From: Ruficoccus sp. ZRK36 | GTDB lineage: Bacteria; Verrucomicrobiota; Verrucomicrobiia; Opitutales; Cerasicoccaceae | DNA length: 64,000 nucleotides | Direction of reading: 5' to 3' | Assembly: GCF_019603315.1 (NCBI RefSeq) | Contig: NZ_CP080649.1 | Coordinates: 1,255,501-1,319,500 of the forward strand | In this document: piece by piece, positions 1-64,000 of the stretch | How positions within the stretch are numbered: position 1 is the first letter of the stretch | Layout: each line of letters opens with the position of its first letter | The notes under the pieces: generated by a model | What the model was told of the DNA's origin: nothing | The model's input: only the letters and a program-made list of their open reading frames with translations | The model's database searches: none | Translations under genes and position numbers: made by a program

Positions 1-1458
1 GCCGTTGAGGTCCTTGAAGCCGATGTCCGAGCGCGGGCTGACCAGGCTGCCGAGTACGCGGCCGATCATACGGAGGCTGGCTACGAACTGCTCGGGGGGC
101 GTGGGGTGGGCGATGATGAGGTCGTCCTGCAGGGAAAAGCCGATCATGGCCATGGTGATCGGGTCGACGAGGGACGCCTGCCAGTCATCAATGCCCTGAA
201 ATACGTAGTCTTTGCCCTCCTGGCTAAATGTAAGTGCGGGGCCGGGCTCGTCAGCATTGGCGGCAGCGATGAGGGATGAGAGGCTGTTGACGGGCGTGCT
301 GCCGATGCTCAGCAACGTATCGCCGGGATGGAACTGATCGGCCAGCGGGCTGTTTTCGGCTACATCGAAAAGGATGACACGCGCCTCTGTGTTGGGGGAG
401 GCGGGGTTACCGCTTTCGCCCGGTTCATACATGGGCATGAACTCGGCGTAGGCCTCGGGCTGGTCGATGGGGGCAAGACGGGCCAGGGGTTTGGTCCAGG
501 GGACGCTGGCAGGGGAGACCTCAAGGGTGATCGGTTTGCCGTCGCGGATGAGGGCGAGGGTGACGGTTTCGCCGACATGGCCGTCGATATAATCGTTGAG
601 GCTCCGGAGGTTATAAAGTTTTTCGCCATCCACGGCCTTGATCATGTCGCCGGGCTGGAGGCCCGCCCGCTCGGCGGGAGAGTTGGGCATGATCGCGCCT
701 ACGCGCAGGTTCTGGGCCGGAGCGATACCGATGCGGCGGATGTCGCGCCCGGAGCGCTCATTGTAGGTCGAGAGCACGGGAAAGGCCTCGATGGGAAGGA
801 TGTCACCGTCGCGGTCGATGAGGAGCTTGACGCGGGGGTTCCCGGCGGCATCGCGCCCGGAGCCGGTCGCGATCAGCATGGAAATATCCTGAAAGTCGGT
901 GACGGGCTCACCGTCGATCTGGAGGATGCGGTCACCGGGCTGCAGTCCGGCCTTGGCGGCGGGGGAGGGCACGGAGGTTTCGGCGTCGATGCTCAGCTCA
1001 GGAGTCACGTAGCCGATGACATTGGTCTCAACGGAGCTGCGGGTCGGGGTGCCTGCGACCCACACGGCGGTGGCTAACAGTACGGCCAGCACGAGATTGA
1101 AGAACGGACCGGCGAAGGCCACGATCATCTTGTCGGCGTAGCTGATTGAGGGCAGGGTGTCGGCGTCATCGCTGTCGCCTTCGAGGGCTTTCATGTCCGC
1201 CAGCTGCGGGAGCGCGACGAAGGCCCCAAAGGGGATCCAGCAGAAGCAGTACTCGACGCCGTCTTTGCCGCGCCAGCCGAAGATTTTCGGCCCCAGCCCG
1301 AAGATCGAGAAGCGCTCGACCTTGAGGCCGCGCCATTTGGCGGCCAGAAAGTGCCCGAGCTCGTGGATGATGATGGCTCCGTTGAAAAACAGGATAATCA
1401 GCACCCAGCCCCACGCGTTGGTGAAGAGGTTTTGCAGGAGATTGCCGTCGCCACTCAT
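1..1458 (-). CDS. rseP: RIP zinc metalloprotease RseP (site-2 protease), truncated by the window edge
   Basis: Intramembrane site-2 protease (M50), which in known family members cleaves membrane-anchored anti-sigma factors and signal-peptide remnants. The ATG at 1458 starts an open frame of 486 codons that runs off the left edge, so the C-terminal LDG region is not visible. The first helix carries the zinc-binding HELGH at residues 32-36, and a GPFFN motif sits near residue 117. Three PDZ-like segments follow, each with a GL-x-PGD or related core, near residues 165, 260 and 365. Many RseP proteins have one or two PDZ domains. It is the last gene of uppS-cdsA-dxr-rseP, 172 bases beyond the dxr stop. 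The family call is very secure; the third PDZ is my reading of the sequence. Confidence 0.95.
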   Translation of the reverse strand, partial: MSGDGNLLQNLFTNAWGWVLIILFFNGAIIIHELGHFLAAKWRGLKVERFSIFGLGPKIFGWRGKDGVEYCFCWIPFGAFVALPQLADMKALEGDSDDADTLPSISYADKMIVAFAGPFFNLVLAVLLATAVWVAGTPTRSSVETNVIGYVTPELSIDAETSVPSPAAKAGLQPGDRILQIDGEPVTDFQDISMLIATGSGRDAAGNPRVKLLIDRDGDILPIEAFPVLSTYNERSGRDIRRIGIAPAQNLRVGAIMPNSPAERAGLQPGDMIKAVDGEKLYNLRSLNDYIDGHVGETVTLALIRDGKPITLEVSPASVPWTKPLARLAPIDQPEAYAEFMPMYEPGESGNPASPNTEARVILFDVAENSPLADQFHPGDTLLSIGSTPVNSLSSLIAAANADEPGPALTFSQEGKDYVFQGIDDWQASLVDPITMAMIGFSLQDDLIIAHPTPPEQFVASLRMIGRVLGSLVSPRSDIGFKDLNG

Positions 1459-1630
1459 GGTTTAATCTATCGTTGTCCGCAAAGGTACGGAATGATGGAA
1501 CGGTAAAAAGTCAAAGCGCAGGGTAATATCATGAGCGGGTGGCGTGTGGATGGATGGCGTGGGCAGTCTGGGGCGGCTGACAGCGAGGTGGATACGCTTA
1601 GAACCGCTCCGGGGCGAAAATGTTCGCTGC

Positions 1631-2815
1631 TTATTGGGCAAGGCTGGTGGTCAGCGTGGCGACCTTGTCGGCGGCGATACGGCGGGCCTCGGCATCGGCG
1701 GCCAGCAGGTCGTCGAGGTTGTCCGGGTCGTGGTTAGAGATAGCGGAAAGGGTCTGCTCAATGACGCGCGGGATGTCCAGATAGCCGATGCGGTCGGCCA
1801 CGAAGGCCTCGACGGCGACCTCATTCGAGGCATTAAAGGCGCCGGTGGCGATCCCGCCAGCCAGGGCGGCTTCACGGGCCAGACGCAGGCAGGGGAACTG
1901 TACCTCGTCCGGCGGGCGGAATTCGAGGCTCATCAGCTGCGAAAAGTCGAGGGTGGCGTCCACGCCCACCGCCCGCTCAGGGTAGAGGAGGGTGTGCTGG
2001 ATGGCAAAGGTCATGACCGGCGGGCAGAGCTGGGCCAGAATCGAGCCGTCCACGTACTGCACCATCGAGTGGACGATGCTCTGAGGGTGGATGGTGACGT
2101 CGATGCGGTCGGCGGGCAGGTCAAAGAGCCAGCGGGCTTCGATCAGCTCCAGGCCCTTGTTGGCCATGGTGGAGGAGTCGATGGTGATCTTCGGGCCCAT
2201 ATCCCAGTTGGGGTGCTTGAGGGCCATTTCCTTGGTCACCGTGGTCATTTGCTCGCGGGTGAAGTCCCGGAAGGGACCGCCCGAAGCGGTTAAAATGAGG
2301 CGGTCCACGTCCACCTTGCGTTCGCCCTGCAGGCACTGGAAGATGGCGTTGTGCTCGCTGTCGAGCGGGAGCATGCGGGAGCCGGACTTTTTCGCCGTCT
2401 CCATGACAAACTTGCCCGCGAGCACGAGGATCTCTTTGCTGGCCAGCGCGATGTCCTTGCCTTTTTCGAGGGCGGCCAGGGTGGGCTTGAGCGAAAGTGT
2501 GCCAACCACGGCGGGGACGACCAGCTCGGCCTCTTCCAGTACGGAAACGGCGATCAGCCCCTCCAGCCCGCAGTAAAGCTTCGTTTCGGCTGGGAACTCG
2601 CCCGAGGCCTTGGCCTCGGTGCAGGCGGCTTCGTCGTAGATGGCAACGTGGGGGACGTTAAACTCTTTGGCGATGCGGGCCAGATCGCGCCAGCGGCGGC
2701 GACCTGCGATGGCGAGCAGTTCGAGCTTGTCCGGGTGCTTGGCGACGACGCGCAGCGTATTTTCACCAATGGAGCCGGTGGCCCCGAGCAGGACGATCTT
2801 TTTGGGACTGGACAT
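1631..2815 (-). CDS. dxr: 1-deoxy-D-xylulose 5-phosphate reductoisomerase
   Basis: Cytosolic enzyme of the MEP (non-mevalonate) isoprenoid pathway, converting DXP to 2-C-methyl-D-erythritol 4-phosphate with NADPH and a divalent metal. The protein has 394 residues, the usual family length. The N-terminal Rossmann motif GATGSIGENT is at residues 11-20, and the metal/substrate loop LDSEHNAIFQ is at residues 151-160. A conserved PQSIVHS follows in the C-terminal half. It lies 41 bases downstream of cdsA and upstream of rseP in the classic cluster, so it supplies the precursor that UppS elongates. Nothing unusual is visible. Confidence 0.97.
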   Translation of the reverse strand: MSSPKKIVLLGATGSIGENTLRVVAKHPDKLELLAIAGRRRWRDLARIAKEFNVPHVAIYDEAACTEAKASGEFPAETKLYCGLEGLIAVSVLEEAELVVPAVVGTLSLKPTLAALEKGKDIALASKEILVLAGKFVMETAKKSGSRMLPLDSEHNAIFQCLQGERKVDVDRLILTASGGPFRDFTREQMTTVTKEMALKHPNWDMGPKITIDSSTMANKGLELIEARWLFDLPADRIDVTIHPQSIVHSMVQYVDGSILAQLCPPVMTFAIQHTLLYPERAVGVDATLDFSQLMSLEFRPPDEVQFPCLRLAREAALAGGIATGAFNASNEVAVEAFVADRIGYLDIPRVIEQTLSAISNHDPDNLDDLLAADAEARRIAADKVATLTTSLAQ

Positions 2816-2856
2816 GGAACGGTAAAGTCAATCAGGACCGGTGGGCCGTGCAGCGG

Positions 2857-3648
2857 CTACACCAGATACTTGAATAAGAGGTACCCGGCGGGTGCGGTCA
2901 AGATCAGGCTGTCCGTCAGGTCAAAGATGCCCCCGATGCCCGGAATGGCGCTGCCGGAGTCCTTGACGCCAGCCCGGCGCTTGAGGATGGATTCGATCAG
3001 GTCCGAGACCAGAGCCAGGTCCCCGAGGATGGCTGCGATGAGGGCGGCCTTGAGCCAGGTCAGCCCGTCGGGCAGTTGGTCGGGGAAACCGGCCAGCAGG
3101 AGCACGCCAACCAGAGCGGAAACAGCGACCCCTCCCAGGGCTCCCTCGATGGTCTTCTTCGGGCTGATGTGGGGGCAGAGCTTGTGCTTGCCGAATTTCA
3201 TACCCACGAGCAGCCCGCCCACGTCGGAGAACTTCGACACCGCGACGATCCAGATCGGCACCATTACTGTGCCGTAGTCATGCATGATCAGGGTGTAGAA
3301 CTGGAGCATGAAGGGCACGTAGATGAGCCCGAACAGGGTGGGGAGAAAGACTTGGCGTATGTTGGGCCAGACCAGCAGCGTAAAGGCGAGCACGATCATG
3401 GCCAGGGCCAGCAGGTCCAGTGGGCGGCCGTCAAGGTAGTAGCTGCCGAGCACCAGCACGAGCCCGAGCCCGGCGCCGAGCGCCTTGAGCGGGCGGTAGC
3501 CCATTTTCTCCAGTAGCTGGTAAAACTCAATCTGCGTGAGCGCCGTCAGCGCAGCGAGCAGGAGTACGCCCCCGTCTGCGCCGAAGAGCACAAGCACGGC
3601 GATAATCACGGCCCACAGGCCTAGGGTGCTGGCGATGCGCTTCCTCAC
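2857..3648 (-). CDS. cdsA: Phosphatidate cytidylyltransferase
   Basis: Integral membrane enzyme that makes CDP-diacylglycerol from CTP and phosphatidic acid, the branch point for bacterial phospholipids. The 263 residues are mostly hydrophobic helices. The KKTIEG motif is present in the middle. The C-terminal signature reads SILKRRAGVKDSGSAIPGIG and continues GIFDLTDS. The family signature usually has PGHGG and a DR-x-D at these points, so a His is replaced by Ile and an Arg by Leu. Its ATG overlaps the stop of uppS by 4 bases (ATGA), indicating coupled translation. The call rests on context plus the largely preserved signature. Confidence 0.92.
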   Translation of the reverse strand: MRKRIASTLGLWAVIIAVLVLFGADGGVLLLAALTALTQIEFYQLLEKMGYRPLKALGAGLGLVLVLGSYYLDGRPLDLLALAMIVLAFTLLVWPNIRQVFLPTLFGLIYVPFMLQFYTLIMHDYGTVMVPIWIVAVSKFSDVGGLLVGMKFGKHKLCPHISPKKTIEGALGGVAVSALVGVLLLAGFPDQLPDGLTWLKAALIAAILGDLALVSDLIESILKRRAGVKDSGSAIPGIGGIFDLTDSLILTAPAGYLLFKYLV

Positions 3649-4472
3649 CGATTGATGGCAGGTTCGCTCGCCGGGGCGGCCTTGATCTGCTCGCCGGTCT
3701 TGCCGAAGCGGCGCTGGCGCTGGCGGAAGTTCTCCACCGCCTCTATAAAGTGCTTGCGGTCAAAGTCGGGCCAGTAGACCGGCGTGAAGACCATCTCAGA
3801 GTAGGCGCACTGCAGGAGCAGAAAGTTACTGATGCGGGTCTCACCCGAGGTGCGGATCAGCAGGTCCGGGTCGGGGATGTCCGCCGTGTACAGGTAGCGG
3901 GAAAACTGTGGCCAATCCAGGTGGGCCGGGTCGACTTTGCCCTTGGCGGCGTCTTCGGAGATGGCACGGACGGCGTCCAAGACCTCGGTGCGCGAGCCGT
4001 AGTTGAGGGCGACTTGCAGGACATAGTCCTGAAAGTCTTTAGTCGCTTCGAGGGCCTGGTCGAGTTTCTTGCGGACACCCTCGGGCAGGTCGTCCGGGCG
4101 GCCAATCACACGCAGGCGCACCTTGTTTTTCACCAGTTCGCGGGTGTTGCGCTCCAGGAAGAACTCCAGCAGGCCCATCAATGAGGAGATTTCCTCCGCC
4201 GGGCGTTGCCAGTTTTCCACGGAAAAGGCGAACAATGTGACGTACTTGATATTGAGCTCGCGGGCGACCTTGAGCACGGCGCGAACATTGCTCACACCCC
4301 GCCGGTGCCCCTCGATCCGTGGCAGGCCCCGCTGGCGCGCCCAGCGCCCGTTACCATCCATGATGATGGCGACGTGGTTCAGGCCGTGGGCAGCGGGTTG
4401 GCTGGGAGAGTCTTGCACGTGTGGAGAATAGGACCGATGGTGACCGTTCGGATTGGAATTAGCGCACACCAT
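3645..4472 (-). CDS. uppS: Isoprenyl transferase (di-trans,poly-cis-undecaprenyl-diphosphate synthase)
   Basis: Cytosolic cis-prenyltransferase that condenses isopentenyl diphosphate units to give undecaprenyl diphosphate, the lipid carrier for peptidoglycan and surface glycans. Motifs: MDGNGRWA at residues 38-45 (catalytic Asp39), FSVENWQRP, and near the end RTSGETRISNFLLLQ followed by AYSE. The length of 275 includes an N-terminal extension of about 30 polar residues before the conserved core, so a later start is possible, although no better start codon with a ribosome site stands out. It is the first visible gene of the uppS-cdsA-dxr-rseP operon and is divergent from the pterin dehydratase gene. 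Confidence 0.95.
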   Translation of the reverse strand: MVCANSNPNGHHRSYSPHVQDSPSQPAAHGLNHVAIIMDGNGRWARQRGLPRIEGHRRGVSNVRAVLKVARELNIKYVTLFAFSVENWQRPAEEISSLMGLLEFFLERNTRELVKNKVRLRVIGRPDDLPEGVRKKLDQALEATKDFQDYVLQVALNYGSRTEVLDAVRAISEDAAKGKVDPAHLDWPQFSRYLYTADIPDPDLLIRTSGETRISNFLLLQCAYSEMVFTPVYWPDFDRKHFIEAVENFRQRQRRFGKTGEQIKAAPASEPAINR

Positions 4473-4552
4473 ATAGGGGGTGGAGTCCGGAATGCAAATC
4501 CCAATCGCATTCCCTTGGGCGGCATTCTGGGCTCAGGTGGCCGGGGCGATAT

Positions 4553-4581
4553 TTGACAGGCAAGGCTTACGGCGGTACCTT
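4553..4581 (+). promoter_or_regulatory. Sigma-70-like promoter for the pterin dehydratase gene, probably leaderless
   Basis: A perfect -35 TTGACA (4553-4558) is followed by a 17-base spacer and a -10-like TACCTT (4576-4581). Transcription would begin at about 4587-4589, exactly at the ATG at 4587, which predicts a leaderless mRNA. No Shine-Dalgarno sequence precedes that ATG, which fits. The -10 is only a partial match. Confidence 0.5.
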
Positions 4582-4586
4582 ACCCT

Positions 4587-4877
4587 ATGTCAGAACCGCT
4601 CAGCATCACCGCCGTCGCCGACGCCCTGGCGGGCCTGCCCGGCTGGACCCACGCCGACGACAAGCTGCAAAAGACCTTTACGTTCGAGGATTTCTCCGCG
4701 GCCTTGGGGTTCGTGGTCCGGATGGGCCTGGAGGCCGAAAAACAGGGGCACCATCCCGAGCTTTTCAATGTCTATAACCGGGTCGAGGTGGCACTGTGTA
4801 CCCATGACGCGGACGATAAGGTCACCGACAAGGACGTGAGCCTGGCTTCTGCCATCGAGGCCCTCCGGTCGGCCTGA
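4587..4877 (+). CDS. 4a-hydroxytetrahydrobiopterin dehydratase (pterin carbinolamine dehydratase)
   Basis: Small cytosolic PCD/DCoH-family protein of 96 residues, the typical length. The signature HHPELFNVYNRVEVAL is present, followed by a THDADDKVTDKD tail that matches the family's TH-x-(G)-x-T-x-x-D ending. The first histidine pair is the catalytic site in characterised members. In most bacteria the partner is phenylalanine hydroxylase, and none is seen in this window. The gene sits 124 bases upstream of folE2, so a role in pterin metabolism is suggested by context. The predicted promoter places the transcript start at the start codon. Confidence 0.93.
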   Translation: MSEPLSITAVADALAGLPGWTHADDKLQKTFTFEDFSAALGFVVRMGLEAEKQGHHPELFNVYNRVEVALCTHDADDKVTDKDVSLASAIEALRSA

Positions 4878-4949
4878 TATCTGCTGCACCCCTTGATTCA
4901 CAAGCATTTAACCGTCGAACGCCGGTCGCCCAAAAATCATATTCCGCTG

Positions 4950-4978
4950 TTGCACGCGGGTATGATGTAAGGTATAAC
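4950..4978 (+). promoter_or_regulatory. Sigma-70-like promoter upstream of folE2
   Basis: TTGCAC (4950-4955), a 17-base spacer, then TATAAC (4973-4978), placed 23 bases before the folE2 ATG at 5002. This is a good match to the housekeeping consensus and suggests that folE2 is transcribed separately from the pterin dehydratase gene. Confidence 0.55.
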
Positions 4979-5001
4979 TGCCTGTTTCGACATATAAGCC
5001 G

Positions 5002-5973
5002 ATGAACGAAGAAGTTACATCCAGCCTCAAAGGCGCTTCTGCGGTGCGCCCCAAAGCGCACTACGACAAGGATTTCCAGGTGACGGACGCCTACCGCCAG
5101 ACGCTGCCCGATATGCAGAACGGTGACCCCTCGGAGATTCAGGGGGCGAACGTGCCTATCATGCAGGTGGGGATCTCCAATTTCCGCTTGCCGCTGACCT
5201 ATGTCACCAAGAGCTGCCAGAAGCGTGAGCTTGAGACCTCGGTGACCGGGACGGTCTCGCTCGGCGCCGATGCCAAGGGGATCAATATGTCCCGCATCAT
5301 GCGCGAGTTCTACGATTTTAAGGACCGCGTCTTCTCGCTTGAGCTGCTGGAGGAGATCCTCCTGCGCTATAAGAATGAGATCAACAGCAGCCGTGCGCGC
5401 CTGAAGCTGAACTTCAACTACCCGATCGTGCAGAAGAGCCTGCGCAGCGGTTTGGAGGGCTATCAGTACTATCAGGTGGCTTACGAAGGCTTCATCGACG
5501 ACCTCGACCGCTACCGCCGCTTCATCCATTTCGACTTCGTGTACTCCTCGGCCTGCCCGTGCTCCTCGGAGCTCTCCGAGCATGCGCGTGAAGCCCGCGA
5601 TATCTACGCGATCCCGCACTCCCAGCGCAGTAAGGCCCGGGTCAGTGTGGAAGTGCGTGAAGGTCAGGACCTGCCGATCGAAGACATCCAGCAGCTCTGC
5701 CTCGAAGCCCTCAAGACCGAGACCCAGGTCATGGTCAAGCGTGAGGACGAGCAGGCCTTTGCTGAGCTGAACGGTGCCTACGTGAAGTTCGTCGAGGACG
5801 CCGCCCGGCTCCTCTACGAGCAGCTCGACGCCGAGCCGCGCATCAAGGACTTTCAGGTCACCTGTGCCCACCTTGAGTCGCTGCATTCGCACGACGCGGT
5901 GGCTGTGATCAATAAGGGCCTGCCCGGTGGCTTCACGGCCGATACCCGGGACTTCCACGACCTGATCTGTTAG
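5002..5973 (+). CDS. folE2: GTP cyclohydrolase IB (FolE2 type)
   Basis: Catalyses the first step of folate synthesis, GTP to 7,8-dihydroneopterin triphosphate. It belongs to the type IB family, which can use metals other than zinc. The 323 residues are somewhat longer than many FolE2 proteins because of an N-terminal extension of about 40 residues. Visible landmarks are the Cys at residue 72 in [13 protein letters not shown] and the [12 protein letters not shown] motif with Cys185 and Cys187. The remaining folate genes lie about 30 kb away (pabB-pabC-folP-folB-folK). A good promoter precedes it. Confidence 0.95.
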
Positions 5974-6070
5974 GCTGGCAGGGCGGATTTTCACCGCTGA
6001 AGCCTGTCGCGGCGCTATAAGCAGATAGATTGTACTTGTGCGACAGTCTAAGTTGGCTTAGGACAAGTTT

Positions 6071-6550
6071 ATGTCTCGTTATACAGCCCTCTGTCTTCTG
6101 TTTGTTTTCACGTTCGGTTTCGCCGGTGCCTTGCATGCTGGTGACGACCTCTTGCGCAACGGCGACTTCTCCCGTGGCCTCAGCGGCTGGAAGGGGGATC
6201 GCAAGATCGCCGAGGATGGCGACAACAAATACGTCGTGGTCCGGCTGAACTCCAAGGATACGCAGAAATTTGAGCAGGATGACCTGGATGTCAAAAACGT
6301 GCGCGCCGTCGAGGTGAAACTCCGCTTCCGGGTGAGCGATGACTACAGTGGTCGCGGCTTTATCCTGCGCTTCAGCTATGCAGGCGGCTCAACGTATACG
6401 AATGTTGATAAGGGCCTGTCTACGGAGTGGAAGAGCATCGGCTGGACCTTTGAAAACTCACGTGGCTTGGATGAGATCACCTTCTCGGTCGAAGTTCTGC
6501 CGGGCGACGGCAGCATCGAGTTTGACGATTTCTCGGTCACGCCGCAGTAA
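6071..6550 (+). CDS. Secreted carbohydrate-binding-module-like protein
   Basis: A 159-residue protein with a classic signal peptide: a short basic start, a hydrophobic stretch, and a likely cleavage after LHA at about residue 23. The mature part opens with LLRNGDFSRGLSGWKGD, the usual start of CBM4/9-type jelly-roll domains (NGDF-x-GLSGW). It ends with IEFDDFSVTPQ, the typical last strand of that fold. It therefore looks like a single small beta-sandwich exported to the periplasm or outside. No catalytic domain is attached. The ligand is unknown, and the fold is inferred from motifs only. Confidence 0.75.
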   Translation: MSRYTALCLLFVFTFGFAGALHAGDDLLRNGDFSRGLSGWKGDRKIAEDGDNKYVVVRLNSKDTQKFEQDDLDVKNVRAVEVKLRFRVSDDYSGRGFILRFSYAGGSTYTNVDKGLSTEWKSIGWTFENSRGLDEITFSVEVLPGDGSIEFDDFSVTPQ

Positions 6551-6601
6551 GCCTGTCTGCGCTACCCGTAAAAAGGACTGGCCCGGCGGCGTAGGTGTGG
6601 C

Positions 6602-8698
6602 ATGGTGGGGGATATGGATTTTACCGGACCCAGCGTCAGCATCAACGACCAGTTCGCGCCTATCGATTATGCCCGTGAGTTGAACCCGCAGCAATTGGCT
6701 GCTGTGCAGGCGACAGATGGCCCGGCGCTTGTACTGGCCGGGGCAGGTTCTGGCAAGACGCGTACACTGACCTACCGGGTGGCCTGGCTGCTGGAGCAGG
6801 GCGTGTGGCCCGGTGAGATCTTGCTGCTGACCTTTACCAATAAGGCCGCCCGCGAGATGCTGGGCCGGGTCGAGGACTTGACCGGCGTGCCTCGCTGGAA
6901 GTTCTGGGGCGGCACCTTCCACTCGATCGGTCAGCGGAGCCTGCGCATGCACGGCGAGGTGGTCGGGATCGAGAAGGGTTTTACCATCCTTGACCAGGGA
7001 GATGCCGAGTCGCTACTGGGAGACGTCATCCGCGAGCGGGACCGTACCTTTCTCAAGAACAAGGACCACCCCAAGGCTCGCGTGGTGGCCGAGATGATCA
7101 GCTATGCCCGTAATACGCGGCAACCGCTGGAGAATGTCGTCCTCACTCGCTACCCGTGGCTGGAGGATATTCTCGATACGCTGTTGGGCTTTGCGCGTGG
7201 CTATGCCGAGCGCAAACTGCGCCAGCAGACGCTCGATTACGATGACTTGCTGGAGTACTGGCTGAAAATGCTGGAGACCAGTGAGGAGGCCCGTAACCAC
7301 TATCAGGAGCGCTTCCGGCACATCCTGGTGGACGAGTTTCAGGATACGAACAAGTTGCAGGGGAGTATCGTGAACCTGCTCGCAGCCAAGCGCCGCAATG
7401 TAATGGCGGTGGGTGACAACTGGCAGTGCATCTACACCTGGCGCGGGGCTGAGTTTGGGAACATGGAGGACTTCGCCGAAGTCTTTCCCGAGCGCACGAT
7501 TTACAAGATCGAGACGAACTACCGCTCCAGCCCGCAAATCCTCTCCTTTGCCAACCATATGATGGGCGGCCATCCGTCCATCCCCGGCTATCCGCTGGAG
7601 CTACAGGCTCACCAGCCCTCCAAGGATCGGCCCTATGTGCTGCCCTGCATGGATACGCGGCAGCAGGCGGACCTCGTTATCCGCCGTCTGGAGGGGCTGC
7701 GCGAGGAGGGGCGTTCGCTCAAGGATGTGGCCGTACTCTACCGCGCGCACTATCAGGCGATGGACCTGCAGATGGAGCTCTCCCGACGCGGCGTACCCTA
7801 CACGATCACCAGTGGCGTGCGTTTCTTCGAGCAGGCGCACATCCGCGACCTTGTAGCGCACCTGCGCGTTGTATCCAATCCTCGTGACAGCGCGGCCTTT
7901 GAGAGGATGGCTATGCTTCTGCCGAAGGTCGGCACCGTGACGGCGAAAAAACTTTTCAAGCTCTCGCACGAGATCGCGGAAAAAGAGCGTACCTCGCTCG
8001 TTTGGGCGATGCTCGGTGATCCGGTTTTAAAGAAAGTCCCCGAGGCTGCCCGCGAGGAGTGGAAGGACCTGGCGCAAACCCTGATCGACATGGAGCGAGC
8101 GATGGGTGGGCCCTCCGTCGCCCCGCCCGAGAAGGACGAGCCGGACCTCTTCGACCATGCGGAGAAGCAGCAGCCGGCGGAGACGCGTGTAGCCGCCACT
8201 CCGCAGGAGATCGTGCGCCTCGCTATCGAGGGGTGGTACGGGGACTATCTGCGCAACCTGTACGACAACTGGCAGAGCCGTAAGGATGACCTAGACAGTC
8301 TGGTCGGCTTTGCGGCCCGGTACGAGGATATGACCGAGCTGCTGGCGCAACTCGTACTGCTCAATTCCGAAACGAGCGACCGCCGGATCGACCCCGATGA
8401 GGAAACGGTCAAGCTGACCACGATCCACCAATCGAAGGGGCTGGAGTTTCCGGTGGTCTTTGTGCTCGGGCTCTCCGAGGGGCTGCTGCCGCTCAAGCGC
8501 GCGATCGAGGAGGGCGATGTGGAGGAAGAGCGCCGTCTGCTCTATGTGGCGGTCACGCGCGCCATGGAGGAGCTGTACTTGTGCTTCCCGCGGGTGACGT
8601 CCTCCGGTGGTCCGCCACAGATTCTTGAGCCCTCGCGCTTCCTGACCGCAGTGTCCGAGGAGTACTACGAGGTGCTGCGCACCGGCGGTGGTCGCTGA
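6602..8698 (+). CDS. UvrD/Rep/PcrA-type ATP-dependent 3'-5' DNA helicase
   Basis: Superfamily 1A helicase of 698 residues. Motifs in order: Q-motif region LNPQQLAAVQA, Walker A AGAGSGKTRTL (Lys52), LTFTNKAAREM, Walker B VDEFQDTN, VGDNWQCIYTWRGA, NYRSSPQIL, TIHQSKGLEF, and VAVTRAMEEL near the end. An acidic, proline-rich insertion lies around residues 500-530. Family members act in nucleotide excision repair, replication restart or recombination; which role applies here cannot be told. An alternative start at 6614 (MDFTG) has a G-rich stretch before it. A bidirectional terminator follows immediately. Confidence 0.93.
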   Translation: MVGDMDFTGPSVSINDQFAPIDYARELNPQQLAAVQATDGPALVLAGAGSGKTRTLTYRVAWLLEQGVWPGEILLLTFTNKAAREMLGRVEDLTGVPRWKFWGGTFHSIGQRSLRMHGEVVGIEKGFTILDQGDAESLLGDVIRERDRTFLKNKDHPKARVVAEMISYARNTRQPLENVVLTRYPWLEDILDTLLGFARGYAERKLRQQTLDYDDLLEYWLKMLETSEEARNHYQERFRHILVDEFQDTNKLQGSIVNLLAAKRRNVMAVGDNWQCIYTWRGAEFGNMEDFAEVFPERTIYKIETNYRSSPQILSFANHMMGGHPSIPGYPLELQAHQPSKDRPYVLPCMDTRQQADLVIRRLEGLREEGRSLKDVAVLYRAHYQAMDLQMELSRRGVPYTITSGVRFFEQAHIRDLVAHLRVVSNPRDSAAFERMAMLLPKVGTVTAKKLFKLSHEIAEKERTSLVWAMLGDPVLKKVPEAAREEWKDLAQTLIDMERAMGGPSVAPPEKDEPDLFDHAEKQQPAETRVAATPQEIVRLAIEGWYGDYLRNLYDNWQSRKDDLDSLVGFAARYEDMTELLAQLVLLNSETSDRRIDPDEETVKLTTIHQSKGLEFPVVFVLGLSEGLLPLKRAIEEGDVEEERRLLYVAVTRAMEELYLCFPRVTSSGGPPQILEPSRFLTAVSEEYYEVLRTGGGR

Positions 8699-8704
8699 CA
8701 CAAA

Positions 8705-8734
8705 AAACACCCGAAGCATGAGCCTCGGGTGTTT
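8705..8734. terminator. Bidirectional intrinsic terminator
   Basis: A 10-bp perfect stem (8705-8714 with 8725-8734) with a 10-base loop in which two further pairs are possible. On the minus strand it is followed by six T residues and on the plus strand by TTT within the stem end. It separates the converging helicase and small lipoprotein genes. Confidence 0.8.
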
Positions 8735-8757
8735 GTAATGGAAATTTACTACGCGAG

Positions 8758-8994
8758 TTAGTTGGACTCGGTGGCTTCCTGCACCTTTTCCTTGGTGTCT
8801 TCGTAGCCTTGCTTGATAGCGTCACCGGTCTTGTCAGCCGTCTCGGAGATGGCGTCACCGGTCTTGTCAGCGGCAGCGGAGATGTGGTCGCCGGCGTCCT
8901 TCATGTCGTCCTTGGCTTCCTTGCTGCAACCAGCGGCAAAGGTGAGAAGCGCGGCGGCGAAGAGAGCCAGGAGAATGCGATTGAGAGATTTCAT
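8758..8994 (-). CDS. Small lipoprotein with ADKTGDAI repeats
   Basis: A 78-residue lipoprotein. The signal peptide has a lipobox ending FAAGC, with Cys23 the predicted lipidated residue. The mature chain is highly charged and predicted helical, with the segment ADKTGDAI occurring twice in near tandem, separated by SET. Such amphipathic Ala/Asp/Lys-rich repeats resemble small stress-type lipoproteins (YtxH/CsbD-like in composition), but I cannot assign a function. It is paralogous to the 68-residue lipoprotein at 9204-9410, with the same signal peptide style, the same repeat style and a shared promoter element. Confidence 0.8.
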   Translation of the reverse strand: MKSLNRILLALFAAALLTFAAGCSKEAKDDMKDAGDHISAAADKTGDAISETADKTGDAIKQGYEDTKEKVQEATESN

Positions 8995-9058
8995 TGTGAG
9001 TGGATGATTGTGGGTTGTATGATATTCGTGTTGCGGCAGTAGCGCCGTAACGAGGGAA

Positions 9059-9086
9059 AGTATGGGGCGATTTTACCGGAATGCAA
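9059..9086 (-). promoter_or_regulatory. Promoter of the 78-residue lipoprotein gene
   Basis: On the minus strand: TTGCAT (9081-9086), a 16-base spacer, then CATACT (9059-9064). The start codon is 64 bases downstream. The same arrangement, including an identical 16-base spacing and a shared TAAAAT within the spacer, precedes the paralogous lipoprotein gene at 9468-9495. Confidence 0.55.
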
Positions 9087-9154
9087 AGGCAAACGCAGTA
9101 TTCGTGGTGTGCGTTATCATCCCGTTAAAGTGGGATGCGCCTTAGATATAAAAA

Positions 9155-9181
9155 GCGCCGGGCACGACTCGTACCCGGCGC
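9155..9181 (-). terminator. Intrinsic terminator after the 68-residue lipoprotein gene
   Basis: An 8-bp GC-rich stem (9155-9162 with 9174-9181), followed on the minus strand by TTTT (9151-9154 on the plus strand are A). It lies 22 bases beyond the stop codon and makes the two lipoprotein genes separate transcription units. Confidence 0.75.
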
Positions 9182-9203
9182 GCTAAAGGAGGTGTTCTAT
9201 GGC

Positions 9204-9410
9204 TTAGTTGGCCTTGTCGGCAGCGTCTTCCACGCTGTCACCGGCGTCTTCCACGGCATCACCGACCGAGTCAGTGGCCTTGTCGGCGGCGTCCGAGATG
9301 CTTTCACCAGCGTCTTCGAGGTGGTCGCCTGTGGATTTCTCGCAGCCGGCAGCAAACGTGAGCATGGCGGCGGCGAATAGAACTGTCATTAAACGATAGA
9401 GAGCTTTCAT
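9204..9410 (-). CDS. Small lipoprotein, paralogue of the neighbouring one
   Basis: A 68-residue lipoprotein with lipobox FAAGC (Cys23). The mature part is acidic and Ala/Asp-rich, with segments such as ISDAADKATDSVGDAVEDAG in which a GDAVEDA/GDSVEDA unit repeats. It is shorter and more acidic than the 78-residue paralogue downstream. Both seem to arise from one duplication that kept the signal peptide and promoter. The protein is predicted as an amphipathic helix anchored to a membrane by lipid. The function is unknown. Confidence 0.78.
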   Translation of the reverse strand: MKALYRLMTVLFAAAMLTFAAGCEKSTGDHLEDAGESISDAADKATDSVGDAVEDAGDSVEDAADKAN

Positions 9411-9467
9411 GATGATGGTGAGTTTGTAGTTATACCTCTGTGATGTCTTTTCGTAGTGTCGTTAGAA

Positions 9468-9495
9468 ACTATAGGCCATTTTATCACGAATGCAA
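9468..9495 (-). promoter_or_regulatory. Promoter of the 68-residue lipoprotein gene
   Basis: On the minus strand: TTGCAT (9490-9495), a 16-base spacer, then TATAGT (9468-9473), with the start codon 57 bases downstream. It closely resembles the promoter at 9059-9086: TTTGCATTC, TAAAAT and a TTTC after the -10 are all shared. Confidence 0.6.
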
Positions 9496-9551
9496 AAGAT
9501 CGGGACAATTTTTTCGGCGTAAGCTCTTGCCAAGGTGGTGAGGTGAAGGGC

Positions 9552-10070
9552 CTAGCTGGCTTCCTTCGCAAGCTCCCATACGAGATGAAAACTGGGTGCG
9601 TAGTCGTCGTGGTGCGCGCTCATATCCGCCTCCAGATCCTGTGGGGTAAACCAGCGCCCTTCGCTGATCTCCTCCGGGTCGAATGTGATCTCCCCATCCC
9701 AGACGAGCCGGTAGACATGGATGAACTCGTAGCCGGTGGCGCGGCAGGGGCTGTGGGTGAATACGTCATCGAGTGTATCCGCGCTGTCGATACAGATGCC
9801 GAGCTCTTCGGATATTTCGCGCACGGCTGCGGTGTCGTAGGTCTCGCCTGCGTCGACATGGCCGGAGCAGGAGGTCGTCCAGCGGTTCGGGTAGGTGTCC
9901 TTGGTCGGGGAGCGGCGCTGCATGTAGATGTCGCCCTTGCTGTTGTAGACCAGGATGTGGACCGCGCGGTGAAACAGGCGGCGTCGGTGGACCTCGTGCC
10001 GGGGCAGTTGCATGATGACGTCGTCATGCTGGTTGACGACATCGAAGGGTTCGTCGGGATTGGAAGGCAT
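9552..10070 (-). CDS. Nudix hydrolase (isopentenyl-diphosphate isomerase-like/YfcD-like)
   Basis: A 172-residue Nudix-fold protein. The complete Nudix box GHVDAGETYDTAAVREISEE continues with LGI. It is preceded by FHRAVHILVYN and by NRWTTSCSG, an arrangement seen in the type I IPP isomerase and YfcD branch of the superfamily. A true type I isomerase would be expected to show its catalytic cysteine in an HRAFS/TCCSHP-like context. Here only SCSGH occurs, so pyrophosphohydrolase activity on an unknown nucleotide-type substrate is more likely. The gene stands alone between a lipoprotein and an SDR gene. Confidence 0.85.
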   Translation of the reverse strand: MPSNPDEPFDVVNQHDDVIMQLPRHEVHRRRLFHRAVHILVYNSKGDIYMQRRSPTKDTYPNRWTTSCSGHVDAGETYDTAAVREISEELGICIDSADTLDDVFTHSPCRATGYEFIHVYRLVWDGEITFDPEEISEGRWFTPQDLEADMSAHHDDYAPSFHLVWELAKEAS

Positions 10071-10144
10071 CTTTCTTTGGGTAGGGGGGTGTTTAACGAG
10101 ATAATGGGTAGTGTGAAATGAATACGCTCTTGGTTGCGGGGTGG

Positions 10145-10864
10145 CTAAATGTCTCCACCCAGTGGCTGCAGCCAGATTTCATCGACCACGGTTTTGGCCG
10201 GGAGTTCCCACGCATTGACGACGGCCTGTGCCACATCGGAGGCCGGCATCAGGCGCTCGCGCAGGGTGGCATCATCCAGTCCGGAGTCGTCCCAGGCGTT
10301 GGTCAGGGTAGGGCCAGGCAGGACGCAGAGCACGCGCACGCCATCCATCAGCAGCTCCTGGCGCATCACTCGGGTCATGCCGAGCAGCCCGTACTTGGCG
10401 GCGCTATAGGCCGCCATGCCGGGGAAGATTTTCCGTGAGGCGGAGGAGGCGATGTTGATGATGGTGCCGCTCTTGCGGGCCGCCATGGCCGGGGTAAAGG
10501 ACTGGGAGACGAGGAACGCGCTGCGCAGGTTGGCGGCGAGCACGGTGTCGAACTCCTCGGTCGAGAGCTTCAGGAACGGCTTGGCCAGAAAGTAACCGGC
10601 GTTGTTGATCACGGTGTCGGGCTCGCCCTGGGCGGTGCGGACGGCTTCGGCCATCGCTTTGACAGCCTCCGGGTCGGAAACATCGCAAGGGTAGCCGCGT
10701 GCCTCCACGCCGTGCTTTTCACAGGCGTGAGCGGTGGCGGTGAGTTGGTCGGCTGAGCGAGCGGTCAGGGCCAGACGGCAACCACCGCGCTTGGCAAACG
10801 CCTCCGCGATGGCGGCTCCGATGCCGCGTCCGCCGCCAGTGATCAGGATGAGGGGAGATTCCAT
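10145..10864 (-). CDS. SDR-family NAD(P)-dependent oxidoreductase
   Basis: Classical short-chain dehydrogenase of 239 residues. It has the cofactor loop TGGGRGIG near residue 10, NNAGY in the middle, and a catalytic YSAAK preceded by SSAS (the Ser-Tyr-Lys triad). The substrate cannot be predicted. It lies 80 bases downstream of rlmH on the same strand and could share its transcript. The C-terminus (VDEIWLQPLGGDI) is typical of FabG-like or 3-ketoacyl-reductase-type members. Confidence 0.9.
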   Translation of the reverse strand: MESPLILITGGGRGIGAAIAEAFAKRGGCRLALTARSADQLTATAHACEKHGVEARGYPCDVSDPEAVKAMAEAVRTAQGEPDTVINNAGYFLAKPFLKLSTEEFDTVLAANLRSAFLVSQSFTPAMAARKSGTIINIASSASRKIFPGMAAYSAAKYGLLGMTRVMRQELLMDGVRVLCVLPGPTLTNAWDDSGLDDATLRERLMPASDVAQAVVNAWELPAKTVVDEIWLQPLGGDI

Positions 10865-10943
10865 GCTGGCAGGTTAAGCTGGTCCTGCCCTCCCGCCAAG
10901 CCGCTAAGAGGATTATTTTTCAGTAGGCCCGAAGGGCGCTCGT

Positions 10944-11396
10944 CTACAGCTGCTCCTGATGATGGTAGCCACTGCCGTGCAGGATGCTAAAGGCGCGGTA
11001 AAGCTGCTCCAGGAGGATGACGCGGGCCATCTCGTGGGTGAAGGTCATGGGGGACAGGGAAAGGAGGGTGTCGGCACGGGCTTTGATCTCGGCACTCAGG
11101 CCGTAGGGACCACCGACGATGAAGACAGCGTCCTGGCTGTTCGTTCGCAGCTCGTCGAGAGCGTCCGCGAGGGCACTGGAGGGGCGGCACTTGCCCTCCT
11201 CGGCCAGTGCGAAGACCCTGCCACGCTCTTTTTCCAAGGCCTTGAGCAGGCGTTCGCCCTCGCGCTCGGGATCGGTGTCGCGGATTTCAGTGATCTCCAG
11301 AGTGGCGTAGGGGCGCAGGCGTTTGGCGTACTCCTCCGCGCGTTCGCGCCAGGAGGGCTCCTTCATCTTTCCAACGACCAGCAGGCGGATACGCAT
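10944..11396 (-). CDS. rlmH: 23S rRNA (pseudouridine1915-N3)-methyltransferase
   Basis: A SPOUT methyltransferase that methylates pseudouridine 1915 in helix 69 of 23S rRNA. The 150 residues match the family. Conserved elements: the start MRIRLLVVGKMKEP, the knot segment FIVGGPYGLS, and the C-terminal FTHEMARVILLEQLYRA followed by a GSGYHH ending. It lies 9 bases after the metX stop and is probably co-transcribed with it. Confidence 0.96.
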   Translation of the reverse strand: MRIRLLVVGKMKEPSWRERAEEYAKRLRPYATLEITEIRDTDPEREGERLLKALEKERGRVFALAEEGKCRPSSALADALDELRTNSQDAVFIVGGPYGLSAEIKARADTLLSLSPMTFTHEMARVILLEQLYRAFSILHGSGYHHQEQL

Positions 11397-11405
11397 GGAA
11401 CCGGC

Positions 11406-12575
11406 CTAGTGGTGGCGTTGCTGAGCTTCTTCGGCGGTAAGGAAGCCGCTGACCAGCTCGTAGAGCTCGGGGGCACGTATCAGGAACGAATCGTGCCCGA
11501 GGTCCATATTGAGTTCGGCGTAGCTGGCGTTTTTACCGCTGCGGAGCATGGCGTGCGCGATGTCGCGGTTTTGCCCCGGGGGGAAGAGCCAGTCCGAGGT
11601 GAACCCGACTACGAGGGCCCGCGCCTGCAGATTTTCAAAGGCTTTCTCTAGCGGTCCACCCTTGCCGAGGTCGAAGCGGTCGAGAGCCTTGGTGAAATAC
11701 AGGTAGGTGTTCGCGTCGAAGCGGTTGACGAAGCTCTTGCCCTGATAGCGCAGGTAGCTCTCCACCTCGAACTCCACGTCGAAGAAACCGCCCTGACTGC
11801 CGGACTCGGCCTCGCGCTTGCGGACGCGGCCGAACTTGCGCGACAGCCCCTCGTCGGAAAGATAGGTGATGTGGGCCATCATGCGGGCAACCGCCAGGCC
11901 GACGTTTGGGCCCTTTCCGGGCTCATAGTCGCCCTCGTGCCAGCCGGGGTCCTGCACGATAGCACTGCGGCCGACTTCATTGAAAGCAATAGCCTGGGCG
12001 CTCTGGCGCGAGGTGGTGGCCATGGCCAGGAGGGAGTTCACGCGATCGGGATACTCGATCGCCCACTGCAGGGCCTGCATGCCGCCCATGGAGCCGCCGA
12101 TGACGCAGTGCAGCTTTTCGATGCCCAGATGGTCGAGCAGGCGCCGCTGGGCGCGGACCATGTCGCGGATGCTGACCTGCGGGAAGGATAGGCCGTAGCG
12201 TTTGCCGGTGGCGGGATTGATGGAGGAGGGGCCGGTTGATCCCTGGCAGCCGCCGAGGCAGTTGCTGCCGACGACGAAATACTTGAGGGTGTCGATGGGC
12301 TTACCGGGGCCGATCATGTTATTCCACCAGCCGGGCTTGGCGTCCTGCAGAGAGTAGACACCGGCGCAGTGGTGGTCACCGCTCAGGGCATGAAAGATGA
12401 AGATGGCGTTATCGCGGGCCGCATTAAGCTTGCCGTAGGTCTCATAGCGCAGCGTGAAGCCCGGGAGCTGCCCACCCTCCTCGAAGGTGAACGGCTCCTT
12501 GCAGACAAAGTCGTGGTACTCGACCAGCCCGACTTCGCCCTCGTCGAGCACGGGCGCTGCTTCGGCATCATTCAT
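11406..12575 (-). CDS. metX: Homoserine O-acyltransferase (acetyltransferase type)
   Basis: Alpha/beta-hydrolase that activates homoserine for methionine biosynthesis. It has 389 residues. The nucleophile elbow GGSMGGMQALQW carries the catalytic Ser, and the later SDWLFPPGQ and DLGHDSFL supply Asp and His. The oxyanion region reads HALSGDHH, and NCLGGCQGSTGP is the usual substrate loop. Whether it uses acetyl- or succinyl-CoA cannot be decided by eye. The next gene on the strand, rlmH, lies 9 bases away. I saw no SAM riboswitch in the 156-base leader. Confidence 0.94.
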   Translation of the reverse strand: MNDAEAAPVLDEGEVGLVEYHDFVCKEPFTFEEGGQLPGFTLRYETYGKLNAARDNAIFIFHALSGDHHCAGVYSLQDAKPGWWNNMIGPGKPIDTLKYFVVGSNCLGGCQGSTGPSSINPATGKRYGLSFPQVSIRDMVRAQRRLLDHLGIEKLHCVIGGSMGGMQALQWAIEYPDRVNSLLAMATTSRQSAQAIAFNEVGRSAIVQDPGWHEGDYEPGKGPNVGLAVARMMAHITYLSDEGLSRKFGRVRKREAESGSQGGFFDVEFEVESYLRYQGKSFVNRFDANTYLYFTKALDRFDLGKGGPLEKAFENLQARALVVGFTSDWLFPPGQNRDIAHAMLRSGKNASYAELNMDLGHDSFLIRAPELYELVSGFLTAEEAQQRHH

Positions 12576-12731
12576 GTTGAGAGTTAATTAACTGCTGATC
12601 GCGCGGATGGCACGGATTTTTTTGGCCGGGGTCCGGCTGGACCAGCAGTATTTAGGGGGCAGCGAATACAGTGACGATGGGGCAAGGGCGAAGCGTGAAT
12701 ACCCTCGTCAATGCCAGCGGAGTCACTCCGC

Positions 12732-13472
12732 CTAGCTCAGCAGGGACTCGTCGATGTCGAAGTTGCTGTGGACGGCTTTGACGTCTTCGAGGTCTTCGAG
12801 CATGTCGACGAGGCGGAGGATCTGCTTGGCTACGTCCTTGTCGGTGATGCTGATCTCGTTGTTGGGCAGGTAGGCGATTTCGGAGGATTCGCAGGCGATG
12901 CCCTTGTCCTCAAGTGCCTTGGAAATCGTGTGGTACTCGCCGATCTCGCAAGTAACCTCGAAGTGGTCCTCAGCGTTTTCGACGTCCTCAGCCCCGGCTT
13001 CGAGAGCGACCTCCATGAGGGTGTCTTCGTCGGTGGCGTCGGCGGCGATGATAAACTGGCCCTTCTTCTGGAAGTTGAAGGCCAGCGCACCGGCTCCGGC
13101 CAGGTTGCCGTTGCACTTGGTGAAGGTGCTGCGCACTTCGGAGGCGCTGCGGTTTTTGTTGTCGGTGGTGACTTCAACGATGATGCCGACGCCGCCGGGG
13201 GCGTAGCCCTCGTAGACGAGTTCGTCATAGCTGACGCCCGGCAGCTCACCGGTGCCCTTTTTGATCGCCTTTTCGATGTTGTCGGCGGGCATGTTCGACC
13301 CCTTGGCTTTTTGGATGCAGGTGCGCAGGCGGGGGTTAAACTCGGGGTCGCCGCCGCCTTCACGTGCGGCGATGGTCAGCTCCTTGGAGATGACGCTGAA
13401 GATTTTACCGCGCTTGGCGTCTGTGGCTGCCTTGGCGCGTTTGATGGTGGCCCATTTGCTGTGTCCGGACAT
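12732..13472 (-). CDS. yebC: YebC/PmpR-family protein
   Basis: A 246-residue member of the universal YebC family (TACO1-like), linked in different bacteria to transcriptional regulation or to translation of difficult peptides. It starts with the signature MSGHSKWATIKRAKAATDAK and has the standard N-terminal helical domain followed by the alpha/beta domains. The middle contains the GEL(P)GVSYDELVYEGYAPGG region common to the family. It is a stand-alone gene upstream of metX with a gap of 156 bases. Confidence 0.95.
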   Translation of the reverse strand: MSGHSKWATIKRAKAATDAKRGKIFSVISKELTIAAREGGGDPEFNPRLRTCIQKAKGSNMPADNIEKAIKKGTGELPGVSYDELVYEGYAPGGVGIIVEVTTDNKNRSASEVRSTFTKCNGNLAGAGALAFNFQKKGQFIIAADATDEDTLMEVALEAGAEDVENAEDHFEVTCEIGEYHTISKALEDKGIACESSEIAYLPNNEISITDKDVAKQILRLVDMLEDLEDVKAVHSNFDIDESLLS

Positions 13473-13632
13473 GGCGAAAATCTCAATGAAAGGGGTTGAT
13501 TGTCGTCAAGATTGAAGAATCTGTCGAAAGGATGATTTTTGGGGACCATGAGCCTGTGTCGATAGTAAACTTTTTCTCTTGAGGTGCGTCCATGGTGCGC
13601 TGGTCAGGGCTTACCGCTTGACAGGAGGAGGG

Positions 13633-14871
13633 GTGTTTGGCCCACTCTATGAGAGTGCCCTGGCACCATCCACCTCTCTACCGGCTATGATCAGAAACCA
13701 TCTCGCTCGCCATGTGAGGTCCTTCTATAGCAGGCATATCGCGCCAGCGCTGTACCGCCCTGGCGGTATTCTCGCCTCGATTGCCGACGCTTCTCCGGGG
13801 GAGGTTATTGATTATCGTCAGGTGCATCCAGCCTATCAGGATAAGCTGAAGCTTGAGGAAGCGGGTGTGAGTGTGCTCCTGGATGAGCCGTTTCCGGAAG
13901 ACGACGGACACCAGCCAGAAACTTTTACGGCCACTCTGCCTGGAGGGAGTGTCTGCACGACCTCTGAGGGCGATTTTGGTGTAGTTACCCGCAAGGGGAA
14001 ACTGCTGGGCGATATCTCCTGGTCAGTTAATTACACCGGCCATCTGAGTATGAAGCTGAACGACCTGCGTGAGCATCCCTTGCTCAAGGCGGCTTCGCTC
14101 CCCCGGCGTAAAAGGGTAAGCGGGGCATTGGTTGTCGCTTATAACCAGAGGCCTGTGGACAACTACTATCACTGGTTTTTCGACAGCTTCCCGCACTTCT
14201 ACCTTTTGAGAAAGAACGGCTACTGCTCGGCTAAATACCGATATTACATGATGCCGTTGCGGCGACCCTATGAGGTCGAGTCTTTGCGCCGTTTGGGGAT
14301 TCAGCCGTCCCAAATACTGGAAATGCCCTCCAATCCCTTCGTGAAGGCTGATGAGCTGACGGTGACGCAGCATCCCCGTCGGGGACGGTATTTTTTCAAA
14401 ACCTGGGCCATGGACTTCATGAAGGAGTTGTTCCTGCCAGATCGCTGCCCCTCCAAGCGTGTTGAAGGCAAGCCCCTGGTATACATCACCAGAAATGATG
14501 GGAGTGTCCGCACCATTCAGAATGAAAATGCTCTTCTGCCCCGGCTCAAGGAGTGGGGCTTCGTGACTTTGAGCATGAGTGGGATGTCTCTGGATGAGCA
14601 GGCGTGGCTCTTTAATCATGCGCAGGTTATACTGGCTCCGCACGGGGCTGCCCTGGCGAGTCTGGCCTACTGCGAGCCAGGGACGAGGGTGATCGAGCTG
14701 TTTGCCGATAGCTACCTCAAGCCCTACTATGCGGAGATAGCCCTGCGGCGTGAGCTGAAGTACCGCTTTATGCTCTGCCCTCACTGCCCGGACAGCAAGA
14801 ATCCACGCCAGGGAGACAGCATGGTCGTTGACCTTGATGAGTTGGAGGCCTTGGTGAGGTCCTGCCTCTAG
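13633..14871 (+). CDS. Glycosyltransferase family 61 (DUF563) protein
   Basis: Predicted glycosyltransferase of the GT61/DUF563 group. The hallmark near the end is ILAPHGAALASLAYCEPGTR followed by VIELF, and an HWFFDSFPHF-type segment lies in the middle. These proteins usually add sugars to surface or capsular polysaccharides. The start is uncertain. The frame is open from a TTG at 13579. A GTG at 13633 has AGGAGG four bases before it and is preferred here; an ATG at 13687 gives MIRNHL. No other glycan genes flank it, so it looks like an orphan. Its stop codon TAG lies within the left end of the palindromic element that follows. Confidence 0.85.
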   Translation: MFGPLYESALAPSTSLPAMIRNHLARHVRSFYSRHIAPALYRPGGILASIADASPGEVIDYRQVHPAYQDKLKLEEAGVSVLLDEPFPEDDGHQPETFTATLPGGSVCTTSEGDFGVVTRKGKLLGDISWSVNYTGHLSMKLNDLREHPLLKAASLPRRKRVSGALVVAYNQRPVDNYYHWFFDSFPHFYLLRKNGYCSAKYRYYMMPLRRPYEVESLRRLGIQPSQILEMPSNPFVKADELTVTQHPRRGRYFFKTWAMDFMKELFLPDRCPSKRVEGKPLVYITRNDGSVRTIQNENALLPRLKEWGFVTLSMSGMSLDEQAWLFNHAQVILAPHGAALASLAYCEPGTRVIELFADSYLKPYYAEIALRRELKYRFMLCPHCPDSKNPRQGDSMVVDLDELEALVRSCL

Positions 14872-15034
14872 GTCGTGTCTTCAAATTATCTCATGTCGCC
14901 CACTTGGCTGGATTTTGGCCCATATTTCGTGTCCTCGGCTCGACGAATCTTGATTCGCCTCGCCTCGAAAGCCGAAAAATGGCCACAAAACCAGCCTTCG
15001 CGGACTCGTTCCGTAATTTGAAGACACTCCCTAG
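14868..15034. mobile_element. MITE-like palindromic element with CTAG flanks
   Basis: 167-bp non-coding element. The ends, CTAGGTCGTGTCTTCAAATT (from 14868) and the reverse complement of the right end (to 15034, CTAGGGAGTGTCTTCAAATT), match at 18 of 20 positions. The interior continues as a long imperfect hairpin: 14906-14928 pairs with 14974-14996, 14936-14940 with 14970-14974, and 14944-14948 with 14953-14957. CTAG at both ends fits the 4-base target duplications of IS5-type transposases, so this could be a non-autonomous derivative. It supplies the TAG stop of the glycosyltransferase gene. I noticed no second copy in the window. Confidence 0.6.
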
Positions 15035-15063
15035 CACGTTTTTCCGGATAAGCTTACAAAAAA

Positions 15064-15087
15064 AGCCGGAGGTGAGTACCTCCGGCT
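15064..15087. terminator. Bidirectional intrinsic terminator
   Basis: A 10-bp perfect stem (15064-15073 with 15078-15087) with a GAGT loop, flanked by A-runs on the left and T-runs on the right, so it works on both strands. It separates the glycosyltransferase region from yidC. Confidence 0.88.
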
Positions 15088-15102
15088 TTTTGTTAATGAA
15101 AG

Positions 15103-17073
15103 TTAGCGGCGTTTCTTTTTCTGCTGGGGCAGGCCCTTGCCCTTGAGGCTGCGCTTGACGGCGAGCTGCTCATCGCGGGCGGCCTTCACGCGGTCGGAGA
15201 AGGAGGGCTTCTTCGGGCCGCCTTTACCGTCAGGGCCGATGGCGGTGAGGGCTTCCTCTTCGGGGCTGTCCTTGTGGCGGTTGGTGAGCCACTGCTGCCC
15301 GATGGTGAAGAGGTTCTGGCAGGTCCAGTAGAGGACGAGCCCGGCCGGGAAGTTGTAGCAGAAAAACAGGAAGACCAGCGGCATGAACTTGAAGATTGTG
15401 CGCTGCATGCTGTCCGTGGTCGGCGTCGGCGTCATCTGCATCTGGAAGAACATGGTGATACCCATGAGCAGCGGCAGAGGATTGATCGGGAAGCCGGCGA
15501 TGTGGCCCACCGTGTCCGGGATGGACAGGTCAGGAATCCACAGGAACGGGGAGAAGCGCAGCTCCGAGGCTGTGCGCAGCATGTAGTAGAAGGAGAAGAA
15601 GATCGGGATCTGCACCAGCATGGGCAGACAGCCGGCAGCCGGGTTCACGCGGTGTTCCTTGAACAGCTCAAGGGTCTTCTTCTGCTGCTCCTGCGGGTTG
15701 TCCTTGTACTTCTCCTTGATCTCGGCCATCAGCGGCTGGATCTTGGCCATGCGCTTGGCTGAGCGCACCTGGATTTGGGTGAGGGGGAAGAAAAGGCTCT
15801 TAATGATGATCGTCACGATGATGATCGTGAAGCCCCAGCCCCAGGTCGGTGCGACGTGGACGATGACGCCGTGGATGGCGATCATGGCGCTCAGGAGGAT
15901 CTTACTGATGGCGCCGAAAAATCCAAACTGCATGACCAGGTCCTGACGGTCTCCGAGGTCGGCCAGGCGAGTGTACTCCTTCGGGCCGACATAGTACTGC
16001 ATGTGGAAAAGCTGCTGCTCGCCGGGCTGAAGAGGGTTGAGCTGGAAGCGGATGGCACCCGTCATGCCGTCTTCGGCCTCCGGGTCGTCGAGGCTCATCG
16101 AGACGGCCTGGGCGTAAATGCCGTTACCGGGCTCGGTGGGGCTGAGCACACCGGTGAAAAACTGGTTTTTGATGGCCACCCATTCGACGTTGTTGACGGG
16201 TTCCTTGACCGCATCAACCGGGCTCTTGGAGCCGATCCCGAGGAAGCCCTTGCTGCCCTTGAAGGTCTTCATCTGGATAAACTCGGCATCGTCACCGTTG
16301 TAGTAGCCGAAGTTCAGGTAGGTGCCCCAGACGTCACCTTCGGTCGGGGGGGCGGTGCCGGCGTTAACGAAGATGCTGTTCTGCTTCAGGCTGGCTTCAG
16401 ACTCATTGACGAAGGCGATGGTGTGCTGGATGACGTACGGGTCCTTGTCGGTACCGGCTCCCTGGAGCTGGTAGCCGCGCTTGATGCGCAGACCATTGGA
16501 GGAGACGTACTCGAAGTTGACGCGGTCGTCCTCGTCAGAAAGGTAGGTGATCTTGTAGTGCGGGGCGAACTCGTCGGGGGTCCCGTCGCCGTTTTTGTCA
16601 GCGCTGATGGCCAGAGCGGGCAAAACGCCGCCAGCATTGAAGACGTAGGGCTGGTCGGAGTCGATGGTGGCGGGGTACTTGAGCTTGCCGTCGTGGCCCT
16701 GCGCGACGAACTCGACGTTCTTGATGGCGCCGCCCCAGGTGGTAAAGGTGACGCGGATGGCCTCGTTTTCCAAGGTGGTCAGCTCTTCGGGGTCGCTGGT
16801 GTCTTCCTGCTGGAGGGCGACTTGCTCGTTGGCTTCAGCCTGGGGGAAAAAGTCCTGGCTGGGCTTACCCGAGGTGGTTTGCGCGGAGGGGGTGCTTGTC
16901 TTGGCTACCGTGTCGGCTCCGGCCGGAGCGGCCTCAGCGGTTGCTGCCGGTGTGGCCGGGGCTTGCTGTGCCTGCTGGAGAGCTTGCTCCTGCGCCTGGC
17001 GTTGCTGCCAGAAAATCGTGAAAAATGCGCCGCCGAGGAAGAGCAGCCCCAGGAAAAGGTTTTTTTTGTCCAT
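15103..17073 (-). CDS. yidC: Membrane protein insertase YidC
   Basis: Inner-membrane insertase that works alone or with SecYEG. It has 656 residues, long for the family. There is an N-terminal membrane anchor (residues about 5-22), a Gln/Ala-rich linker, a large periplasmic P1 beta domain (about 80-390), and then the conserved five-helix core starting near IAIHGVIVH. Core motifs include PLTQIQVRSAKRMAKIQPLM, NPAAGCLPMLVQIPIFF and FPAGLVLYW. The basic C-terminal tail ends KKKRR, consistent with ribosome contact. It is the last gene of rpmH-rnpA-yidD-yidC, one base after yidD. Confidence 0.97.
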   Translation of the reverse strand: MDKKNLFLGLLFLGGAFFTIFWQQRQAQEQALQQAQQAPATPAATAEAAPAGADTVAKTSTPSAQTTSGKPSQDFFPQAEANEQVALQQEDTSDPEELTTLENEAIRVTFTTWGGAIKNVEFVAQGHDGKLKYPATIDSDQPYVFNAGGVLPALAISADKNGDGTPDEFAPHYKITYLSDEDDRVNFEYVSSNGLRIKRGYQLQGAGTDKDPYVIQHTIAFVNESEASLKQNSIFVNAGTAPPTEGDVWGTYLNFGYYNGDDAEFIQMKTFKGSKGFLGIGSKSPVDAVKEPVNNVEWVAIKNQFFTGVLSPTEPGNGIYAQAVSMSLDDPEAEDGMTGAIRFQLNPLQPGEQQLFHMQYYVGPKEYTRLADLGDRQDLVMQFGFFGAISKILLSAMIAIHGVIVHVAPTWGWGFTIIIVTIIIKSLFFPLTQIQVRSAKRMAKIQPLMAEIKEKYKDNPQEQQKKTLELFKEHRVNPAAGCLPMLVQIPIFFSFYYMLRTASELRFSPFLWIPDLSIPDTVGHIAGFPINPLPLLMGITMFFQMQMTPTPTTDSMQRTIFKFMPLVFLFFCYNFPAGLVLYWTCQNLFTIGQQWLTNRHKDSPEEEALTAIGPDGKGGPKKPSFSDRVKAARDEQLAVKRSLKGKGLPQQKKKRR

Positions 17074-17074
17074 G

Positions 17075-17371
17075 CTAGCGTTTCATAGCACCACTGCGCA
17101 TCAGCAGGGTGGAGCGGCCGGGGTTTTCCGGCACGGGATCGTAACCGCCGGGGTGAAAGGGGTGGCAGCGCAGAATGCGCCGCAGTGCCAGCCATCCACC
17201 ACGCCATAGTCCGAAGCGCAGCAGGCTCAGGCGCGCATACTCCGAGCAGGTCGGGTGGAAGCGGCAGCCTGCATTAGGCCCCAGCAGGAGGCGCTTCAAC
17301 GGGGAGAGCACCACCTGGTACGCTACCACTAGGGCGGCAGCGGCTCGGGCGGACAGGCTGGGAGGGTTCAC
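17075..17371 (-). CDS. yidD: Membrane protein insertion efficiency factor YidD
   Basis: Small amphipathic, membrane-associated protein that helps YidC-dependent insertion. The 98 residues include the signature [12 protein letters not shown] and the later [13 protein letters not shown]. It overlaps rnpA by 4 bases upstream and lies 1 base from yidC downstream, the conserved rnpA-yidD-yidC order. Confidence 0.95.
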
Positions 17372-17718
17372 GGGAGGCGGTATTTTTTAGCCGCGTGCAG
17401 GTATTTATCCTGCAGCTGGGCGAATGTCAGTTGGTCGAATTGGGATCGGACGATAATGAGCACATCGCACTCCGGCGGCAGGCAGTCCTGGTTGAGCCGG
17501 AATATCTCGCGGAACTGGCGCTTGGCCCGGTTGCGCATGACGGCGTTACCGACTTTACGCGAGGCGATGACGCCCAGACGGCGCAGCCCCGGTGGGGCTC
17601 CCTCGCGTGTCGGATAGATGCGCATAATAAAAGCACCGCAGTCAGCCCGGAAGCCTGTACGGCGCGGCCGGTCAAAGTCAGCCCGCGTACGCAGGTGCTG
17701 AGCAGCCCGGAAGCGCAT
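17368..17718 (-). CDS. rnpA: Ribonuclease P protein component
   Basis: Protein subunit of RNase P, which matures the 5' ends of tRNAs. The 116 residues contain the core [18 protein letters not shown], equivalent to the family RNR motif that binds the catalytic RNA. The N-terminal RTRADFDR segment resembles the usual KR-x-x-F strand. It lies 11 bases after the rpmH stop and overlaps yidD by 4 bases. Confidence 0.94.
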
Positions 17719-17729
17719 CGCAGCCGGGG

Positions 17730-17867
17730 TTAGATGACGGTCAGGCGCTTGCGGCCCTTGGCGCGGCGTGCGGCGAGGACTTTGCGGCCCCCACGGGTCT
17801 TCATGCGGGCGCGAAACCCGAATTTGCGGACGCGCTTTACGCGGTGCGGACGATAGGTAGGTTGCAT
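17730..17867 (-). CDS. rpmH: 50S ribosomal protein L34
   Basis: 45-residue L34, very basic. It begins [20 protein letters not shown] and later has the diagnostic [26 protein letters not shown] ribosome site lies 8 bases before the ATG. It heads the rpmH-rnpA-yidD-yidC operon. The gene is shorter than common ORF cut-offs and easily missed. dnaA is not adjacent. Confidence 0.97.
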
Positions 17868-18170
17868 GGTATGTCTCCGTTAAAGGTTGGAAATTGCGAA
17901 ACCGCCTGAGAAAAGCGTTTTTTTGGCTTGAGTCAAGCTTTGCTGCTCCTGAATCCGCACTCTGCTTTTTTATGATATAGGTTCACTTTGTTAAATGAGT
18001 GGCAAGAAAGGTGCTCCAATCCTGCTTAAGCCAATGCGGCTTATCGGCTTAAATAGCCCTACTGATTTTTGATTTACATCTTTTTCATGCGATGATACAA
18101 AAAAATGTATAAAAAGCATTAAAGTGCTGGGAATTTTCGTCGATAACTACGACTCGCAACACCTGTAACC
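17868..18170. other. Divergent intergenic region, AT-rich, no gene seen
   Basis: 303 bases between rpmH (minus) and the VPFxP-sorted protein gene (plus). It is much richer in A/T than the flanking genes. It contains a TTGACT on the minus strand that may be the rpmH -35 box. An inverted repeat TAAGCC-5-GGCTTA (18027-18043) has a second GGCTTAA copy at 18046-18052, and an A-rich block runs before 18171. I found no TTATCCACA-type DnaA boxes, so it does not look like an origin. Confidence 0.5.
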
Positions 18171-19061
18171 ATGCATCTCTCTAAACTTACACTACTTTTG
18201 GGCGGCTTTTCCATGCTATTGGCCGCCCCCTACGCATCCGGTGTCACGTACGCCGCAGATGATTTTGAGTCTTACTCCCTCGGTTCCATTGACGGCTATA
18301 ACGACGGTACCGGCTGGAATGGAGCCTGGTCAGCCGCTGCCGGGCAGTCTGTTGTAGACGTGTCGGGAAATCAGCTGACCTACACCGTCAACGGCGGCAA
18401 TACACTGTCGGGCGGTAATCAGTCCCTCCAGCTTTCGGGCACGTCGGAGTATGCGGCCTATCGCTCCCTGGCTGATACGCAGGCTGGTACGATCTATATC
18501 AGCTACCTGATGCGTGTGGACGGTACGACGATCGAAAACAACGACTTTGCCAGCATGTGGCTGAACGAGCCGGGTACTCAGGGCGGCATGTCCACCGGTT
18601 TCAAGGCCAACAATGGTGACGGTGGCGGCACCGAAGACTTCTTTATTCGCCCGTATCTGGACGGGACGAACGCCGGTTATGCCGGTGATGTGAACCTGGG
18701 TGAGACCTATCTGGTCGTGGCCAAGTTCGACAAGAGCGCCGGTAGCAGTGTCTACGATACCTTTAGTCTGTGGATCAATCCGGATGCGTGGGATGAAAAT
18801 AATCCCGACGCCATCTATGAAATGGATAGCAATACCTCGATTGTCGACATGATCGGCTACCGCTCGGCTAATCTCGACAACGGGACCACCGTGCTGATCG
18901 ACAACCTCACCTCGACGAGTTCCTTTGAGGAATCCATTGGCGGTGGTGTGACTCCGACGGCGGTTCCCTTTGATCCGGGCTCCAGCCTCGGTCTGGCCTT
19001 TGTTGGCTGGTTCGCCTGGCGTCGTTTCAAGCGTCGTCTGAGCGAAAAGCAGGCTGCCTAG
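18171..19061 (+). CDS. Secreted protein with VPFxP-type C-terminal sorting signal
   Basis: A 296-residue exported protein. A signal peptide covers about residues 1-27. The mature part starts with a DDFESY segment typical of concanavalin-like jelly-roll domains and is rich in Gly, Asn, Ser and Thr. The C-terminus has the tripartite form of an exosortase-type signal: VPFDPGSSLGL, a short hydrophobic helix, then a basic RRFKRR cluster. The VPF-x-P motif differs from the canonical VPEP and resembles the PFE-type signals described in cyanobacteria. The next gene, 72 bases on, encodes an HpsJ-like protein. The role is unknown; surface or matrix attachment is inferred. Confidence 0.75.
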   Translation: MHLSKLTLLLGGFSMLLAAPYASGVTYAADDFESYSLGSIDGYNDGTGWNGAWSAAAGQSVVDVSGNQLTYTVNGGNTLSGGNQSLQLSGTSEYAAYRSLADTQAGTIYISYLMRVDGTTIENNDFASMWLNEPGTQGGMSTGFKANNGDGGGTEDFFIRPYLDGTNAGYAGDVNLGETYLVVAKFDKSAGSSVYDTFSLWINPDAWDENNPDAIYEMDSNTSIVDMIGYRSANLDNGTTVLIDNLTSTSSFEESIGGGVTPTAVPFDPGSSLGLAFVGWFAWRRFKRRLSEKQAA

Positions 19062-19133
19062 GCCTGCTCGCCACGATACAAGCGCATTTCTCTCTCCTCC
19101 GCCTTTAAGTAATCCTCTCTCTGCTTTTATCGC

Positions 19134-19859
19134 ATGGCGAATACTACGTTGTCATTGCCTTCTGACGATAAGATGACCAGCCGCAGCTTCTTGCGGGTTG
19201 TTGGTTGGGCCCTGCTTTTATTGGGTTTTATCGACGCGGTCTATATCCTGATCGGTACCGATTGGCTCAATTCCATATCCGAGCTGCGGACGGGGGGGCG
19301 TCTGGCCGAGCATGCCTTGGCTCCTATCCTGGGGATGCTGCTGCTCCTGCTTCCTGCCGGTGATAAATTCACGCCCAAGGAAGTTCGCACTCTCTCGCGC
19401 ACTTCCAAGCTGAGCCTTGTGCTGGCGGTTTTCAGCCTGGCGCTGGTTCCGTTCATCCTTGTCAGTGCTATCCGCATCCAGCGCGCCTATGACCGACAGG
19501 TTACGGCGTGGGTGGACCAGCAGAAGGAGCGGACAGAGGCTGCCATCAAGCAGCTCAATGACAAGCGGACGAAAGAGGATGTACAGGCCTTTGTGCAGCC
19601 GCTGCCTCTGGATGAAAAAATCTTTTTTGAGCCGGATGTTGAAGTGCTCAAGACGAATATTTCCGAGCGCTTCCATGAGCTGAATGATGGAAATATCGAG
19701 CAGGCCGAGGCTCGCTTGAGTGCTCGTCTTAGAAGTGTCTGGACCGATTCCATCAAGTGGTCCCTGGCTGCACTGATCAACACAGCAGTTTTTGCCTTAT
19801 TATGGCACCGCAGCCGGCGCTATGGCCGCCTCGCCTCTTCGGCCAAGGGTAAAAAATAA
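19134..19859 (+). CDS. HpsJ-like four-helix membrane protein
   Basis: A 241-residue membrane protein. Two helices near residues 20-42 and 60-80, joined by a short loop with SISELRTGGRLAEHALAPIL, are followed by a third helix (about 95-115), a roughly 80-residue coiled, charged soluble segment, and a final helix near 205-222. The layout, and the loop pattern with WEL-TIG-LVEH-like spacing, resembles HpsJ of cyanobacteria. That protein is linked to hormogonium polysaccharide secretion and to exosortase-type sorting systems. Here it follows a VPFxP-sorted protein gene. The similarity is judged by eye, so the family name is tentative. Confidence 0.6.
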   Translation: MANTTLSLPSDDKMTSRSFLRVVGWALLLLGFIDAVYILIGTDWLNSISELRTGGRLAEHALAPILGMLLLLLPAGDKFTPKEVRTLSRTSKLSLVLAVFSLALVPFILVSAIRIQRAYDRQVTAWVDQQKERTEAAIKQLNDKRTKEDVQAFVQPLPLDEKIFFEPDVEVLKTNISERFHELNDGNIEQAEARLSARLRSVWTDSIKWSLAALINTAVFALLWHRSRRYGRLASSAKGKK

Positions 19860-19883
19860 CGGAAGACTTTCACCACTACTTGG

Positions 19884-19990
19884 GGTGGAGCCGTATTGGA
19901 CTAGGTGATCAAGCCGTGGGAGTGCGTGCCTACCCCACGGGTTTTAACCGTCTTGCAGTGTGCGGCTCCACCTGCTGCTTTTTGCAGGTG
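19884..19990 (+). ncRNA. Possible structured RNA with mutually exclusive stems
   Basis: In the 143-base gap between convergent genes, GGTGGAGCCG (19884-19893) pairs perfectly with CGGCTCCACC (19963-19972). It encloses an inner 7-bp hairpin (19914-19920 with 19934-19940). A third hairpin, CACCTGC (19969-19975) with GCAGGTG (19984-19990), uses part of the same strand, so it excludes the end of the long stem. There are no tRNA T-loop or anticodon features. It may be an sRNA, a processed 3' UTR or a complex terminator. Confidence 0.35.
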
Positions 19991-20002
19991 CTTTAGGTAG
20001 GC

Positions 20003-20440
20003 CTAGCTTTCAGCCCCCGCAATGAAGGCGAGAGCAGCACTGTAGCCGGCGAATCCCAGCCCGGAGATGACGGCCTCGCAGACGGGCGCTGTCAGGCTCT
20101 TATGGCGAAACTCTTCGCGGCGGTAGATGTTTGAGATGTGGACCTCGACGCACCGCAGTCCGGTCCCGGCTATAGCATCCCTCAGGGCCACGCTGGTGTG
20201 CGTGAAGGCGCCGGGGTTGATGACTGCACCCGCGAATCCCGCATCGGCCCAGGCGGCGAGCTGGTCGATCAGTTCGCCTTCGTGGTTGGACTGGAAGCAT
20301 TCGATCTGCGCCCCGGCCGCGGTCGCTTCTTTTTCGAGCTGAGCGGTGAGGTCGTCGAGGGTGGCATGCCCGTAGATATCGGGTTCACGCTTACCGAGAC
20401 GGTTCAGGTTGGGGCCGTTAAGGATGCCGATCTGCTTCAT
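20003..20440 (-). CDS. aroQ: Type II 3-dehydroquinate dehydratase
   Basis: Shikimate pathway enzyme, dodecameric in known members, converting 3-dehydroquinate to 3-dehydroshikimate. The 145 residues show NGPNLNRLGKREPDIYG (residues 8-24, with the catalytic Tyr23), NPGAFTHTSVALRDAI, and VEVHISNIYRREEFRHKS with the catalytic His and Arg. It is monocistronic and converges with the HpsJ-like gene. Confidence 0.96.
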   Translation of the reverse strand: MKQIGILNGPNLNRLGKREPDIYGHATLDDLTAQLEKEATAAGAQIECFQSNHEGELIDQLAAWADAGFAGAVINPGAFTHTSVALRDAIAGTGLRCVEVHISNIYRREEFRHKSLTAPVCEAVISGLGFAGYSAALAFIAGAES

Positions 20441-20518
20441 GGGACGGTGTTTTAGCGAAAAAAACCGCGAATGGGGAGCCTGAAGTTGTGCCCGAAAAAC
20501 GAAGTGGAATGTCAGCCC

Positions 20519-21061
20519 CTAGAATAAAACAAAGCCCTGGGGCTGCCCGACACCGAACAGCTTGCCGCTCAGGTCGTCGAGGGCGCCAAGTGTTTCATCC
20601 GAGAGCAGTTTCAGGATTTCGTCGATGACTTGCCCCGAAAGCATGTAGGGCATGCCGCTGAAGACGATATCCTTGTCGATGAAAAAGCCGTAGATTTGGT
20701 GCTCCTCACACTGGGAGATTGTCCTGCCCGAGATCATGCAGCGATTCAGCCAGGACTGGGTGCGACGCCCATATTTTTTAGCCATCTGGTCGCGTCGTTG
20801 TTCGATGTCCACATGCTCGTCAAAGAAGTGGTTGATCAGCTTGCGGCTGTTAATGGACAGATTTTGCTGCTCCCGCTCGACGCAGTCCAGACACATCGCA
20901 TACTCGAAGATGGTTTCCTTCTTCCGAAAAGCTTTTTCGATGATATAGCGCGTGTGCGTGGCGAAAAGATCCCGCTCGCACAGGGCACACGACCGGAACG
21001 CCTCTCCGGTTTCAAAGCTGTAGAAAACCTTGGGGACCGGGTAAAAGTCAAAATAGCTCAT
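20519..21061 (-). CDS. Uncharacterised protein with paired CxxC zinc-ribbon motifs
   Basis: A 180-residue cytosolic protein. Two knuckles, CALC and CLDC, are about 40 residues apart in the N-terminal third and could form a zinc ribbon. A third region has CMISG and SQCEEHQIYG. The C-terminal third is predicted helical (VIDEILKLLSDETLGALDDL). The ATG at 21061 overlaps the stop of the Nif3-like gene (ATGA), which decides the start over an upstream in-frame ATG at 21091. I do not recognise the family. Translational coupling suggests a shared role with the Nif3 protein. Confidence 0.8.
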   Translation of the reverse strand: MSYFDFYPVPKVFYSFETGEAFRSCALCERDLFATHTRYIIEKAFRKKETIFEYAMCLDCVEREQQNLSINSRKLINHFFDEHVDIEQRRDQMAKKYGRRTQSWLNRCMISGRTISQCEEHQIYGFFIDKDIVFSGMPYMLSGQVIDEILKLLSDETLGALDDLSGKLFGVGQPQGFVLF

Positions 21062-21813
21062 AGCGGGCAGTTGGTGGGGAGGAATTCCCACTCCAGTCCG
21101 AATTTTTGGGCGGCCTCTTCCGCCAGGGCCATCACGCCGAAGACTTCGGTGCAGTAGTGCCCGCCGAGGTAGAGGTTGAGCCCCTCCTCCTGAGCGATGT
21201 TGAAATGCTCCTGCTTGAGCTCGCCGGTGAGGAAGGTGTCGATCCCTGCGGATTTCAGAGCGGAGATAGCGGACTGGCCGCTGCCGGAGAGGATGCCCAT
21301 GCGCTGAGGCTGCTCGGGACCGGCTTCGATCGCGGTAAAGGTGGCTGGGAACAGCTCCTGGATGCGCTGCCGCAGGATGGTGCGCAGCGGCACCTGCTCG
21401 ACGATGGCTCCGATGTTATTACCCTCGTAGGGCAGGAACCAGTCGGTGATGCTCAGCCCGAGGCGACGGGCGATCCCGGCGTTGTTGCCGATCTCAGGGT
21501 GAAGGTCCAGCGGCAGGTGGCTGCTGTAAAGAGCGATGTCCGCGTCGAAAAGCTGCCGGACCTTGCGGTAGTTGGCCCCGGTTAGCGGCATGGGGGATTT
21601 CCAGTTCATCCCGTGATGGACGATGAGGAAGTCCACTCCGGCGGCGGCGGCCATTTCAAAGGGGATGAGGCCGGCGTCCACGGCGGCTCCGATTTTTGTC
21701 ACCTTGCCAGAGTTGGCGGCCTGCAGGCCGTTCATGGCAGGCGGAAAGTCCGTGATTTGCGAGCGGTTGGTACGTTCGTCGCAAAAGGCTACCAGGTCTT
21801 GCAGTCGAGGCAT
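21058..21813 (-). CDS. Nif3-like dinuclear metal-centre protein
   Basis: Member of the Nif3/GTP cyclohydrolase I type 2-like family, which forms hexamers with a two-metal site. The HHGMNW motif near residue 70 and the ELKQEHFNIAQEEG and GGHYCTE region near the end supply the metal ligands. The length from the ATG at 21813 (MPRLQDLV) is 251 residues, the normal family size. The frame stays open to 21912, but that extension is basic and not conserved. The protein has no settled biochemical function. It is coupled to the downstream zinc-ribbon gene. Confidence 0.88.
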   Translation of the reverse strand: MPRLQDLVAFCDERTNRSQITDFPPAMNGLQAANSGKVTKIGAAVDAGLIPFEMAAAAGVDFLIVHHGMNWKSPMPLTGANYRKVRQLFDADIALYSSHLPLDLHPEIGNNAGIARRLGLSITDWFLPYEGNNIGAIVEQVPLRTILRQRIQELFPATFTAIEAGPEQPQRMGILSGSGQSAISALKSAGIDTFLTGELKQEHFNIAQEEGLNLYLGGHYCTEVFGVMALAEEAAQKFGLEWEFLPTNCPL

Positions 21814-21947
21814 GCCCTGACTTCTAGAGGCATTTACCCGGTTTCGGCCATGAAAAAACCGCTTATAATGGAATTTCCTGAGGCTTTCTCGGGGGCAAAA
21901 GGGATTGCGCATTCGCTCTGGATGGAGGATAATGAGCTTTCTTTCTC

Positions 21948-22622
21948 ATGGCTGACTTCAAGCACATTCGAGGCGTAATCTTTGACATGGACGGGCTCAT
22001 GCTTGATACCGAGCGGCTCTTCCGCCAGGCCTATCAGCAGGCAGCGATGGAGGTCGGTGTGGACTTCCCGGACGCGCTATATGCCAGTATGGTCGGGCGC
22101 CGCGCTGATACCAGTCAGCGTATTCTGCGTGAGGGCCTGGGGCCCAATGCGCCTCATGAGGATATCATTGAGGGCGCACGTCGTCATTACTACACGCTGC
22201 TGGAAAAAGGCGGGGTCCCCATCCGCCCGGGGCTTCTGATCACGCTTGATTATCTCGATGAGGTTGAAATGCCGCGCGCCGTCGCGACATCGACCCATAG
22301 CGGCCTGACGGCCAGCAAGCTGACCGGCTCGGGCCTGATAAAATACTTTACGGTCGTCGTCAGTGGCGATCAGGTCGAGCACGGTAAGCCCGCGCCCGAT
22401 ATCTATCTGCGGGCTGCCGAGCTGATGGGCGTAGAGCCAGAGCACTGCGTGGTGCTGGAGGACTCCGCCGCAGGGCTGGAGGGCGCCCACAATGCAGGGA
22501 TGATGCCCGTGCTCATCCCGGACCTGCTGGAGCCGACCGCTGCGATGCAGGAGCATGCCGCACACATTTTTCCTTCGTTGACTGAGTTTGCCGCCGCCTT
22601 CCGCCGGGAGCGAGAGGCCTGA
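21948..22622 (+). CDS. HAD-superfamily phosphatase/beta-phosphoglucomutase-like protein
   Basis: A 224-residue HAD hydrolase, subfamily IA. Motif I FDMDGLMLDTE has both catalytic Asp residues, motif II is ATSTHSG, motif III is the Lys of HGKPAPDIYL, and motif IV is VLEDSAAGLEGAHNAGM. The helical cap lies between motifs I and II. Substrates of this group are sugar phosphates or nucleotides, and none can be assigned. It is divergent from the Nif3-like gene. Confidence 0.9.
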   Translation: MADFKHIRGVIFDMDGLMLDTERLFRQAYQQAAMEVGVDFPDALYASMVGRRADTSQRILREGLGPNAPHEDIIEGARRHYYTLLEKGGVPIRPGLLITLDYLDEVEMPRAVATSTHSGLTASKLTGSGLIKYFTVVVSGDQVEHGKPAPDIYLRAAELMGVEPEHCVVLEDSAAGLEGAHNAGMMPVLIPDLLEPTAAMQEHAAHIFPSLTEFAAAFRREREA

Positions 22623-22665
22623 TCCCGTTCGCCATGAGGGATGCGTCCTGGCCTGTTGAAACGAA

Positions 22666-23829
22666 ATGAAGTCCATCAACAACATACCCCGCCTGATGAT
22701 TCATACTCTATTTCGCAGCAGTTGGCTTGTGCTGCTGGTGTCATTGATCATGATGGCCAGCCCGCTGGAGGCCGCTCGTACGATCGGCAAGCTTGAGGCG
22801 GGCGATGACGTTTTTTATAATGTGCGCGTCCAGCAGGTCCTGCCGGACGCGATTATCATACGCCATAGCGAGGGTATCGCAAAGGTGCCGATGGAGATGC
22901 TGCCCGAGACCCTGCAGAGACAGTTTCGCTACAACCCGGCGCGCGCTGCTGCCTACCGCGAGGCCCTCGCGAAAAAGCAGGCTGCCCAGCAGCAGGCAAA
23001 GGAGAAAGCGGAAGCTGAGCAGAAGGAGGAGGCCGCCCGCAGTCAGTCAGAGCCGGCCCAGCCGTCTCAGTCGATTGCTCCCTTTTTGACTCAAACACCC
23101 GAGATAAAAAAGCGCGTCGATCTGCGTCCGGCTTTTCGGGAGATGAACCTGTATGCGAAAAATCAGGGGCGTCGTCCGAGCTGTGCGGTTTTCTCGGTGA
23201 TCAGCGCGCTGGAGTATCAGCAGGGGCGCGAGACCGGTAAGCCGAATCGCCTCTCCGAGGAGTACCTGATCTGGGCGACGCGCCAGTCGCTGGGGATGCC
23301 GCAGGTGGCGATCGCCGAGGGTGACGAAATGAGCGGCGATGAAGACCTTGGGTTTTCCTTGTCGCAGGTGGTGCAGGGGCTGCGGGACTACGGGGTCGCG
23401 AATGCCGAGGACTTGCCGAATACCTTTGGTACGTCGATGGCTGAGATTGCAGCCCCTCCTGAGTCCACGATCGAAAAGGCCCGCGAGCGGAGCACGGTCG
23501 GCACTTATTGGATTCGAGGAGAGAAAAACGAGGAGCGACTGAACGTCATCTTCAATTTACTTAATAACGGGGTCCCGGTCGTGATTGGTCTGGGCTGGCC
23601 AAACTATGCCGTTGTGTCTCGTTCGCCCTTGATCGACAGCCAGACCCCGCGCGAGGAGGGTGGCCACGCCATCACGCTCGTCGGCTACAAGTGTGAGACG
23701 GGGAAGCCTGAGGACGCGCGCTTCCTGTTTAAAAACTCATGGGGGCCGCGCTGGGGGAATGCCGGCTACGGCTGGATCAGCTGGAGCTACCTGCGCGAGA
23801 ATATGGACGCAGCACTTTTTCTGGACTAG
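22666..23829 (+). CDS. Papain-family (C1) cysteine protease with N-terminal SHD1-like domain
   Basis: A 387-residue exported protein. An N-terminal signal/anchor segment (about 17-36) is followed by an SHD1-like beta domain (about 37-90, with GDDVFYNVRVQQVLPDAIII), a Gln/Lys/Glu-rich coiled stretch (about 95-130), then a C1 peptidase domain. The catalytic set is complete: Gln167 and Cys173 in NQGRRPSC, spaced as Gln19/Cys25 of papain; His334 in GGHAITLVGY; and Asn357 in FKNSWGPRWGN. SHD1 domains are common in Verrucomicrobia and Planctomycetes. The papain domain lacks the usual CGSCW context. The targets are unknown. Confidence 0.88.
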   Translation: MKSINNIPRLMIHTLFRSSWLVLLVSLIMMASPLEAARTIGKLEAGDDVFYNVRVQQVLPDAIIIRHSEGIAKVPMEMLPETLQRQFRYNPARAAAYREALAKKQAAQQQAKEKAEAEQKEEAARSQSEPAQPSQSIAPFLTQTPEIKKRVDLRPAFREMNLYAKNQGRRPSCAVFSVISALEYQQGRETGKPNRLSEEYLIWATRQSLGMPQVAIAEGDEMSGDEDLGFSLSQVVQGLRDYGVANAEDLPNTFGTSMAEIAAPPESTIEKARERSTVGTYWIRGEKNEERLNVIFNLLNNGVPVVIGLGWPNYAVVSRSPLIDSQTPREEGGHAITLVGYKCETGKPEDARFLFKNSWGPRWGNAGYGWISWSYLRENMDAALFLD

Positions 23830-23858
23830 ACCGCTTGCGGTTAAGTCGGACGGATGGC

Positions 23859-25016
23859 CTAGGGGAGGCGGCCGATGATGTCGTCGCGGTTAGCGTAGAA
23901 AATCGCGTTGTCGCGGGAGATGGCGCCATCTTCGTGCAGTTGAAGGAGGCGGCGCTCCATGGTGATCATACCGTACTCTCCGCCGGTCTCCATGGCGGAA
24001 TAAATCTGGTGCAGCTTGCGGGAGCGCAGGAAGTTGCCCATTTGCGGTGTATTGCGGAGCACTTCCATCGCCACGGTGCGGCCTTTGCCGTCAGCCCGCG
24101 GGATGAGCTTCTGGCTCAGCACGTAGGCGAGGCTGAAGCTCAGCTGGGTGGAGAGCTCGCGTTCGCGCTCAGCCGGAAACATATCGATCAGGCGGGTGAG
24201 TGCGCCGATCGCATCGCGCGTGTGCAGGGGGGCAAAAACCAGGTGCCCGGTTTCGGCAGCAGCCAGGGCGAGCGAAGCCGTTTCCAGGTCGCGAATTTCC
24301 CCCACGAAGATGATGTCCGGGTCTTCACGCAGTGCGCTGCGCAGCCCCTGAGCGAAGTTTGATACGTGGCGCCCGAGCTCTCGTTGAGAGATGAGAGAGC
24401 GCTTGCTCTTAAACAGATACTCCACCGGGTCTTCCAGCGTGATGATGCGTCGGGCGCTGCTCTGGTTGATGGTGTCCAGGAGGCTGGCGATGGTGGTAGA
24501 CTTACCACTGCCGGTGACGCCGGAGACGATGACCAGCCCCTGATGAATGCCGCAAATGTGCTTCCAGACCTGGTCATTGGGAAAGCCGCACTCCTGCAGA
24601 TCAGGGATCTTCGGCGGAAGCAGGCGGATGACGGCCGCGAGGCCATCGTTCTCGTGAAAGGCGTTTATGCGGAAGTTGTAGGCTTGGTCCTCGATGGTGA
24701 GAGGAAAGCTGCTGTCCACGTCAGCCATGGGGTCGTCTCTCATTTGCTTCCAGTCGACCTCGGAGAGCATGGGGTAGATGAGGGCTTCGGCCAGTTCGGG
24801 GCTCAGCAGTTCACCGCCGGGTACACTGTACAGCTCCTGGTCCATGCGGAAGCGGACAGGCTCCCCGACCTTGAAGTGAAAGTCGGAAATGCGCGGCATG
24901 CCGTTGCGCATGTAGTCCGGGTCAAAGGCGCTGCTCAGCAAATCCACGATGCTGTACTGCGAGTCTCCCGTGCTGTAGACTTTACGGTGCGGATCGTAGA
25001 TGGGTGAGGATGACAT
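23859..25016 (-). CDS. pilT: Type IV pilus retraction ATPase PilT-like
   Basis: Hexameric secretion-type ATPase that depolymerises type IV pili. It has 385 residues. Walker A is GVTGSGKSTTIASLLD, the Asp box is IITLEDPVEYLF, Walker B is LREDPDIIFVGEIRD, and the His box is GHLVFAPLHTRDA. The C-terminus has KLHQIYSAMETGG, like the PilT retraction motif region (HQIYS). A PilU-type paralogue cannot be excluded. No other pilus genes are adjacent, although pilin-like proteins are encoded elsewhere in the window (28 kb and 49-51 kb). Confidence 0.9.
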   Translation of the reverse strand: MSSSPIYDPHRKVYSTGDSQYSIVDLLSSAFDPDYMRNGMPRISDFHFKVGEPVRFRMDQELYSVPGGELLSPELAEALIYPMLSEVDWKQMRDDPMADVDSSFPLTIEDQAYNFRINAFHENDGLAAVIRLLPPKIPDLQECGFPNDQVWKHICGIHQGLVIVSGVTGSGKSTTIASLLDTINQSSARRIITLEDPVEYLFKSKRSLISQRELGRHVSNFAQGLRSALREDPDIIFVGEIRDLETASLALAAAETGHLVFAPLHTRDAIGALTRLIDMFPAERERELSTQLSFSLAYVLSQKLIPRADGKGRTVAMEVLRNTPQMGNFLRSRKLHQIYSAMETGGEYGMITMERRLLQLHEDGAISRDNAIFYANRDDIIGRLP

Positions 25017-25088
25017 CGTCGTGGGGGAGGCTTTAATTAGGATATATCACATGCAGCACGCTTCCGAACCTCTTCAGGGATGCCATGC

Positions 25089-25784
25089 TTACGGCAACAG
25101 GCTGCGCTGGCGCTTGCGACGCAAGGTATTGTCCAAGACCTGGCGAATATGTTCCGGCTTATCCTTAAAGCCGGGCATGGCGGCCAGCCAGGCGTAGACG
25201 GCCTCGGCCTGGTCCGGAGTCATCGCAGAGGGCGTCTCCAGCACGCGGTCAAAGGCGTCCACCACGGCCTGTGCGATGACGCGCACGAGGGTCTTGGCTA
25301 CGTCCGAGCTGCGGCGCTCGATCAGCATGTCGGAGGCCTCGGTCAGCGGGAACTCCTTAAAAATGTTCTGGTAGATGCTCATGGCATCAATGACCTCGAC
25401 CTCCGTGCGGGGGTAGAAGCATGCCATCAGATTCCAGGGGAACTCCTTGGCGTCGCCGACGCCGGTGCGGAAGTCACTGCGCACGATCACGGCGGGGATG
25501 TCCGCGAACTTCGCCATCATGTACTCGACCACGGTGCCCGAATCCAGCTCGGCCCCGTCGAAGCAGAACAGTGCCAGATCGGACTCCAGCAGGTTGAGCA
25601 GATTGTGGTCACGCAGTTGCTGAGGAGTGCTGCCCGGACGTGCGAGGTTCTGGGGCAGGACGCTGCAGTAGCGTCGGTCAGACAGGTCGGAGATAGCTTC
25701 AGCCAGCAGGGCATTACCGGCGAGGTCCTTGTGAGTGAACAGCTCTCCGGCAAAGTAGATATTGAGGGAGGGTACGTCGGCCAT
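25089..25784 (-). CDS. Nucleoside 2-deoxyribosyltransferase-like protein
   Basis: A 231-residue protein. It begins LNIYFAGELFTHKDLAGNAL, then CSVLPQN and the segment DLALFCFDGAELDSGTVVEY, which resembles the nucleoside 2-deoxyribosyltransferase fold (FA-x-P start, D-x-D-G-x-x-D-G-T-x-x-E motif with the nucleophile Glu). The second half is helical and not typical. The enzymes transfer deoxyribose between bases. A distant role such as nucleotide salvage or signalling is possible. It is a single gene, divergent from ribokinase. Confidence 0.78.
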   Translation of the reverse strand: MADVPSLNIYFAGELFTHKDLAGNALLAEAISDLSDRRYCSVLPQNLARPGSTPQQLRDHNLLNLLESDLALFCFDGAELDSGTVVEYMMAKFADIPAVIVRSDFRTGVGDAKEFPWNLMACFYPRTEVEVIDAMSIYQNIFKEFPLTEASDMLIERRSSDVAKTLVRVIAQAVVDAFDRVLETPSAMTPDQAEAVYAWLAAMPGFKDKPEHIRQVLDNTLRRKRQRSLLP

Positions 25785-25892
25785 AGGCCCCTACCGATGG
25801 CAGGAGAACCGCGCCTTCACAATCAAAAAAGCGACATGTGGCCATGAGCGATTGCGCTTTGCAAGAAAGCGCAGTGGCCTTATCATAAGCCC

Positions 25893-26852
25893 ATGAAACC
25901 GCTCGTGCTTGTCATAGGAAGTTATAATCAGGATCTGTATTGGCAAACGCCGGATTTTCCCCAGCCCGGCCAGACGTGTGTGGGGCGCTTTTCCACGCTC
26001 CCTGGTGGCAAAGGCTCAAATCAGGCTGTCGCCTGTGCGCGTCTGGGTGTGCCTACGGCTTTCTGTGGTGCCGTCGGTGAGGACACGTTCGGGCGGGCTC
26101 TCCCTGCGTTTTACCGGAGCGAGGGGATCGAGGAGCATCTTGTCTTCAAACGTGACCAGCCCACGGGTAATGCCGCTATCTGGGTGAACTCAGAGGGTGA
26201 AAATGAAATCGTTATCTCCGCCGGTGCCAATGGATTGCTTGATCCGGCTGATATTCCACAGTCAGTGCTGTGCCAGGCCCGTCTGCTGGTCTGCCAAAAC
26301 GAAAGCTGCCCGGCGACGATGTCATGGGTCTTCGAGCAGGCGCGCGCCAACGGCGTGACGACGCTTTTAAATCCGGCTCCCATGCGCGCGGACTTTCCTC
26401 TGGAGATGCTGCGGCACACGGACATCCTCGTTCCCAACCAGAGTGAGTTTGTTGAGCTTGTTACTCGTCTAGGGGTTGCGCCTGAGCCGAGCTTTGGGCT
26501 TCAGGAGTTGGCGGCGCTCAGCCATGGCGAGCTGCACCGGCTATGCCGACAGTTAGGTGTGCCGACGGTTATCATCACACTCGGCAAGGACGGGTGCTTC
26601 GTTGATCAGGAAAACGAATACGAGCACGTGAATGCCTGTGGTTGTATCGAAGTTGTGGATACAACCGGAGCGGGTGACGCCTTCATCGGTGGACTGAGCG
26701 CGCATCTGGTGGAGAAGGGAGAGGGGGCAGTGGCGGCGGCACGATTCGCCAGTGCGGTGGCCGCCCTGTGTGTAACGAAAAAAGGCGCAACCCCGGCCAT
26801 GCCTACCCGCGACGAGGTGGAGACTTTTCTGGCCGATGTGGGTGCTGGCTGA
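25893..26852 (+). CDS. rbsK: Ribokinase (PfkB family)
   Basis: Phosphorylates ribose or a related sugar. It has 319 residues. The N-terminal substrate loop is followed by GGKGSNQAVACARLG (PfkB signature 1), then NEIVISAGAN, NPAPM, and signature 2 DTTGAGDAFIGGLSAHL with the catalytic Asp. The beta-sheet lid is consistent with the ribokinase subfamily. It is adjacent to a deoxyribosyltransferase-like gene on the other strand, so a link to pentose/nucleoside salvage is plausible but not shown. Confidence 0.88.
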   Translation: MKPLVLVIGSYNQDLYWQTPDFPQPGQTCVGRFSTLPGGKGSNQAVACARLGVPTAFCGAVGEDTFGRALPAFYRSEGIEEHLVFKRDQPTGNAAIWVNSEGENEIVISAGANGLLDPADIPQSVLCQARLLVCQNESCPATMSWVFEQARANGVTTLLNPAPMRADFPLEMLRHTDILVPNQSEFVELVTRLGVAPEPSFGLQELAALSHGELHRLCRQLGVPTVIITLGKDGCFVDQENEYEHVNACGCIEVVDTTGAGDAFIGGLSAHLVEKGEGAVAAARFASAVAALCVTKKGATPAMPTRDEVETFLADVGAG

Positions 26853-26857
26853 GCTCT

Positions 26858-28018
26858 TTACTCTGCTTCGCTCACACGCAGTTGGTAGAAGACGGCTTCG
26901 CCTGAGGCGGGTGCGGTCGTATCGCTCCACAGGTACTGTGTGCGTGCATTCTGCGTGTCGAGTGTCTGCACGCCTCCGCTCCAGTTATCGGTGCCGAATT
27001 TGGTTGCGACCGGGGCCCAGTCGGCGGCGATCAGGTCTGTGGTACGCCAGATTTGATAAGTGATGTCCGGCCGGGCCGGCTCGGGAATCTCAAGGATGAA
27101 TCCCGGTACTCCTACTGTGCTCGTAGCCTGAGGGAGTGCGGCTGATCCCGTTTGGTTTAGCCCGAGCGCATAGCGCACGCCGTTGGCAAGAGCGGAGGGA
27201 GTAGCTTGATCGGTAAAGCCTTCTGCCCCACTATCGGTGAGTCCGGCTGACCAGAGCCAGTTGTCGTAGTTTTCTACTACAACGGTGGTGATGCGAAACG
27301 TGACCGCGTACACCCCTGCCTGGGTGAAGCTCCAGTTCAGGTGTGAGTGGCCACCTGCCTCCAGGTAGTAGCAGTCGTTCTCGTCGATACCATCGGAGGT
27401 GGCCATGTAGACGATGGGCGAATTTGCGCCATAGTCGAAGACGGCGAACTCGCCCCCGGCCGGGCCGTTTACATTGACCAGGTCGAGCCGGAGGAACTTA
27501 GCCGAGGAGTCGGCGTAGTGGCTTGGGTCTTGTGGGTTCCAGGGGACGAGCTTGCTATCCGTATCCTCTTCGGACGAGAGGCCGAGGTAGATCGAGCCGG
27601 GGACGACATAGGACTCCATTAACCAGAATGTATCTCCATCCGCTGCTCCGATGAAGCCATAACCCATGTCGATCGAGGTCTGTCCCATCGTGCGGCGTGT
27701 ACCACTGTTCGCGTAGAGGTGGGCCTCGCCGGGAGTGTAGGTGGTTTCATCGCCAGCGGCATTGTCGCTGTTGTTGAGGTTGGCTGTGGCGAGGTAGGGA
27801 GAGCCGACTCCGCCAAAGTAGGAGATGCGCATGTCCACGTGCAGGCCGTCCAGACGCGTGGAGCCAGCACGATCTGTTTCCACACCGAAGTAAAACGTAT
27901 GCAGGGCACTGCTTACGCTGAGGCCCTCAGCCTTCAGAGAAGTGTGCGCGCTGAGAACGAGAACGGCCGCGGCGAGGGCACCAAATTTAACGATAGTACG
28001 TGAGCAGAGACTTTTCAT
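26858..28018 (-). CDS. Choice-of-anchor M domain surface protein
   Basis: A 386-residue exported protein. It has a signal peptide (about residues 1-31), then the anchor M type region with HTFYFGVETDRAG and the hallmark GGHSHLNWSFTQAGVYAVTF (residues around 225-245). The C-terminal part is a second beta domain ending FYQLRVSEAE, with no PEP-CTERM tail. The family (TIGR03769 and relatives) is often found near metal ABC transporters in Actinobacteria. It is the third gene of the operon; its ATG overlaps the prepilin-like gene by 4 bases. Confidence 0.85.
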   Translation of the reverse strand: MKSLCSRTIVKFGALAAAVLVLSAHTSLKAEGLSVSSALHTFYFGVETDRAGSTRLDGLHVDMRISYFGGVGSPYLATANLNNSDNAAGDETTYTPGEAHLYANSGTRRTMGQTSIDMGYGFIGAADGDTFWLMESYVVPGSIYLGLSSEEDTDSKLVPWNPQDPSHYADSSAKFLRLDLVNVNGPAGGEFAVFDYGANSPIVYMATSDGIDENDCYYLEAGGHSHLNWSFTQAGVYAVTFRITTVVVENYDNWLWSAGLTDSGAEGFTDQATPSALANGVRYALGLNQTGSAALPQATSTVGVPGFILEIPEPARPDITYQIWRTTDLIAADWAPVATKFGTDNWSGGVQTLDTQNARTQYLWSDTTAPASGEAVFYQLRVSEAE

Positions 28019-28716
28019 GTGCCGGGTGGTTTTGCGGGGTTGATGCCGCGGGCGAAGGTGGCCCTCAGCTCACTGGCGAGCATGAAGTCCACGTGTCCGT
28101 CGGCGTAGAGATAGTTGGCCCCGCCCCGGTGTCGGTCGGGCTGGATATCCATTTTCGCACTGGCGTAGCCGGTGGAGCCGATCCAGGTGCGCGAGTGGGT
28201 GTGGTCGTAGCTGATGTTGACCGAGAGATCATCGGCGCCGGTGAACACCGTGATCGTGTCGCCCGGCTGAGGCAGGCTCATGATGTTTGTGTAGTTTTCG
28301 TTTACGACAAACTGGCCGGTGGCGAAGTTAAAGCTCCTCGCGGTGACCGCGATGTATTCATTCATGACGTAGCTGGACAGACCCGCTTCCAGCCGGTCAT
28401 CCGCGCGTGGATCGCCAGGGCAGATGCGGACTTCGTCCACGTTCTGGATATACGGAGCCAAGGTGTAGACCCACGATTCGCTCGACTTCCCGTCGTGTGT
28501 GGTTTTGGGAAACTGCCCGGCGTTTGATTGGCAGAACAGCATCATCCCCGTGCCGATCTGACGCAAGTTGGAGGCGCACTTGGCCTGACGCGCAGTAGCC
28601 CGCGCGCCGGTGAGGGTGGCGTGCAGGATACAGGCGAGGATGGCCACGACGGCTATGACGGCCAGCAGCTCAATCAGGCTGAACCCTGGCCGTCTTTTCT
28701 GAAAGCCCAGATGCAT
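28015..28716 (-). CDS. Prepilin-like protein with H-X9-DG motif
   Basis: A 233-residue type II secretion/type IV pilin-like protein. The N-terminus RRPGFSLIELLAVIAVVAIL is a canonical class III signal: cleavage after G before F, Glu at position +5. Near the C-terminus the H-X9-DG motif reads HRGGANYLYADGH, as in the prepilin-associated H-X9-DG family common in Planctomycetes and Verrucomicrobia. The ATG at 28716 is chosen because the frame's earlier start at 28737 overlaps the preceding gene. Its stop overlaps the next gene by 4 bases. The specific substrate or partner is unknown. Confidence 0.87.
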   Translation of the reverse strand: MHLGFQKRRPGFSLIELLAVIAVVAILACILHATLTGARATARQAKCASNLRQIGTGMMLFCQSNAGQFPKTTHDGKSSESWVYTLAPYIQNVDEVRICPGDPRADDRLEAGLSSYVMNEYIAVTARSFNFATGQFVVNENYTNIMSLPQPGDTITVFTGADDLSVNISYDHTHSRTWIGSTGYASAKMDIQPDRHRGGANYLYADGHVDFMLASELRATFARGINPAKPPGT

Positions 28717-28720
28717 AAGC

Positions 28721-29467
28721 TCAGGCGCTCTGACCACGTGCCCGGCGGCGCAGCAGGATCAGGCCGAGAGCGGCGCTGCCACCCAGTAGTGCCCAGGTGG
28801 AGGGCTCGGGGACGACGTTAAAGGTGTAGGTGGCAGTTGAGAACTGCGGGTCACCCGAGATGGCCTCGGTCGCGGCTACGCTAAAAGTCAGCTCGTAGGT
28901 GCCCGCTTCAGAGAAGCCCCAGTTGACGTGCATGTGGTCGGCGTCGTCGAGGTCGAGTGTGATGAGATCAGACGAGCTGATGCCATCCGCTGTGGTCATC
29001 AGAAACGTCGGCACGCCGAGAGATTCTGTCCATACCGAGAAGGTCGCGCCATCCGGCATCACGGCAGATTCGAGCGTGAGTGAGAAAAGGTTGTCCGTGA
29101 AAAAACCGAGCTCGATCTCTTCACCGCCGATCCCGAGAAAGGGGGTCACCAGCGAGTCCGCCAGACTGTGGCTGGCTGGCAGATACCAGTAGCTTTCACC
29201 CGCGCTAACTCCTAGCCCGTCCCAGGCTGCTCCAGAGGCGCGGCCACCTTCACCCGTCGTGTAGGCATAGGTGCTGTACGGGACCTCAATGATCGCTGCG
29301 TCCGGCTCCATCTCGCCAACGCTCTCCAGGTGTAGGTGGAGCTCCAGCTCCTGACCTTCGCCCAGACCCATGTCTCCGTGGCCGGAGCTATAGGTATATA
29401 GATCTGCATGAGCGCTGTTGGCGACAGCCGCCACCCCGAGTCCGAAAAACAAGTGTGTGAACTTCAT
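28721..29467 (-). CDS. Choice-of-anchor M domain protein with PEP-CTERM signal
   Basis: A 248-residue exported protein with a short signal peptide and one anchor M domain carrying the hallmark HMHVNWGFSEAGTYELTF around residues 180-197. The C-terminus is a canonical PEP-CTERM: VVPEPSTWALL, a hydrophobic helix, then RRRARG. It is the first gene of the operon with the prepilin-like gene (4 bases downstream) and a second anchor M protein. Two operator-like palindromic sites lie in its promoter region. Confidence 0.88.
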   Translation of the reverse strand: MKFTHLFFGLGVAAVANSAHADLYTYSSGHGDMGLGEGQELELHLHLESVGEMEPDAAIIEVPYSTYAYTTGEGGRASGAAWDGLGVSAGESYWYLPASHSLADSLVTPFLGIGGEEIELGFFTDNLFSLTLESAVMPDGATFSVWTESLGVPTFLMTTADGISSSDLITLDLDDADHMHVNWGFSEAGTYELTFSVAATEAISGDPQFSTATYTFNVVPEPSTWALLGGSAALGLILLRRRARGQSA

Positions 29468-29470
29468 AGC

Positions 29471-29499
29471 CCACTAATGCAATATGTTTGCGTTAGTGG
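29471..29499. promoter_or_regulatory. Operator-like palindrome at the anchor M operon
   Basis: A 12-base arm (29471-29482) and its inverted partner (29488-29499), matching at 11 of 12 positions around a 5-base centre. The core is TGCAA-N5-TTGCGTTA. It lies directly before the start codon at 29467 and overlaps the ribosome-site region. A second TGCAA-N5-TTGCGTTA follows at 29513-29530. A metal-responsive repressor of the Fur/Zur type is a possible binder; this is inference. Confidence 0.5.
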
Positions 29500-29512
29500 T
29501 CAAGGGATTAAT

Positions 29513-29530
29513 TGCAACAAGATTGCGTTA
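29513..29530. promoter_or_regulatory. Second operator-like site of the anchor M operon
   Basis: TGCAA (29513-29517), a 5-base centre, and TTGCGTTA (29523-29530), the same half-sites and spacing as at 29471-29499. The centres are 35 bp apart. The outer flank of the left half is less symmetric. Confidence 0.4.
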
Positions 29531-29624
29531 ATTAAAATCGGGCCAAGCCAAATGAGAGCAATGCGGGGCATGTGTCCCGAGTGAAAAGAGGGCGTTGCCG
29601 TATGCTTAGACGGCGGGGTGCAGG

Positions 29625-30620
29625 CTAGGGCTGTGCGCGTGCGGTGGCGCTGCCGAGACGTGCTTCTAGCTCTTGCTTGGCCTCCTGCAGGGAGGGGCGC
29701 TGGACGGTGGCGAGCACTTCACGAGCCTCACGGGTCCGCCCCATTTCAGTCAGCACGCGTGCTTTCTGGAGCTGGACGAGCTCAAGCTGCAGGGGGTCGT
29801 CGATGCCTTTGGAGAGGATCGTCCACTGGTTGAGGGCGTCCTGCCAGTCAGGATTATCCACCTCGAAGAACGCCTCTGCGAAGCGGATGTGGTAGTCGCG
29901 GTTAGCGGGGTCGAGGTCGGAGGCATCGCGAAAAGTCTTGAGCATGCTTCGGTCGAGCGTGTCTGGGTCGAAGGTGCCGGACTCGATAAACTGCGTGCGG
30001 TAGTGCGAGAGCAGAATGCCGAGATCGTAATGATAGAGCGGCTCGTCGGGCTCCAGCTCGATGGCGGAAAGATAGTAGGCCAGGGCCAGCGTGTACTCGC
30101 CTTCTTCTGCCAGGTAGTTGCCGATCTGCTGCTTGGCCACGGCGATGTTGGGGTCGAGCATGTTGGCCTTCATAAAGGCGTTGTTGGCGAGGTCGCTTTG
30201 CCCGGTGCGGCGGAGAAATTTACCATAGAGCAGGTAGCCGTAGACGTAGTCGGGGTTATCGAGCAGAAAGGAATCGTACTGCGTGGCGATGGCGCGCAGG
30301 CGCCGCTGGTATTCGAGGTCGTTGCGGCGCTCGGGCTTGTTCTCGATCTCGGCGAAGAGCTCCTCCTGCTTCTCTACGATGTCTGTCAGGCGCGCATCGG
30401 AGAGTGTTTGCCGGAAGGGTTCGGGCTCGCTGTCCTCGCTCGTGGCGGTGGTGGCTGCTCCTTCTGCGGTGGGGACTTGCTTCTGCTCATCTTCCCCGAA
30501 GATGCCCTCGTAGATGTCGTTGAAAAAATCGGCGCGCGCAGTCGTGCCCAGTCCGAGCAGGGCGAGCAGGAGGAGAGTTCGCGCAGTGCTGCGAACGGAG
30601 AAGTGGGAAGCGATGTGCAT
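29625..30620 (-). CDS. TPR-repeat exported protein
   Basis: From the ATG at 30620 (MHIASHFS) the protein has 331 residues, with a signal peptide ending near TARA. The frame stays open to 30833 but would overlap the MFS gene, so the internal start is preferred. After an acidic linker, the chain consists of TPR-like helical pairs, such as YLLYGKFLRRTGQSDLANNA and the following AVAKQQIGNYLAEEGEYTLA. The C-terminus is a short basic helix. It is probably a periplasmic scaffolding protein; the partners are unknown. It lies 139 bases downstream of the MFS gene. Confidence 0.82.
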   Translation of the reverse strand: MHIASHFSVRSTARTLLLLALLGLGTTARADFFNDIYEGIFGEDEQKQVPTAEGAATTATSEDSEPEPFRQTLSDARLTDIVEKQEELFAEIENKPERRNDLEYQRRLRAIATQYDSFLLDNPDYVYGYLLYGKFLRRTGQSDLANNAFMKANMLDPNIAVAKQQIGNYLAEEGEYTLALAYYLSAIELEPDEPLYHYDLGILLSHYRTQFIESGTFDPDTLDRSMLKTFRDASDLDPANRDYHIRFAEAFFEVDNPDWQDALNQWTILSKGIDDPLQLELVQLQKARVLTEMGRTREAREVLATVQRPSLQEAKQELEARLGSATARAQP

Positions 30621-30759
30621 GAACGTGTTGATCTGGGTGAAGACAGCCCGGCTCAGGCCAGGCGGCAAGCGTAAAGACCGGCGACGGGCCGGGGCGTTCC
30701 CTCCGAGGGCGCTATGGATTGGGTTCTCGGGGCGAGTGGGTGGTGGCTGACGCAGGGAC

Positions 30760-32082
30760 TCAGTCGTTTTGGGTCGGGGAATGGGTGTTTGGCGAAGGGG
30801 GTGAGGTAGGACCAGCTGGCGCGGGGGCTTCATCGTAGCGTAGACGCGGGAGCACTCCCTGCATCTCGATGCGCAGGCCCCGGTAGCGGACCATGTAGCG
30901 TAGACCGACCAGCACGGCGGCCAGCGCCGAGGCGGCCCCGACCAGAAGCGCCCAGCGTGCTCCGTAGCGGTCCGCCACCCAACCCACGATGGGACCGCCG
31001 ATGGGCGAACCTCCCAGAAAGATCGCCATCAGGATCGCGATGACCCGCCCGCGCATGGCCGGGTCGGTGGAGAGCTGGACGGCGCTGTTGGTCGTCGTGG
31101 TAAACATCTGGGCGCTCAGGCCGATGAGCACGAGCATGAGCCCGAACATCCAGAAGCCCGGCATCAGGGCGGCCAGCACAAAGGCCAGCCCGAAAACTCC
31201 TGCCGCGATGAGGATGGCGCCGAGGCGGGGCCGTGCGGTACTGGCCGACAGCAGCGCTCCGGCCACCGAGCCGACGGCCGCGAGAGAAGTCAGCAGCCCG
31301 TAGTGGTCGGCGTCGGCATGAAAGACCGTCACCGTCATGGTGGAGATGTAGATGGGGAACTTTAATCCAAAGGTGCCGATGAGGAAAAGCATCAGCAGCA
31401 GCGTGCGCAGGCCGGGCCTTTTCCACACGTAGCGGAAGCCATCGGTGAGCCGCCCACGGTTGCGCATGGCACGGTCCACCGGGGTGAGTTGGTCTCGCTT
31501 GAGCAGGTACAGCGAGGCGATGACGGCGATGTAGGAAACCCCGTTGATGAGGAAAACCCAGCCGCAGCCAACCGCCGCGATCAGCACCCCGGCGATGGCA
31601 GGCCCGATGGTGCGCCCGAGGTTAAAGGAGGTTGAGTTGAGGGCGACGGCGTTGGAGAGGTCGTTTTCCCCGACCAGGTCCGCGACGAAGGTCTGCCGCG
31701 CGGGCGCGTCGAACGCCGTGACGCAGCCGAGCAAGAGGGCAAAGAGGTAGACGTGCCAGAGCTGCACCCATCCGCCCACTGTCAGAATACCCAGACCGAG
31801 TGCGAGCAGCCCCATGGCGGCCTGTGTGGCGATCAGGAGCTTGCGACGGTCAAGGTGATCCGCGGCAAAGCCTGTGACCGGGAGCAGCAGGACCTGCGGT
31901 CCAAACTGCAGCCCGATGACGATCCCGATGGCGGTGGCGTTTTTGTCCGTGAGCTGGGTCAGGACGATCCAGTCCTGCGCCGTGCGCTGCATCCAGGTGC
32001 CGACATTGGAGACGATGGCTCCGCCTGCCCACATCCGGTAGTTGGTGTGCTTGAGGGAGCGAAAGGTGCTCTTTAAACTCAT
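30760..32082 (-). CDS. MFS transporter (EntS/MFS_3-like)
   Basis: A 440-residue inner-membrane protein with about 12 predicted helices. The N-terminal motif FRSLKHTNYRMWAGGAIVSN is typical of MFS_3 members of the enterobactin-exporter type. A motif-A-like segment (GFAADHLDRRKLL) follows helix 2, and a second, GGPIVGWVADRYGARWALLV, lies in the C-terminal half. It is probably an exporter. The substrate is unknown, and no siderophore genes are nearby. Confidence 0.88.
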   Translation of the reverse strand: MSLKSTFRSLKHTNYRMWAGGAIVSNVGTWMQRTAQDWIVLTQLTDKNATAIGIVIGLQFGPQVLLLPVTGFAADHLDRRKLLIATQAAMGLLALGLGILTVGGWVQLWHVYLFALLLGCVTAFDAPARQTFVADLVGENDLSNAVALNSTSFNLGRTIGPAIAGVLIAAVGCGWVFLINGVSYIAVIASLYLLKRDQLTPVDRAMRNRGRLTDGFRYVWKRPGLRTLLLMLFLIGTFGLKFPIYISTMTVTVFHADADHYGLLTSLAAVGSVAGALLSASTARPRLGAILIAAGVFGLAFVLAALMPGFWMFGLMLVLIGLSAQMFTTTTNSAVQLSTDPAMRGRVIAILMAIFLGGSPIGGPIVGWVADRYGARWALLVGAASALAAVLVGLRYMVRYRGLRIEMQGVLPRLRYDEAPAPAGPTSPPSPNTHSPTQND

Positions 32083-32103
32083 CGGGTGGGGGAGCGCACG
32101 GGC

Positions 32104-32814
32104 TCAGAATAGCTCACCCTGCTGCGGTGGGGCCGGGGGCAGCTCGGCCTCGGCAAGCAGCTCGGGGCCGTCGTTACGGGCGCTGTTGACCGTCTCGGAG
32201 ACAGGATGGCGGACGAGGGCATCCTCGGGTGGGGGCCTGAGCAGGTCCTCCACATCGGAGGCGCGCTCCAGTGAGGTATCGAGCCAGCGCGCGAAATCCT
32301 TCTCCTGGATGAGGACGGGCATGCGGTGGTGCAGGGGCTGCATCCAGTCGTTAGCGTTGGTGGTCAGGATCGAGCAGGACTCGATCTCGGAGCCGTCGGG
32401 GCTGCCCCAGTGGTCCCAGAGTCCGGCCAGCGCGAGCAGGCCGCCGTCGGCCGGGCTCACATACCAGGGTTGCTTGCGGCCACTGCCGAGGTCCTTCCAC
32501 TCGTAGAAGCCATCCGCCGGGATCAGGCAACGCTTGTGGCGCATGGGGCCGCGAAAGGCGGGCTTACCGGCGGCGGTTTCTGAGCGGGCATTGATGAGCT
32601 GAAAAGCGATGCCGGGGTCCTTGGCCCAGAAGGGGACAAGCCCCCAGGTCAGCACGGCGCATTCACGCCCGCCGAGGTTGCGGTCCTCGCGTACGGCGGC
32701 TACGGGCTGGCCCGGGGCGATGTTGTAGCGGGGCTTGAAGGGCGGGGCCTCGCGCAGACCAAACTTTTTGATCATCTGCTGCATCTTCGCCTTCAGTACA
32801 AACCGCCCGCACAT
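32104..32814 (-). CDS. SOS response-associated peptidase (SRAP/YedK family)
   Basis: HMCES/YedK family protein that crosslinks to abasic sites in single-stranded DNA. Starting at the ATG at 32814 gives MCGRF, so the catalytic Cys is residue 2, as required; the frame's earlier start at 32850 would bury it. Later family motifs: NARSET, FYEWK, and LHHRMPVLI, which contains the catalytic His. The length is 236 residues. It lies 21 bases upstream of the MFS gene on the same strand. Confidence 0.93.
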   Translation of the reverse strand: MCGRFVLKAKMQQMIKKFGLREAPPFKPRYNIAPGQPVAAVREDRNLGGRECAVLTWGLVPFWAKDPGIAFQLINARSETAAGKPAFRGPMRHKRCLIPADGFYEWKDLGSGRKQPWYVSPADGGLLALAGLWDHWGSPDGSEIESCSILTTNANDWMQPLHHRMPVLIQEKDFARWLDTSLERASDVEDLLRPPPEDALVRHPVSETVNSARNDGPELLAEAELPPAPPQQGELF

Positions 32815-32985
32815 ACCGGAGATTTTTCCCGTCCCGCTCCCCCAAAGCAACGAAAACCTTCGGGCAGGGCTAAGTCATGCGCCTTTGCTGCTCCAGTCGG
32901 GGTGAGCCTCATGGATAACATCGGGTGCAATCCGCTCCTGCATTCGGGTTTGCCAGCGGAGGGGAAATGTCCGAATGCTGGAGGG

Positions 32986-34149
32986 ATGTTTGATTTTGAC
33001 CAGGTGATCGACCGCACAAACACGGGCAGCCTCAAGTGGGGTAAGTATGCGGGGCAGGACGTGCTCCCGCTGTGGGTGGCGGACATGGACTTCGCCTCGC
33101 CTCCGCCGGTGCTGGAGGCCCTGCGTGCGCGGGTGGACCACGAGATTTTTGGCTACACGCTCGCCCCCACCTCGACGCAGGATGCCGTGCTGGCCTACTT
33201 GAAGCGCGTTCACGGCTACGAGGCCAAGCGCGAGTGGCTGGTTTGGCTGCCGGGGCTGGTCCCCGCCCTGAACGTCGTGGCGCGTGCCTTTGGTGAGACG
33301 GGGGACGCCAGTGTGCTGACCTGCACGCCCGTTTACCCGCCCTTTCTCTCGGCCCCCGGCTGGCAGGGTAAGGCGCTGATCACCAGTCCGCTCAAGCTCG
33401 AAGATGACCGCTGGACGATCGACTTTGACGACCTGGAGGCAAAGGTTACCCCAAATACCCGCATCTTTATCCTCTGCAATCCGCACAATCCAGTCGGGCG
33501 CGTCTACGCACGCGCCGAGCTGGAGCAGGTGGTCGCCTTCTGTGAGAAGCACGATCTGGTGCTGTGCTCGGACGAAATTCACTGCGACCTGCTCTTTGAC
33601 GGCAACAAGCACACGGTCACGGCCACGCTTTCACCCGAGGCCGAGAAGCGTACGATCACGCTTATGGCCCCGAGCAAGACCTACAATCTGCCCGGCCTGT
33701 GCTGCTCCTTCGCCGTGATTGCCGATCCGCGTGTGCGCGTGCAGTTCCAGCAGGCAGCGCGCGGGATGATCACCGAAGTCAACTGCCTGGGCTACGCCGG
33801 TTGCGAGGCCGCCTACAACGAAGGCGAACCCTGGCGGCAGACGCTCATCGAGTACCTGACCACTAATCGCGATTTTCTCTATAGCTTTGTCAGCGAGCGC
33901 CTGCCAGAGATTGGCTTGCGGCCGATGGAGGCCACCTACCTGGCATGGCTCGATATCACCAAGTTGCGGGAAATGGGCTGCGAGAATCCGCACAAGCTCT
34001 TTGAGGAGCACGGGGTCGGGTTGTCGCCCGGTGCGGATTTCCGGGATGCCGACTACGTGCGGCTGAACTTCGGATGCACCCGCGCCATGCTGGAGGCTGC
34101 CCTCCTGCGTATGGAAAAGGCCGTGGCGACGCTGCGCGACAGGACTTAG
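32986..34149 (+). CDS. PLP-dependent C-S lyase (MalY/PatB family)
   Basis: Fold-type I aminotransferase-like enzyme that cleaves cystathionine or similar C-S bonds. It has 387 residues from the ATG at 32986 (MFDFDQVIDR), the usual N-terminus of the family, with GGAGGG just before it. The core includes WVADMDF, an LVWLPGLVPALN segment, and APSKTYNLPGL with the PLP lysine. The C-terminal Arg is in YVRLNFGC. The open frame extends to 32902 but lacks support. Beta-cystathionase activity is likely; regulatory functions as in MalY cannot be seen. Confidence 0.88.
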   Translation: MFDFDQVIDRTNTGSLKWGKYAGQDVLPLWVADMDFASPPPVLEALRARVDHEIFGYTLAPTSTQDAVLAYLKRVHGYEAKREWLVWLPGLVPALNVVARAFGETGDASVLTCTPVYPPFLSAPGWQGKALITSPLKLEDDRWTIDFDDLEAKVTPNTRIFILCNPHNPVGRVYARAELEQVVAFCEKHDLVLCSDEIHCDLLFDGNKHTVTATLSPEAEKRTITLMAPSKTYNLPGLCCSFAVIADPRVRVQFQQAARGMITEVNCLGYAGCEAAYNEGEPWRQTLIEYLTTNRDFLYSFVSERLPEIGLRPMEATYLAWLDITKLREMGCENPHKLFEEHGVGLSPGADFRDADYVRLNFGCTRAMLEAALLRMEKAVATLRDRT

Positions 34150-34164
34150 TCCTGCATCTGGTCC

Positions 34165-34189
34165 ATACCGCCGCCTCAAGCGGAGGTAT
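34165..34189. terminator. Hairpin between convergent genes
   Basis: 10-bp stem with one mismatch (34165-34174 with 34180-34189) and a 5-base loop, located between the lyase stop and the glycosylase 3' end. It has no U-tract, so it may stabilise mRNA ends rather than terminate. Confidence 0.35.
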
Positions 34190-35069
34190 CAGTGCCTGCG
34201 GGTGCAATCCGCCGCACCGCTCGGGCGTCGGCGAAGAGAAACTGCTGGGCGACACCGGCAAGGGGGCCGAAGTGCGTGCGCCCGAAAGTGGCGACCTGCT
34301 CGGGCTTCCAGCCATCGAGCCGGTAACGCTGGGCCATGACTTTGAGAATCCACGTATCCACCGGAAAGCTTTCTAAGCGTCCCGCCCCAAAGAGCAGGAC
34401 GCAGTCGGCGATTTTTGCGCCGACGCCGGGGAGCGTGATTAGGCGTGCGCGGGCTTCGGCGTAGGGGAGCGCTTCTGTCTCCTCCAGCCAGCCGGGGTGC
34501 TCGGCCAGAAAGGCAGCGGTCTGCTTGATGAAACGTGCGCGGTAGCCCAGGCGGCAGGCACGCAGGTCATCCTCATCGGCCGCATGGAGGGCCTCCCAAT
34601 CCGGGAGGCGATGGCGTCCGCCGGGCAGAGATTTGCCGAGTGTGGCGGCCATTTGCGCACAACCTTGCTTGATCTGGACGATCTGCTTGGTCGATGAGCA
34701 TAGAAAGGTCAGGAGGGTCTCGGCGAAAGGCTGGCGCAGGATGCGCAGGCCGGGCCAGTTTCCCATGGCGCTGGCCAGCACGGCATCGCTGCGCCAGGGC
34801 AGGGCGTCGATCGTCTTTTCCCACTCGGGGTCGAGCGCCAGATAGTGCCGTAGGGCATCGCTCGCATCCGGGCATGTGGTGGGGGCCGACCACTCCAACT
34901 GGCCGTTGTCGCTCAGGCGCAGGCGGGCGATATGCTCGCCCCAGGTGCCTTCCCAGACGGAGTCCGTTTCATACCAGCAAAAAGCCTGCCCGCCGTCCAG
35001 CAGCTCGCGTAAGACGGTGGGTGATAACGGTGTGTGCGGCGCTAGAGAGCGCCACGGCGTCCAGGTCAT
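34176..35069 (-). CDS. 8-oxoguanine DNA glycosylase (OGG1 family)
   Basis: Base-excision repair enzyme of the eukaryotic-type OGG1 group. It has 297 residues. The N-terminal OGG_N domain is recognised by QAFCWYE and WEGTWGEH-like segments. The helix-hairpin-helix GPD region reads LPGVGAKIADCVLLFG, with the catalytic Lys in GAK. The GPD Asp is in SFPVDTWILK. It acts on 8-oxoguanine opposite C in known members. The bifunctional lyase activity is inferred from the lysine. A monocistronic arrangement is likely. Confidence 0.9.
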   Translation of the reverse strand: MTWTPWRSLAPHTPLSPTVLRELLDGGQAFCWYETDSVWEGTWGEHIARLRLSDNGQLEWSAPTTCPDASDALRHYLALDPEWEKTIDALPWRSDAVLASAMGNWPGLRILRQPFAETLLTFLCSSTKQIVQIKQGCAQMAATLGKSLPGGRHRLPDWEALHAADEDDLRACRLGYRARFIKQTAAFLAEHPGWLEETEALPYAEARARLITLPGVGAKIADCVLLFGAGRLESFPVDTWILKVMAQRYRLDGWKPEQVATFGRTHFGPLAGVAQQFLFADARAVRRIAPAGTDTSA

Positions 35070-35088
35070 GGGCGTGAAGCCAGCTTAG

Positions 35089-35589
35089 TCAGCTGCCTTT
35101 TTTCTCCTCGTCCTTGGGCTTTTCCCACAGGTAGCTCTTGTAGGCCGTATAGACTTTGCCCTCAGGGCTGTAGATGATGACCATCCAGGCGACGGGGGGC
35201 TTGCCGTTGGGGGGCTCTTCGTTACCGGTGAGGCCGATCCAGATCTCGCTGGCGTCCGGGATGGGCGTCGGCAGGGTGGTGGCCTTGACGACTTCATCCT
35301 TCTGCCCGGCGATGTGCATCTTCAGGCCGATACGGGTGCCCTCGGGGTACTTGTCAGCATCCCCGTCGAGCATCAGGACCAGGTACCAGCCCTCGCGGAC
35401 GGAGGGGTCGGTGCGCAGGACGATCTTATCCCCCTGGTTTTCCTCGCCGTCGAAGTACTCGGAAATACGCTTAAAGGTGTTTTCCTCGACGTGGCGGCTC
35501 TTGACGTACTCGATCTGCGGGTACGACTTAGCCGAGGCGACGGATGCCGTCAGTAGGACGGCCAGGACGATGGAGAGCAGGGGCTTCAC
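35089..35589 (-). CDS. Secreted protein of unknown function, coupled to a tiny basic protein
   Basis: A 166-residue exported protein. The signal peptide MKPLLSIVLAVLLTASVASA is clear. The mature part (YPQIEYVKSRHVEE onward) is a soluble, mixed alpha/beta chain with Lys-Glu pairs and a basic end (KKPKDEEKKGS is near the C-terminus). I recognise no domain. The start is a GTG at 35589 that overlaps the stop of the small basic gene (GTGA), so the two are translationally coupled. It lies 20 bases upstream of the OGG-type gene start on the same strand, so they may be co-transcribed. Confidence 0.8.
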   Translation of the reverse strand: MKPLLSIVLAVLLTASVASAKSYPQIEYVKSRHVEENTFKRISEYFDGEENQGDKIVLRTDPSVREGWYLVLMLDGDADKYPEGTRIGLKMHIAGQKDEVVKATTLPTPIPDASEIWIGLTGNEEPPNGKPPVAWMVIIYSPEGKVYTAYKSYLWEKPKDEEKKGS

Positions 35590-35696
35590 GCTTTGGCCTT
35601 GGCGGCAGGGGCTTTATTCGGGTTGGCGGCTTTTTTGCGGGCCTTGTAGGCCAGACGACGTTTACGCTTTATAACTTTGTTGGATTGTTTTCCCAT
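35586..35696 (-). CDS. Tiny highly basic protein (36 residues)
   Basis: 36 residues, beginning MGKQSNKVIKRKRRLAYKAR and continuing with Lys/Ala-rich residues to an AKAKA end. About 40% of residues are Lys or Arg. The composition resembles ribosomal or nucleic-acid-associated small basic proteins, and a small basic protein family occurs in Verrucomicrobia, but I cannot equate them. The GTGA overlap with the next gene and a clean ATG support coding. It is too short for usual ORF cut-offs. Confidence 0.7.
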   Translation of the reverse strand: MGKQSNKVIKRKRRLAYKARKKAANPNKAPAAKAKA

Positions 35697-35775
35697 AATG
35701 ACGTGGCATCTTGCGCCATGGAGGCCGTGCTGACAAGACCAATGCCGGGTTTTGTCGCCGACCCTTTTTTATTCA

Positions 35776-37230
35776 ATGGAATTGGTAAGTCTGGAACAGT
35801 GGAGCACGGCCGCCGGAGCCTATAACCGGCTGCCCTACGTGCGGCGTCGCGCCGGGGCGCGCCCGCCTGTGAGCTGGGAGCCGTATCTGGCCGGGACCGG
35901 AGCTGTCCTGCTGGAGAGTGCGCGTGCTGGGCGCTACACGTATTTCATCCCTCGTCCAAGGAAGCTGGACTGGCCCGCGCTCCAGAGTTTCCCGACGGAG
36001 CCGGTCCTGCCCGCCCTGAGGGCTTATCTGGCTGAGCGCCGAGCACCTTGCCTGCCGGGACTTCCGCCTTTTTGTGGCGGGTTGGTCGGCGGGCTCTCCT
36101 ACGAGGTCGCCCGTGAGATCGAAAAGCTCCCAGTGCGGGCGGCCGATGATCTGGGCCTGCCTCCGGCTGTCTTTTACGAGGCTGACGCGCTGCTGGCCTT
36201 TGACCATGAGGCCGACTGTATGGATGTGGTGGTGCTGATGGAGTATGCGCCCGATGGCCCTGCTCTGGATGTGTTATACGCCCAGGCCCGCGAACGCGCT
36301 GAGGCGCTTTTGAATGATTTTTATAAGCTCGGGGAGCTGGCCGAAAAAATGGAGCCCTCAGCTACGCCACGCGCTGTAGCCGCCGGGCAAGGCGAACTCT
36401 CGCTCGACCGTGCGGCCTATGTCGATGCTGTCCGTCGTGTCCAGGCGTACATCAGTGCGGGTGACAGCTATCAGGTAAATCTTTCTCTGCGCGAGAGCCG
36501 ACCGCTGGAGGTCCACCCGGCCACCGTCTATGAAGTCCTGCGCCGGATTAACCCCTCGCCGTATATGGCCTACCTGCCGGTGGGGGAGTGGACGCTCGTG
36601 TGTGGCTCGCCGGAGCTGCTGGTGAAATCCGTGGGTGGCCACGTCGAGGCTCGTCCTATCGCGGGGACGCGCCCGCGCGGTGACTGTGGCGAGAGCGATG
36701 CCGCCCTGCGTGGCGAGCTGCTGGCTCACCCTAAGGAGCGCGCCGAGCATCTCATGCTGGTGGACCTGATCCGCAATGATCTGGGCCGGGCATGTCGCTA
36801 TGGCAGCGTGCGCGTGCGCGACTACATGGTGGGCGAAGGCTACTCCCATGTGCAGCACATCGTTTCCCACGTGGTGGGGGAGTTAACGGCTGAGCACGAT
36901 ATTATTGATCTGGTGCGGTCGGCGTTCCCGGGAGGGACGATTACCGGTGCGCCAAAGGTGCGCACGATGGAGATCATTGAAGAATTGGAGCCGGTGCGCC
37001 GCGGGTTCTACACGGGCTCGATCGGCTGGTTTAGTTGCGCGGGAGACTTCGAGCTGAATATCATCATCCGCACCCTGCTGGCCGGGCGGGGGCGTGCCTG
37101 GGTGCAGGCTGGGGCAGGGATTGTCGCCGACTCCGTGCCGGAGCGGGAGTTTGAAGAGTCGCTGAACAAGGCGCGTGCCCTGTGGGCGGCTTTGGAGGCG
37201 GCGCAAAATAAAACGGGAGGCGCGAGATGA
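35776..37230 (+). CDS. pabB: Aminodeoxychorismate synthase component I
   Basis: Converts chorismate and ammonia to 4-amino-4-deoxychorismate, a folate precursor. From the ATG at 35776 it has 484 residues; the frame stays open from a TTG at 35752. Chorismate-binding-domain motifs: SAGDSYQVNLSLRE, ARPIAGTRPRG, LVDLIRNDLGRAC, and FPGGTITGAPKVRTMEIIEE. It is the first gene of pabB-pabC-folP-folB-folK and overlaps pabC by 4 bases (ATGA). No glutamine amidotransferase subunit (pabA) is in the window. Confidence 0.94.
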   Translation: MELVSLEQWSTAAGAYNRLPYVRRRAGARPPVSWEPYLAGTGAVLLESARAGRYTYFIPRPRKLDWPALQSFPTEPVLPALRAYLAERRAPCLPGLPPFCGGLVGGLSYEVAREIEKLPVRAADDLGLPPAVFYEADALLAFDHEADCMDVVVLMEYAPDGPALDVLYAQARERAEALLNDFYKLGELAEKMEPSATPRAVAAGQGELSLDRAAYVDAVRRVQAYISAGDSYQVNLSLRESRPLEVHPATVYEVLRRINPSPYMAYLPVGEWTLVCGSPELLVKSVGGHVEARPIAGTRPRGDCGESDAALRGELLAHPKERAEHLMLVDLIRNDLGRACRYGSVRVRDYMVGEGYSHVQHIVSHVVGELTAEHDIIDLVRSAFPGGTITGAPKVRTMEIIEELEPVRRGFYTGSIGWFSCAGDFELNIIIRTLLAGRGRAWVQAGAGIVADSVPEREFEESLNKARALWAALEAAQNKTGGAR

Positions 37231-38102
37231 TTATTTTTTGTGGAAAGCTTATGGAGCCTTCAGCGGTGCGCATCGCGCCGGACGATCACGGCCTGCTCTA
37301 CGGCGCAGGCGGATTTGAAACCTTTCGCACCTTTGGGGGGAAGTGCTTTTTGTTGGATAAACATCGGGAACGCCTGATGCGTACGCTTGCTCCTTTGTGT
37401 ATCGAAAAAATCAATACGTTGATGTTTGCGGAGCCGGGAGGGATTGAGTCTGCGGTGAAGGAATTGCTCGCCGCCGAGGGGTTCGATGATGCGGTGTTCC
37501 GCTACACAGTCTCGGCGGGATCGGGAGGCTTTGGGCTGCCGCGCGCGGCTTATGGTGAGCCCTGGGATATGCTTAGTGTGCGCAGGCTTCCGGCTCCACC
37601 TCCCGAGGGTGGAGTGCCGCTGCGGGTTTTGGAGACGCGGCGTGATAGCGGCGAGCAGCCGGTGCGCGGGAAAAGCCTGGCCTATCTGAACAGCCTGCTG
37701 GGGTGGCGTGAGCTTCAGGGCAGCGGTATGGAGCCCGGTGGGCAGGGCCTGATGCTCAACGCGCGCGGGGAAGTCTGCGAAGCGGTGACCAGTAATATTT
37801 TCTGGGTGAAAGACGGCGTGCTCTTTACTCCCTCTGTGGAGACGGGTTTGCTGCCGGGCGTCCACCGTGCGCATCTCTTGGAGCTGGCTCCTCCGGTAGG
37901 CATCGAGGTGCGCGAGAGCTGCTGGCCACTGCAAACGCTGTGCGAGGCGGATGCGATTGGCCTGATAAACGCTGCAACCGGACCTGTCGCAGTATCAAAC
38001 CTGAGCGATGAGAGCGGCCAAGTCCTGTGGCGTCGTAATGCCATTGAACCGGACGCTTTTTCACGCATGGTAAACGCTTACCGCGCATCTCTGCCGACAT
38101 GA
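37227..38102 (+). CDS. pabC: Aminodeoxychorismate lyase (class IV aminotransferase)
   Basis: PLP enzyme that releases pyruvate from aminodeoxychorismate to give para-aminobenzoate. It has 291 residues. A DHGLLYGAGGFETFRTFGGK start region, the PLP lysine in RGKSLAYLNSL, and the later EAVTSNIFWVKDG and TGLLPGVHRAH match the class IV fold. A branched-chain or D-amino-acid aminotransferase role is excluded mainly by context. It overlaps pabB and folP by 4 bases on each side, indicating tight co-translation in the folate operon. Confidence 0.9.
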   Translation: MIIFCGKLMEPSAVRIAPDDHGLLYGAGGFETFRTFGGKCFLLDKHRERLMRTLAPLCIEKINTLMFAEPGGIESAVKELLAAEGFDDAVFRYTVSAGSGGFGLPRAAYGEPWDMLSVRRLPAPPPEGGVPLRVLETRRDSGEQPVRGKSLAYLNSLLGWRELQGSGMEPGGQGLMLNARGEVCEAVTSNIFWVKDGVLFTPSVETGLLPGVHRAHLLELAPPVGIEVRESCWPLQTLCEADAIGLINAATGPVAVSNLSDESGQVLWRRNAIEPDAFSRMVNAYRASLPT

Positions 38103-39055
38103 CAGCTTTAACGACAACCTGGCGCAGCCCGCACGGGCGTGCCCTGCCTCCCGTTGGCGGCAGGACGCTCATGATGGGCATCCTGAATGTGACGCCCGAT
38201 TCGTTTTCGGACGGGGGGAAATTTCAGGGCGCTGACGAAGCCCTGAGGCAGGCCGAGCGTCTGGTCGCTGAGGGCGCCGATGTGATCGACATTGGCGGTG
38301 AGTCGACCCGCCCCGGCCATGCCCCGGTTACGGCCGCCGAGGAGGCTGCGCGGGTGTTGCCGGTTGTCCGGCTCGTTCGCGAGGCTTTTCCCGATCTGGC
38401 GCTCTCCGTCGATACCTATAAGGCCGAGGTGGCCGAGGCAGCGGTAGAGGCCGGAGCGGACATGATCAATGATGTGTGGGGCTTTCGCTATGGGCTCGAC
38501 CCGAAGGAGTGGGCACGGTGGACCGCCGCGCTAAGGGCCGGAGCGGGCACGGAGGGGTTTCCCCTCCCGCCGATGGCTATCGCTGCGGCGAGGCTGGAGT
38601 GCCCGGTCATCCTCATGCACAACCGCCCTGAGCCGGTGTACGCCGATTTTTGGGCCGATCTGCTGGATGATCTGCGGGTGAGTCTCGCCATGGCAGAGGC
38701 GGCAGGCGTCCAGCCGCACCAGCGCTGGCTCGACCCGGGATTCGGGTTTGGTAAGGGCCCTGCTCATAATCTGGAGACGCTGCGTGGACTGGATCGTGTC
38801 TGCGGGCTGGGCTGCCCGGTGCTGTTGGGGACATCCCGTAAGTCCACTATCGGTCTGGTGCTGGGGCGTGAGGTGGATGCCCGCGAGGAAGGTACGCAGG
38901 TGACGCTCGTCTGGGGAGTGGCCAAAGGCTGCCATATGGTGCGTGTGCATGATGTCGCCCGGGCCCGGCATACACTGCAGATGGCGGATGCTATTGCCGA
39001 GGGGTTGCATTTTGATATTGAAAAGGCTCGCCAGTCGGCCTCAGGGAATTCATAA
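38099..39055 (+). CDS. folP: Dihydropteroate synthase
   Basis: Condenses para-aminobenzoate with dihydropterin pyrophosphate; the target of sulfonamides. It has 318 residues, longer than the usual 270-290. The extra length lies in an insertion of about 30 residues near 130-170. Motifs: GILNVTPDSFSDGGKF, VIDIGGESTRPG, DMINDVWGFRYG, WLDPGFGFGKGPAHNLETL, and GTSRKSTI. It follows pabC with a 4-base overlap. Confidence 0.96.
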   Translation: MTALTTTWRSPHGRALPPVGGRTLMMGILNVTPDSFSDGGKFQGADEALRQAERLVAEGADVIDIGGESTRPGHAPVTAAEEAARVLPVVRLVREAFPDLALSVDTYKAEVAEAAVEAGADMINDVWGFRYGLDPKEWARWTAALRAGAGTEGFPLPPMAIAAARLECPVILMHNRPEPVYADFWADLLDDLRVSLAMAEAAGVQPHQRWLDPGFGFGKGPAHNLETLRGLDRVCGLGCPVLLGTSRKSTIGLVLGREVDAREEGTQVTLVWGVAKGCHMVRVHDVARARHTLQMADAIAEGLHFDIEKARQSASGNS

Positions 39056-39066
39056 ATTTTTTACAC

Positions 39067-39432
39067 ATGGACAGCATTCGCATAGAAAGCATCCGTGCTT
39101 ACGGCTACCACGGCATATACCAGAAAGAGCGCGAGTCTGGGCAGCATTTCGCTGCCGACGTAACGCTGTGCCTGCCCTTGGATAAAGCCGGTGCCAGCGA
39201 TGCGCTGGAGGATACTGTAGACTATGCGGCTGTGATCAGCACGGTGCGCGAGGTGCTCACTGGCCCGGCCCGCCAGACGATCGAGGCGGTGGCCGAGAGT
39301 ATCGCCGCTGCGGTTCTGGAGGGCTTCCCGCCTGTCTGTGAAATCAGTCTGACGGTTTTTAAGCCGGAGGCCCCGATCAAGGATTTCGACGGGCGTGTGT
39401 CTGTCAGCATCCACCGGAGGCGTGCCTCATGA
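39067..39432 (+). CDS. folB: Dihydroneopterin aldolase
   Basis: Converts dihydroneopterin to 6-hydroxymethyl-dihydropterin. It has 121 residues, an octameric T-fold enzyme in known members. It starts IRIESIRAYGYHGIYQKERE with the conserved Tyr/His/Glu surroundings, and contains DTVDYAAVIS and TIEAVAESIAAAVL. It lies 11 bases after folP and overlaps folK by 4 bases. Confidence 0.93.
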   Translation: MDSIRIESIRAYGYHGIYQKERESGQHFAADVTLCLPLDKAGASDALEDTVDYAAVISTVREVLTGPARQTIEAVAESIAAAVLEGFPPVCEISLTVFKPEAPIKDFDGRVSVSIHRRRAS

Positions 39433-39935
39433 AGCCCTACCGCCAGGCCATCCTGGGGCTCGGATCAAATCTCGGTGATCGTGCAACCATGCTCGCCTCG
39501 GCCCGCTCGACGCTGAGCGAATTACCGGGTACGCGCCTACTGGCAGCCTCGCCTATCTACGAGACCGAGCCGGTTGGACTCAGGGAGCAGCCGATGTTCC
39601 TGAATCAGGTTGTGGCGCTGGAGACGTTGCTTTCACCTCAGGGGTTGCTGCGAGCATGCCTGGAGCTGGAGCACGAGCATGGACGGGTGCGCGATGTGCT
39701 GAATGGGCCGCGTACACTCGATATCGATCAGTTATTTTACGAGAACACGATTCTCGATACGCCCGAGTTGATCCTGCCGCATCCGCGTTGGCAGGAGAGG
39801 GCCTTTGTGGTGGTGCCGTTGATGGAGCTGCTGGATCTTCCCGTCCTGAAGTCTGAGCGTTGCTGGGACGCCCTGCGTCGTGAGGCATCCGATTTACCCG
39901 TTTGCGAGGGTGTTGCCTGCTGGGGAACTCACTGA
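39429..39935 (+). CDS. folK: 2-amino-4-hydroxy-6-hydroxymethyldihydropteridine pyrophosphokinase
   Basis: HPPK, the pyrophosphoryl transfer step just before FolP. It has 168 residues. It opens with ILGLGSNLGDR, contains ETEPVG and GPRTLDIDQLFY (the metal-binding Asp residues), then LPHPRWQERAFVVVPLMEL. It is the last gene of the folate operon and overlaps folB by 4 bases. Confidence 0.95.
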   Translation: MKPYRQAILGLGSNLGDRATMLASARSTLSELPGTRLLAASPIYETEPVGLREQPMFLNQVVALETLLSPQGLLRACLELEHEHGRVRDVLNGPRTLDIDQLFYENTILDTPELILPHPRWQERAFVVVPLMELLDLPVLKSERCWDALRREASDLPVCEGVACWGTH

Positions 39936-39976
39936 TCGAGGAGCCCCCCTTCATACGCATGCGGGACGGTAACTTT

Positions 39977-40759
39977 TTACTCGGTGCGTGTCGCTGAGTC
40001 ATGCCAGCGGTGCAGCAGCAGCCAGCTGACCCAGTGGATGGCGGCTGCGAAAAGAAAACCCAGCAGCGCGGAGAGCAGGGCGACGGCGAAGACAGCGTCG
40101 GGGCGAAACTCTGAGCGGTACTTGTAGAGCAGGAAGCCCAACCCGCTGGTGCCCTCAGAGGTGCCGGCCAGCATGTCACCGGTGATGACGCCGACCGGGG
40201 CAAGCACGGCGGCGATGCGCACGCCGGTCAAAAAGTACGGGAGCGCAAAGGGGATGCGCAGGTGCAGAAACTCCTGCCAGTGGCGCGCATGCCAGGAGCT
40301 GAAAAGCTCGCGCAGCCGCCGGTCCGTCGAGACGAGGCCCATCGTGGTGTTGGCCACAATCGGGAAAAAGCTGATCATGAACGTCATGCAGATGATGGTC
40401 TTGACCGCGTCGTAGGAAAACCAGATCTGGAAAATCGGGATCATGATGACCACAGGCACCATCTGCAGGGCCAGTACCCACGGGTAGAGTGAGAGGCGAA
40501 TCGGCTTTGCGGAGGCCAGGGCCAGGGACAGGATGGCTCCCCCGGCGACAGCCGAGGCGAACCCCGCCAGTGCCATCCAGAGAGTTTTGCCGGTGGCTGG
40601 CAGCAGCTCCGCACGCTCAGTCCAGACGGCTTTTACCACTGCGAGCGGATTGGGGAAATAGATGAGCTGCTCGGCCCAGATGATCGTGATCAGCCACCAG
40701 GCCCCGAGGATGATAACTCCGGCGGCCAGCGGCAGGGTCCAGTGTAGGGAGCGCTTCAT
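39977..40759 (-). CDS. ABC transporter permease (SsuC/TauC/ThiX-like)
   Basis: Inner-membrane permease with about six helices. The ATG at 40759 overlaps the stop of the ATP-binding gene (ATGA) and gives 260 residues; the frame extends to 40804 with a basic non-membrane stretch. The typical EAA loop is represented by RRLRELFSSWHARHWQEFLH and the following AL(P)YFLTG. It belongs to the family that imports sulfonates, nitrate, taurine or thiamine precursors. No substrate-binding gene is adjacent. Confidence 0.87.
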   Translation of the reverse strand: MKRSLHWTLPLAAGVIILGAWWLITIIWAEQLIYFPNPLAVVKAVWTERAELLPATGKTLWMALAGFASAVAGGAILSLALASAKPIRLSLYPWVLALQMVPVVIMIPIFQIWFSYDAVKTIICMTFMISFFPIVANTTMGLVSTDRRLRELFSSWHARHWQEFLHLRIPFALPYFLTGVRIAAVLAPVGVITGDMLAGTSEGTSGLGFLLYKYRSEFRPDAVFAVALLSALLGFLFAAAIHWVSWLLLHRWHDSATRTE

Positions 40760-41529
40760 CGCTTGGGGGAGGCGTCGGCCAGCGCGCGCATGACGTCGGC
40801 GCACAGGTGGTGAAACTCGGGGTCCTCGCGCAGGCTCGCTTCACGCGGATAGGCAAAGGGCACCTCAATGCTGTGGGCCAGGCGACCGGGATTGGCGGAG
40901 AGTACGAGGATACGGTTGGAGAGAAAGACGGCCTCGTTCACCGAGTGGGTGACGAAGAGCGCGGTAAAGGGGGATTGGCGGCGCAGGCCCAGCAGCTCGG
41001 CGTTGAGCTGGTTACGGGTAATTGCATCGAGAGCGCCAAAGGGCTCATCGAGCAGTAGGAGACTAGGCTGGCGTACGAGTCCACGTGCCAGTGATACGCG
41101 CATTTTCATCCCGCCGGAGAGCTGCCGCGGATAGTGCCCGCCCACGGCGTTGAGCCCCACCATGCGCAGGACGTCATCGACAGCCTGTGTGCGCTCGGCC
41201 CGCGGGTGTCCCTCCAGCTTGAGGGGCAGCTCGACATTGCGGCGGACGTTCAGCCACGGCAGCAGGGTCGGGTCCTGAAAAATAAAACCGAGGTTGCGGC
41301 GGGCTGGTTCACCGTCGCGGAACACCATTTCCCCGTAGGAGAGTGGGCTGAGCCCGGCGACCAGCCGCAAGAGCGTGGACTTGCCACAGCCGCTGGGGCC
41401 GATGATCGAGACGAAGTCACCCTCGGCGACATCCAGGTCGAAGTCATCGAGCACGGGTTTTCCCCGCTCGTAGCGTTTGGTCACGCTACGCAGGCTCAGG
41501 ATCGGATCAGCTATGGCGGTCGCGGTCAA
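40756..41529 (-). CDS. ABC transporter ATP-binding protein (SsuB/TauB-like)
   Basis: A 257-residue nucleotide-binding subunit. Walker A IIGPSGCGKSTLLRLVAGL, Q-loop NLGFIFQDPTLLPW, signature LSGGMKMRVSLARGLV, Walker B LLLDEPFGALDAITR, and the H-loop VTHSVNEA. Sequence details match the nitrate/sulfonate/taurine group. It pairs with the permease (4-base overlap). With no binding protein in the cluster, the substrate is open. Confidence 0.9.
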   Translation of the reverse strand: MTATAIADPILSLRSVTKRYERGKPVLDDFDLDVAEGDFVSIIGPSGCGKSTLLRLVAGLSPLSYGEMVFRDGEPARRNLGFIFQDPTLLPWLNVRRNVELPLKLEGHPRAERTQAVDDVLRMVGLNAVGGHYPRQLSGGMKMRVSLARGLVRQPSLLLLDEPFGALDAITRNQLNAELLGLRRQSPFTALFVTHSVNEAVFLSNRILVLSANPGRLAHSIEVPFAYPREASLREDPEFHHLCADVMRALADASPKR

Positions 41530-41601
41530 AGCCGCTGAACTAAGACCCTTGGGGGCGTCGGGGCAAGGCCTCAGAGTAAGTTTTTTCAGCTTTTCATTTG
41601 C

Positions 41602-41649
41602 TTCTGGCTCAAAAAACGCTTCTGTGGGCCGTTTTTGTCGAAGCCAGAA
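41602..41649. repeat. Nested inverted repeat between divergent genes
   Basis: Outer 8-bp arms (41602-41609 with 41642-41649) surround an inner 7-bp stem (41612-41618 with 41630-41636). It ends 2 bases before the ATG of a possible small plus-strand gene and lies about 75 bases upstream of the ABC ATPase start. It is a possible operator or leader hairpin. Confidence 0.4.
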
Positions 41650-41651
41650 TC

Positions 41652-41801
41652 ATGAACAAACCATCCACAGACACGCTCTCCAGCGAGCGGAGCCTCCTGC
41701 ATCGGCGGCCCCGGAGCCTGCCTGTGCGTTTGCTCTGGCGGGTCGCCTTGCTCGGCAAGGCCCTCTTTGTTGCTGCCGTCAATGTCGGCGGTGCGGAGTA
41801 A
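41652..41801 (+). CDS. Possible small membrane-associated protein (49 residues)
   Basis: Short open frame from the ATG at 41652 to TAA at 41801. The start is polar, an arginine-rich stretch follows (HRRPRSLPVRLLWR), and the end is hydrophobic (VALLGKALFVAAVNV). Third codon positions are rich in G and C, like real genes here. There is no obvious Shine-Dalgarno sequence, but a nested hairpin ends 2 bases before the start. It could equally be a chance frame. Confidence 0.35.
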   Translation: MNKPSTDTLSSERSLLHRRPRSLPVRLLWRVALLGKALFVAAVNVGGAE

Positions 41802-41813
41802 GTGTTGTCTGTG

Positions 41814-43142
41814 TTAGCTCTGGCTGAGGGCAAAGAATGCCAGAAAGAGTACCGCGATGCCGTAGGTGAGCCAGGAGAGCTGTTTTCCGCGCCCGGCCAG
41901 TAGCATGGCTGCGCAGTACAGGAGCAGGCCGAGGGCAATCCCTCCGGTGATGCTGAAGCACAGCGGGATTAAAATAGCGGTCAGCACGGCGGGAGCGGTT
42001 TCGAGCATGTTGTCGTAATTCAGCTCGCCCAGTCCCTTGGCCATGAGCAGCCCGACGAAGATCAGAGCGGGTGCGGTAGCCGCTGCGGGGATGATGGTGA
42101 TGATGGGGGTGAAAAAGAGCGCCACCAGAAAGCACAATCCCGTCACGATGGCGGTCAGGCCCGTGCGCCCTCCTGCCTGCATGCCGGTGGCAGATTCCAG
42201 ATAGGCAGTGGTGGTAGATGTGCCCAGAAGGGCTCCGACCACTGTTGCGGCAGCGTCGGCGCTGAGGGCGCGTCCGAGTTTGGGCATGCGTCCCTGCTTA
42301 TCCATCAGGCCGGACTGGCGAGCCAGACCGATGAGTGTGCCGATCGAATCGAAGAGATCCAGTAGCAGCAGGGTGAAAATCACCGGCAGGGCCGACTCAA
42401 AGTGCCGGAAGGGGTACAGCCAATCCAGCGCCAGGAACGTCTGGCCGATGCCAGCGGGCATGGAAAAGATTCCCTCGGGCTGGGCGGTCAGTGTACCACC
42501 GGTGGCGGGTATGATGAGTCCCGCTCCGGTGATCAGCAGGATGACAAGGATGATCGCACCCGGCACCCGAAAGCGCGTCAGCACCACGATCAGGACCAGT
42601 CCGACGAGGGCGGCCATCGGCCCGGCGGAGAGCATGTGCCCCTCGGTGACGAGTGTTTGGGCCGAGCCGACGACGAGCCCCGCATTTTGAAAGCCGATAA
42701 ACGCGATGAAGAAACCGATCCCGCTTTGAATCCCCAGATGGATCGGGTGGGGCAGGGCGTGCACGATCCTCGTGCGCAGACCGGTGACCGACAGGGCAAA
42801 AAAGAGCACACCGTTCCAGAAGACCATGGCCAGCGCCCCTTCCCAGGGCACGCCCATCTGCGTCACGATGATGATGGCGAAGTAGCTGTTGATCCCCATA
42901 CCGGGCGCCTGGGCGATGGGGTAGTTAGTCAGCACAGCCATGAGCAGGCAGCCGATTGCTGCGGCCAGCGCGGTCACAGTGATGAGCCCGGAGAGGTTCA
43001 TGCCCGTGCTTCCTCCGGCGGAGAGGATGGCGGGGTTCAGGGCCAGGATGTAGGCCATGGCCGCAAAGGTGGTCAGGCCCGCGATCAATTCGCGGCGGAC
43101 ATTGGTGCCGTTTTGGCTCAGGCGAAAAACACGCTCCAGCAT
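41814..43142 (-). CDS. NCS2-family purine permease (AdeP/GhxP-like)
   Basis: A 442-residue membrane protein of the NCS2/AzgA group, importing guanine, hypoxanthine or adenine by proton symport in characterised members. It starts FRLSQNGTNVRRELIAGLTT, with the typical MAYILALNPAIL at helix 1. Further landmarks: PIAQAPGMGINSYFA, LLLLDLFDSIGTLIGLAR, and STTTAYLESATGMQAGGRTG. About 14 helices are predicted by hydropathy. Substrate specificity cannot be assigned. Confidence 0.92.
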   Translation of the reverse strand: MLERVFRLSQNGTNVRRELIAGLTTFAAMAYILALNPAILSAGGSTGMNLSGLITVTALAAAIGCLLMAVLTNYPIAQAPGMGINSYFAIIIVTQMGVPWEGALAMVFWNGVLFFALSVTGLRTRIVHALPHPIHLGIQSGIGFFIAFIGFQNAGLVVGSAQTLVTEGHMLSAGPMAALVGLVLIVVLTRFRVPGAIILVILLITGAGLIIPATGGTLTAQPEGIFSMPAGIGQTFLALDWLYPFRHFESALPVIFTLLLLDLFDSIGTLIGLARQSGLMDKQGRMPKLGRALSADAAATVVGALLGTSTTTAYLESATGMQAGGRTGLTAIVTGLCFLVALFFTPIITIIPAAATAPALIFVGLLMAKGLGELNYDNMLETAPAVLTAILIPLCFSITGGIALGLLLYCAAMLLAGRGKQLSWLTYGIAVLFLAFFALSQS

Positions 43143-43264
43143 GCGCTCTGTCTTATGAAAGGCAGCCGCGCTGGCAAACGTGAAAGCGCTCTATGGATGC
43201 ATCACTCGTCAGTGGCCCTGGGTGGGGTTGACTTGGTCAAGGGGATGCGGCACGGTTGCAGGGT

Positions 43265-44335
43265 ATGCCTGCGACGAAGTTACCCCTGCTGCTTGGCCCC
43301 GGATGGGAGGCGGTTACGCCCCACGATGTCGGGCCTAAGCTCCTCTGGCAGGCGGGCAGCTCCCTGATGGTCTCGGGCACGGATTTTTCGGAGCCTCAGG
43401 AGCTGGGCGAGGTTGGTCTCGTGGACTGCCCGATCGCCTATGATCCGAGTCGCGGTCTGGCCTACGGCTATGCGTCTCCCCGTGGACGCCAACGGGAAGA
43501 CTTTAGTGAATTTCGAGCCTGGCACCCCGAACAGGGGACCGTTAGCCGCCTGTTTCGACTGGGGCTCAACCAGTGGGCACTCTGGATGTTGCGCCACTTG
43601 CCCCGGCACGATGCGCTACTTTCGCTCGTGGCGACGGCCATGCCGGGAGAGGGGGTCAATATCCAGCATCAGCTCGGTATCTACGATCTGGGTAAAATGA
43701 GATCCCTGCTGGTTTCGTTGCCCCGGGATGCTTTTTTACCGCTGGATGTCCACCCGACGCGCCGCGAAGTTCTTTTCTACGGCGTCGAGGGCTATCAGGT
43801 GATCGAGTTCACCGGTAAGCGTCTGCGGAGGTTGGGGGGACCCGGCCTGCCCGAGGGGCGTGGTGGCTGCTACCACCCCGACGGTGACAAAGCTCTGCTC
43901 GGAGGCTCCGGGATCGTCCAGTGGGACCTGGCCAATGACCGGCTGGACCCGCTGCATCCGCGGGGGCACTATCCGCTGTGGGCTCCCGGCGGCGAGGGGT
44001 TCTGGTTCAGTGAGAGCAGTGGTGACCTGTTTTACTATTCGCTGGCCGAAGGCCGTGCTGAGCGGGTGCTCGCTCTGGCTGCCAACGCACATCCGGACAT
44101 CCGCCACGCGCGTGCTCCTGTGCCGACGCGGGACGGGCGTTACCTGGCGCTATGCCTGACACGGCGGGTCAAGCGCTCTGCCGGGAGCGCTCCAGATGCG
44201 CCGCTGTACCGGCATGATCACTGCCTGTGTGTGGTCGATACGCTCAAGCGCCAGGTCTGGCAATATCCCGGCCCCTGCCGGAATGCCGTCTGGGCGGAGG
44301 CGGCGGATAAGGACAGCCCGCCGTTTCGCCGCTAA
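43265..44335 (+). CDS. Uncharacterised protein, possible beta-propeller
   Basis: A 356-residue soluble protein without a signal peptide, starting MPATKLPLLL at the ATG at 43265 (an ATG at 43256 is also in frame). The chain alternates short beta strands with turns such as HPTRREVLFY, YHPDGDKALLGG, and RDGRYLALCLTR, the cadence of WD40/TolB-type propeller blades. I recognise no named family. There is no operon partner; it converges with the Hpt gene. Confidence 0.65.
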   Translation: MPATKLPLLLGPGWEAVTPHDVGPKLLWQAGSSLMVSGTDFSEPQELGEVGLVDCPIAYDPSRGLAYGYASPRGRQREDFSEFRAWHPEQGTVSRLFRLGLNQWALWMLRHLPRHDALLSLVATAMPGEGVNIQHQLGIYDLGKMRSLLVSLPRDAFLPLDVHPTRREVLFYGVEGYQVIEFTGKRLRRLGGPGLPEGRGGCYHPDGDKALLGGSGIVQWDLANDRLDPLHPRGHYPLWAPGGEGFWFSESSGDLFYYSLAEGRAERVLALAANAHPDIRHARAPVPTRDGRYLALCLTRRVKRSAGSAPDAPLYRHDHCLCVVDTLKRQVWQYPGPCRNAVWAEAADKDSPPFRR

Positions 44336-44345
44336 AAAGCGCGAT

Positions 44346-44753
44346 TCACTGGCCTTCGTTAAGCTTTTGCTCAACGGCAGTCATGGCGCGCTCGTGCTCG
44401 AAGCGTACCAGCTCGGGGACGACCTCAAAATGCTCGAAAACGCCTTCGTCGACCTGGGCCTCGATGCGCCGGCAGAGCTCGGAGAGCCGTAGCAGGCCGG
44501 TATTTGCGGCGCTACCAGCCATGAAGTGGATGGCCTTGCGCAGCTCATCGGCATCCCGTGTCGCAGCGCAGGTCTCTATTTCTTTCAGCTTGGGGACAGC
44601 CTCGGTATTAAAGGTGTCCACGATATCACGCAGGAAATCCATGTCCCCGTCGGCCGCCTCCACCAACAGCTCAACCTGCTCCTGATCCAGGATGGGGAGG
44701 GATGGGTCGAGGTTGAAGAAAGATGCTTCCTGGGACGTGTATTGTTCCGACAT
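44346..44753 (-). CDS. Hpt-domain phosphotransfer protein
   Basis: A 135-residue single-domain protein. The phosphorylatable His lies in RKAIHFMAGSAANTG, the usual H-x-(L/M)-K/A-G-S-x-x-x-G context. The remainder forms a four-helix bundle by prediction. It receives a phosphoryl group from a histidine kinase and passes it to a receiver in known systems. It is the third gene downstream of the phosphatase hybrid and the receiver gene, 72 bases after the latter. Confidence 0.85.
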   Translation of the reverse strand: MSEQYTSQEASFFNLDPSLPILDQEQVELLVEAADGDMDFLRDIVDTFNTEAVPKLKEIETCAATRDADELRKAIHFMAGSAANTGLLRLSELCRRIEAQVDEGVFEHFEVVPELVRFEHERAMTAVEQKLNEGQ

Positions 44754-44825
44754 TGGCTGACAGGCTGAGGGTATAACAGTCTTATCGGCTAGACTCTGGG
44801 GTGAACCCCTTAATCGGTCAAAGCA

Positions 44826-45191
44826 TTAACTGCTTAAGAGTTCGCTGATGCGATTGATGAGAATCGTGGGGCTGAAGGGCTTGGTAAAGACGGTGTTGGC
44901 CCCAGCCTTGAGCAGTTCATGGCGTGTGCTGCCCTTGCCTTGTCCTGTCACGACGATGATGGGGATGCCATCCAGAGTGTCGTCGTCCTTGAAGTCCTTG
45001 ATCAGCTCCAGACCGGACCGGCCGGGAAGCATCAGGTCGAAAATCGCAAGGGCCGGGCTCACCTCATGAGCCTTGGCAGATACAGACAGCCCCTCGCGGC
45101 AGATTTCCACCCGGTAGCCCCCGCGCTTGAGATTAAACTCAAGCAACTTGACCATAACGGGGTCATCGTCGGCTATCAGGATTGTCTTCAT
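44826..45191 (-). CDS. Stand-alone response regulator receiver
   Basis: A 121-residue CheY-like receiver. The acidic pair is in IADDDP, the phospho-acceptor Asp is in LAIFDLMLPGRSG, the switch Thr is in VVTGQG, and the Lys is in FTKPF. There is no output domain. It lies 1 base downstream of the RsbW/RsbU-like hybrid and upstream of the Hpt gene, so it is probably the input element of that pathway. Confidence 0.9.
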   Translation of the reverse strand: MKTILIADDDPVMVKLLEFNLKRGGYRVEICREGLSVSAKAHEVSPALAIFDLMLPGRSGLELIKDFKDDDTLDGIPIIVVTGQGKGSTRHELLKAGANTVFTKPFSPTILINRISELLSS

Positions 45192-45192
45192 A

Positions 45193-46905
45193 TCAAGTAA
45201 GGGGATTTTCAGGGGGGGAATATTCCCAGATGAGTAGGGTCTGGTCGTCTCTTGTTGCTTCTATATCGGGACATTCCCGCTGCATTTTAGCCTGAAGTTT
45301 ATCCCAAAACTCAAAAGGAGAGGATTTTGCCTCCTCGCGGACGAATTCGAGGAAGGCATCCCAACCCCAAACGTCCTCTTGCGTTTCCCATTCATACAGG
45401 CCATCCGTGATCATCATGAGCCTGTCACCGGCACTGATCTCAAAAGTGTCGCACTGGTAAAGAGCGTCAGAAAAAAGTCCGAAAGGTGGGCCAGATGGGT
45501 GGCATTCGCGCATATTTCCGGCCTTATCCTCCAGAAGCACCGGGCAGTGCCCGGCGTTAACGAGCTCGATCCGGTCCAGAGAGGCCGGGATGCGGGCGAT
45601 CGCGCAGGTGGCAAACAGCGTCATGTCCCCGACCTGCTGGCACAGGATGCGGTTGAGCGTCTGGGCCAACCCGAGCAGGGTGTAGTCCATGTGCAGGATG
45701 ATGTTGAAGGCCGTGCGGAACATCGCGGCCAGAAACGCGGCCGAAACGCCCTTACCCATCACATCGACCACGGCCAGGTAGGTGTCTCCGTTCTGGCTGC
45801 GCTGGACCTCCAGATAGTCACCGGCCACATCACGCGCAGAGCGGCGGGTGGCGAAGATCTGCCACTGGGGCGGGCACTCAATCGTCGGCAGGGGGAGGAG
45901 AGTTTTCTGGATTTCTGCGGCGATTTCCAGCTCCTGGAAGGCCCGTTGCTCCCGCGAGCGCACGATCGTGTTATCCGCATTGGCCAGTGCGATGCCGAAG
46001 AGGTCGGAAAAAGTCCGCACGTTGTTCATTTCACCCGCGTTGAAATAGGGCAACTGCTCACGCACGACGCAGAAGACCCCGTAGAGTTTTCCTCCCGCTT
46101 GAATCGGGCAGCAGATGCCACAGGCATAGGCGGAAAGGATCGGGTCGTCCTCGACCTCATCGGGTTCTTCCCACACCAGCTCGTCGCGGGATTCGACGAC
46201 CTCGGCCAGTCTCCCCTCTAGCCGACTCCACATGTGGGCAAAGGGCTGGGCGGATATTTCCTCGTGGAGCGCGTCTTGCAGAGAGTCGCTGTAGTAGAGA
46301 GTCATGCGGGCGTCTCCGACGACTTTTTTCAGGTCGTCGATGGCCTGTGAAATAAAGTGGCTGACGCTCTCGGCGCGGACGAGCCCGTCCCCCAGACGGT
46401 AAAAGGCAGCCAGGCTCTCATAGCAGACCGACAGCTCGTTGAGCGCCTGCTCCAGCACGGTGTCGATCTCGTCGCCCTGGATTTCCTCGTGGTTTTTGAA
46501 GATGCGCAGGCAGTAGCCATGCGAGCTTTTCCAGTGCTCCAGGCGGTCGGCGAAATTCTCGATCAGGAAGACGCCGCGCCCATGCGCCTGAAAGGGGTCC
46601 TCGGGCAGTTCGGGGTTACGGATAACTTTTTCCGGTGGACCCGAGCCGGGGTCTTTGATTTCGAGGAGCACCTCGCGTCCATGGCTCATCCACTTGACCT
46701 CGACGTTGAGCTGCGAATCGCTCTTGCAGCCATGCACGATGGCATTGACGACCGCCTCGCTCAGTATGAGTTGCCAGAAGGCCAGGGACTTGTCGTCCAC
46801 GCCTAGATCACGCAGGAAAAGCCCGAAGTCTTCCCGGAGGGTCTCGACGAGCTCGACCCGGGCGCTGAGTACGCGAAAATCACCTTTTACCGGTTCGTCG
46901 GCCAT
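45193..46905 (-). CDS. RsbW-like kinase domain fused to GAF and SpoIIE/PP2C phosphatase
   Basis: A 570-residue cytosolic signalling protein. Residues about 1-140 form an HATPase_c domain of the anti-sigma kinase type, with SEAVVNAIVHG (N box), DPGSGPPEK (G1) and HGRGVFLIEN (G2). About 180-330 resembles a GAF sensory domain. The C-terminal 230 residues are a PP2C/SpoIIE phosphatase, with AGDYLEVQRSQNG and GDRLMMITDGLYEW, and metal-binding Asp residues visible. The gene is divergent from a STAS antagonist gene, the expected partner. Kinase-like and phosphatase domains on one chain could make the balance self-contained. Confidence 0.87.
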   Translation of the reverse strand: MADEPVKGDFRVLSARVELVETLREDFGLFLRDLGVDDKSLAFWQLILSEAVVNAIVHGCKSDSQLNVEVKWMSHGREVLLEIKDPGSGPPEKVIRNPELPEDPFQAHGRGVFLIENFADRLEHWKSSHGYCLRIFKNHEEIQGDEIDTVLEQALNELSVCYESLAAFYRLGDGLVRAESVSHFISQAIDDLKKVVGDARMTLYYSDSLQDALHEEISAQPFAHMWSRLEGRLAEVVESRDELVWEEPDEVEDDPILSAYACGICCPIQAGGKLYGVFCVVREQLPYFNAGEMNNVRTFSDLFGIALANADNTIVRSREQRAFQELEIAAEIQKTLLPLPTIECPPQWQIFATRRSARDVAGDYLEVQRSQNGDTYLAVVDVMGKGVSAAFLAAMFRTAFNIILHMDYTLLGLAQTLNRILCQQVGDMTLFATCAIARIPASLDRIELVNAGHCPVLLEDKAGNMRECHPSGPPFGLFSDALYQCDTFEISAGDRLMMITDGLYEWETQEDVWGWDAFLEFVREEAKSSPFEFWDKLQAKMQRECPDIEATRDDQTLLIWEYSPPENPLT

Positions 46906-47032
46906 TGTGAGAAAGTGGGGACGTGGGGTTCAGCTTGCATATTTGTCGGCACCCTAGACCGATTCGGGCTGTAAAGCCAATCCGAAACGGCCTTGACACT
47001 GGGACACATGGAAGCTCTGCTCATGGTTACAA

Positions 47033-47350
47033 ATGGCTGATTATTCGTTCAAACTGACAGAGGGCGGCACGCAGCTGCTCATCACCATCGGCGCGAGCAA
47101 GTTCGACGCCTCCTGCGTCAGTGAATTCAAGCAGCAGCTGAACGATACCTGGCAGGATACGATCATCAATGTAGATATCGACTTTGCCCAAGTGGACTTT
47201 ATAGACAGTTCCGGTATTGGTGCTCTGCTGGGCGTGCAGAAAAAGCTGCGCGGTGATGGCCAGCCCATCCGCGTGCTCAATGCCAAGCCCAATGTCGTCA
47301 GCGTGATCGAGCTGCTCCGGCTGCATCGCGTTTTCTCCATCACCGAGTAG
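47033..47350 (+). CDS. STAS-domain anti-sigma factor antagonist-like protein
   Basis: A 105-residue protein, a single STAS domain. The conserved serine is in VDFIDSSGIGALLGVQKKL (Ser61 or Ser62), the usual RsbV phosphorylation site. The start has weak translation signals. It is divergent from the RsbW/RsbU hybrid and is its likely substrate. It is followed by a weak terminator and then mtaB. An anti-sigma or other target is not visible nearby. Confidence 0.88.
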   Translation: MADYSFKLTEGGTQLLITIGASKFDASCVSEFKQQLNDTWQDTIINVDIDFAQVDFIDSSGIGALLGVQKKLRGDGQPIRVLNAKPNVVSVIELLRLHRVFSITE

Positions 47351-47362
47351 GACCTGCACCGT

Positions 47363-47396
47363 GTCGGCAAGTCGTGCCGGACGTGTTGTTTTTCGT
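47363..47396 (+). terminator. Weak intrinsic terminator after the STAS gene
   Basis: Imperfect GC-rich hairpin (GTCGGCA with TGCCGGAC, one bulge) followed by a run of five T residues around 47389-47393. It lies between the STAS gene and mtaB. Confidence 0.4.
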
Positions 47397-47437
47397 TTCA
47401 CATCTGCGGTGCGGTGGTTCACGCTTTGCGCTCTGTC

Positions 47438-48769
47438 ATGAATCCTTCCTCCAGTCAGAGCCCCCGGCCGCGTGCCAGCCTGCACACCCTGGGTTGTCGT
47501 CTCAACCAGAGTGAGACGCATGCGCTGCGTGAGAAACTGACTGAGGCCGGGTACGAGATCGTGCCCTTTGGGCAGGAGGCCGAGCTCGGCATCATCAACA
47601 CCTGTACCGTGACCGCGCAGGCGGACTCGAAGTGCCGGCAGACGATCCGAAACTTCGTCAAGCGCAACCCGGAAGCCTACACGGCGGTGGTTGGCTGCTA
47701 CTCGCAGATGGGTGCAAAAGAGGTAGCCGACATCTCCGGCGTGGACCTGATCGTGGGAAACCAGGACAAGCTCGGCGTACTCGATTACATCGGCGACCGC
47801 ACGAAGAACGAGCTGCCCGTCATCGTCCGTGAAAAAATCGACAAGCGAGACTTCACGATGAATTTCGCCGGGGAGCGGCCCTTTAATCAGCGGGCCAATC
47901 TCAAAGTGCAGGACGGCTGTGACTTTGTCTGCTCGTTCTGCATTATTCCCTTTGCCCGTGGGCGGGCGCGCAGCCGTGATTTGGCAGACCTTTTACGCGA
48001 GGTGGACAGCCAGGTCTCCCGTGGGGTACGCGAGCTCGTGCTCACGGGGGTTAACATCGGCACCTATGCCAACAGCGGACTCGATGTCCTCGGCTTGGTG
48101 GATGCCCTTGATCAGGTGGACGGCCTGGACCGCATCCGCATCAGCAGTATCGAGCCGACGACTGTGCCCTGGCAGCTTTTTGAGCGGATGGCCGACCCGG
48201 ATCATACGCTACTGCCCTACCTGCACCTGCCACTGCAGAGTGGATCGGACCGTATCTTGAAGGAGATGCGTCGCCGCTATGATCGGACCGAGTGGGCGGA
48301 CTTTGTGCAACGTGCCGCCGAGGCCGTACCGGATATCTTTGTGGGTACCGATGTGATGGTGGGATTTCCCGGTGAGACGGAGGAAGATTTTCAGGATACC
48401 TGCCAGCTGTTGCTCGATAACCCGGTGGCATGGGCCCACGTCTTTACCTACTCTGAGCGCGACGGCACGCTGGCCGCCCGGCGCGATGACCATGTCCCGA
48501 TGACAGAGCGCCACCGGCGCTCCGCCCGCTTGCGGGCGCTGGCTGAGCGGCTCCGCCACCGTTGGCACAGTGAGCATCTGGGGCGCGAGATGCGCGTGCT
48601 CTTTGAAGATCCGCGCGAGGGCATCGCCCCCGGCCTGACGGATAACTACGTGCGAGTCGTTGTCCCGATGGATAACCCTCTCTCCGTGCGTAACCGTCTC
48701 GGCCGTGTTCGCCTCCAGCGAGTGAGCGCGGACTTCGTCGAAGGCGAACTGGTAGAAGTCCTCGGCTGA
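47438..48769 (+). CDS. mtaB: tRNA (N6-threonylcarbamoyladenosine37-C2)-methylthiotransferase
   Basis: Radical SAM methylthiotransferase that modifies t6A37 to ms2t6A in tRNAs reading ANN codons. The ATG at 47438 gives 443 residues; the frame extends to 47414. The first cluster cysteines are in LGCRLN, NTCTVT, and VVGCYSQ. The radical SAM motif CxxxCxxC is in DGCDFVCSFCIIPFARG. LQSGSD and the C-terminal TRAM-like domain follow. MtaB is preferred over MiaB or RimO because of the LHTLGCRLNQSE start and overall length. Confidence 0.92.
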   Translation: MNPSSSQSPRPRASLHTLGCRLNQSETHALREKLTEAGYEIVPFGQEAELGIINTCTVTAQADSKCRQTIRNFVKRNPEAYTAVVGCYSQMGAKEVADISGVDLIVGNQDKLGVLDYIGDRTKNELPVIVREKIDKRDFTMNFAGERPFNQRANLKVQDGCDFVCSFCIIPFARGRARSRDLADLLREVDSQVSRGVRELVLTGVNIGTYANSGLDVLGLVDALDQVDGLDRIRISSIEPTTVPWQLFERMADPDHTLLPYLHLPLQSGSDRILKEMRRRYDRTEWADFVQRAAEAVPDIFVGTDVMVGFPGETEEDFQDTCQLLLDNPVAWAHVFTYSERDGTLAARRDDHVPMTERHRRSARLRALAERLRHRWHSEHLGREMRVLFEDPREGIAPGLTDNYVRVVVPMDNPLSVRNRLGRVRLQRVSADFVEGELVEVLG

Positions 48770-48838
48770 TCTGGATCGCATTTTTATTTTTGGCAGAGGG
48801 GTCTTGCGCGGGTTGTATCAGAACGTCATGATCCGGGT

Positions 48839-50752
48839 ATGAAAGTTGCCCTCTCTTCACTGTTCTGTCTTTTCACCCTCATCATGCTGTCGGCCTGTGC
48901 TCCCAAGGAGCCTGCGCAGGAAGACACCGCATCCGCCGACTCTTTCCCGCTCGTTCCCGAGGAAAATCGGGCCCCGAGCTTCGAGGCTGTAGCCCGTGAT
49001 CTCGATCTGGGAGGTGACTCGTTTACATTTCGTGACCTTGGGGACACGTTTAAGAAGCTGGGAACCACGATCAACAAGATGGCAGCCAGCTTAGGGGCTC
49101 AGGACCCGAATAACATGCAGGTGGCGATGGCCTCCATGCTGCCGTACGAGCAGATCATAGAGGTGCTGGGGATTTCCGATTTATCGGCCATCGGGTCGAG
49201 CTCCTATCGGGATGGCTCGATGTTCCGCAACAAGAGCGTGATCTATCTGCCGAACGGTCCGCAGGGGATCTTCGCGCTCATGGGGAAGCAGCCGCACAGC
49301 TTTGACACAATTGCGATGGCCCCGGCCGGGACGGATGTTTTTATCACGCAGGATGTGCAGGGCAGCGTGATCGCCGAGGTCATCCGCTCCGGGACAAAGG
49401 CTATCTCCCCCGCTAACGGTGAGCAGATGGCCGCAGGAATTCTAGGGCGTCCGCTGGAGCCAGGAGTATCCCTCACTGTTGGCGAGGCCCTCGAAAAGGC
49501 CGACACGGTGCTGACCGCCGTGCTGCGCTTCGGCGAGATGAAGGACAGCTCCGTGCCGATGTTTGAGCAGACTATACCCCTTCCTCAGACGCAGTATCTG
49601 CTCCACCTGAAGGGGATGGGCTGGCTGGTGACCGAGGGGGTTATCCCTGTCGAGATGGATGTCAGTGAGGGCCGCATCACCCGTACGGAAAAAGACGGGC
49701 TCGTCATCTACGAGGAAAAGAACCAGTCCGATGATGGATTTCCGGTGAGCGCTCCCACTCTGGTGCTTGATTCGGCCACGGGCGACCTGATGGTTACGAA
49801 TGACACAAGCTTTCTGGAGGAATGCCGCTCGGGTGAGGGTAAGCTCGCTGCCAGCCCGGCCTATCAGGCTGCGGTCAAGGACCTGCCCGCGCAGGGTAAC
49901 GGTATGACCTACATTTCCCAAAAAGGCTTCGAGACTTTTATCGAGATGCGCGACAGTATCTTTTCCCAGTTCCCACAGGTCGGGGGTGCCTTTGCGATCT
50001 ACGAGATGTACATCCCGCTGCTGGGGCTTGAGAAGGTTGATGCGGATGCGGCCTGCGTCACCGTGGTGCGCTCCGATTCGATTTTCAATGACAGTCGCTG
50101 GCCCACCAACAGCTCTGGCCTGAGCAGCAACACCTCGGGGCTTGCCATTACGGGCATAATGGCCGCGATGGCCATCCCGGCTTTTAATAAAGTCCGGGCA
50201 GAGAGCCGCCAGAAAGCAATTACGAACAACCTGCGCCAGATTGCCTCTGGCGGGCAGCGGTACATCCTGGAGTCGGGTGAGTCCGAGGTCGGCTACGACA
50301 AGTTGGTCGGAGAATACTTTCCCCCGATTCAACCGGTGGCGGGTGAAAGCTACAATGACCTGGTCGTTACGGCGGACGGGAACACTCTGCAAGTCATCAC
50401 TGAAACAGGCCAAGTCGTGGAGTATAGTTATATGAGCCCCGAGGTGCGCTCTTCCCAGGCGGCTCCTCTCCCCCAGTCGACACCCGAAGCATCCAGCTCG
50501 GTCACGCATATCCGCGAGATGAGCCGTGGAAAAACCATCATGAACAACCTGCGCCAGATTGCCTCTGGCGGGCAGCAGTACATCCTGGAGTCGGGTGAGT
50601 CCGAGGTCGGCTACGACAAGTTGGCAGGCCGATACTTTGCCCCGATTATGCCCGTGGCGGGTGAAAGCTATGAAGACCTCGTCGTGAGCGAAAATGGAGG
50701 TACGCTCGAAGTCACGACATCATCCGGTCAGACCGTTAGCTACGAATACTAA
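48839..50752 (+). CDS. Large lipoprotein with embedded, duplicated pilin-like module
   Basis: A 637-residue lipoprotein: lipobox LSAC (Cys20) and a long N-terminal domain (about 30-430) with no motif I recognise. A pilin-like helix, ITGIMAAMAIPAFNKVRAES, starts near residue 437, running into NNLRQIASGGQRYILESGES (residues 462-481). The C-terminal half repeats: the same NNLRQIASGGQ unit starts again at residue 568, 106 residues on. The helix lacks the G-F cleavage site and Glu5, so this is a pilin-like domain inside a lipoprotein, not a prepilin. The two units are nearly identical in DNA, indicating recent duplication. The function is unknown. Confidence 0.75.
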   Translation: MKVALSSLFCLFTLIMLSACAPKEPAQEDTASADSFPLVPEENRAPSFEAVARDLDLGGDSFTFRDLGDTFKKLGTTINKMAASLGAQDPNNMQVAMASMLPYEQIIEVLGISDLSAIGSSSYRDGSMFRNKSVIYLPNGPQGIFALMGKQPHSFDTIAMAPAGTDVFITQDVQGSVIAEVIRSGTKAISPANGEQMAAGILGRPLEPGVSLTVGEALEKADTVLTAVLRFGEMKDSSVPMFEQTIPLPQTQYLLHLKGMGWLVTEGVIPVEMDVSEGRITRTEKDGLVIYEEKNQSDDGFPVSAPTLVLDSATGDLMVTNDTSFLEECRSGEGKLAASPAYQAAVKDLPAQGNGMTYISQKGFETFIEMRDSIFSQFPQVGGAFAIYEMYIPLLGLEKVDADAACVTVVRSDSIFNDSRWPTNSSGLSSNTSGLAITGIMAAMAIPAFNKVRAESRQKAITNNLRQIASGGQRYILESGESEVGYDKLVGEYFPPIQPVAGESYNDLVVTADGNTLQVITETGQVVEYSYMSPEVRSSQAAPLPQSTPEASSSVTHIREMSRGKTIMNNLRQIASGGQQYILESGESEVGYDKLAGRYFAPIMPVAGESYEDLVVSENGGTLEVTTSSGQTVSYEY

Positions 50753-50768
50753 GTGCGTAGCCGGACGG

Positions 50769-52202
50769 CTACTCGACCTGGCGCAGCTGGATGCTGTCGA
50801 TGATGTGTTCTCCGACGAGGAGGTTTGTCACCACGACCATCCAGTCGCCGGGGCTGGCCCACTCGATGCGCCCGGAGTAGAGCTTGGCAAAGGCGGCCTT
50901 GATCGTCTCCTCGGAATCCTCGTGGAAATCGATGCGGAACGGCTCGACGCCCCACATCATGAGCATCTGCTTGAAGATCAACTCCTCATCTGTGAAAGCG
51001 AAGATCGGCACGCGGGTCGGCCGCAGGGCCGATAGGATGCCGGGTAGGTAGCCACTGCGGGTGAAGACGACGATCCCGGCCTTGTTCAGGTCCTGGGCGA
51101 GGTGGACAGCGGCCCGGAGCATCTTTGCCTTGGGCTTGTTGAGCGGGATGTTTTCGTAGTCCTTTGCGTCGCGGTTGCGCTCGACCTGGCGGGCGATGCG
51201 GTTCATGACCCGAGCGCATTCGATCGGGTACTTGCCGGTCGTGGTCTCGCCCGAGAGCATGACGCAGTCGGCTTTTTCAAAAACAGCATTGGCGATGTCC
51301 GTCACCTCGGCGCGCGTTGGGATCGGCTGCTCGATCATACTCTCCAGCATGTGAGTGGCGATGATGACGGGCTTCTTCTTTTGGATACAGGCTTTGACGG
51401 CGCGGCGCTGGATCAGCGGCAGCTCCTCATAGGGGCACTCGATGCCGAGGTCTCCGCGCGCGACCATGAGCGCATCGGAGGCGGTGATGATCTCGTCCAG
51501 ATTGGAAATCGCGGACTGGTCCTCGATCTTGGCGATGATGCGCGCCTCTGAGTTGTTGGCCTTGAGGTGGCGGCGCATGATGTCGAGGTCGTTGGCCTCG
51601 CGGACGAAGGACAGCGCGAAAAATTCGATGTTGTGTTTAACGCCGACGGCGATGTCAGCCTTGTCCTTATCGGTCAGGGCGGGCAGGTTCACCTTCACGC
51701 CCGGCAGGTTAATGTGGCGGCGGTTGCCCATCGGGCCGGGGATGATGACCTTGCAGCGGACGCGGTCTTCCAGGATTTCCAGGATCTCCATGCGTACCAG
51801 GCCGCTGTCCACGAGCAGGGTGTCACCTACGCGCACATCCTGATGCAGGCGCGGGTAGTTCACGGTGACGCCGCGGATGCCACTCTCCAGTGCGGAGCGG
51901 TCACCGGTCACGAGAAAATCAAACGTCTCGCCGGCTTCCAGTTCAATCGGCTCGGGGAGGTCTCCGGTCCGGATTTCCGGTCCCTTGACGTCCATCATGA
52001 TGGCGACATGCCGATCGACTTCGGAGCACACCTTGCGCACGCGCGTGATGACCTTCTCGGTCCACTCGTGGTTGGCGTGGGCCATGTTGAGGCGGCAGAC
52101 GTCTACGCCGCCGGTCACGATCATCTCGCGCAGGGTGTCTTCTTCCTCGGTGGCGGGCCCGAGTGTGAAAATAATCTTGGTGTGTCTGTAGTCGAAATAC
52201 AT
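50769..52202 (-). CDS. pyk: Pyruvate kinase
   Basis: Glycolytic enzyme that makes ATP and pyruvate from PEP. It has 477 residues. It starts [13 protein letters not shown], then [56 protein letters not shown] and DCVMLSGET, with a C-terminal effector domain. It converges with the lipoprotein gene. Confidence 0.97.
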
Positions 52203-52288
52203 GCGTAAAAATAGGTCAGAAGTGCAGCCAATCGGCTTCAGTGGAAAAAACTGAATACGAGTTGATCAAAAAAACGGCGGTAAATGCG

Positions 52289-53098
52289 TTAGAGTGTAGC
52301 CAAATCGTAAGCAGGTCCAATGCCGTTTACCGGATCGATTACGCTCAGGCCAAAGCTGCGACCACGCTCCCGGAGGACCGAGAAATGCCGCTCGACCAGC
52401 CCCACGTCGTTACAGTCGCGGCTCAGGTGCGCGAGGCAGACGTGTTTCCAGCGCGGGGACTCGACCTCGCTGAGGAGGTCCAGGGCCGCGTCATTCGAGA
52501 GGTGGCCGTGACGGCCACGGATGCGTTGCTTGAGAGACCAGGGGCGGCGCTCATCTTTTTCGAGCATCTCGGTGTCGTGGTTGGCCTCCAGCACGAGCAG
52601 GTCCGCGTGGCGGATTTTTTCGCTCACGTTGGCCGGGATGTAGCCCAGGTCGGTTGCCCAGGCGACACTGCGCCGGGGCGAAAAGAGTGTGTCCTCGCCG
52701 CCCTCGAAGAGGTAGCCCACCGGGTCATAGGCATCGTGGGGGACGCTGAAAGCCGTCACCTCCAGATCGCAGAATGAGAAGCTGCGCCCGGTCTCGAAGA
52801 CCTGCCAGTTGGGGCGGAAGGTCAGGCGCGATTGGACGGCCTGCATGGTCTCGCGGTTGGCAAAGACCTTGATGTGCGGATGGCGGCGCAGGCCCTTGAT
52901 GCCGGCGGCGTGGTCGCTGTGCTCGTGCGTGAGGAAGATCGCGTCAACCTGAGCGAGGCTTTCGCCGCATTGCTCCAGCATCTGGCCGAGCTTGCGGGCG
53001 CTAAATCCTGCGTCGATGAGGATCTTGCAGCCTGCCGCAGTGAGCAGTGCGGCATTACCCGAACTGCTGCTGCCAAGTATGCGGAATTGCAGGCACAT
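52289..53098 (-). CDS. MBL-fold metallohydrolase (YycJ/WalJ-like)
   Basis: A 269-residue beta-lactamase-fold protein. The zinc motif is THEHSDHAAG, a further Asp lies in ATDLGY, and later HDTEMLEKDE and CLAHLSRDCND provide the remaining ligands. The start FRILGSSSSGNAALL matches the YycJ-type group, linked in known members to DNA repair or cell-wall signalling. It is a single gene, divergent from gdhA. Confidence 0.88.
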   Translation of the reverse strand: MCLQFRILGSSSSGNAALLTAAGCKILIDAGFSARKLGQMLEQCGESLAQVDAIFLTHEHSDHAAGIKGLRRHPHIKVFANRETMQAVQSRLTFRPNWQVFETGRSFSFCDLEVTAFSVPHDAYDPVGYLFEGGEDTLFSPRRSVAWATDLGYIPANVSEKIRHADLLVLEANHDTEMLEKDERRPWSLKQRIRGRHGHLSNDAALDLLSEVESPRWKHVCLAHLSRDCNDVGLVERHFSVLRERGRSFGLSVIDPVNGIGPAYDLATL

Positions 53099-53169
53099 CG
53101 ATGGAGAATATACACAGCACTGGCGGCTCTTACTGGCAAGGAAATTGGCCGCTGCTGGCTAAATTAATG

Positions 53170-53183
53170 TGTACGTACGTACA
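53170..53183. promoter_or_regulatory. Perfect 14-bp palindrome upstream of gdhA
   Basis: TGTACGTACGTACA, a perfect dyad in the gap between the MBL and gdhA genes. It contains tandem TACG units, so it could be an operator or a chance repeat. It is located 161 bases before the gdhA start. Confidence 0.35.
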
Positions 53184-53242
53184 TCATCTTGCGAGTATCG
53201 CATACACCTTTGTTGGAGCCTTTTACATCCGGCAATGTCTCA

Positions 53243-53272
53243 TTGCTTAAATGCTTTTCGATTTGTTATAAG
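53243..53272 (+). promoter_or_regulatory. Possible gdhA promoter
   Basis: TTGCTT (53243-53248), a 17- to 18-base spacer, then TTATAA/TATAAG ending at 53272. The start codon follows about 70 bases later. It is a moderate match to the housekeeping consensus. Confidence 0.4.
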
Positions 53273-53337
53273 TCCGGCGGTGTTTATGCCGCTTAATAAG
53301 TTATACGCTTTCCCGTTCTCACTCTCCAACCCCTTAG

Positions 53338-54681
<1,344 letters not shown>

Positions 54682-54729
54682 GAGGCCGGGGCTTGCTCAG
54701 CCCCATAAATGCCAACGAGTGCAACCCGC

Positions 54730-55500
54730 TTAAGGATAGTCCTGGCGGGTGGGGCGGACGGTGAGGTCGCTGATGTGGATGTGCGGGGGCAGGGCGACGA
54801 CGTGCTCGATGGCGGCGGCGATATCATCCCCGACCAGCAGCGGACCAAAGTTTTTATGGAAGTGGTTGACCGTCTCGTCGTTGTATCCGGCGGCGTCCTG
54901 GAAGCCACTCACCACGATGCCCGGAGCCACCAGCGTGACGCGCACGCCCTTGCCGCAGATTTCGCGGCGCAGCCCCTCGGCCAGTGAGTGGACGGCCCAC
55001 TTGGTCGAGCCATAGACGGCACTGAAGGGCGAAATCTGTTTCCCCACGACCGAGCCGATGACGACGAGGTCGGCAGCCGACTTTGGGTAATCGGTCTCCT
55101 GCTTTTTCACCATGCGCAGGGCGGCCTCCTGCATGAGCGCGAGGGCTCCGGCCACATTGAGCTTGAGGATCGTCTCGTACTTCTCGAGGTCGGCTTGCGT
55201 GACAGAGCCACCCAGGCCGGTCCCGGCGTTGGCCACGACAATATCGGCCTCAGCCCCGAACGTTTCCACGGCGGCAGTAAAGAGCGAGTCGACGACGGGC
55301 TTCTCGGCGGCGCTACCGGCGACACCCTTGAAGAGCGGGCCGAGTTCCTTTTCGAGGGCGGCGAGCTTGTCGGCGCTGCGGGCGTTACCGATGACGCCGT
55401 AGCCTTGGGAGACGAAGCGGCGAACGGTGGCTTCACCGATCCCGGAGCTGGCTCCAGTCACGATGGCGATGCGGGAAGGGGAGTCTGACATGGAAGACAT
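54730..55500 (-). CDS. SDR-family oxidoreductase
   Basis: Short-chain dehydrogenase of about 256 residues from the ATG at 55500 (or 253 from 55491). The cofactor motif TGASSGIGEATV, VVANAGTG, and the active site YGSTKWAV (Tyr-x3-Lys), preceded by VIGSVVG, are all present. An upstream in-frame start at 55527 looks unused. The substrate is unknown. It converges with gdhA. Confidence 0.88.
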   Translation of the reverse strand: MSSMSDSPSRIAIVTGASSGIGEATVRRFVSQGYGVIGNARSADKLAALEKELGPLFKGVAGSAAEKPVVDSLFTAAVETFGAEADIVVANAGTGLGGSVTQADLEKYETILKLNVAGALALMQEAALRMVKKQETDYPKSAADLVVIGSVVGKQISPFSAVYGSTKWAVHSLAEGLRREICGKGVRVTLVAPGIVVSGFQDAAGYNDETVNHFHKNFGPLLVGDDIAAAIEHVVALPPHIHISDLTVRPTRQDYP

Positions 55501-55565
55501 GGTATCTACAGACAGGCAGGCCCGCAAGCCGTTCCGGGGTTGATTTACCGGATTGAGACAAAAAA

Positions 55566-55593
55566 TAAACCGGCTCCTTTCGGAACCGGTTTA
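55566..55593 (-). terminator. Intrinsic terminator after the large unknown gene
   Basis: 12-bp stem with one mismatch (55566-55577 with 55582-55593) and a TTTC loop, followed on the minus strand by T residues (the plus strand is A-rich at 55558-55565). It lies 25 bases beyond the stop of the gene at 55618. Confidence 0.82.
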
Positions 55594-55617
55594 TAGTAAA
55601 GTTACTTGTCCTGGTGC

Positions 55618-57381
55618 TTAGGCGTCGGCGAAAGCGATGTCGGGCTCGAATTCGACCACGAGGCGGTACTTCATGCCGGGTCGCATGATGAGCGGATGGT
55701 CGCGCACGAGGTGCTGGAGGTAGTGGATGTTGCCCCAGTAAGTGCGGTAGTCCGGATCGTCGCTGACCACTTCGGTCTCGCCCCAGACAGCCTGGAAATC
55801 GTCCTTTACCACGACCGGGCGCAGACCGCCCTCGCCGATGGTGTAGGTCAGGCCGCTGTGGTAGCGGGTGTGCGGAGCGCCGATGGCGATGACGTAGCGC
55901 ATGCTGTCGAGCTGGACCTGATTCTTCACGGTGAAGATGAACTCGCTGGTCATCTTACCGCCGAGGAAGGTCCAGTTGACCTTGCACGAGCCCAGGCCAT
56001 TGACGGTCTTTTCCTCCGTGGTGATCAGCTCGGGCTGGTCGTAGCGGAAGAAGAAAGAGTTACGCAGCCCCAGGCCGGTGGTGCAGTTCTTGCCGTAGAA
56101 GGCCGGGATAATCTTCTTATCTCCGAAGGTCAGCTCGGGCAGGAGCACGGGGATCTGCTTGGCGACGGGCCAGTCGATCACGCCGGGGCAGTGCGGGAAG
56201 GAGAGCGAGGAGCTCGAAATACCCGCTTCGGAACCGGCGCTGACGAGCGGGATCTGCACGTGCAGGCCGCTTTCGGGGTCGAAGTAGTTGAAGAGGCCGT
56301 TTTCCTTGCGGTGGCTCTTGTCAAAGATCATGAAGCGGCCAGAGCGCTTGGCCGGGTTGGCCTTGGCGTCCATGCTGCCGCCAATGCTCTTGGCGAGGCG
56401 GGCCCACTGGCACAGGTAGCGCGCGGCGTCAAAGTTGGCCATGCGGGTGGTGTGCGTGTCAGCGGTCGTGCGCTCTTCGTCGCGGATGACGAGGAAGCCA
56501 TGCTCGTGGTCCAGATACGTCGTGAAGAAGAACTGGAACAGGCGGCGCAGGATGTCGAAATACTTGGGCTTTTCGTCACTGGAGATCCAGCCGTCGCGCA
56601 TGGCCTGCAGGATCAGGCTGATGCAGTGCATCTGGCCGTAGGCACCGATGCCGCGGCCGTAGGCCCAGCCGAGGCCGTCCTGGCGGACGATGTCGGGGAG
56701 CATCTTGATGTACTTGCCGGCATGCGTGCGCAGGCTGGGCAGCTTGCGGTCGCGCAGGTGGATGTTGGCGTGCAGCTGGAGAGCCTGACGGATAAAGACA
56801 AAGCTCAGGACGCCGTAAATGTCGAAGCAGCCGCCGAAGCCGTCGGGCTTGTCGTCGCAGTAGCCTGCGCTGCTGTTTTCCTTGATGCGCTCGACGAAGC
56901 GGTCGATCAGCTTACCGGTCTCGTCCTTTTTGGAGAGGCCCATGCTGAAGCGGGTGACGGCCTTGGCGATGTTGAACGCCTGAAGGTGGTTGTCGTAGTC
57001 GGTGCGCTGGAGCAGGCGATGGTCGAGGGTCTCGCGGGTCGGCTCAAGCAGGCGCTCCCAGACGGCGTTGCGCTCCTTGGACGGACCAAAGGCGAGCAGG
57101 CCGAGGGCTGAGTAGGCCAGGCCGTTCTCGGCTTCCTCCTCAATGAAGGCCTGAGCCGTAATGGTGCGGGCTACCAGGTCGACAAGGTCATGATCCCCAA
57201 AGCGGGTCTGCTGGGTCGCACGGTGGAATTCCCCAATTGCAAGGGCAGCGTGGCCAGGCTCGTCGAAGCGGCCCATCTCACCCTCCACAGGGGTGATGGA
57301 ACCATCAGCGTTAATGGCGTTTAGATTCTGACCCAGAATTGACTGGGCCATGTCGAGGCATTGGTCGGCGAAATTCTCCAT
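55618..57381 (-). CDS. Large uncharacterised protein, possible alpha/alpha toroid enzyme
   Basis: A 587-residue soluble protein with no signal peptide. The N-terminal half is all-helical with repeated hairpins and aromatic, glycine-rich loops such as GYCDDKPDGFGGCFD and YGRGIGAYGQMHCI. The C-terminal half is beta-rich (KVNWTFLGGKMTSEFIF, PHTRYHSGLTYTI). This helical-toroid-plus-sandwich plan is common in polysaccharide lyases and related carbohydrate enzymes, but no catalytic motif can be fixed. Paired His and acidic residues are present. It is a single gene with its own terminator. The family is not recognised. Confidence 0.7.
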   Translation of the reverse strand: MENFADQCLDMAQSILGQNLNAINADGSITPVEGEMGRFDEPGHAALAIGEFHRATQQTRFGDHDLVDLVARTITAQAFIEEEAENGLAYSALGLLAFGPSKERNAVWERLLEPTRETLDHRLLQRTDYDNHLQAFNIAKAVTRFSMGLSKKDETGKLIDRFVERIKENSSAGYCDDKPDGFGGCFDIYGVLSFVFIRQALQLHANIHLRDRKLPSLRTHAGKYIKMLPDIVRQDGLGWAYGRGIGAYGQMHCISLILQAMRDGWISSDEKPKYFDILRRLFQFFFTTYLDHEHGFLVIRDEERTTADTHTTRMANFDAARYLCQWARLAKSIGGSMDAKANPAKRSGRFMIFDKSHRKENGLFNYFDPESGLHVQIPLVSAGSEAGISSSSLSFPHCPGVIDWPVAKQIPVLLPELTFGDKKIIPAFYGKNCTTGLGLRNSFFFRYDQPELITTEEKTVNGLGSCKVNWTFLGGKMTSEFIFTVKNQVQLDSMRYVIAIGAPHTRYHSGLTYTIGEGGLRPVVVKDDFQAVWGETEVVSDDPDYRTYWGNIHYLQHLVRDHPLIMRPGMKYRLVVEFEPDIAFADA

Positions 57382-57643
57382 CGCGTGGTCTTACTGCAGC
57401 ATAGCATCCTAGGCCGAGGCGGCTTAAACAGGACGCGGAAACCCGTCTTTGTGGATTTTTGTATGGGTGCTGTCAACAGGTTATTGGCGCATCTGCAGAA
57501 AAGATGTCGTTTCTTGCGCGCGAATAGGGGTGATGTGCTCCATCCGAACCATGATTGCCGCGCAGTCGCTGGTGGGGATGCTTTCCCGCTTGCCCTGCGG
57601 GGTGCGGGCGTGGCAGAACTGCAGGACCATCCCCGTTATTTAA

Positions 57644-58288
57644 GTGGAGACACTGCTTTTCAAAGGCTTCGTGCTGGGTTTTATTTTTTCCGTCATCATG
57701 GTGCCGGGAGCCTTCTGGTGCGTGCAGGTGACGCGGCAGCATGGTCTCAGGTCGGGACTGGCGGTCGTCTGGGGCATTACGCTTGGGCAGGCGGTGTGGA
57801 TCGCCGTGGCCATCGCGTTGATGGGGGTGCTTTCCCTGCTGCCTTTAAGGATGCAGCTGGACTGGGTTTTTCGCACGGCTGCGGCTGCGTTGATGCTCTA
57901 CATGAGCCTGATGCTCCTGCGTGCCCGTAAGGCCGAGAGCCTGGCCTGCCCGAGCTTGCCGGGCGGGAGACGGCGGATCTTTCGCGGTACGCTGGCGGTT
58001 TCGCTAGGCATGCCGATGCGTTTTTTCGGCTATATGGCCTTCTGTGTGGCGGCAAACCTCGGCGTCCACCCCGGCGGAGTCACGGGGAGCGTATTTGTGG
58101 TCGTGGGGGCGATTATCGGCACGCTGCTGTGGTGGCTCTATCTGGTCGGCCTGGCGGTGCTCTTTGGCAAGCGTGTCCCTGAGCGCATCACCCTGCGCTC
58201 CCTGAACAAGCTCAGCCGCCTCGGCTCCATCGTCCTCATCCTGGTCTGCGTCCTGACCGTCCTGCCCCTGCTGGCGCGGGGTGGGTGA
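57644..58288 (+). CDS. LysE-family amino acid exporter
   Basis: A 214-residue membrane protein with about six helices. The N-terminal segment VLGFIFSVIMVPGAFWCVQV and the following RQHGLRSGLAVVWGITLGQA match the LysE/RhtB signature region, where a GP or PG-x-x motif is common. The substrate is unknown. The start is a GTG at 57644 (no clear ribosome site); a later ATG is possible. The 262-base gap upstream holds no convincing gene. Confidence 0.83.
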   Translation: METLLFKGFVLGFIFSVIMVPGAFWCVQVTRQHGLRSGLAVVWGITLGQAVWIAVAIALMGVLSLLPLRMQLDWVFRTAAAALMLYMSLMLLRARKAESLACPSLPGGRRRIFRGTLAVSLGMPMRFFGYMAFCVAANLGVHPGGVTGSVFVVVGAIIGTLLWWLYLVGLAVLFGKRVPERITLRSLNKLSRLGSIVLILVCVLTVLPLLARGG

Positions 58289-58319
58289 GCGTACGGGCTA
58301 TTGAGAAGCCTTAATAACA

Positions 58320-58352
58320 ATAAAGGGCTCATGCTGTGCATGAACCCTTTAT
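58320..58352. terminator. Intrinsic terminator between lysE-like gene and dapL
   Basis: 15-bp stem with one mismatch (58320-58334 with 58338-58352) and a 3-base loop. On the minus strand it runs into a T-rich stretch, so it mainly serves dapL. Confidence 0.8.
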
Positions 58353-58406
58353 CGAAAGTGCAGCCTGAAAGTCTGGGCCAGACGGCCCGGTCGCGGCGTG
58401 CTCCGG

Positions 58407-59648
58407 CTAGAAGCTGAAGTTGACGCTGCCGAGGCGTTGCTTGATCTCGCCGATGACGCGCTGCTCGTCGTCCTTGCCCTTGGACTCGAAGGTGACCGAG
58501 AAGCGGACGAAGGCTCCGGCGTCGTCCCACGGGACGGTGCTGATGAGCAGCTCCTTGATCATGAACTGCGAGAAATCCTCGGCGCTCTTGAACGCGATCT
58601 TCTTGCCGTCCTTTTCCGCGGAGGTCGGGATGGCGGTATAGAGGAAGAACGAGCCCTTGGGCTTCTTGGCGTCAAAGCCGGAGGCGCGCAGGGCGTCCAC
58701 CAGCAGGTCCATGCGGCGGGAGTACTTGGCGCTGATCTCCTCGGTGATCGAGGGATTGTCCAGGCCGACGGCGGCCGCCTTCTGGATGGCGAGGAACTGG
58801 CCCGAGTCGCAGTTATCCTTCACATCGGAGAAGGCCTTGACCACGAGCGGGTTCCCGCAGACCCAGCCGATGCGCCAGCCGGTCATGTTGTAGCTCTTGG
58901 AGAGGGAGTGCAGCTCCACGGCCACGTCCTTACCGCCGGGCACCTGGAGGATGGACAGCGGCTTGCCCTCGAAAATCAGGGAGGCGTAGGCGGCGTCCTG
59001 CACGATGACGATGTTGTTCTCCTTGGCGAAGGCGATGACCTTCTCGAAGAACTCGCGCGTGGCGGAGGCGCCGGTCGGGTTGTTCGGGTAGTTGATGACC
59101 ATGACCTTGGCGCAGGCCTTGACGTGCTCGGGGATGGCGTCGAGGTCGGGCAGGAAGTCATTGTCGGCGGTCAGCGGGCAGTTGTAGACATCGCCGCCGA
59201 CGTACTTGGCGTGGGTGCCAAAGATCGGGTAGCCCGGCACGGTCATGATGACCATGTCGCCGGGATTGATGAAGCACAGGGGCAGGATGCGCAGGGCTGC
59301 CTTCGAGCCGATGGAGTGGATGACCTCGGTCTGCGGGTCGAGCTCGACGCCGTAGACAGCCTTCATGTAGCGGGCGACGGCGTTGCGGAAGTCCGGGCCG
59401 CCGTTATCGGCGTAGCCGCGGTTTTCGGGCTTGGCGGCTTCCTTGCACAGGGCGTCGAGCACCTGCGGGTAGGCCATCTCGTCAGGTTCGCCCACGCCCA
59501 TGTCGATCAGCTCGACACCGGGGTTGGCGGCACGCGCCGCGGTCTTGGCACGCTTGATCTTTTCAAACTTGTAGATAGCGGTGGACTTGCCGTAGTCGGC
59601 CCCACCGATGCGCTCGGCGAAAAGTTGCTGGATATAGGGATCGTTCAT
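58407..59648 (-). CDS. dapL: LL-diaminopimelate aminotransferase
   Basis: Converts tetrahydrodipicolinate directly to LL-diaminopimelate, the short DAP/lysine route found in plants, Chlamydiae, Verrucomicrobia and some other bacteria. The ATG at 59648 gives 413 residues, the family length. Motifs: GVGEPDEMAYPQVLDALCKE, GYADNGGPDFRNAVARYM, IGSKAAL, NYPNNPTGA, and SKSYNMTGWRIGW with the PLP Lys. The frame extends to 59957 without support. It is divergent from panC. Confidence 0.94.
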   Translation of the reverse strand: MNDPYIQQLFAERIGGADYGKSTAIYKFEKIKRAKTAARAANPGVELIDMGVGEPDEMAYPQVLDALCKEAAKPENRGYADNGGPDFRNAVARYMKAVYGVELDPQTEVIHSIGSKAALRILPLCFINPGDMVIMTVPGYPIFGTHAKYVGGDVYNCPLTADNDFLPDLDAIPEHVKACAKVMVINYPNNPTGASATREFFEKVIAFAKENNIVIVQDAAYASLIFEGKPLSILQVPGGKDVAVELHSLSKSYNMTGWRIGWVCGNPLVVKAFSDVKDNCDSGQFLAIQKAAAVGLDNPSITEEISAKYSRRMDLLVDALRASGFDAKKPKGSFFLYTAIPTSAEKDGKKIAFKSAEDFSQFMIKELLISTVPWDDAGAFVRFSVTFESKGKDDEQRVIGEIKQRLGSVNFSF

Positions 59649-59763
59649 GGTCAAGGGACCAGCAAACCAATCGCGGGCAAAAAGGAAAATGTTTTTTTCC
59701 CTTTCCTGTTTATTAAATCTGCGTGATGATGGCGTTTTGAACCTCTTGAGGTAGAGTGCCGTT

Positions 59764-60606
59764 ATGCAGGTCATTGAATCTCCGCAGGAAATGCAATCTT
59801 GGGCCATCCGCATGCGCGGAAAGGGTAAACTCCTGGCTCTGGTGCCGACGATGGGCGCCCTCCACGAGGGGCACCTCTCACTGATCGACATCGCCCGCCA
59901 GAAGGCGGACCTGACCGTGGTCTCGATCTTCGTCAACCCGACCCAGTTCGGCCCCAATGAGGACTACGGCAAGTATCCGCGCCAGCTGGAGGCCGACATC
60001 AAGGCCTGCGAAGAGCACGGGGCGGACGTCGTATTTGCGCCGCGCGCCGAGTCGATCTACCCCTCGGACTTCTCCACCTACGTGAACGAGGAGCACGTCA
60101 GCAAGCACCTGTGCGGGCAGACCCGACCGGGGCACTTCCGCGGCGTCACCACCGTGGTGACGATTCTTTTCAACCTCTGCCGCCCGGATGTCGCCGTCTT
60201 CGGGCAAAAGGATGCCCAGCAGTGTGCCATCCTGAAAAAGATGGCCCGCGACCTGTTTATGCCGGTCGAGATCGTGGCTGCTCCCATCGTGCGCGAGGAG
60301 AGCGGGCTGGCCCGCAGCTCTCGCAACCGCTACCTGGAGCCCTCCCGCCTGGCCGAGGCTGCCAAGATCCAGCAGGCCCTGCGCACCGGTCAGCAGCTGG
60401 TCAAGGGCGGCTCCACCAGCGTGGATCGCGTGAAGGCCGAGGTCACCCACCTGCTGGCGCAGAGCCGCATGCTGCGCATCATCTACATCGAGATCGTGGA
60501 CCGCGAGACGATGCACCCGGTGCGCGAAGTCGTCCCCGGCAAGTGCCTGCTCGCCGTCGCCGTCTGGCTGGAGGAAACCCGCCTCATCGACAATATCGAG
60601 CTGTGA
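59764..60606 (+). CDS. panC: Pantothenate synthetase
   Basis: Condenses pantoate and beta-alanine, with ATP, in pantothenate synthesis. It has 280 residues. The adenylate-site PTMGALHEGHLSLID (HIGH-like), VSIFVNPTQFGPNEDYGKYPR, the FGQKDAQQ segment, and SSRNRYLEP (KMSKS-like equivalent) are present. It is the first of two cofactor genes here (with nadB), but an AT-rich lipoprotein gene lies between them. Confidence 0.96.
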   Translation: MQVIESPQEMQSWAIRMRGKGKLLALVPTMGALHEGHLSLIDIARQKADLTVVSIFVNPTQFGPNEDYGKYPRQLEADIKACEEHGADVVFAPRAESIYPSDFSTYVNEEHVSKHLCGQTRPGHFRGVTTVVTILFNLCRPDVAVFGQKDAQQCAILKKMARDLFMPVEIVAAPIVREESGLARSSRNRYLEPSRLAEAAKIQQALRTGQQLVKGGSTSVDRVKAEVTHLLAQSRMLRIIYIEIVDRETMHPVREVVPGKCLLAVAVWLEETRLIDNIEL

Positions 60607-60613
60607 TTTTTAT

Positions 60614-61015
60614 ATGCCTAAGCGAACCTCCACCTCTAGCTGTATTATGAAATGTATAGTAAAATTAATATTAAGTTTAAGTGTTGCGTTTGTCATTCTA
60701 GGTTGCTCATCCGTTGATGATGCAGGCGCATCTTCTAATGCGAAAACAGGGTTCTATACCGGCAACTCTCACGCTAATGATTTGCTGAAAAAAGACACCT
60801 TGGCTTTGATCTCAACCTACGTTCAAGCAAATGGTTGTAATGACATCAGTCATGTAGATGTTAAATCGTTGCACTACGAGCCAATGAATGGCCAAAAAGG
60901 GCACGTCTGGGCTAAAGAAGGATGGATGATTACAGGTTGCGGCAAACCCTATCCATTCGTTGTTACTTATACTGAAGATGGAGAAGGTGGGAGCTTTATT
61001 CAAATTGCTCAATAG
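60614..61015 (+). CDS. Small AT-rich lipoprotein of unknown function
   Basis: A 133-residue frame, beginning MPKRTSTSSC. A second ATG at 60647 (MKCIVKLI) gives a cleaner lipoprotein signal peptide with lipobox ILGC. The mature part has a GCND and a TGCGKPYPF motif, with Cys pairs that may form a disulfide. Base composition is clearly lower in G+C than panC and nadB, and codon use is unlike that of neighbours, which suggests horizontal acquisition. It sits 7 bases after panC, with a dispersed-repeat motif just downstream. Function unknown. Confidence 0.7.
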   Translation: MPKRTSTSSCIMKCIVKLILSLSVAFVILGCSSVDDAGASSNAKTGFYTGNSHANDLLKKDTLALISTYVQANGCNDISHVDVKSLHYEPMNGQKGHVWAKEGWMITGCGKPYPFVVTYTEDGEGGSFIQIAQ

Positions 61016-61035
61016 CACCAGCTTGTTAGCCTGTT

Positions 61036-61065
61036 TCTCTCTGTGTTCTCTGTGGTTATTCTTTA
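61036..61065. repeat. CTCTGTG-type dispersed repeat fragment
   Basis: TCTCTCTGTGTTCTCTGTGG (61036-61055) and flank up to nadB. It resembles widely scattered heptamer-type repeats (CTCTGTG/CACAGAG) that occur in many environmental bacterial genomes. It forms the panC-side border of nadB. The resemblance is from memory and not searched. Confidence 0.45.
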
Positions 61066-61070
61066 AATAA

Positions 61071-62660
61071 GTGAAAACGTACGACGTCATTGTGGTCGGC
61101 AGCGGAATTGCCGGCCTGAGTTTCGCCCTGAAGGTGGCGGCGGCGGGTAAGCGCGTCGCCATCATCACCAAAAAGAACCGCGCGGAGTCGAGTACCAACC
61201 ACGCGCAGGGGGGCATTGCCAGCGTCACCTCGCAGACGGATGACTTCGAGCTGCACGTGGGGGACACCCTGACCGCCGGGGACGGCCTGTGCCGCGAGGA
61301 TGTGGTGCGCGAGGTCGTCAGCGCCGGCCCGGCTCGCATCGAGGAGTTGAAGCGCATTGGCGTCGAGTTTACCAATCTGGAGGACGGGCGCATTTCCCTG
61401 CATAAGGAGGGGGGGCACTCCAAGCGCCGCATCCTGCACGTCAAGGATCTGACCGGGGCCGCCATCGAGGCCGCGCTTCTGCACGCTGTGGCTGAGCACA
61501 AAAATATCGATGTGCTGGAGCACCATTTCGCGATCGACCTGATCACCCGCGGCAAGCTTCAGATGCCGGGCCCGGACGCCGTGCTCGGGCTTTACGTGCT
61601 CAACGTCCAGACCGGCACCGTACACACCTTTAGCGCGCCGGTCGTGCTGCTGGCCACCGGCGGAGTGGGGCAGGTTTACCAATACACGACGAACCCGGAC
61701 ATCGCGACCGGGGACGGTATTGCCATCGCCTACCGAGCGGGTGTCGAGGTCCGCAACATGGAGTTTATCCAGTTCCACCCGACCGCGTTGTTTGCCCGTA
61801 GTAAGGACCGCTTTTTGATTTCCGAAGCCGTGCGCGGCGAAGGCGCGATCTTGCGCAACTCTGCCGGAGAGGCCTTTATGCCGCGCTACGACAAGCGCGC
61901 CGACCTGGCCCCGCGCGACATCGTGGCCCGCGCCATCGACTCCGAGATGAAACGCTCCGGGGACGAACACGTCTGGCTCGACATTACCCATCAGGACGAG
62001 GCTTCGATCCGCGACCGCTTCCCCTCCATCTACGAGGGCTGCATGAAGGTCGGGATCAACATGGCCAAGGAAATGATCCCCGTCGTCCCGGCCTGCCACT
62101 ATCTGTGCGGGGGTGTGACTACCGCCCTCGACGGCACCACCGGGCTCGACGGCCTGCTGGCCTGCGGTGAGGTGGCCTGCACCGGCCTGCACGGGGCGAA
62201 TCGCCTCGCCAGCAACTCCCTGCTGGAGGCCTGCGTGCTCGCGCACAACGGTGCGCAGAGCGCCTTAACGTATTTGGAGACGCACGCCCCGGAGACCTCC
62301 GAGATGCCGCACTGGCGGGACGGGGATGTGCGCGACCCGGACGAGCGCGTGGTCCTGCACCACAACTGGGACGAGCTCAAACGCACCATGTGGGACTACG
62401 TGGCCATCGTGCGCACGGACAAGCGCCTGCAGCGCGCCCGCACCCGCATCCAGAATCTCCAGCGCGAGATCACCGAGTACTATTGGAACTTTAAGGTCGA
62501 GCCCGAGCTGCTTGAGCTGCGCAACCTGATCCAGGTGGCCGAGCTGATCATCGACTGCGCCCTGCAGCGCCGCGAGAGCCGCGGCCTGCACTACACCCTC
62601 GACCACACTGGTAAAGTCGAGGTCGCCCAGGACAGCGTCATGCAGCGCTTCCGGGGGTGA
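61071..62660 (+). CDS. nadB: L-aspartate oxidase
   Basis: First step of de novo NAD synthesis: oxidises L-aspartate to iminoaspartate with FAD. It has 529 residues and starts at a GTG. The FAD Rossmann motif VVGSGIAGLSFALK, SSTNHAQGGIA, QFHPTALF, DITHQDE, and GGVTTALDG regions match the family. A second C-terminal helical domain follows. NadA and NadC are not in the window. Confidence 0.95.
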   Translation: MKTYDVIVVGSGIAGLSFALKVAAAGKRVAIITKKNRAESSTNHAQGGIASVTSQTDDFELHVGDTLTAGDGLCREDVVREVVSAGPARIEELKRIGVEFTNLEDGRISLHKEGGHSKRRILHVKDLTGAAIEAALLHAVAEHKNIDVLEHHFAIDLITRGKLQMPGPDAVLGLYVLNVQTGTVHTFSAPVVLLATGGVGQVYQYTTNPDIATGDGIAIAYRAGVEVRNMEFIQFHPTALFARSKDRFLISEAVRGEGAILRNSAGEAFMPRYDKRADLAPRDIVARAIDSEMKRSGDEHVWLDITHQDEASIRDRFPSIYEGCMKVGINMAKEMIPVVPACHYLCGGVTTALDGTTGLDGLLACGEVACTGLHGANRLASNSLLEACVLAHNGAQSALTYLETHAPETSEMPHWRDGDVRDPDERVVLHHNWDELKRTMWDYVAIVRTDKRLQRARTRIQNLQREITEYYWNFKVEPELLELRNLIQVAELIIDCALQRRESRGLHYTLDHTGKVEVAQDSVMQRFRG

Positions 62661-62694
62661 GGCTCCGAAGTTAACAGAGCCGAAGAGGTTTTTC

Positions 62695-62840
62695 ACCGCA
62701 AAGAACGCTAAGCACGCAAAGAAAGAGGGGAGGGCTGGAAGCCTGAATATCTATGAAATTCCATTTCCCCTCATCTGTGCTATCCGTGTAATCAGTGGTT
62801 AAAAATCTTCTTTCTTTGCGTCCTTAGTGCCCTTTGCGGT
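62695..62840. repeat. Inverted repeat of ACCGCAAAG-type dispersed element
   Basis: Two 31-base arms (62695-62725 and 62810-62840), inverted and matching at 27 of 31 positions, 84 bases apart. Between them lies CTATCCGTGTAATCAGTGG (around 62780-62799), another motif seen in dispersed repeats. No gene is visible in 62661-62906. It probably forms a long hairpin between nadB and the MscS gene. Confidence 0.6.
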
Positions 62841-62906
62841 TACGTATCATTTTCCTGTCTTTACCCCTCTTTACGCTGAGCGGTTGCGTCGTTAGGATTT
62901 TTGTCT

Positions 62907-64000
62907 ATGGTGGGGCGCATGGACTGGATGTACGATGAATGGCAGGGGAACCCGGTGTGGCATTATCTGCTGGCGCTGGGGATTGTAGTGGTAGCGATGC
63001 TGCTGGGGTTAATCTTACGGTCGGTTTTCCGCCGCTGGTCGGATCATCAGCATAAAAGCGGGCACGCGATTGTGGCCTCGGGTCTGAAGGCCGTGGCCGA
63101 GTCGATGATCTTCCTGTGCTTTGCGATTGCCCAGAATATCGCGCTGGACCTGGTCGTTTTCTCGCACGGGTTGGAAAAATTTCAGGAGGTCAGCAGCGAC
63201 CTGATCACGCTGCTGGCTTTTGCCCGGCTGGCCTGGCAGTTGATCCGTGTGCCGGAGGCCTGGCTGGGTGTTCTGGCACGCCGCGACGGCACCTCGCTCA
63301 ACTCCATGATCTCGCCCATGGTGCGCAACTGCCTGCGCACGCTGGTTATCCTGCTGACCCTCCTGCAGGGCGTGCAGATCATCAGCAATCAGGACTTTAC
63401 CACCATCCTCGCCGGTCTCGGTGTGGGGGCGGCGGCGCTGGCCCTGGCTTCTCAGCAGAGCGTGTCCAACTTTTTCGGGGCCATCGTGCTGTTCGTGAAT
63501 CGGCCCTTCGACATGGGCGACCGCATCGTCTACAGCGGCTCCGACGGGACCGTGGAGGAGATCGGCATCATGTGCACCAAGCAGCGCACGCTGGAGGGGC
63601 ATCTCGTGACAATCCCCAACGGCAAGCTCTCCGGCGACATGATCCGCAACATCAGCAAGCGTCCGAACCTGCGCCAGATCCACAACTTTACCATCACCTA
63701 CGATACGCCGCCGGCGAAGATCCGCCGTGCGGTGGAGATCGTGCAGGAGCTGCTCAAAGATCACGAGGGGATGGACGAATCGCTGCCGCCAAAGGTGTAC
63801 TTCAACGCCATGAACGCGGACAGCCTGAACATTTTCTGCATCTTCTGGTACCACCCGGTGGACTGGTGGGCGTTTAACGACTTTAACCAGAAGCTGCTGC
63901 TGTCCGTATTTGAGCAGTACGGAGAAGAGGGGATCGACTTCGCCTTCCCGAGCCAGACCGTTTACCTGGCCGGGGACGAACGCCGCCCGCTCAACTTCGG
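62907..64000 (+). CDS. MscS-family mechanosensitive channel, truncated by the window edge
   Basis: Open frame running off the right end, 364 codons visible. A start at 62907 (MVGRMD) or 62919 (MDWMYD) is possible. It has several N-terminal helices, then the pore helix region LGVGAAALALASQQSVSNFF, then the beta domain with RPFDMGDRI, TLEGHLVTIPNGKLSGDMI, and an alpha/beta C-terminal domain starting near NLRQIHNFTI. It opens under hypo-osmotic shock in characterised members. The family is secure; the exact subtype (YnaI/YbdG-like) is not. Confidence 0.9.
   Translation, partial: MVGRMDWMYDEWQGNPVWHYLLALGIVVVAMLLGLILRSVFRRWSDHQHKSGHAIVASGLKAVAESMIFLCFAIAQNIALDLVVFSHGLEKFQEVSSDLITLLAFARLAWQLIRVPEAWLGVLARRDGTSLNSMISPMVRNCLRTLVILLTLLQGVQIISNQDFTTILAGLGVGAAALALASQQSVSNFFGAIVLFVNRPFDMGDRIVYSGSDGTVEEIGIMCTKQRTLEGHLVTIPNGKLSGDMIRNISKRPNLRQIHNFTITYDTPPAKIRRAVEIVQELLKDHEGMDESLPPKVYFNAMNADSLNIFCIFWYHPVDWWAFNDFNQKLLLSVFEQYGEEGIDFAFPSQTVYLAGDERRPLNF

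Follow-up and report, generated by a model that had tools for sequence, protein, structure and literature searches.

What is a gene for a pilin-like protein doing between two genes for histidine-rich exported proteins, and to what does such an arrangement respond? The question is raised by three minus-strand genes of Ruficoccus sp. ZRK36 (in the order gene 1, gene 2, gene 3; Table 1), found in a 64 000-nucleotide stretch of the genome that we refer to as the window. The operon geometry given in the original prediction, with a 4-base gap between genes 1 and 2 (28717-28720) and then a 4-base overlap between genes 2 and 3 (28015-28018), was confirmed together with its coordinates, while a consensus scan of the minus strand revealed no sigma-70 promoter for the trio. 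Judging from sequence, we would put at roughly 0.7 the probability that this is a zinc-starvation operon of the Zur type, whose secreted zinc-binding proteins and prepilin capture zinc for a ZnuD-like or other receptor and for ZnuACB; extracellular capture of zinc by the operon products is in itself likely.

Table 1. Coordinates in the window of the three genes, their motifs and the putative operators
Feature	Positions	Strand	Details
Gene 1: secreted choice-of-anchor-M protein, PEP-CTERM sorted	28721-29467	-	248 aa; NF038134, TIGR02595
Gene 1 HxD (H30-G-D32)	29372-29380	-	D32 present in 90% or more of the 42-protein alignment
Gene 1 HxH (H178-M-H180)	28928-28936	-	Neither His varies across the 42-protein alignment
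Gene 1 PEP-CTERM sorting signal, residues 219-243	28739-28813	-	Profile match
Gene 2: prepilin, DHxH subfamily	28015-28716	-	233 aa from ATG at 28716; class III signal
Gene 2 signal for prepilin-type cleavage/methylation (GFSLIE), residues 11-30	28627-28686	-	Profile match
Gene 2 DHTH (residues 171-174), linked-subfamily signature	28195-28206	-	DHxH count in linked versus other prepilins
Gene 2 exact H-X9-DG, residues 196-207	28096-28131	-	Present here, not conserved in subfamily
Gene 3: choice-of-anchor-M protein, C-terminal sorting signal not found	26858-28018	-	386 aa; NF038134
Gene 3 HxD (H60-V-D62)	27833-27841	-	Motif scan
Gene 3 HxH (H224-S-H226)	27341-27349	-	Motif scan
Putative operator A: 12-bp inverted repeat, 5-bp spacer	29471-29499, core 29475-29495		Arms 92% complementary
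Putative operator B: second dyad copy, 35 bp further upstream	29510-29530		2 mismatches to pattern

The products of genes 1 and 3 both belong to the choice-of-anchor-M proteins (NF038134: 86.4 and 70.0 bits, respectively, against a cut-off of 55). As had been predicted, the gene 1 product ends in a PEP-CTERM signal (TIGR02595, 25.2 bits, cut-off 16; PF07589, 21.8 bits, cut-off 20.7), no sorting-signal model matched the gene 3 product at E 0.01, and the two share a histidine-rich HxH-x-NW motif (HMHVNW and HSHLNW). The HxH lies 145 residues beyond an HxD in gene 1 and 161 residues beyond one in gene 3. A looser pattern scan of 73 such ORFs, some of them incomplete, found HxHx[NHDAW] in 63, and 44 also had an HxD 110-220 residues upstream; the 42 ORFs aligned for Table 1 were drawn from these 73, and were matched by NF038134 (42/42) and by TIGR03773 (35/42). 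TIGR03773 and TIGR03772 are named for actinobacterial transporter-associated proteins, and the window proteins match both, but with scores under the cut-offs (for TIGR03773, 44.4 and 41.0 bits against 190.3), so by this measure the window proteins are relatives, and not members, of the TIGR03773 family. An AlphaFold model of the gene 1 product, made from six sequences, had a mean pLDDT of 69.1, and Foldseek gave no match to it in the PDB at E 0.001 or below (the top entry, an E. coli pilin subunit, was printed at 1.0e-03).

The association of anchor-M and prepilin genes extends well beyond the window. When the window was taken together with 45 loci fetched around the anchor-M domain, all 27 subfamily prepilin ORFs (E <1e-8) were on the same strand as an anchor-M ORF and no more than 100 nt from it, a weaker prepilin match in the window (48839-50752, E 1e-5) being left out of this count. 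A search of 177 genomes of the order found 32 bearing the anchor-M domain, 22 of them with the adjacent pair; the adjacent prepilin was missing from one of the ten genomes of the family (G006) and from 9/22 other genomes of the order. Of sixteen newly found genomes, all but G358 (E 2e-4) were fetched; one of the 15 obtained, G402, belongs to the same order. In 11 of these 15 further loci the pair lay within 2.5 kb. Chance adjacency of abundant genes was rejected, since the pair recurs across family, order and further loci. Conservation of the whole trio, on which the original prediction had depended, is therefore borne out for the pair, but the complete three-gene order of the window recurs in part of the relatives only.

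The class III signal and exact H-X9-DG attributed earlier to the middle gene are indeed present, and its product scores over the cut-offs of TIGR02532 (29.0 bits, cut-off 16.3), PF07596 (39.0, cut-off 23.3) and TIGR04294 (28.4, cut-off 19), the last of which places it among the H-X9-DG prepilins. The H-X9-DG was nevertheless rejected as the key to gene 2, for the exact motif is kept in only 2/37 of the prepilins linked to anchor-M genes against 45/96 other prepilins. What the linked subfamily conserves is His74 (34/37 against 6/96) and DHxH (35/37 against 1/96; D171-H172-T-H174 in gene 2), although this contrast with the 96 others is partly by construction, because 24 of the prepilins were picked for their resemblance to gene 2 from loci collected around the anchor-M domain. 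These 24, which made up the alignment and the subfamily model, comprise all 27 operon prepilins except L071, L092 and L094; the set of 37, 36 of them distinct (the L188 and L316 proteins are identical), is completed by 11 prepilins from the further loci (>200 bits) and by L187 and L188, with the 11 and L187 standing outside the model. A profile scan of genome contigs (at least 80 loci) returned mostly other prepilins among the matches listed, which also included subfamily prepilins together with the anchor-M domain at L187 and L188, and an anchor-M domain beside a different prepilin at L264. Two DHxH prepilins with no anchor-M domain in the nearby DNA, L189 (239 bits) and L190 (189 bits), were left out of both the linked and the other set. 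When ten genomes of the family were searched in full, the ten highest-scoring prepilin matches (260-338 bits) were those of the anchor-M operons and the next scored 140 bits, a gap that is partly by construction, as the model was built from operon rows. On these alignments gene 2 is no generic H-X9-DG protein: it falls into a subfamily of its own, mostly adjoining anchor-M genes. Its AlphaFold model (mean pLDDT 78.7, under 50 at residues 174-195, just after DHTH) had no Foldseek match in the PDB at E 0.001 or below.

How the prepilin would contribute can be read in more than one way. It may be a mere helper in export or assembly of the anchor-M proteins, for example as a type II secretion pseudopilin, with no contact with zinc; to this we give somewhat less than even odds. 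Gene 2 encodes a typical class III prepilin, and each of the ten family genomes holds 27-70 prepilin matches, as such a reading would have it, but His74 and DHxH are residue types suited to zinc, and anchor-M domains occur without an adjacent prepilin in 10/32 genomes, which argues that the prepilin is no general export requirement. Bolder, and in our judgement rather unlikely, is the idea that it is a zinc-binding minor pilin, and that a Zur-controlled pilus or pseudopilus bears or threads the HxD/HxH proteins and delivers zinc to a ZnuD-like receptor; if this were true, zinc-hungry cells in scattered lineages of the phylum would be using a pilus-based route for the uptake of metal ions.

Two dyads with the consensus TAATGCAA-N5-TTGCATTA are situated just upstream of gene 1; neither had figured in the original prediction. 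Putative operator A lies 3 bases from the gene 1 start codon and is the sole place in the window genome that fits TAAYGCAA-N5-TTGCRTTA with 0 mismatches, and with putative operator B it forms a direct repeat of 18 nt (spacing 35, identity 83%). Nine other genomes of the family have 24 places with at most one mismatch, against 4 for reversed-pattern controls. Fifteen of the 24 are at anchor-M/prepilin operons, two have no recognised zinc-related neighbour, and seven are at other genes. One of these seven is at a gene for a ZIP transporter and another at one for a GTPase that scores 605.7 with the ZigA model (cut-off 600); the other five are at genes for LysM-amidases (2), at genes for a family of 159-172-aa proteins (2) and at a PEP-CTERM-like/alkaline phosphatase pair. 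Before znuA the dyad recurs in a weaker form, with 2-3 mismatches, at 7/8 znuACB loci of one type, including that of the window genome, where the sites at znuA and at a GTPase gene have 2-3 mismatches and chance is high (18 places, control 11). The operon thus has the dyad in common with zinc uptake genes, where it is strong in the family at those for ZIP and ZigA and weaker at znuA. Outside the family, sites with 0-1 mismatch precede the pair in 3/15 further loci and were not found in the other 12, and at one of the three (L317) such a site also precedes a COG0523 GTPase gene; in other families of the order, a site scoring 20 was missing from 36 of 47 operons.

The company kept by the operon also points to metal. 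Neighbours at the loci of relatives include genes for ZnuD-like TonB receptors, COG0523 GTPases, MerC and Fur-family proteins of one clade. ZnuD was the best NCBIfam match, under its cut-off, for 4/5 TonB receptors tested near anchor-M genes (the exception, at L097, is not ZnuD-like), and three more receptors were found there by likeness. The metal link anticipated for these proteins is thus seen in metal-linked genes and operators that accompany the anchor-M domain, though not in every genome. No zinc ABC transporter genes stand beside the trio among the neighbours read in the window, as had been observed before, but znuACB-like genes, with the weaker form of the operator, are present about 0.88 Mb away. 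Because of the zinc-gene neighbours and an HxD/HxH pair like that of ZnuE, ZnuF and ZnuG (discussed below), we think that the metal is most likely zinc and the regulator probably Zur-like.

Six Fur-family genes are present in the window genome. In a midpoint-rooted, long-branched tree, nine distinct Fur-family proteins whose genes adjoin anchor-M loci form one group with ten others, including the window genome's own candidate, C1:3644127 (support 100/99). The Fur-family gene beside znuACB was not adopted as regulator of the trio, since it falls in a different group from these nine; the 15 further loci yielded no Fur-family gene. Among solved relatives, C1:3644127 scored almost alike against M. 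tuberculosis FurB/Zur (70.4 bits), 3mwm (70.3) and the ferric uptake protein 8j6w (70.2), and among NCBIfam models it scored 75.5 bits for Fur against 39.1 for E. coli Zur, with none over its cut-off, so that here Zur and Fur are not told apart by sequence. The better score of the Fur model, the indecisive solved relatives and the number of Fur-family genes would suit regulation by iron or manganese, through Fur or Mur, in place of zinc through Zur, as would the ZnuA-like protein of the window genome, which fits the manganese model (216.1 bits) as well as the zinc model (204.5), both under cut-off. We nevertheless regard such regulation as improbable, in view of the operator common to the ZIP transporter and ZigA-type GTPase genes in relatives, the mostly ZnuD-like receptors nearby, and the zinc regulation described for relatives of the domain (PMC12445094, PMC6711530). 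That the genes are found together only because PEP-CTERM and prepilin genes abound, with dyads that serve a common non-metal regulator, has very little to recommend it: prepilin genes are numerous and two of the 24 near-exact sites lack a zinc-related neighbour, but the specificity of the sites, the recurrence of the pair and its zinc-gene company all speak against it.

The metal-responsive surface capture originally proposed is in this way supported, and sharpened to zinc by the operator, the zinc-gene neighbours and the HxD/HxH pair. In the zinc-starvation operon that we favour, a zinc-loaded Zur-like repressor would occupy both dyads and keep the trio off, and shortage of zinc would switch it on. 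The products of genes 1 and 3 would then be secreted, the former being processed via its PEP-CTERM signal and the latter probably released or retained by partners, and their HxD and HxH, some 150 residues apart, would bind zinc outside the inner membrane. The gene 2 prepilin would enter the inner membrane, be cut by prepilin peptidase and become part of the machinery of type II secretion or of a type IV pilus, where it would most likely help to position or retain the zinc-binding proteins, and might itself bind zinc via His74 and DHxH. We infer that captured zinc would pass to a receptor in the outer membrane, ZnuD-like or other, and from there to ZnuACB. If this is correct, zinc acquisition can be proposed as the function of one prepilin subfamily in bacteria whose uncharacterised prepilins are very numerous, a proposal testable at two dyads, one regulator group and one motif (H74/DHxH); the dyad, which occurs many times, can also be offered as a putative Zur box for this Gram-negative phylum.

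The description of the system as new holds only in part. No study of a Zur regulon for this bacterial group (Luteolibacter is a verrucomicrobium) came up in the literature searches, and none of the titles and opening parts of abstracts connected a Zur operon with a pilin-like protein; the pilin-like partner is the unfamiliar component of the operon. Zinc-regulated HxD/HxH surface proteins and ZepA, on the other hand, are already known (PMC12445094, PMC10957091). ZepA (All3515) of Anabaena is described as a PEP-CTERM exoprotein that is repressed by Zur and takes part in zinc uptake, with homologues also in the PVC superphylum and with neighbours that include COG0523, TonB receptor and Fur-family genes and other PEP-CTERM proteins (PMC10957091; NF040463). 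It is of a different family from the anchor-M proteins, its zinc motif being given as H-X2-9-H-F/Y-H, and membership was rejected for the latter, NF040463 being listed neither for the window proteins (E 0.01) nor for the 42 aligned proteins (E 0.001); the words 'pilin' and 'prepilin' have 0 occurrences in the main text of the ZepA paper (PMC10957091).

The H-X9-DG/DUF1559 prepilins (TIGR04294, PF07596) resemble gene 2 in the class III signal and in family scores over the cut-offs, but the gene 2 subfamily differs from them in having H74 and DHxH, in nearly always missing an exact H-X9-DG, and in its ties to zinc genes. For the anchor-M proteins the closest comparison is with ZnuE, ZnuF, ZnuG and CmrA/CmrA2 of Corynebacterium diphtheriae, which likewise carry HxD and HxH about 150 residues apart and are surface proteins under the control of zinc and Zur, a control that for the window trio is predicted (PMC12445094, PMC6711530). 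The same account of ZnuE/F/G reports growth assays in which the conserved histidines were needed (PMC12445094), and ZnuF, like the product of gene 3, is described there as having no known sorting signal. The differences, as far as that account goes, are that the C. diphtheriae system is Gram-positive, with several of its proteins sortase anchored, that ZnuE is encoded inside an ABC transporter operon whereas the window trio is not beside one, and that no pilin-like gene is described in the znu cluster whereas the trio includes a prepilin. The likeness would nevertheless link the HxD/HxH zinc proteins of actinobacteria with PEP-CTERM proteins found in a Gram-negative phylum.

The three abutting genes (the trio: a choice-of-anchor-M gene on either side of a prepilin gene) are laid out as originally predicted, all on the minus strand (see the table), and it is equally true that no transporter adjoins them. 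The only two places in the whole 3.76-Mb genome that match the domain model TIGR03769 both belong to the trio.

Features of the trio and its surroundings (window positions)
Feature	Position	Strand	Remark
Gene 1, PEP-CTERM choice-of-anchor-M protein	28721-29467	minus	
Gene 2, class III prepilin	28015-28716	minus	
Gene 3, second choice-of-anchor-M protein	26858-28018	minus	without recognised sorting signal
Operator A, 12-bp inverted repeat with 5-bp spacer	29471-29499		starts three bases upstream of gene 1 start codon
Operator B, second copy of the dyad	core 29510-29530		35 bp further from gene 1
T2SSE-type ATPase (type II secretion/type IV pilus family)	23859-25016	minus	1.8 kb from the trio

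Operator A is the only exact occurrence of TAAYGCAA-N5-TTGCRTTA in the genome. With up to three mismatches there are 18 places, against 11 for a control; many of them must be chance, and we put weight on conservation instead. The 18 include (in contig coordinates) C1:408922, flanked by a Fur-family gene and a znuA-like gene, the latter with genes for an ABC ATPase and permease after it; C1:426925, preceding a His-rich COG0523 GTPase; and C1:2554067, preceding a gene for a product with a PEP-CTERM-like tail (no model matched this tail above its cut-off) and then an alkaline phosphatase. Two genomes of the genus have such a pair following an operator-like site (L004:684-1409; L341:1638-2384). 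Alkaline phosphatase is a zinc enzyme.

Across the nine other genomes of the family, a slightly wider pattern with at most one mismatch was found at 24 places (reversed-pattern controls, 4): 15 at choice-of-anchor-M/prepilin operons, seven at other genes, and the remaining two, in G006 and G008, assigned to no gene. Operators stand at a GTPase scoring above the ZigA cut-off and at a LysM-amidase, both in one cluster of G003; at a 76% identical amidase in G004; at a ZIP transporter in G005; and, in G007, at a pair that corresponds by its sequence to the PEP-CTERM-like/phosphatase genes of the window's genome. In G005 and G007 they also precede members of a family of 159-172-aa proteins, to which the gene following the amidase of G003 is related; proteins of this family, which has no Pfam match, recur behind the operator (L042:4673-5152, L340:1525-2043, L336:940-1434) and are a possible new regulon member. 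A weaker dyad (two or three mismatches) lies ahead of znuA in seven of eight znuACB loci of one type, none being seen in the eighth (G008).

A weight matrix reached at least 22 in 14 of 16 family operons, which is circular, since the matrix was built from sites of this family; for 11 of these 14, every control window at the locus scored lower. One of the two negative operons reflects a start-codon call, its site being present, and the other is a weak paralogue. In the order's other families, 11 of 47 operons scored at least 20, and among 15 further loci, chosen for the choice-of-anchor-M domain, three (L317, L319, L321) have sites with no or one mismatch ahead of a domain/prepilin pair, L317 having another such site before a COG0523 GTPase gene. 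In two families of the order (f11 and f22; upstream regions L069, L085, L086, L089, L091) the dyad seems to be drifting to TAATGAAA-N5-TTTCATTA, perhaps changing alongside its regulator.

The company of domain genes elsewhere includes TonB receptors, whose best NCBIfam match was the zinc receptor ZnuD, always under its cut-off, in four of five (L043, L073, L085, L086; not L097), with three more receptors recognised by likeness (L315, L322, L326). Other neighbours are genes for COG0523 GTPases, MerC proteins, a spermidine-synthase-like protein and Fur-family proteins, the last not found at the 15 further loci. In a midpoint-rooted tree of 68 Fur-family proteins, with several long branches, all nine distinct proteins encoded beside domain genes fell with ten others in one group (support 100/99), separate from that of the znuACB-linked Fur proteins. 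Its member in the window's genome is C1:3644127, whose best solved relatives, within 0.2 bits, are M. tuberculosis FurB (labelled probable zinc uptake regulator in its structure database entry), 3mwm (S. coelicolor Zur) and a ferric uptake protein. In NCBIfam, Fur models score best, none above cut-off. These database matches fail to separate Zur from Fur. Several family genomes keep another arrangement, a Fur-family gene followed by znuACB-like genes (L047:8478-11512), in which the Fur protein appears by eye to have a degenerate C-terminus and forms its own group in the tree.

The domain itself is sporadic (all ten family genomes, 32 of 177 in the order and 28 of 387 genomes sampled from the phylum). 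TIGR03773 matches 35 and TIGR03772 27 of 42 aligned proteins, in which both histidines of an HxH motif are invariant and the aspartate of an HxD motif is retained in at least 90%. The motifs are HGD and HMH in gene 1, with 145 residues between them, and HVD and HSH in gene 3, with 161. The zinc-regulated ZnuE/F/G proteins of C. diphtheriae have such a pair about 150 residues apart, and their conserved histidines were required in growth tests, although mutants still gave zinc thermal shifts (PMC12445094); the Zur regulon there includes the ZnuE/F/G genes and cmrA (PMC6711530).

The original prediction made conservation in relatives its check, and adjacent domain and prepilin genes do occur in 22 of the 32 domain-holding genomes of the order (nine of ten in the family, 13 of 22 outside it); the others, including all six such genomes in f21, have the domain without an adjacent prepilin. 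Each family genome has 27-70 prepilins matching our alignment model, but a score of 260 bits is reached by only one or two per genome, and by none in G006; these ten are the prepilins of the choice-of-anchor-M operons, the next best scoring 140 bits, a gap to be read knowing that the model contains rows from the same genomes. When 37 domain-linked prepilins (36 distinct) were aligned with 96 others, DHxH was present in 35 against one and His74 in 34 against six, whereas exact H-X9-DG was present in two against 45. L189 and L190, in neither set, have DHxH prepilins, the domain being absent from the DNA examined. Among the 15 further loci, whose prepilins were outside the model's rows, 11 have a DHxH prepilin at 257-297 bits (six abutting on the same strand, two adjacent and divergent, three some 2.4-2.5 kb away), and L323 repeats the domain-prepilin-domain order of the window. 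A second DHxH prepilin (DHFH) in G003 (contig C28, L278:1471-3630), with no operator within four mismatches, is followed by genes for a PEP-CTERM-like protein, weakly matching choice_anch_M and the all3515 Zur-repressed family, and a beta-propeller protein.

We suggest that the trio would be repressed in a zinc-dependent manner through the operator, because this adjoins the start codon and because of the genes that it accompanies, and that the choice-of-anchor-M proteins may bind zinc extracellularly, given their HxD/HxH pair and published relatives. The gene 2 prepilin might be a part dedicated to assembly or export, or might itself act as a zinc ligand; its conserved histidines lead us to favour some contact with zinc, but structure prediction was weak in that stretch and fold searches yielded nothing usable. 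The nearby T2SSE-type ATPase makes it probable that pilus- or type II-like machinery exists in this genome, its service to gene 2 being conjecture. Elsewhere in the window, a 637-aa ORF (48839-50752, plus strand) weakly matches the prepilin model (E 1e-5), with no Pfam match at E 1e-4.

The trio would work like ZnuE/F/G and ZepA, but belongs to neither as defined. Genes 1 and 3 share the motif spacing of ZnuE/F/G (PMC12445094), but their products fall under the cut-off of TIGR03773, and no transporter lies beside them; the mode of action would resemble that of ZepA (PMC10957091), but NF040463 matches none of them. The words 'pilin' and 'prepilin' are absent from the main text of the ZepA paper (PMC10957091), and the titles and abstract openings of the papers found on zinc and Zur with pseudopilins, H-X9-DG, choice-of-anchor M and Zur in Verrucomicrobia report no prepilin partner of a zinc operon. 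What is new here is the prepilin partner.
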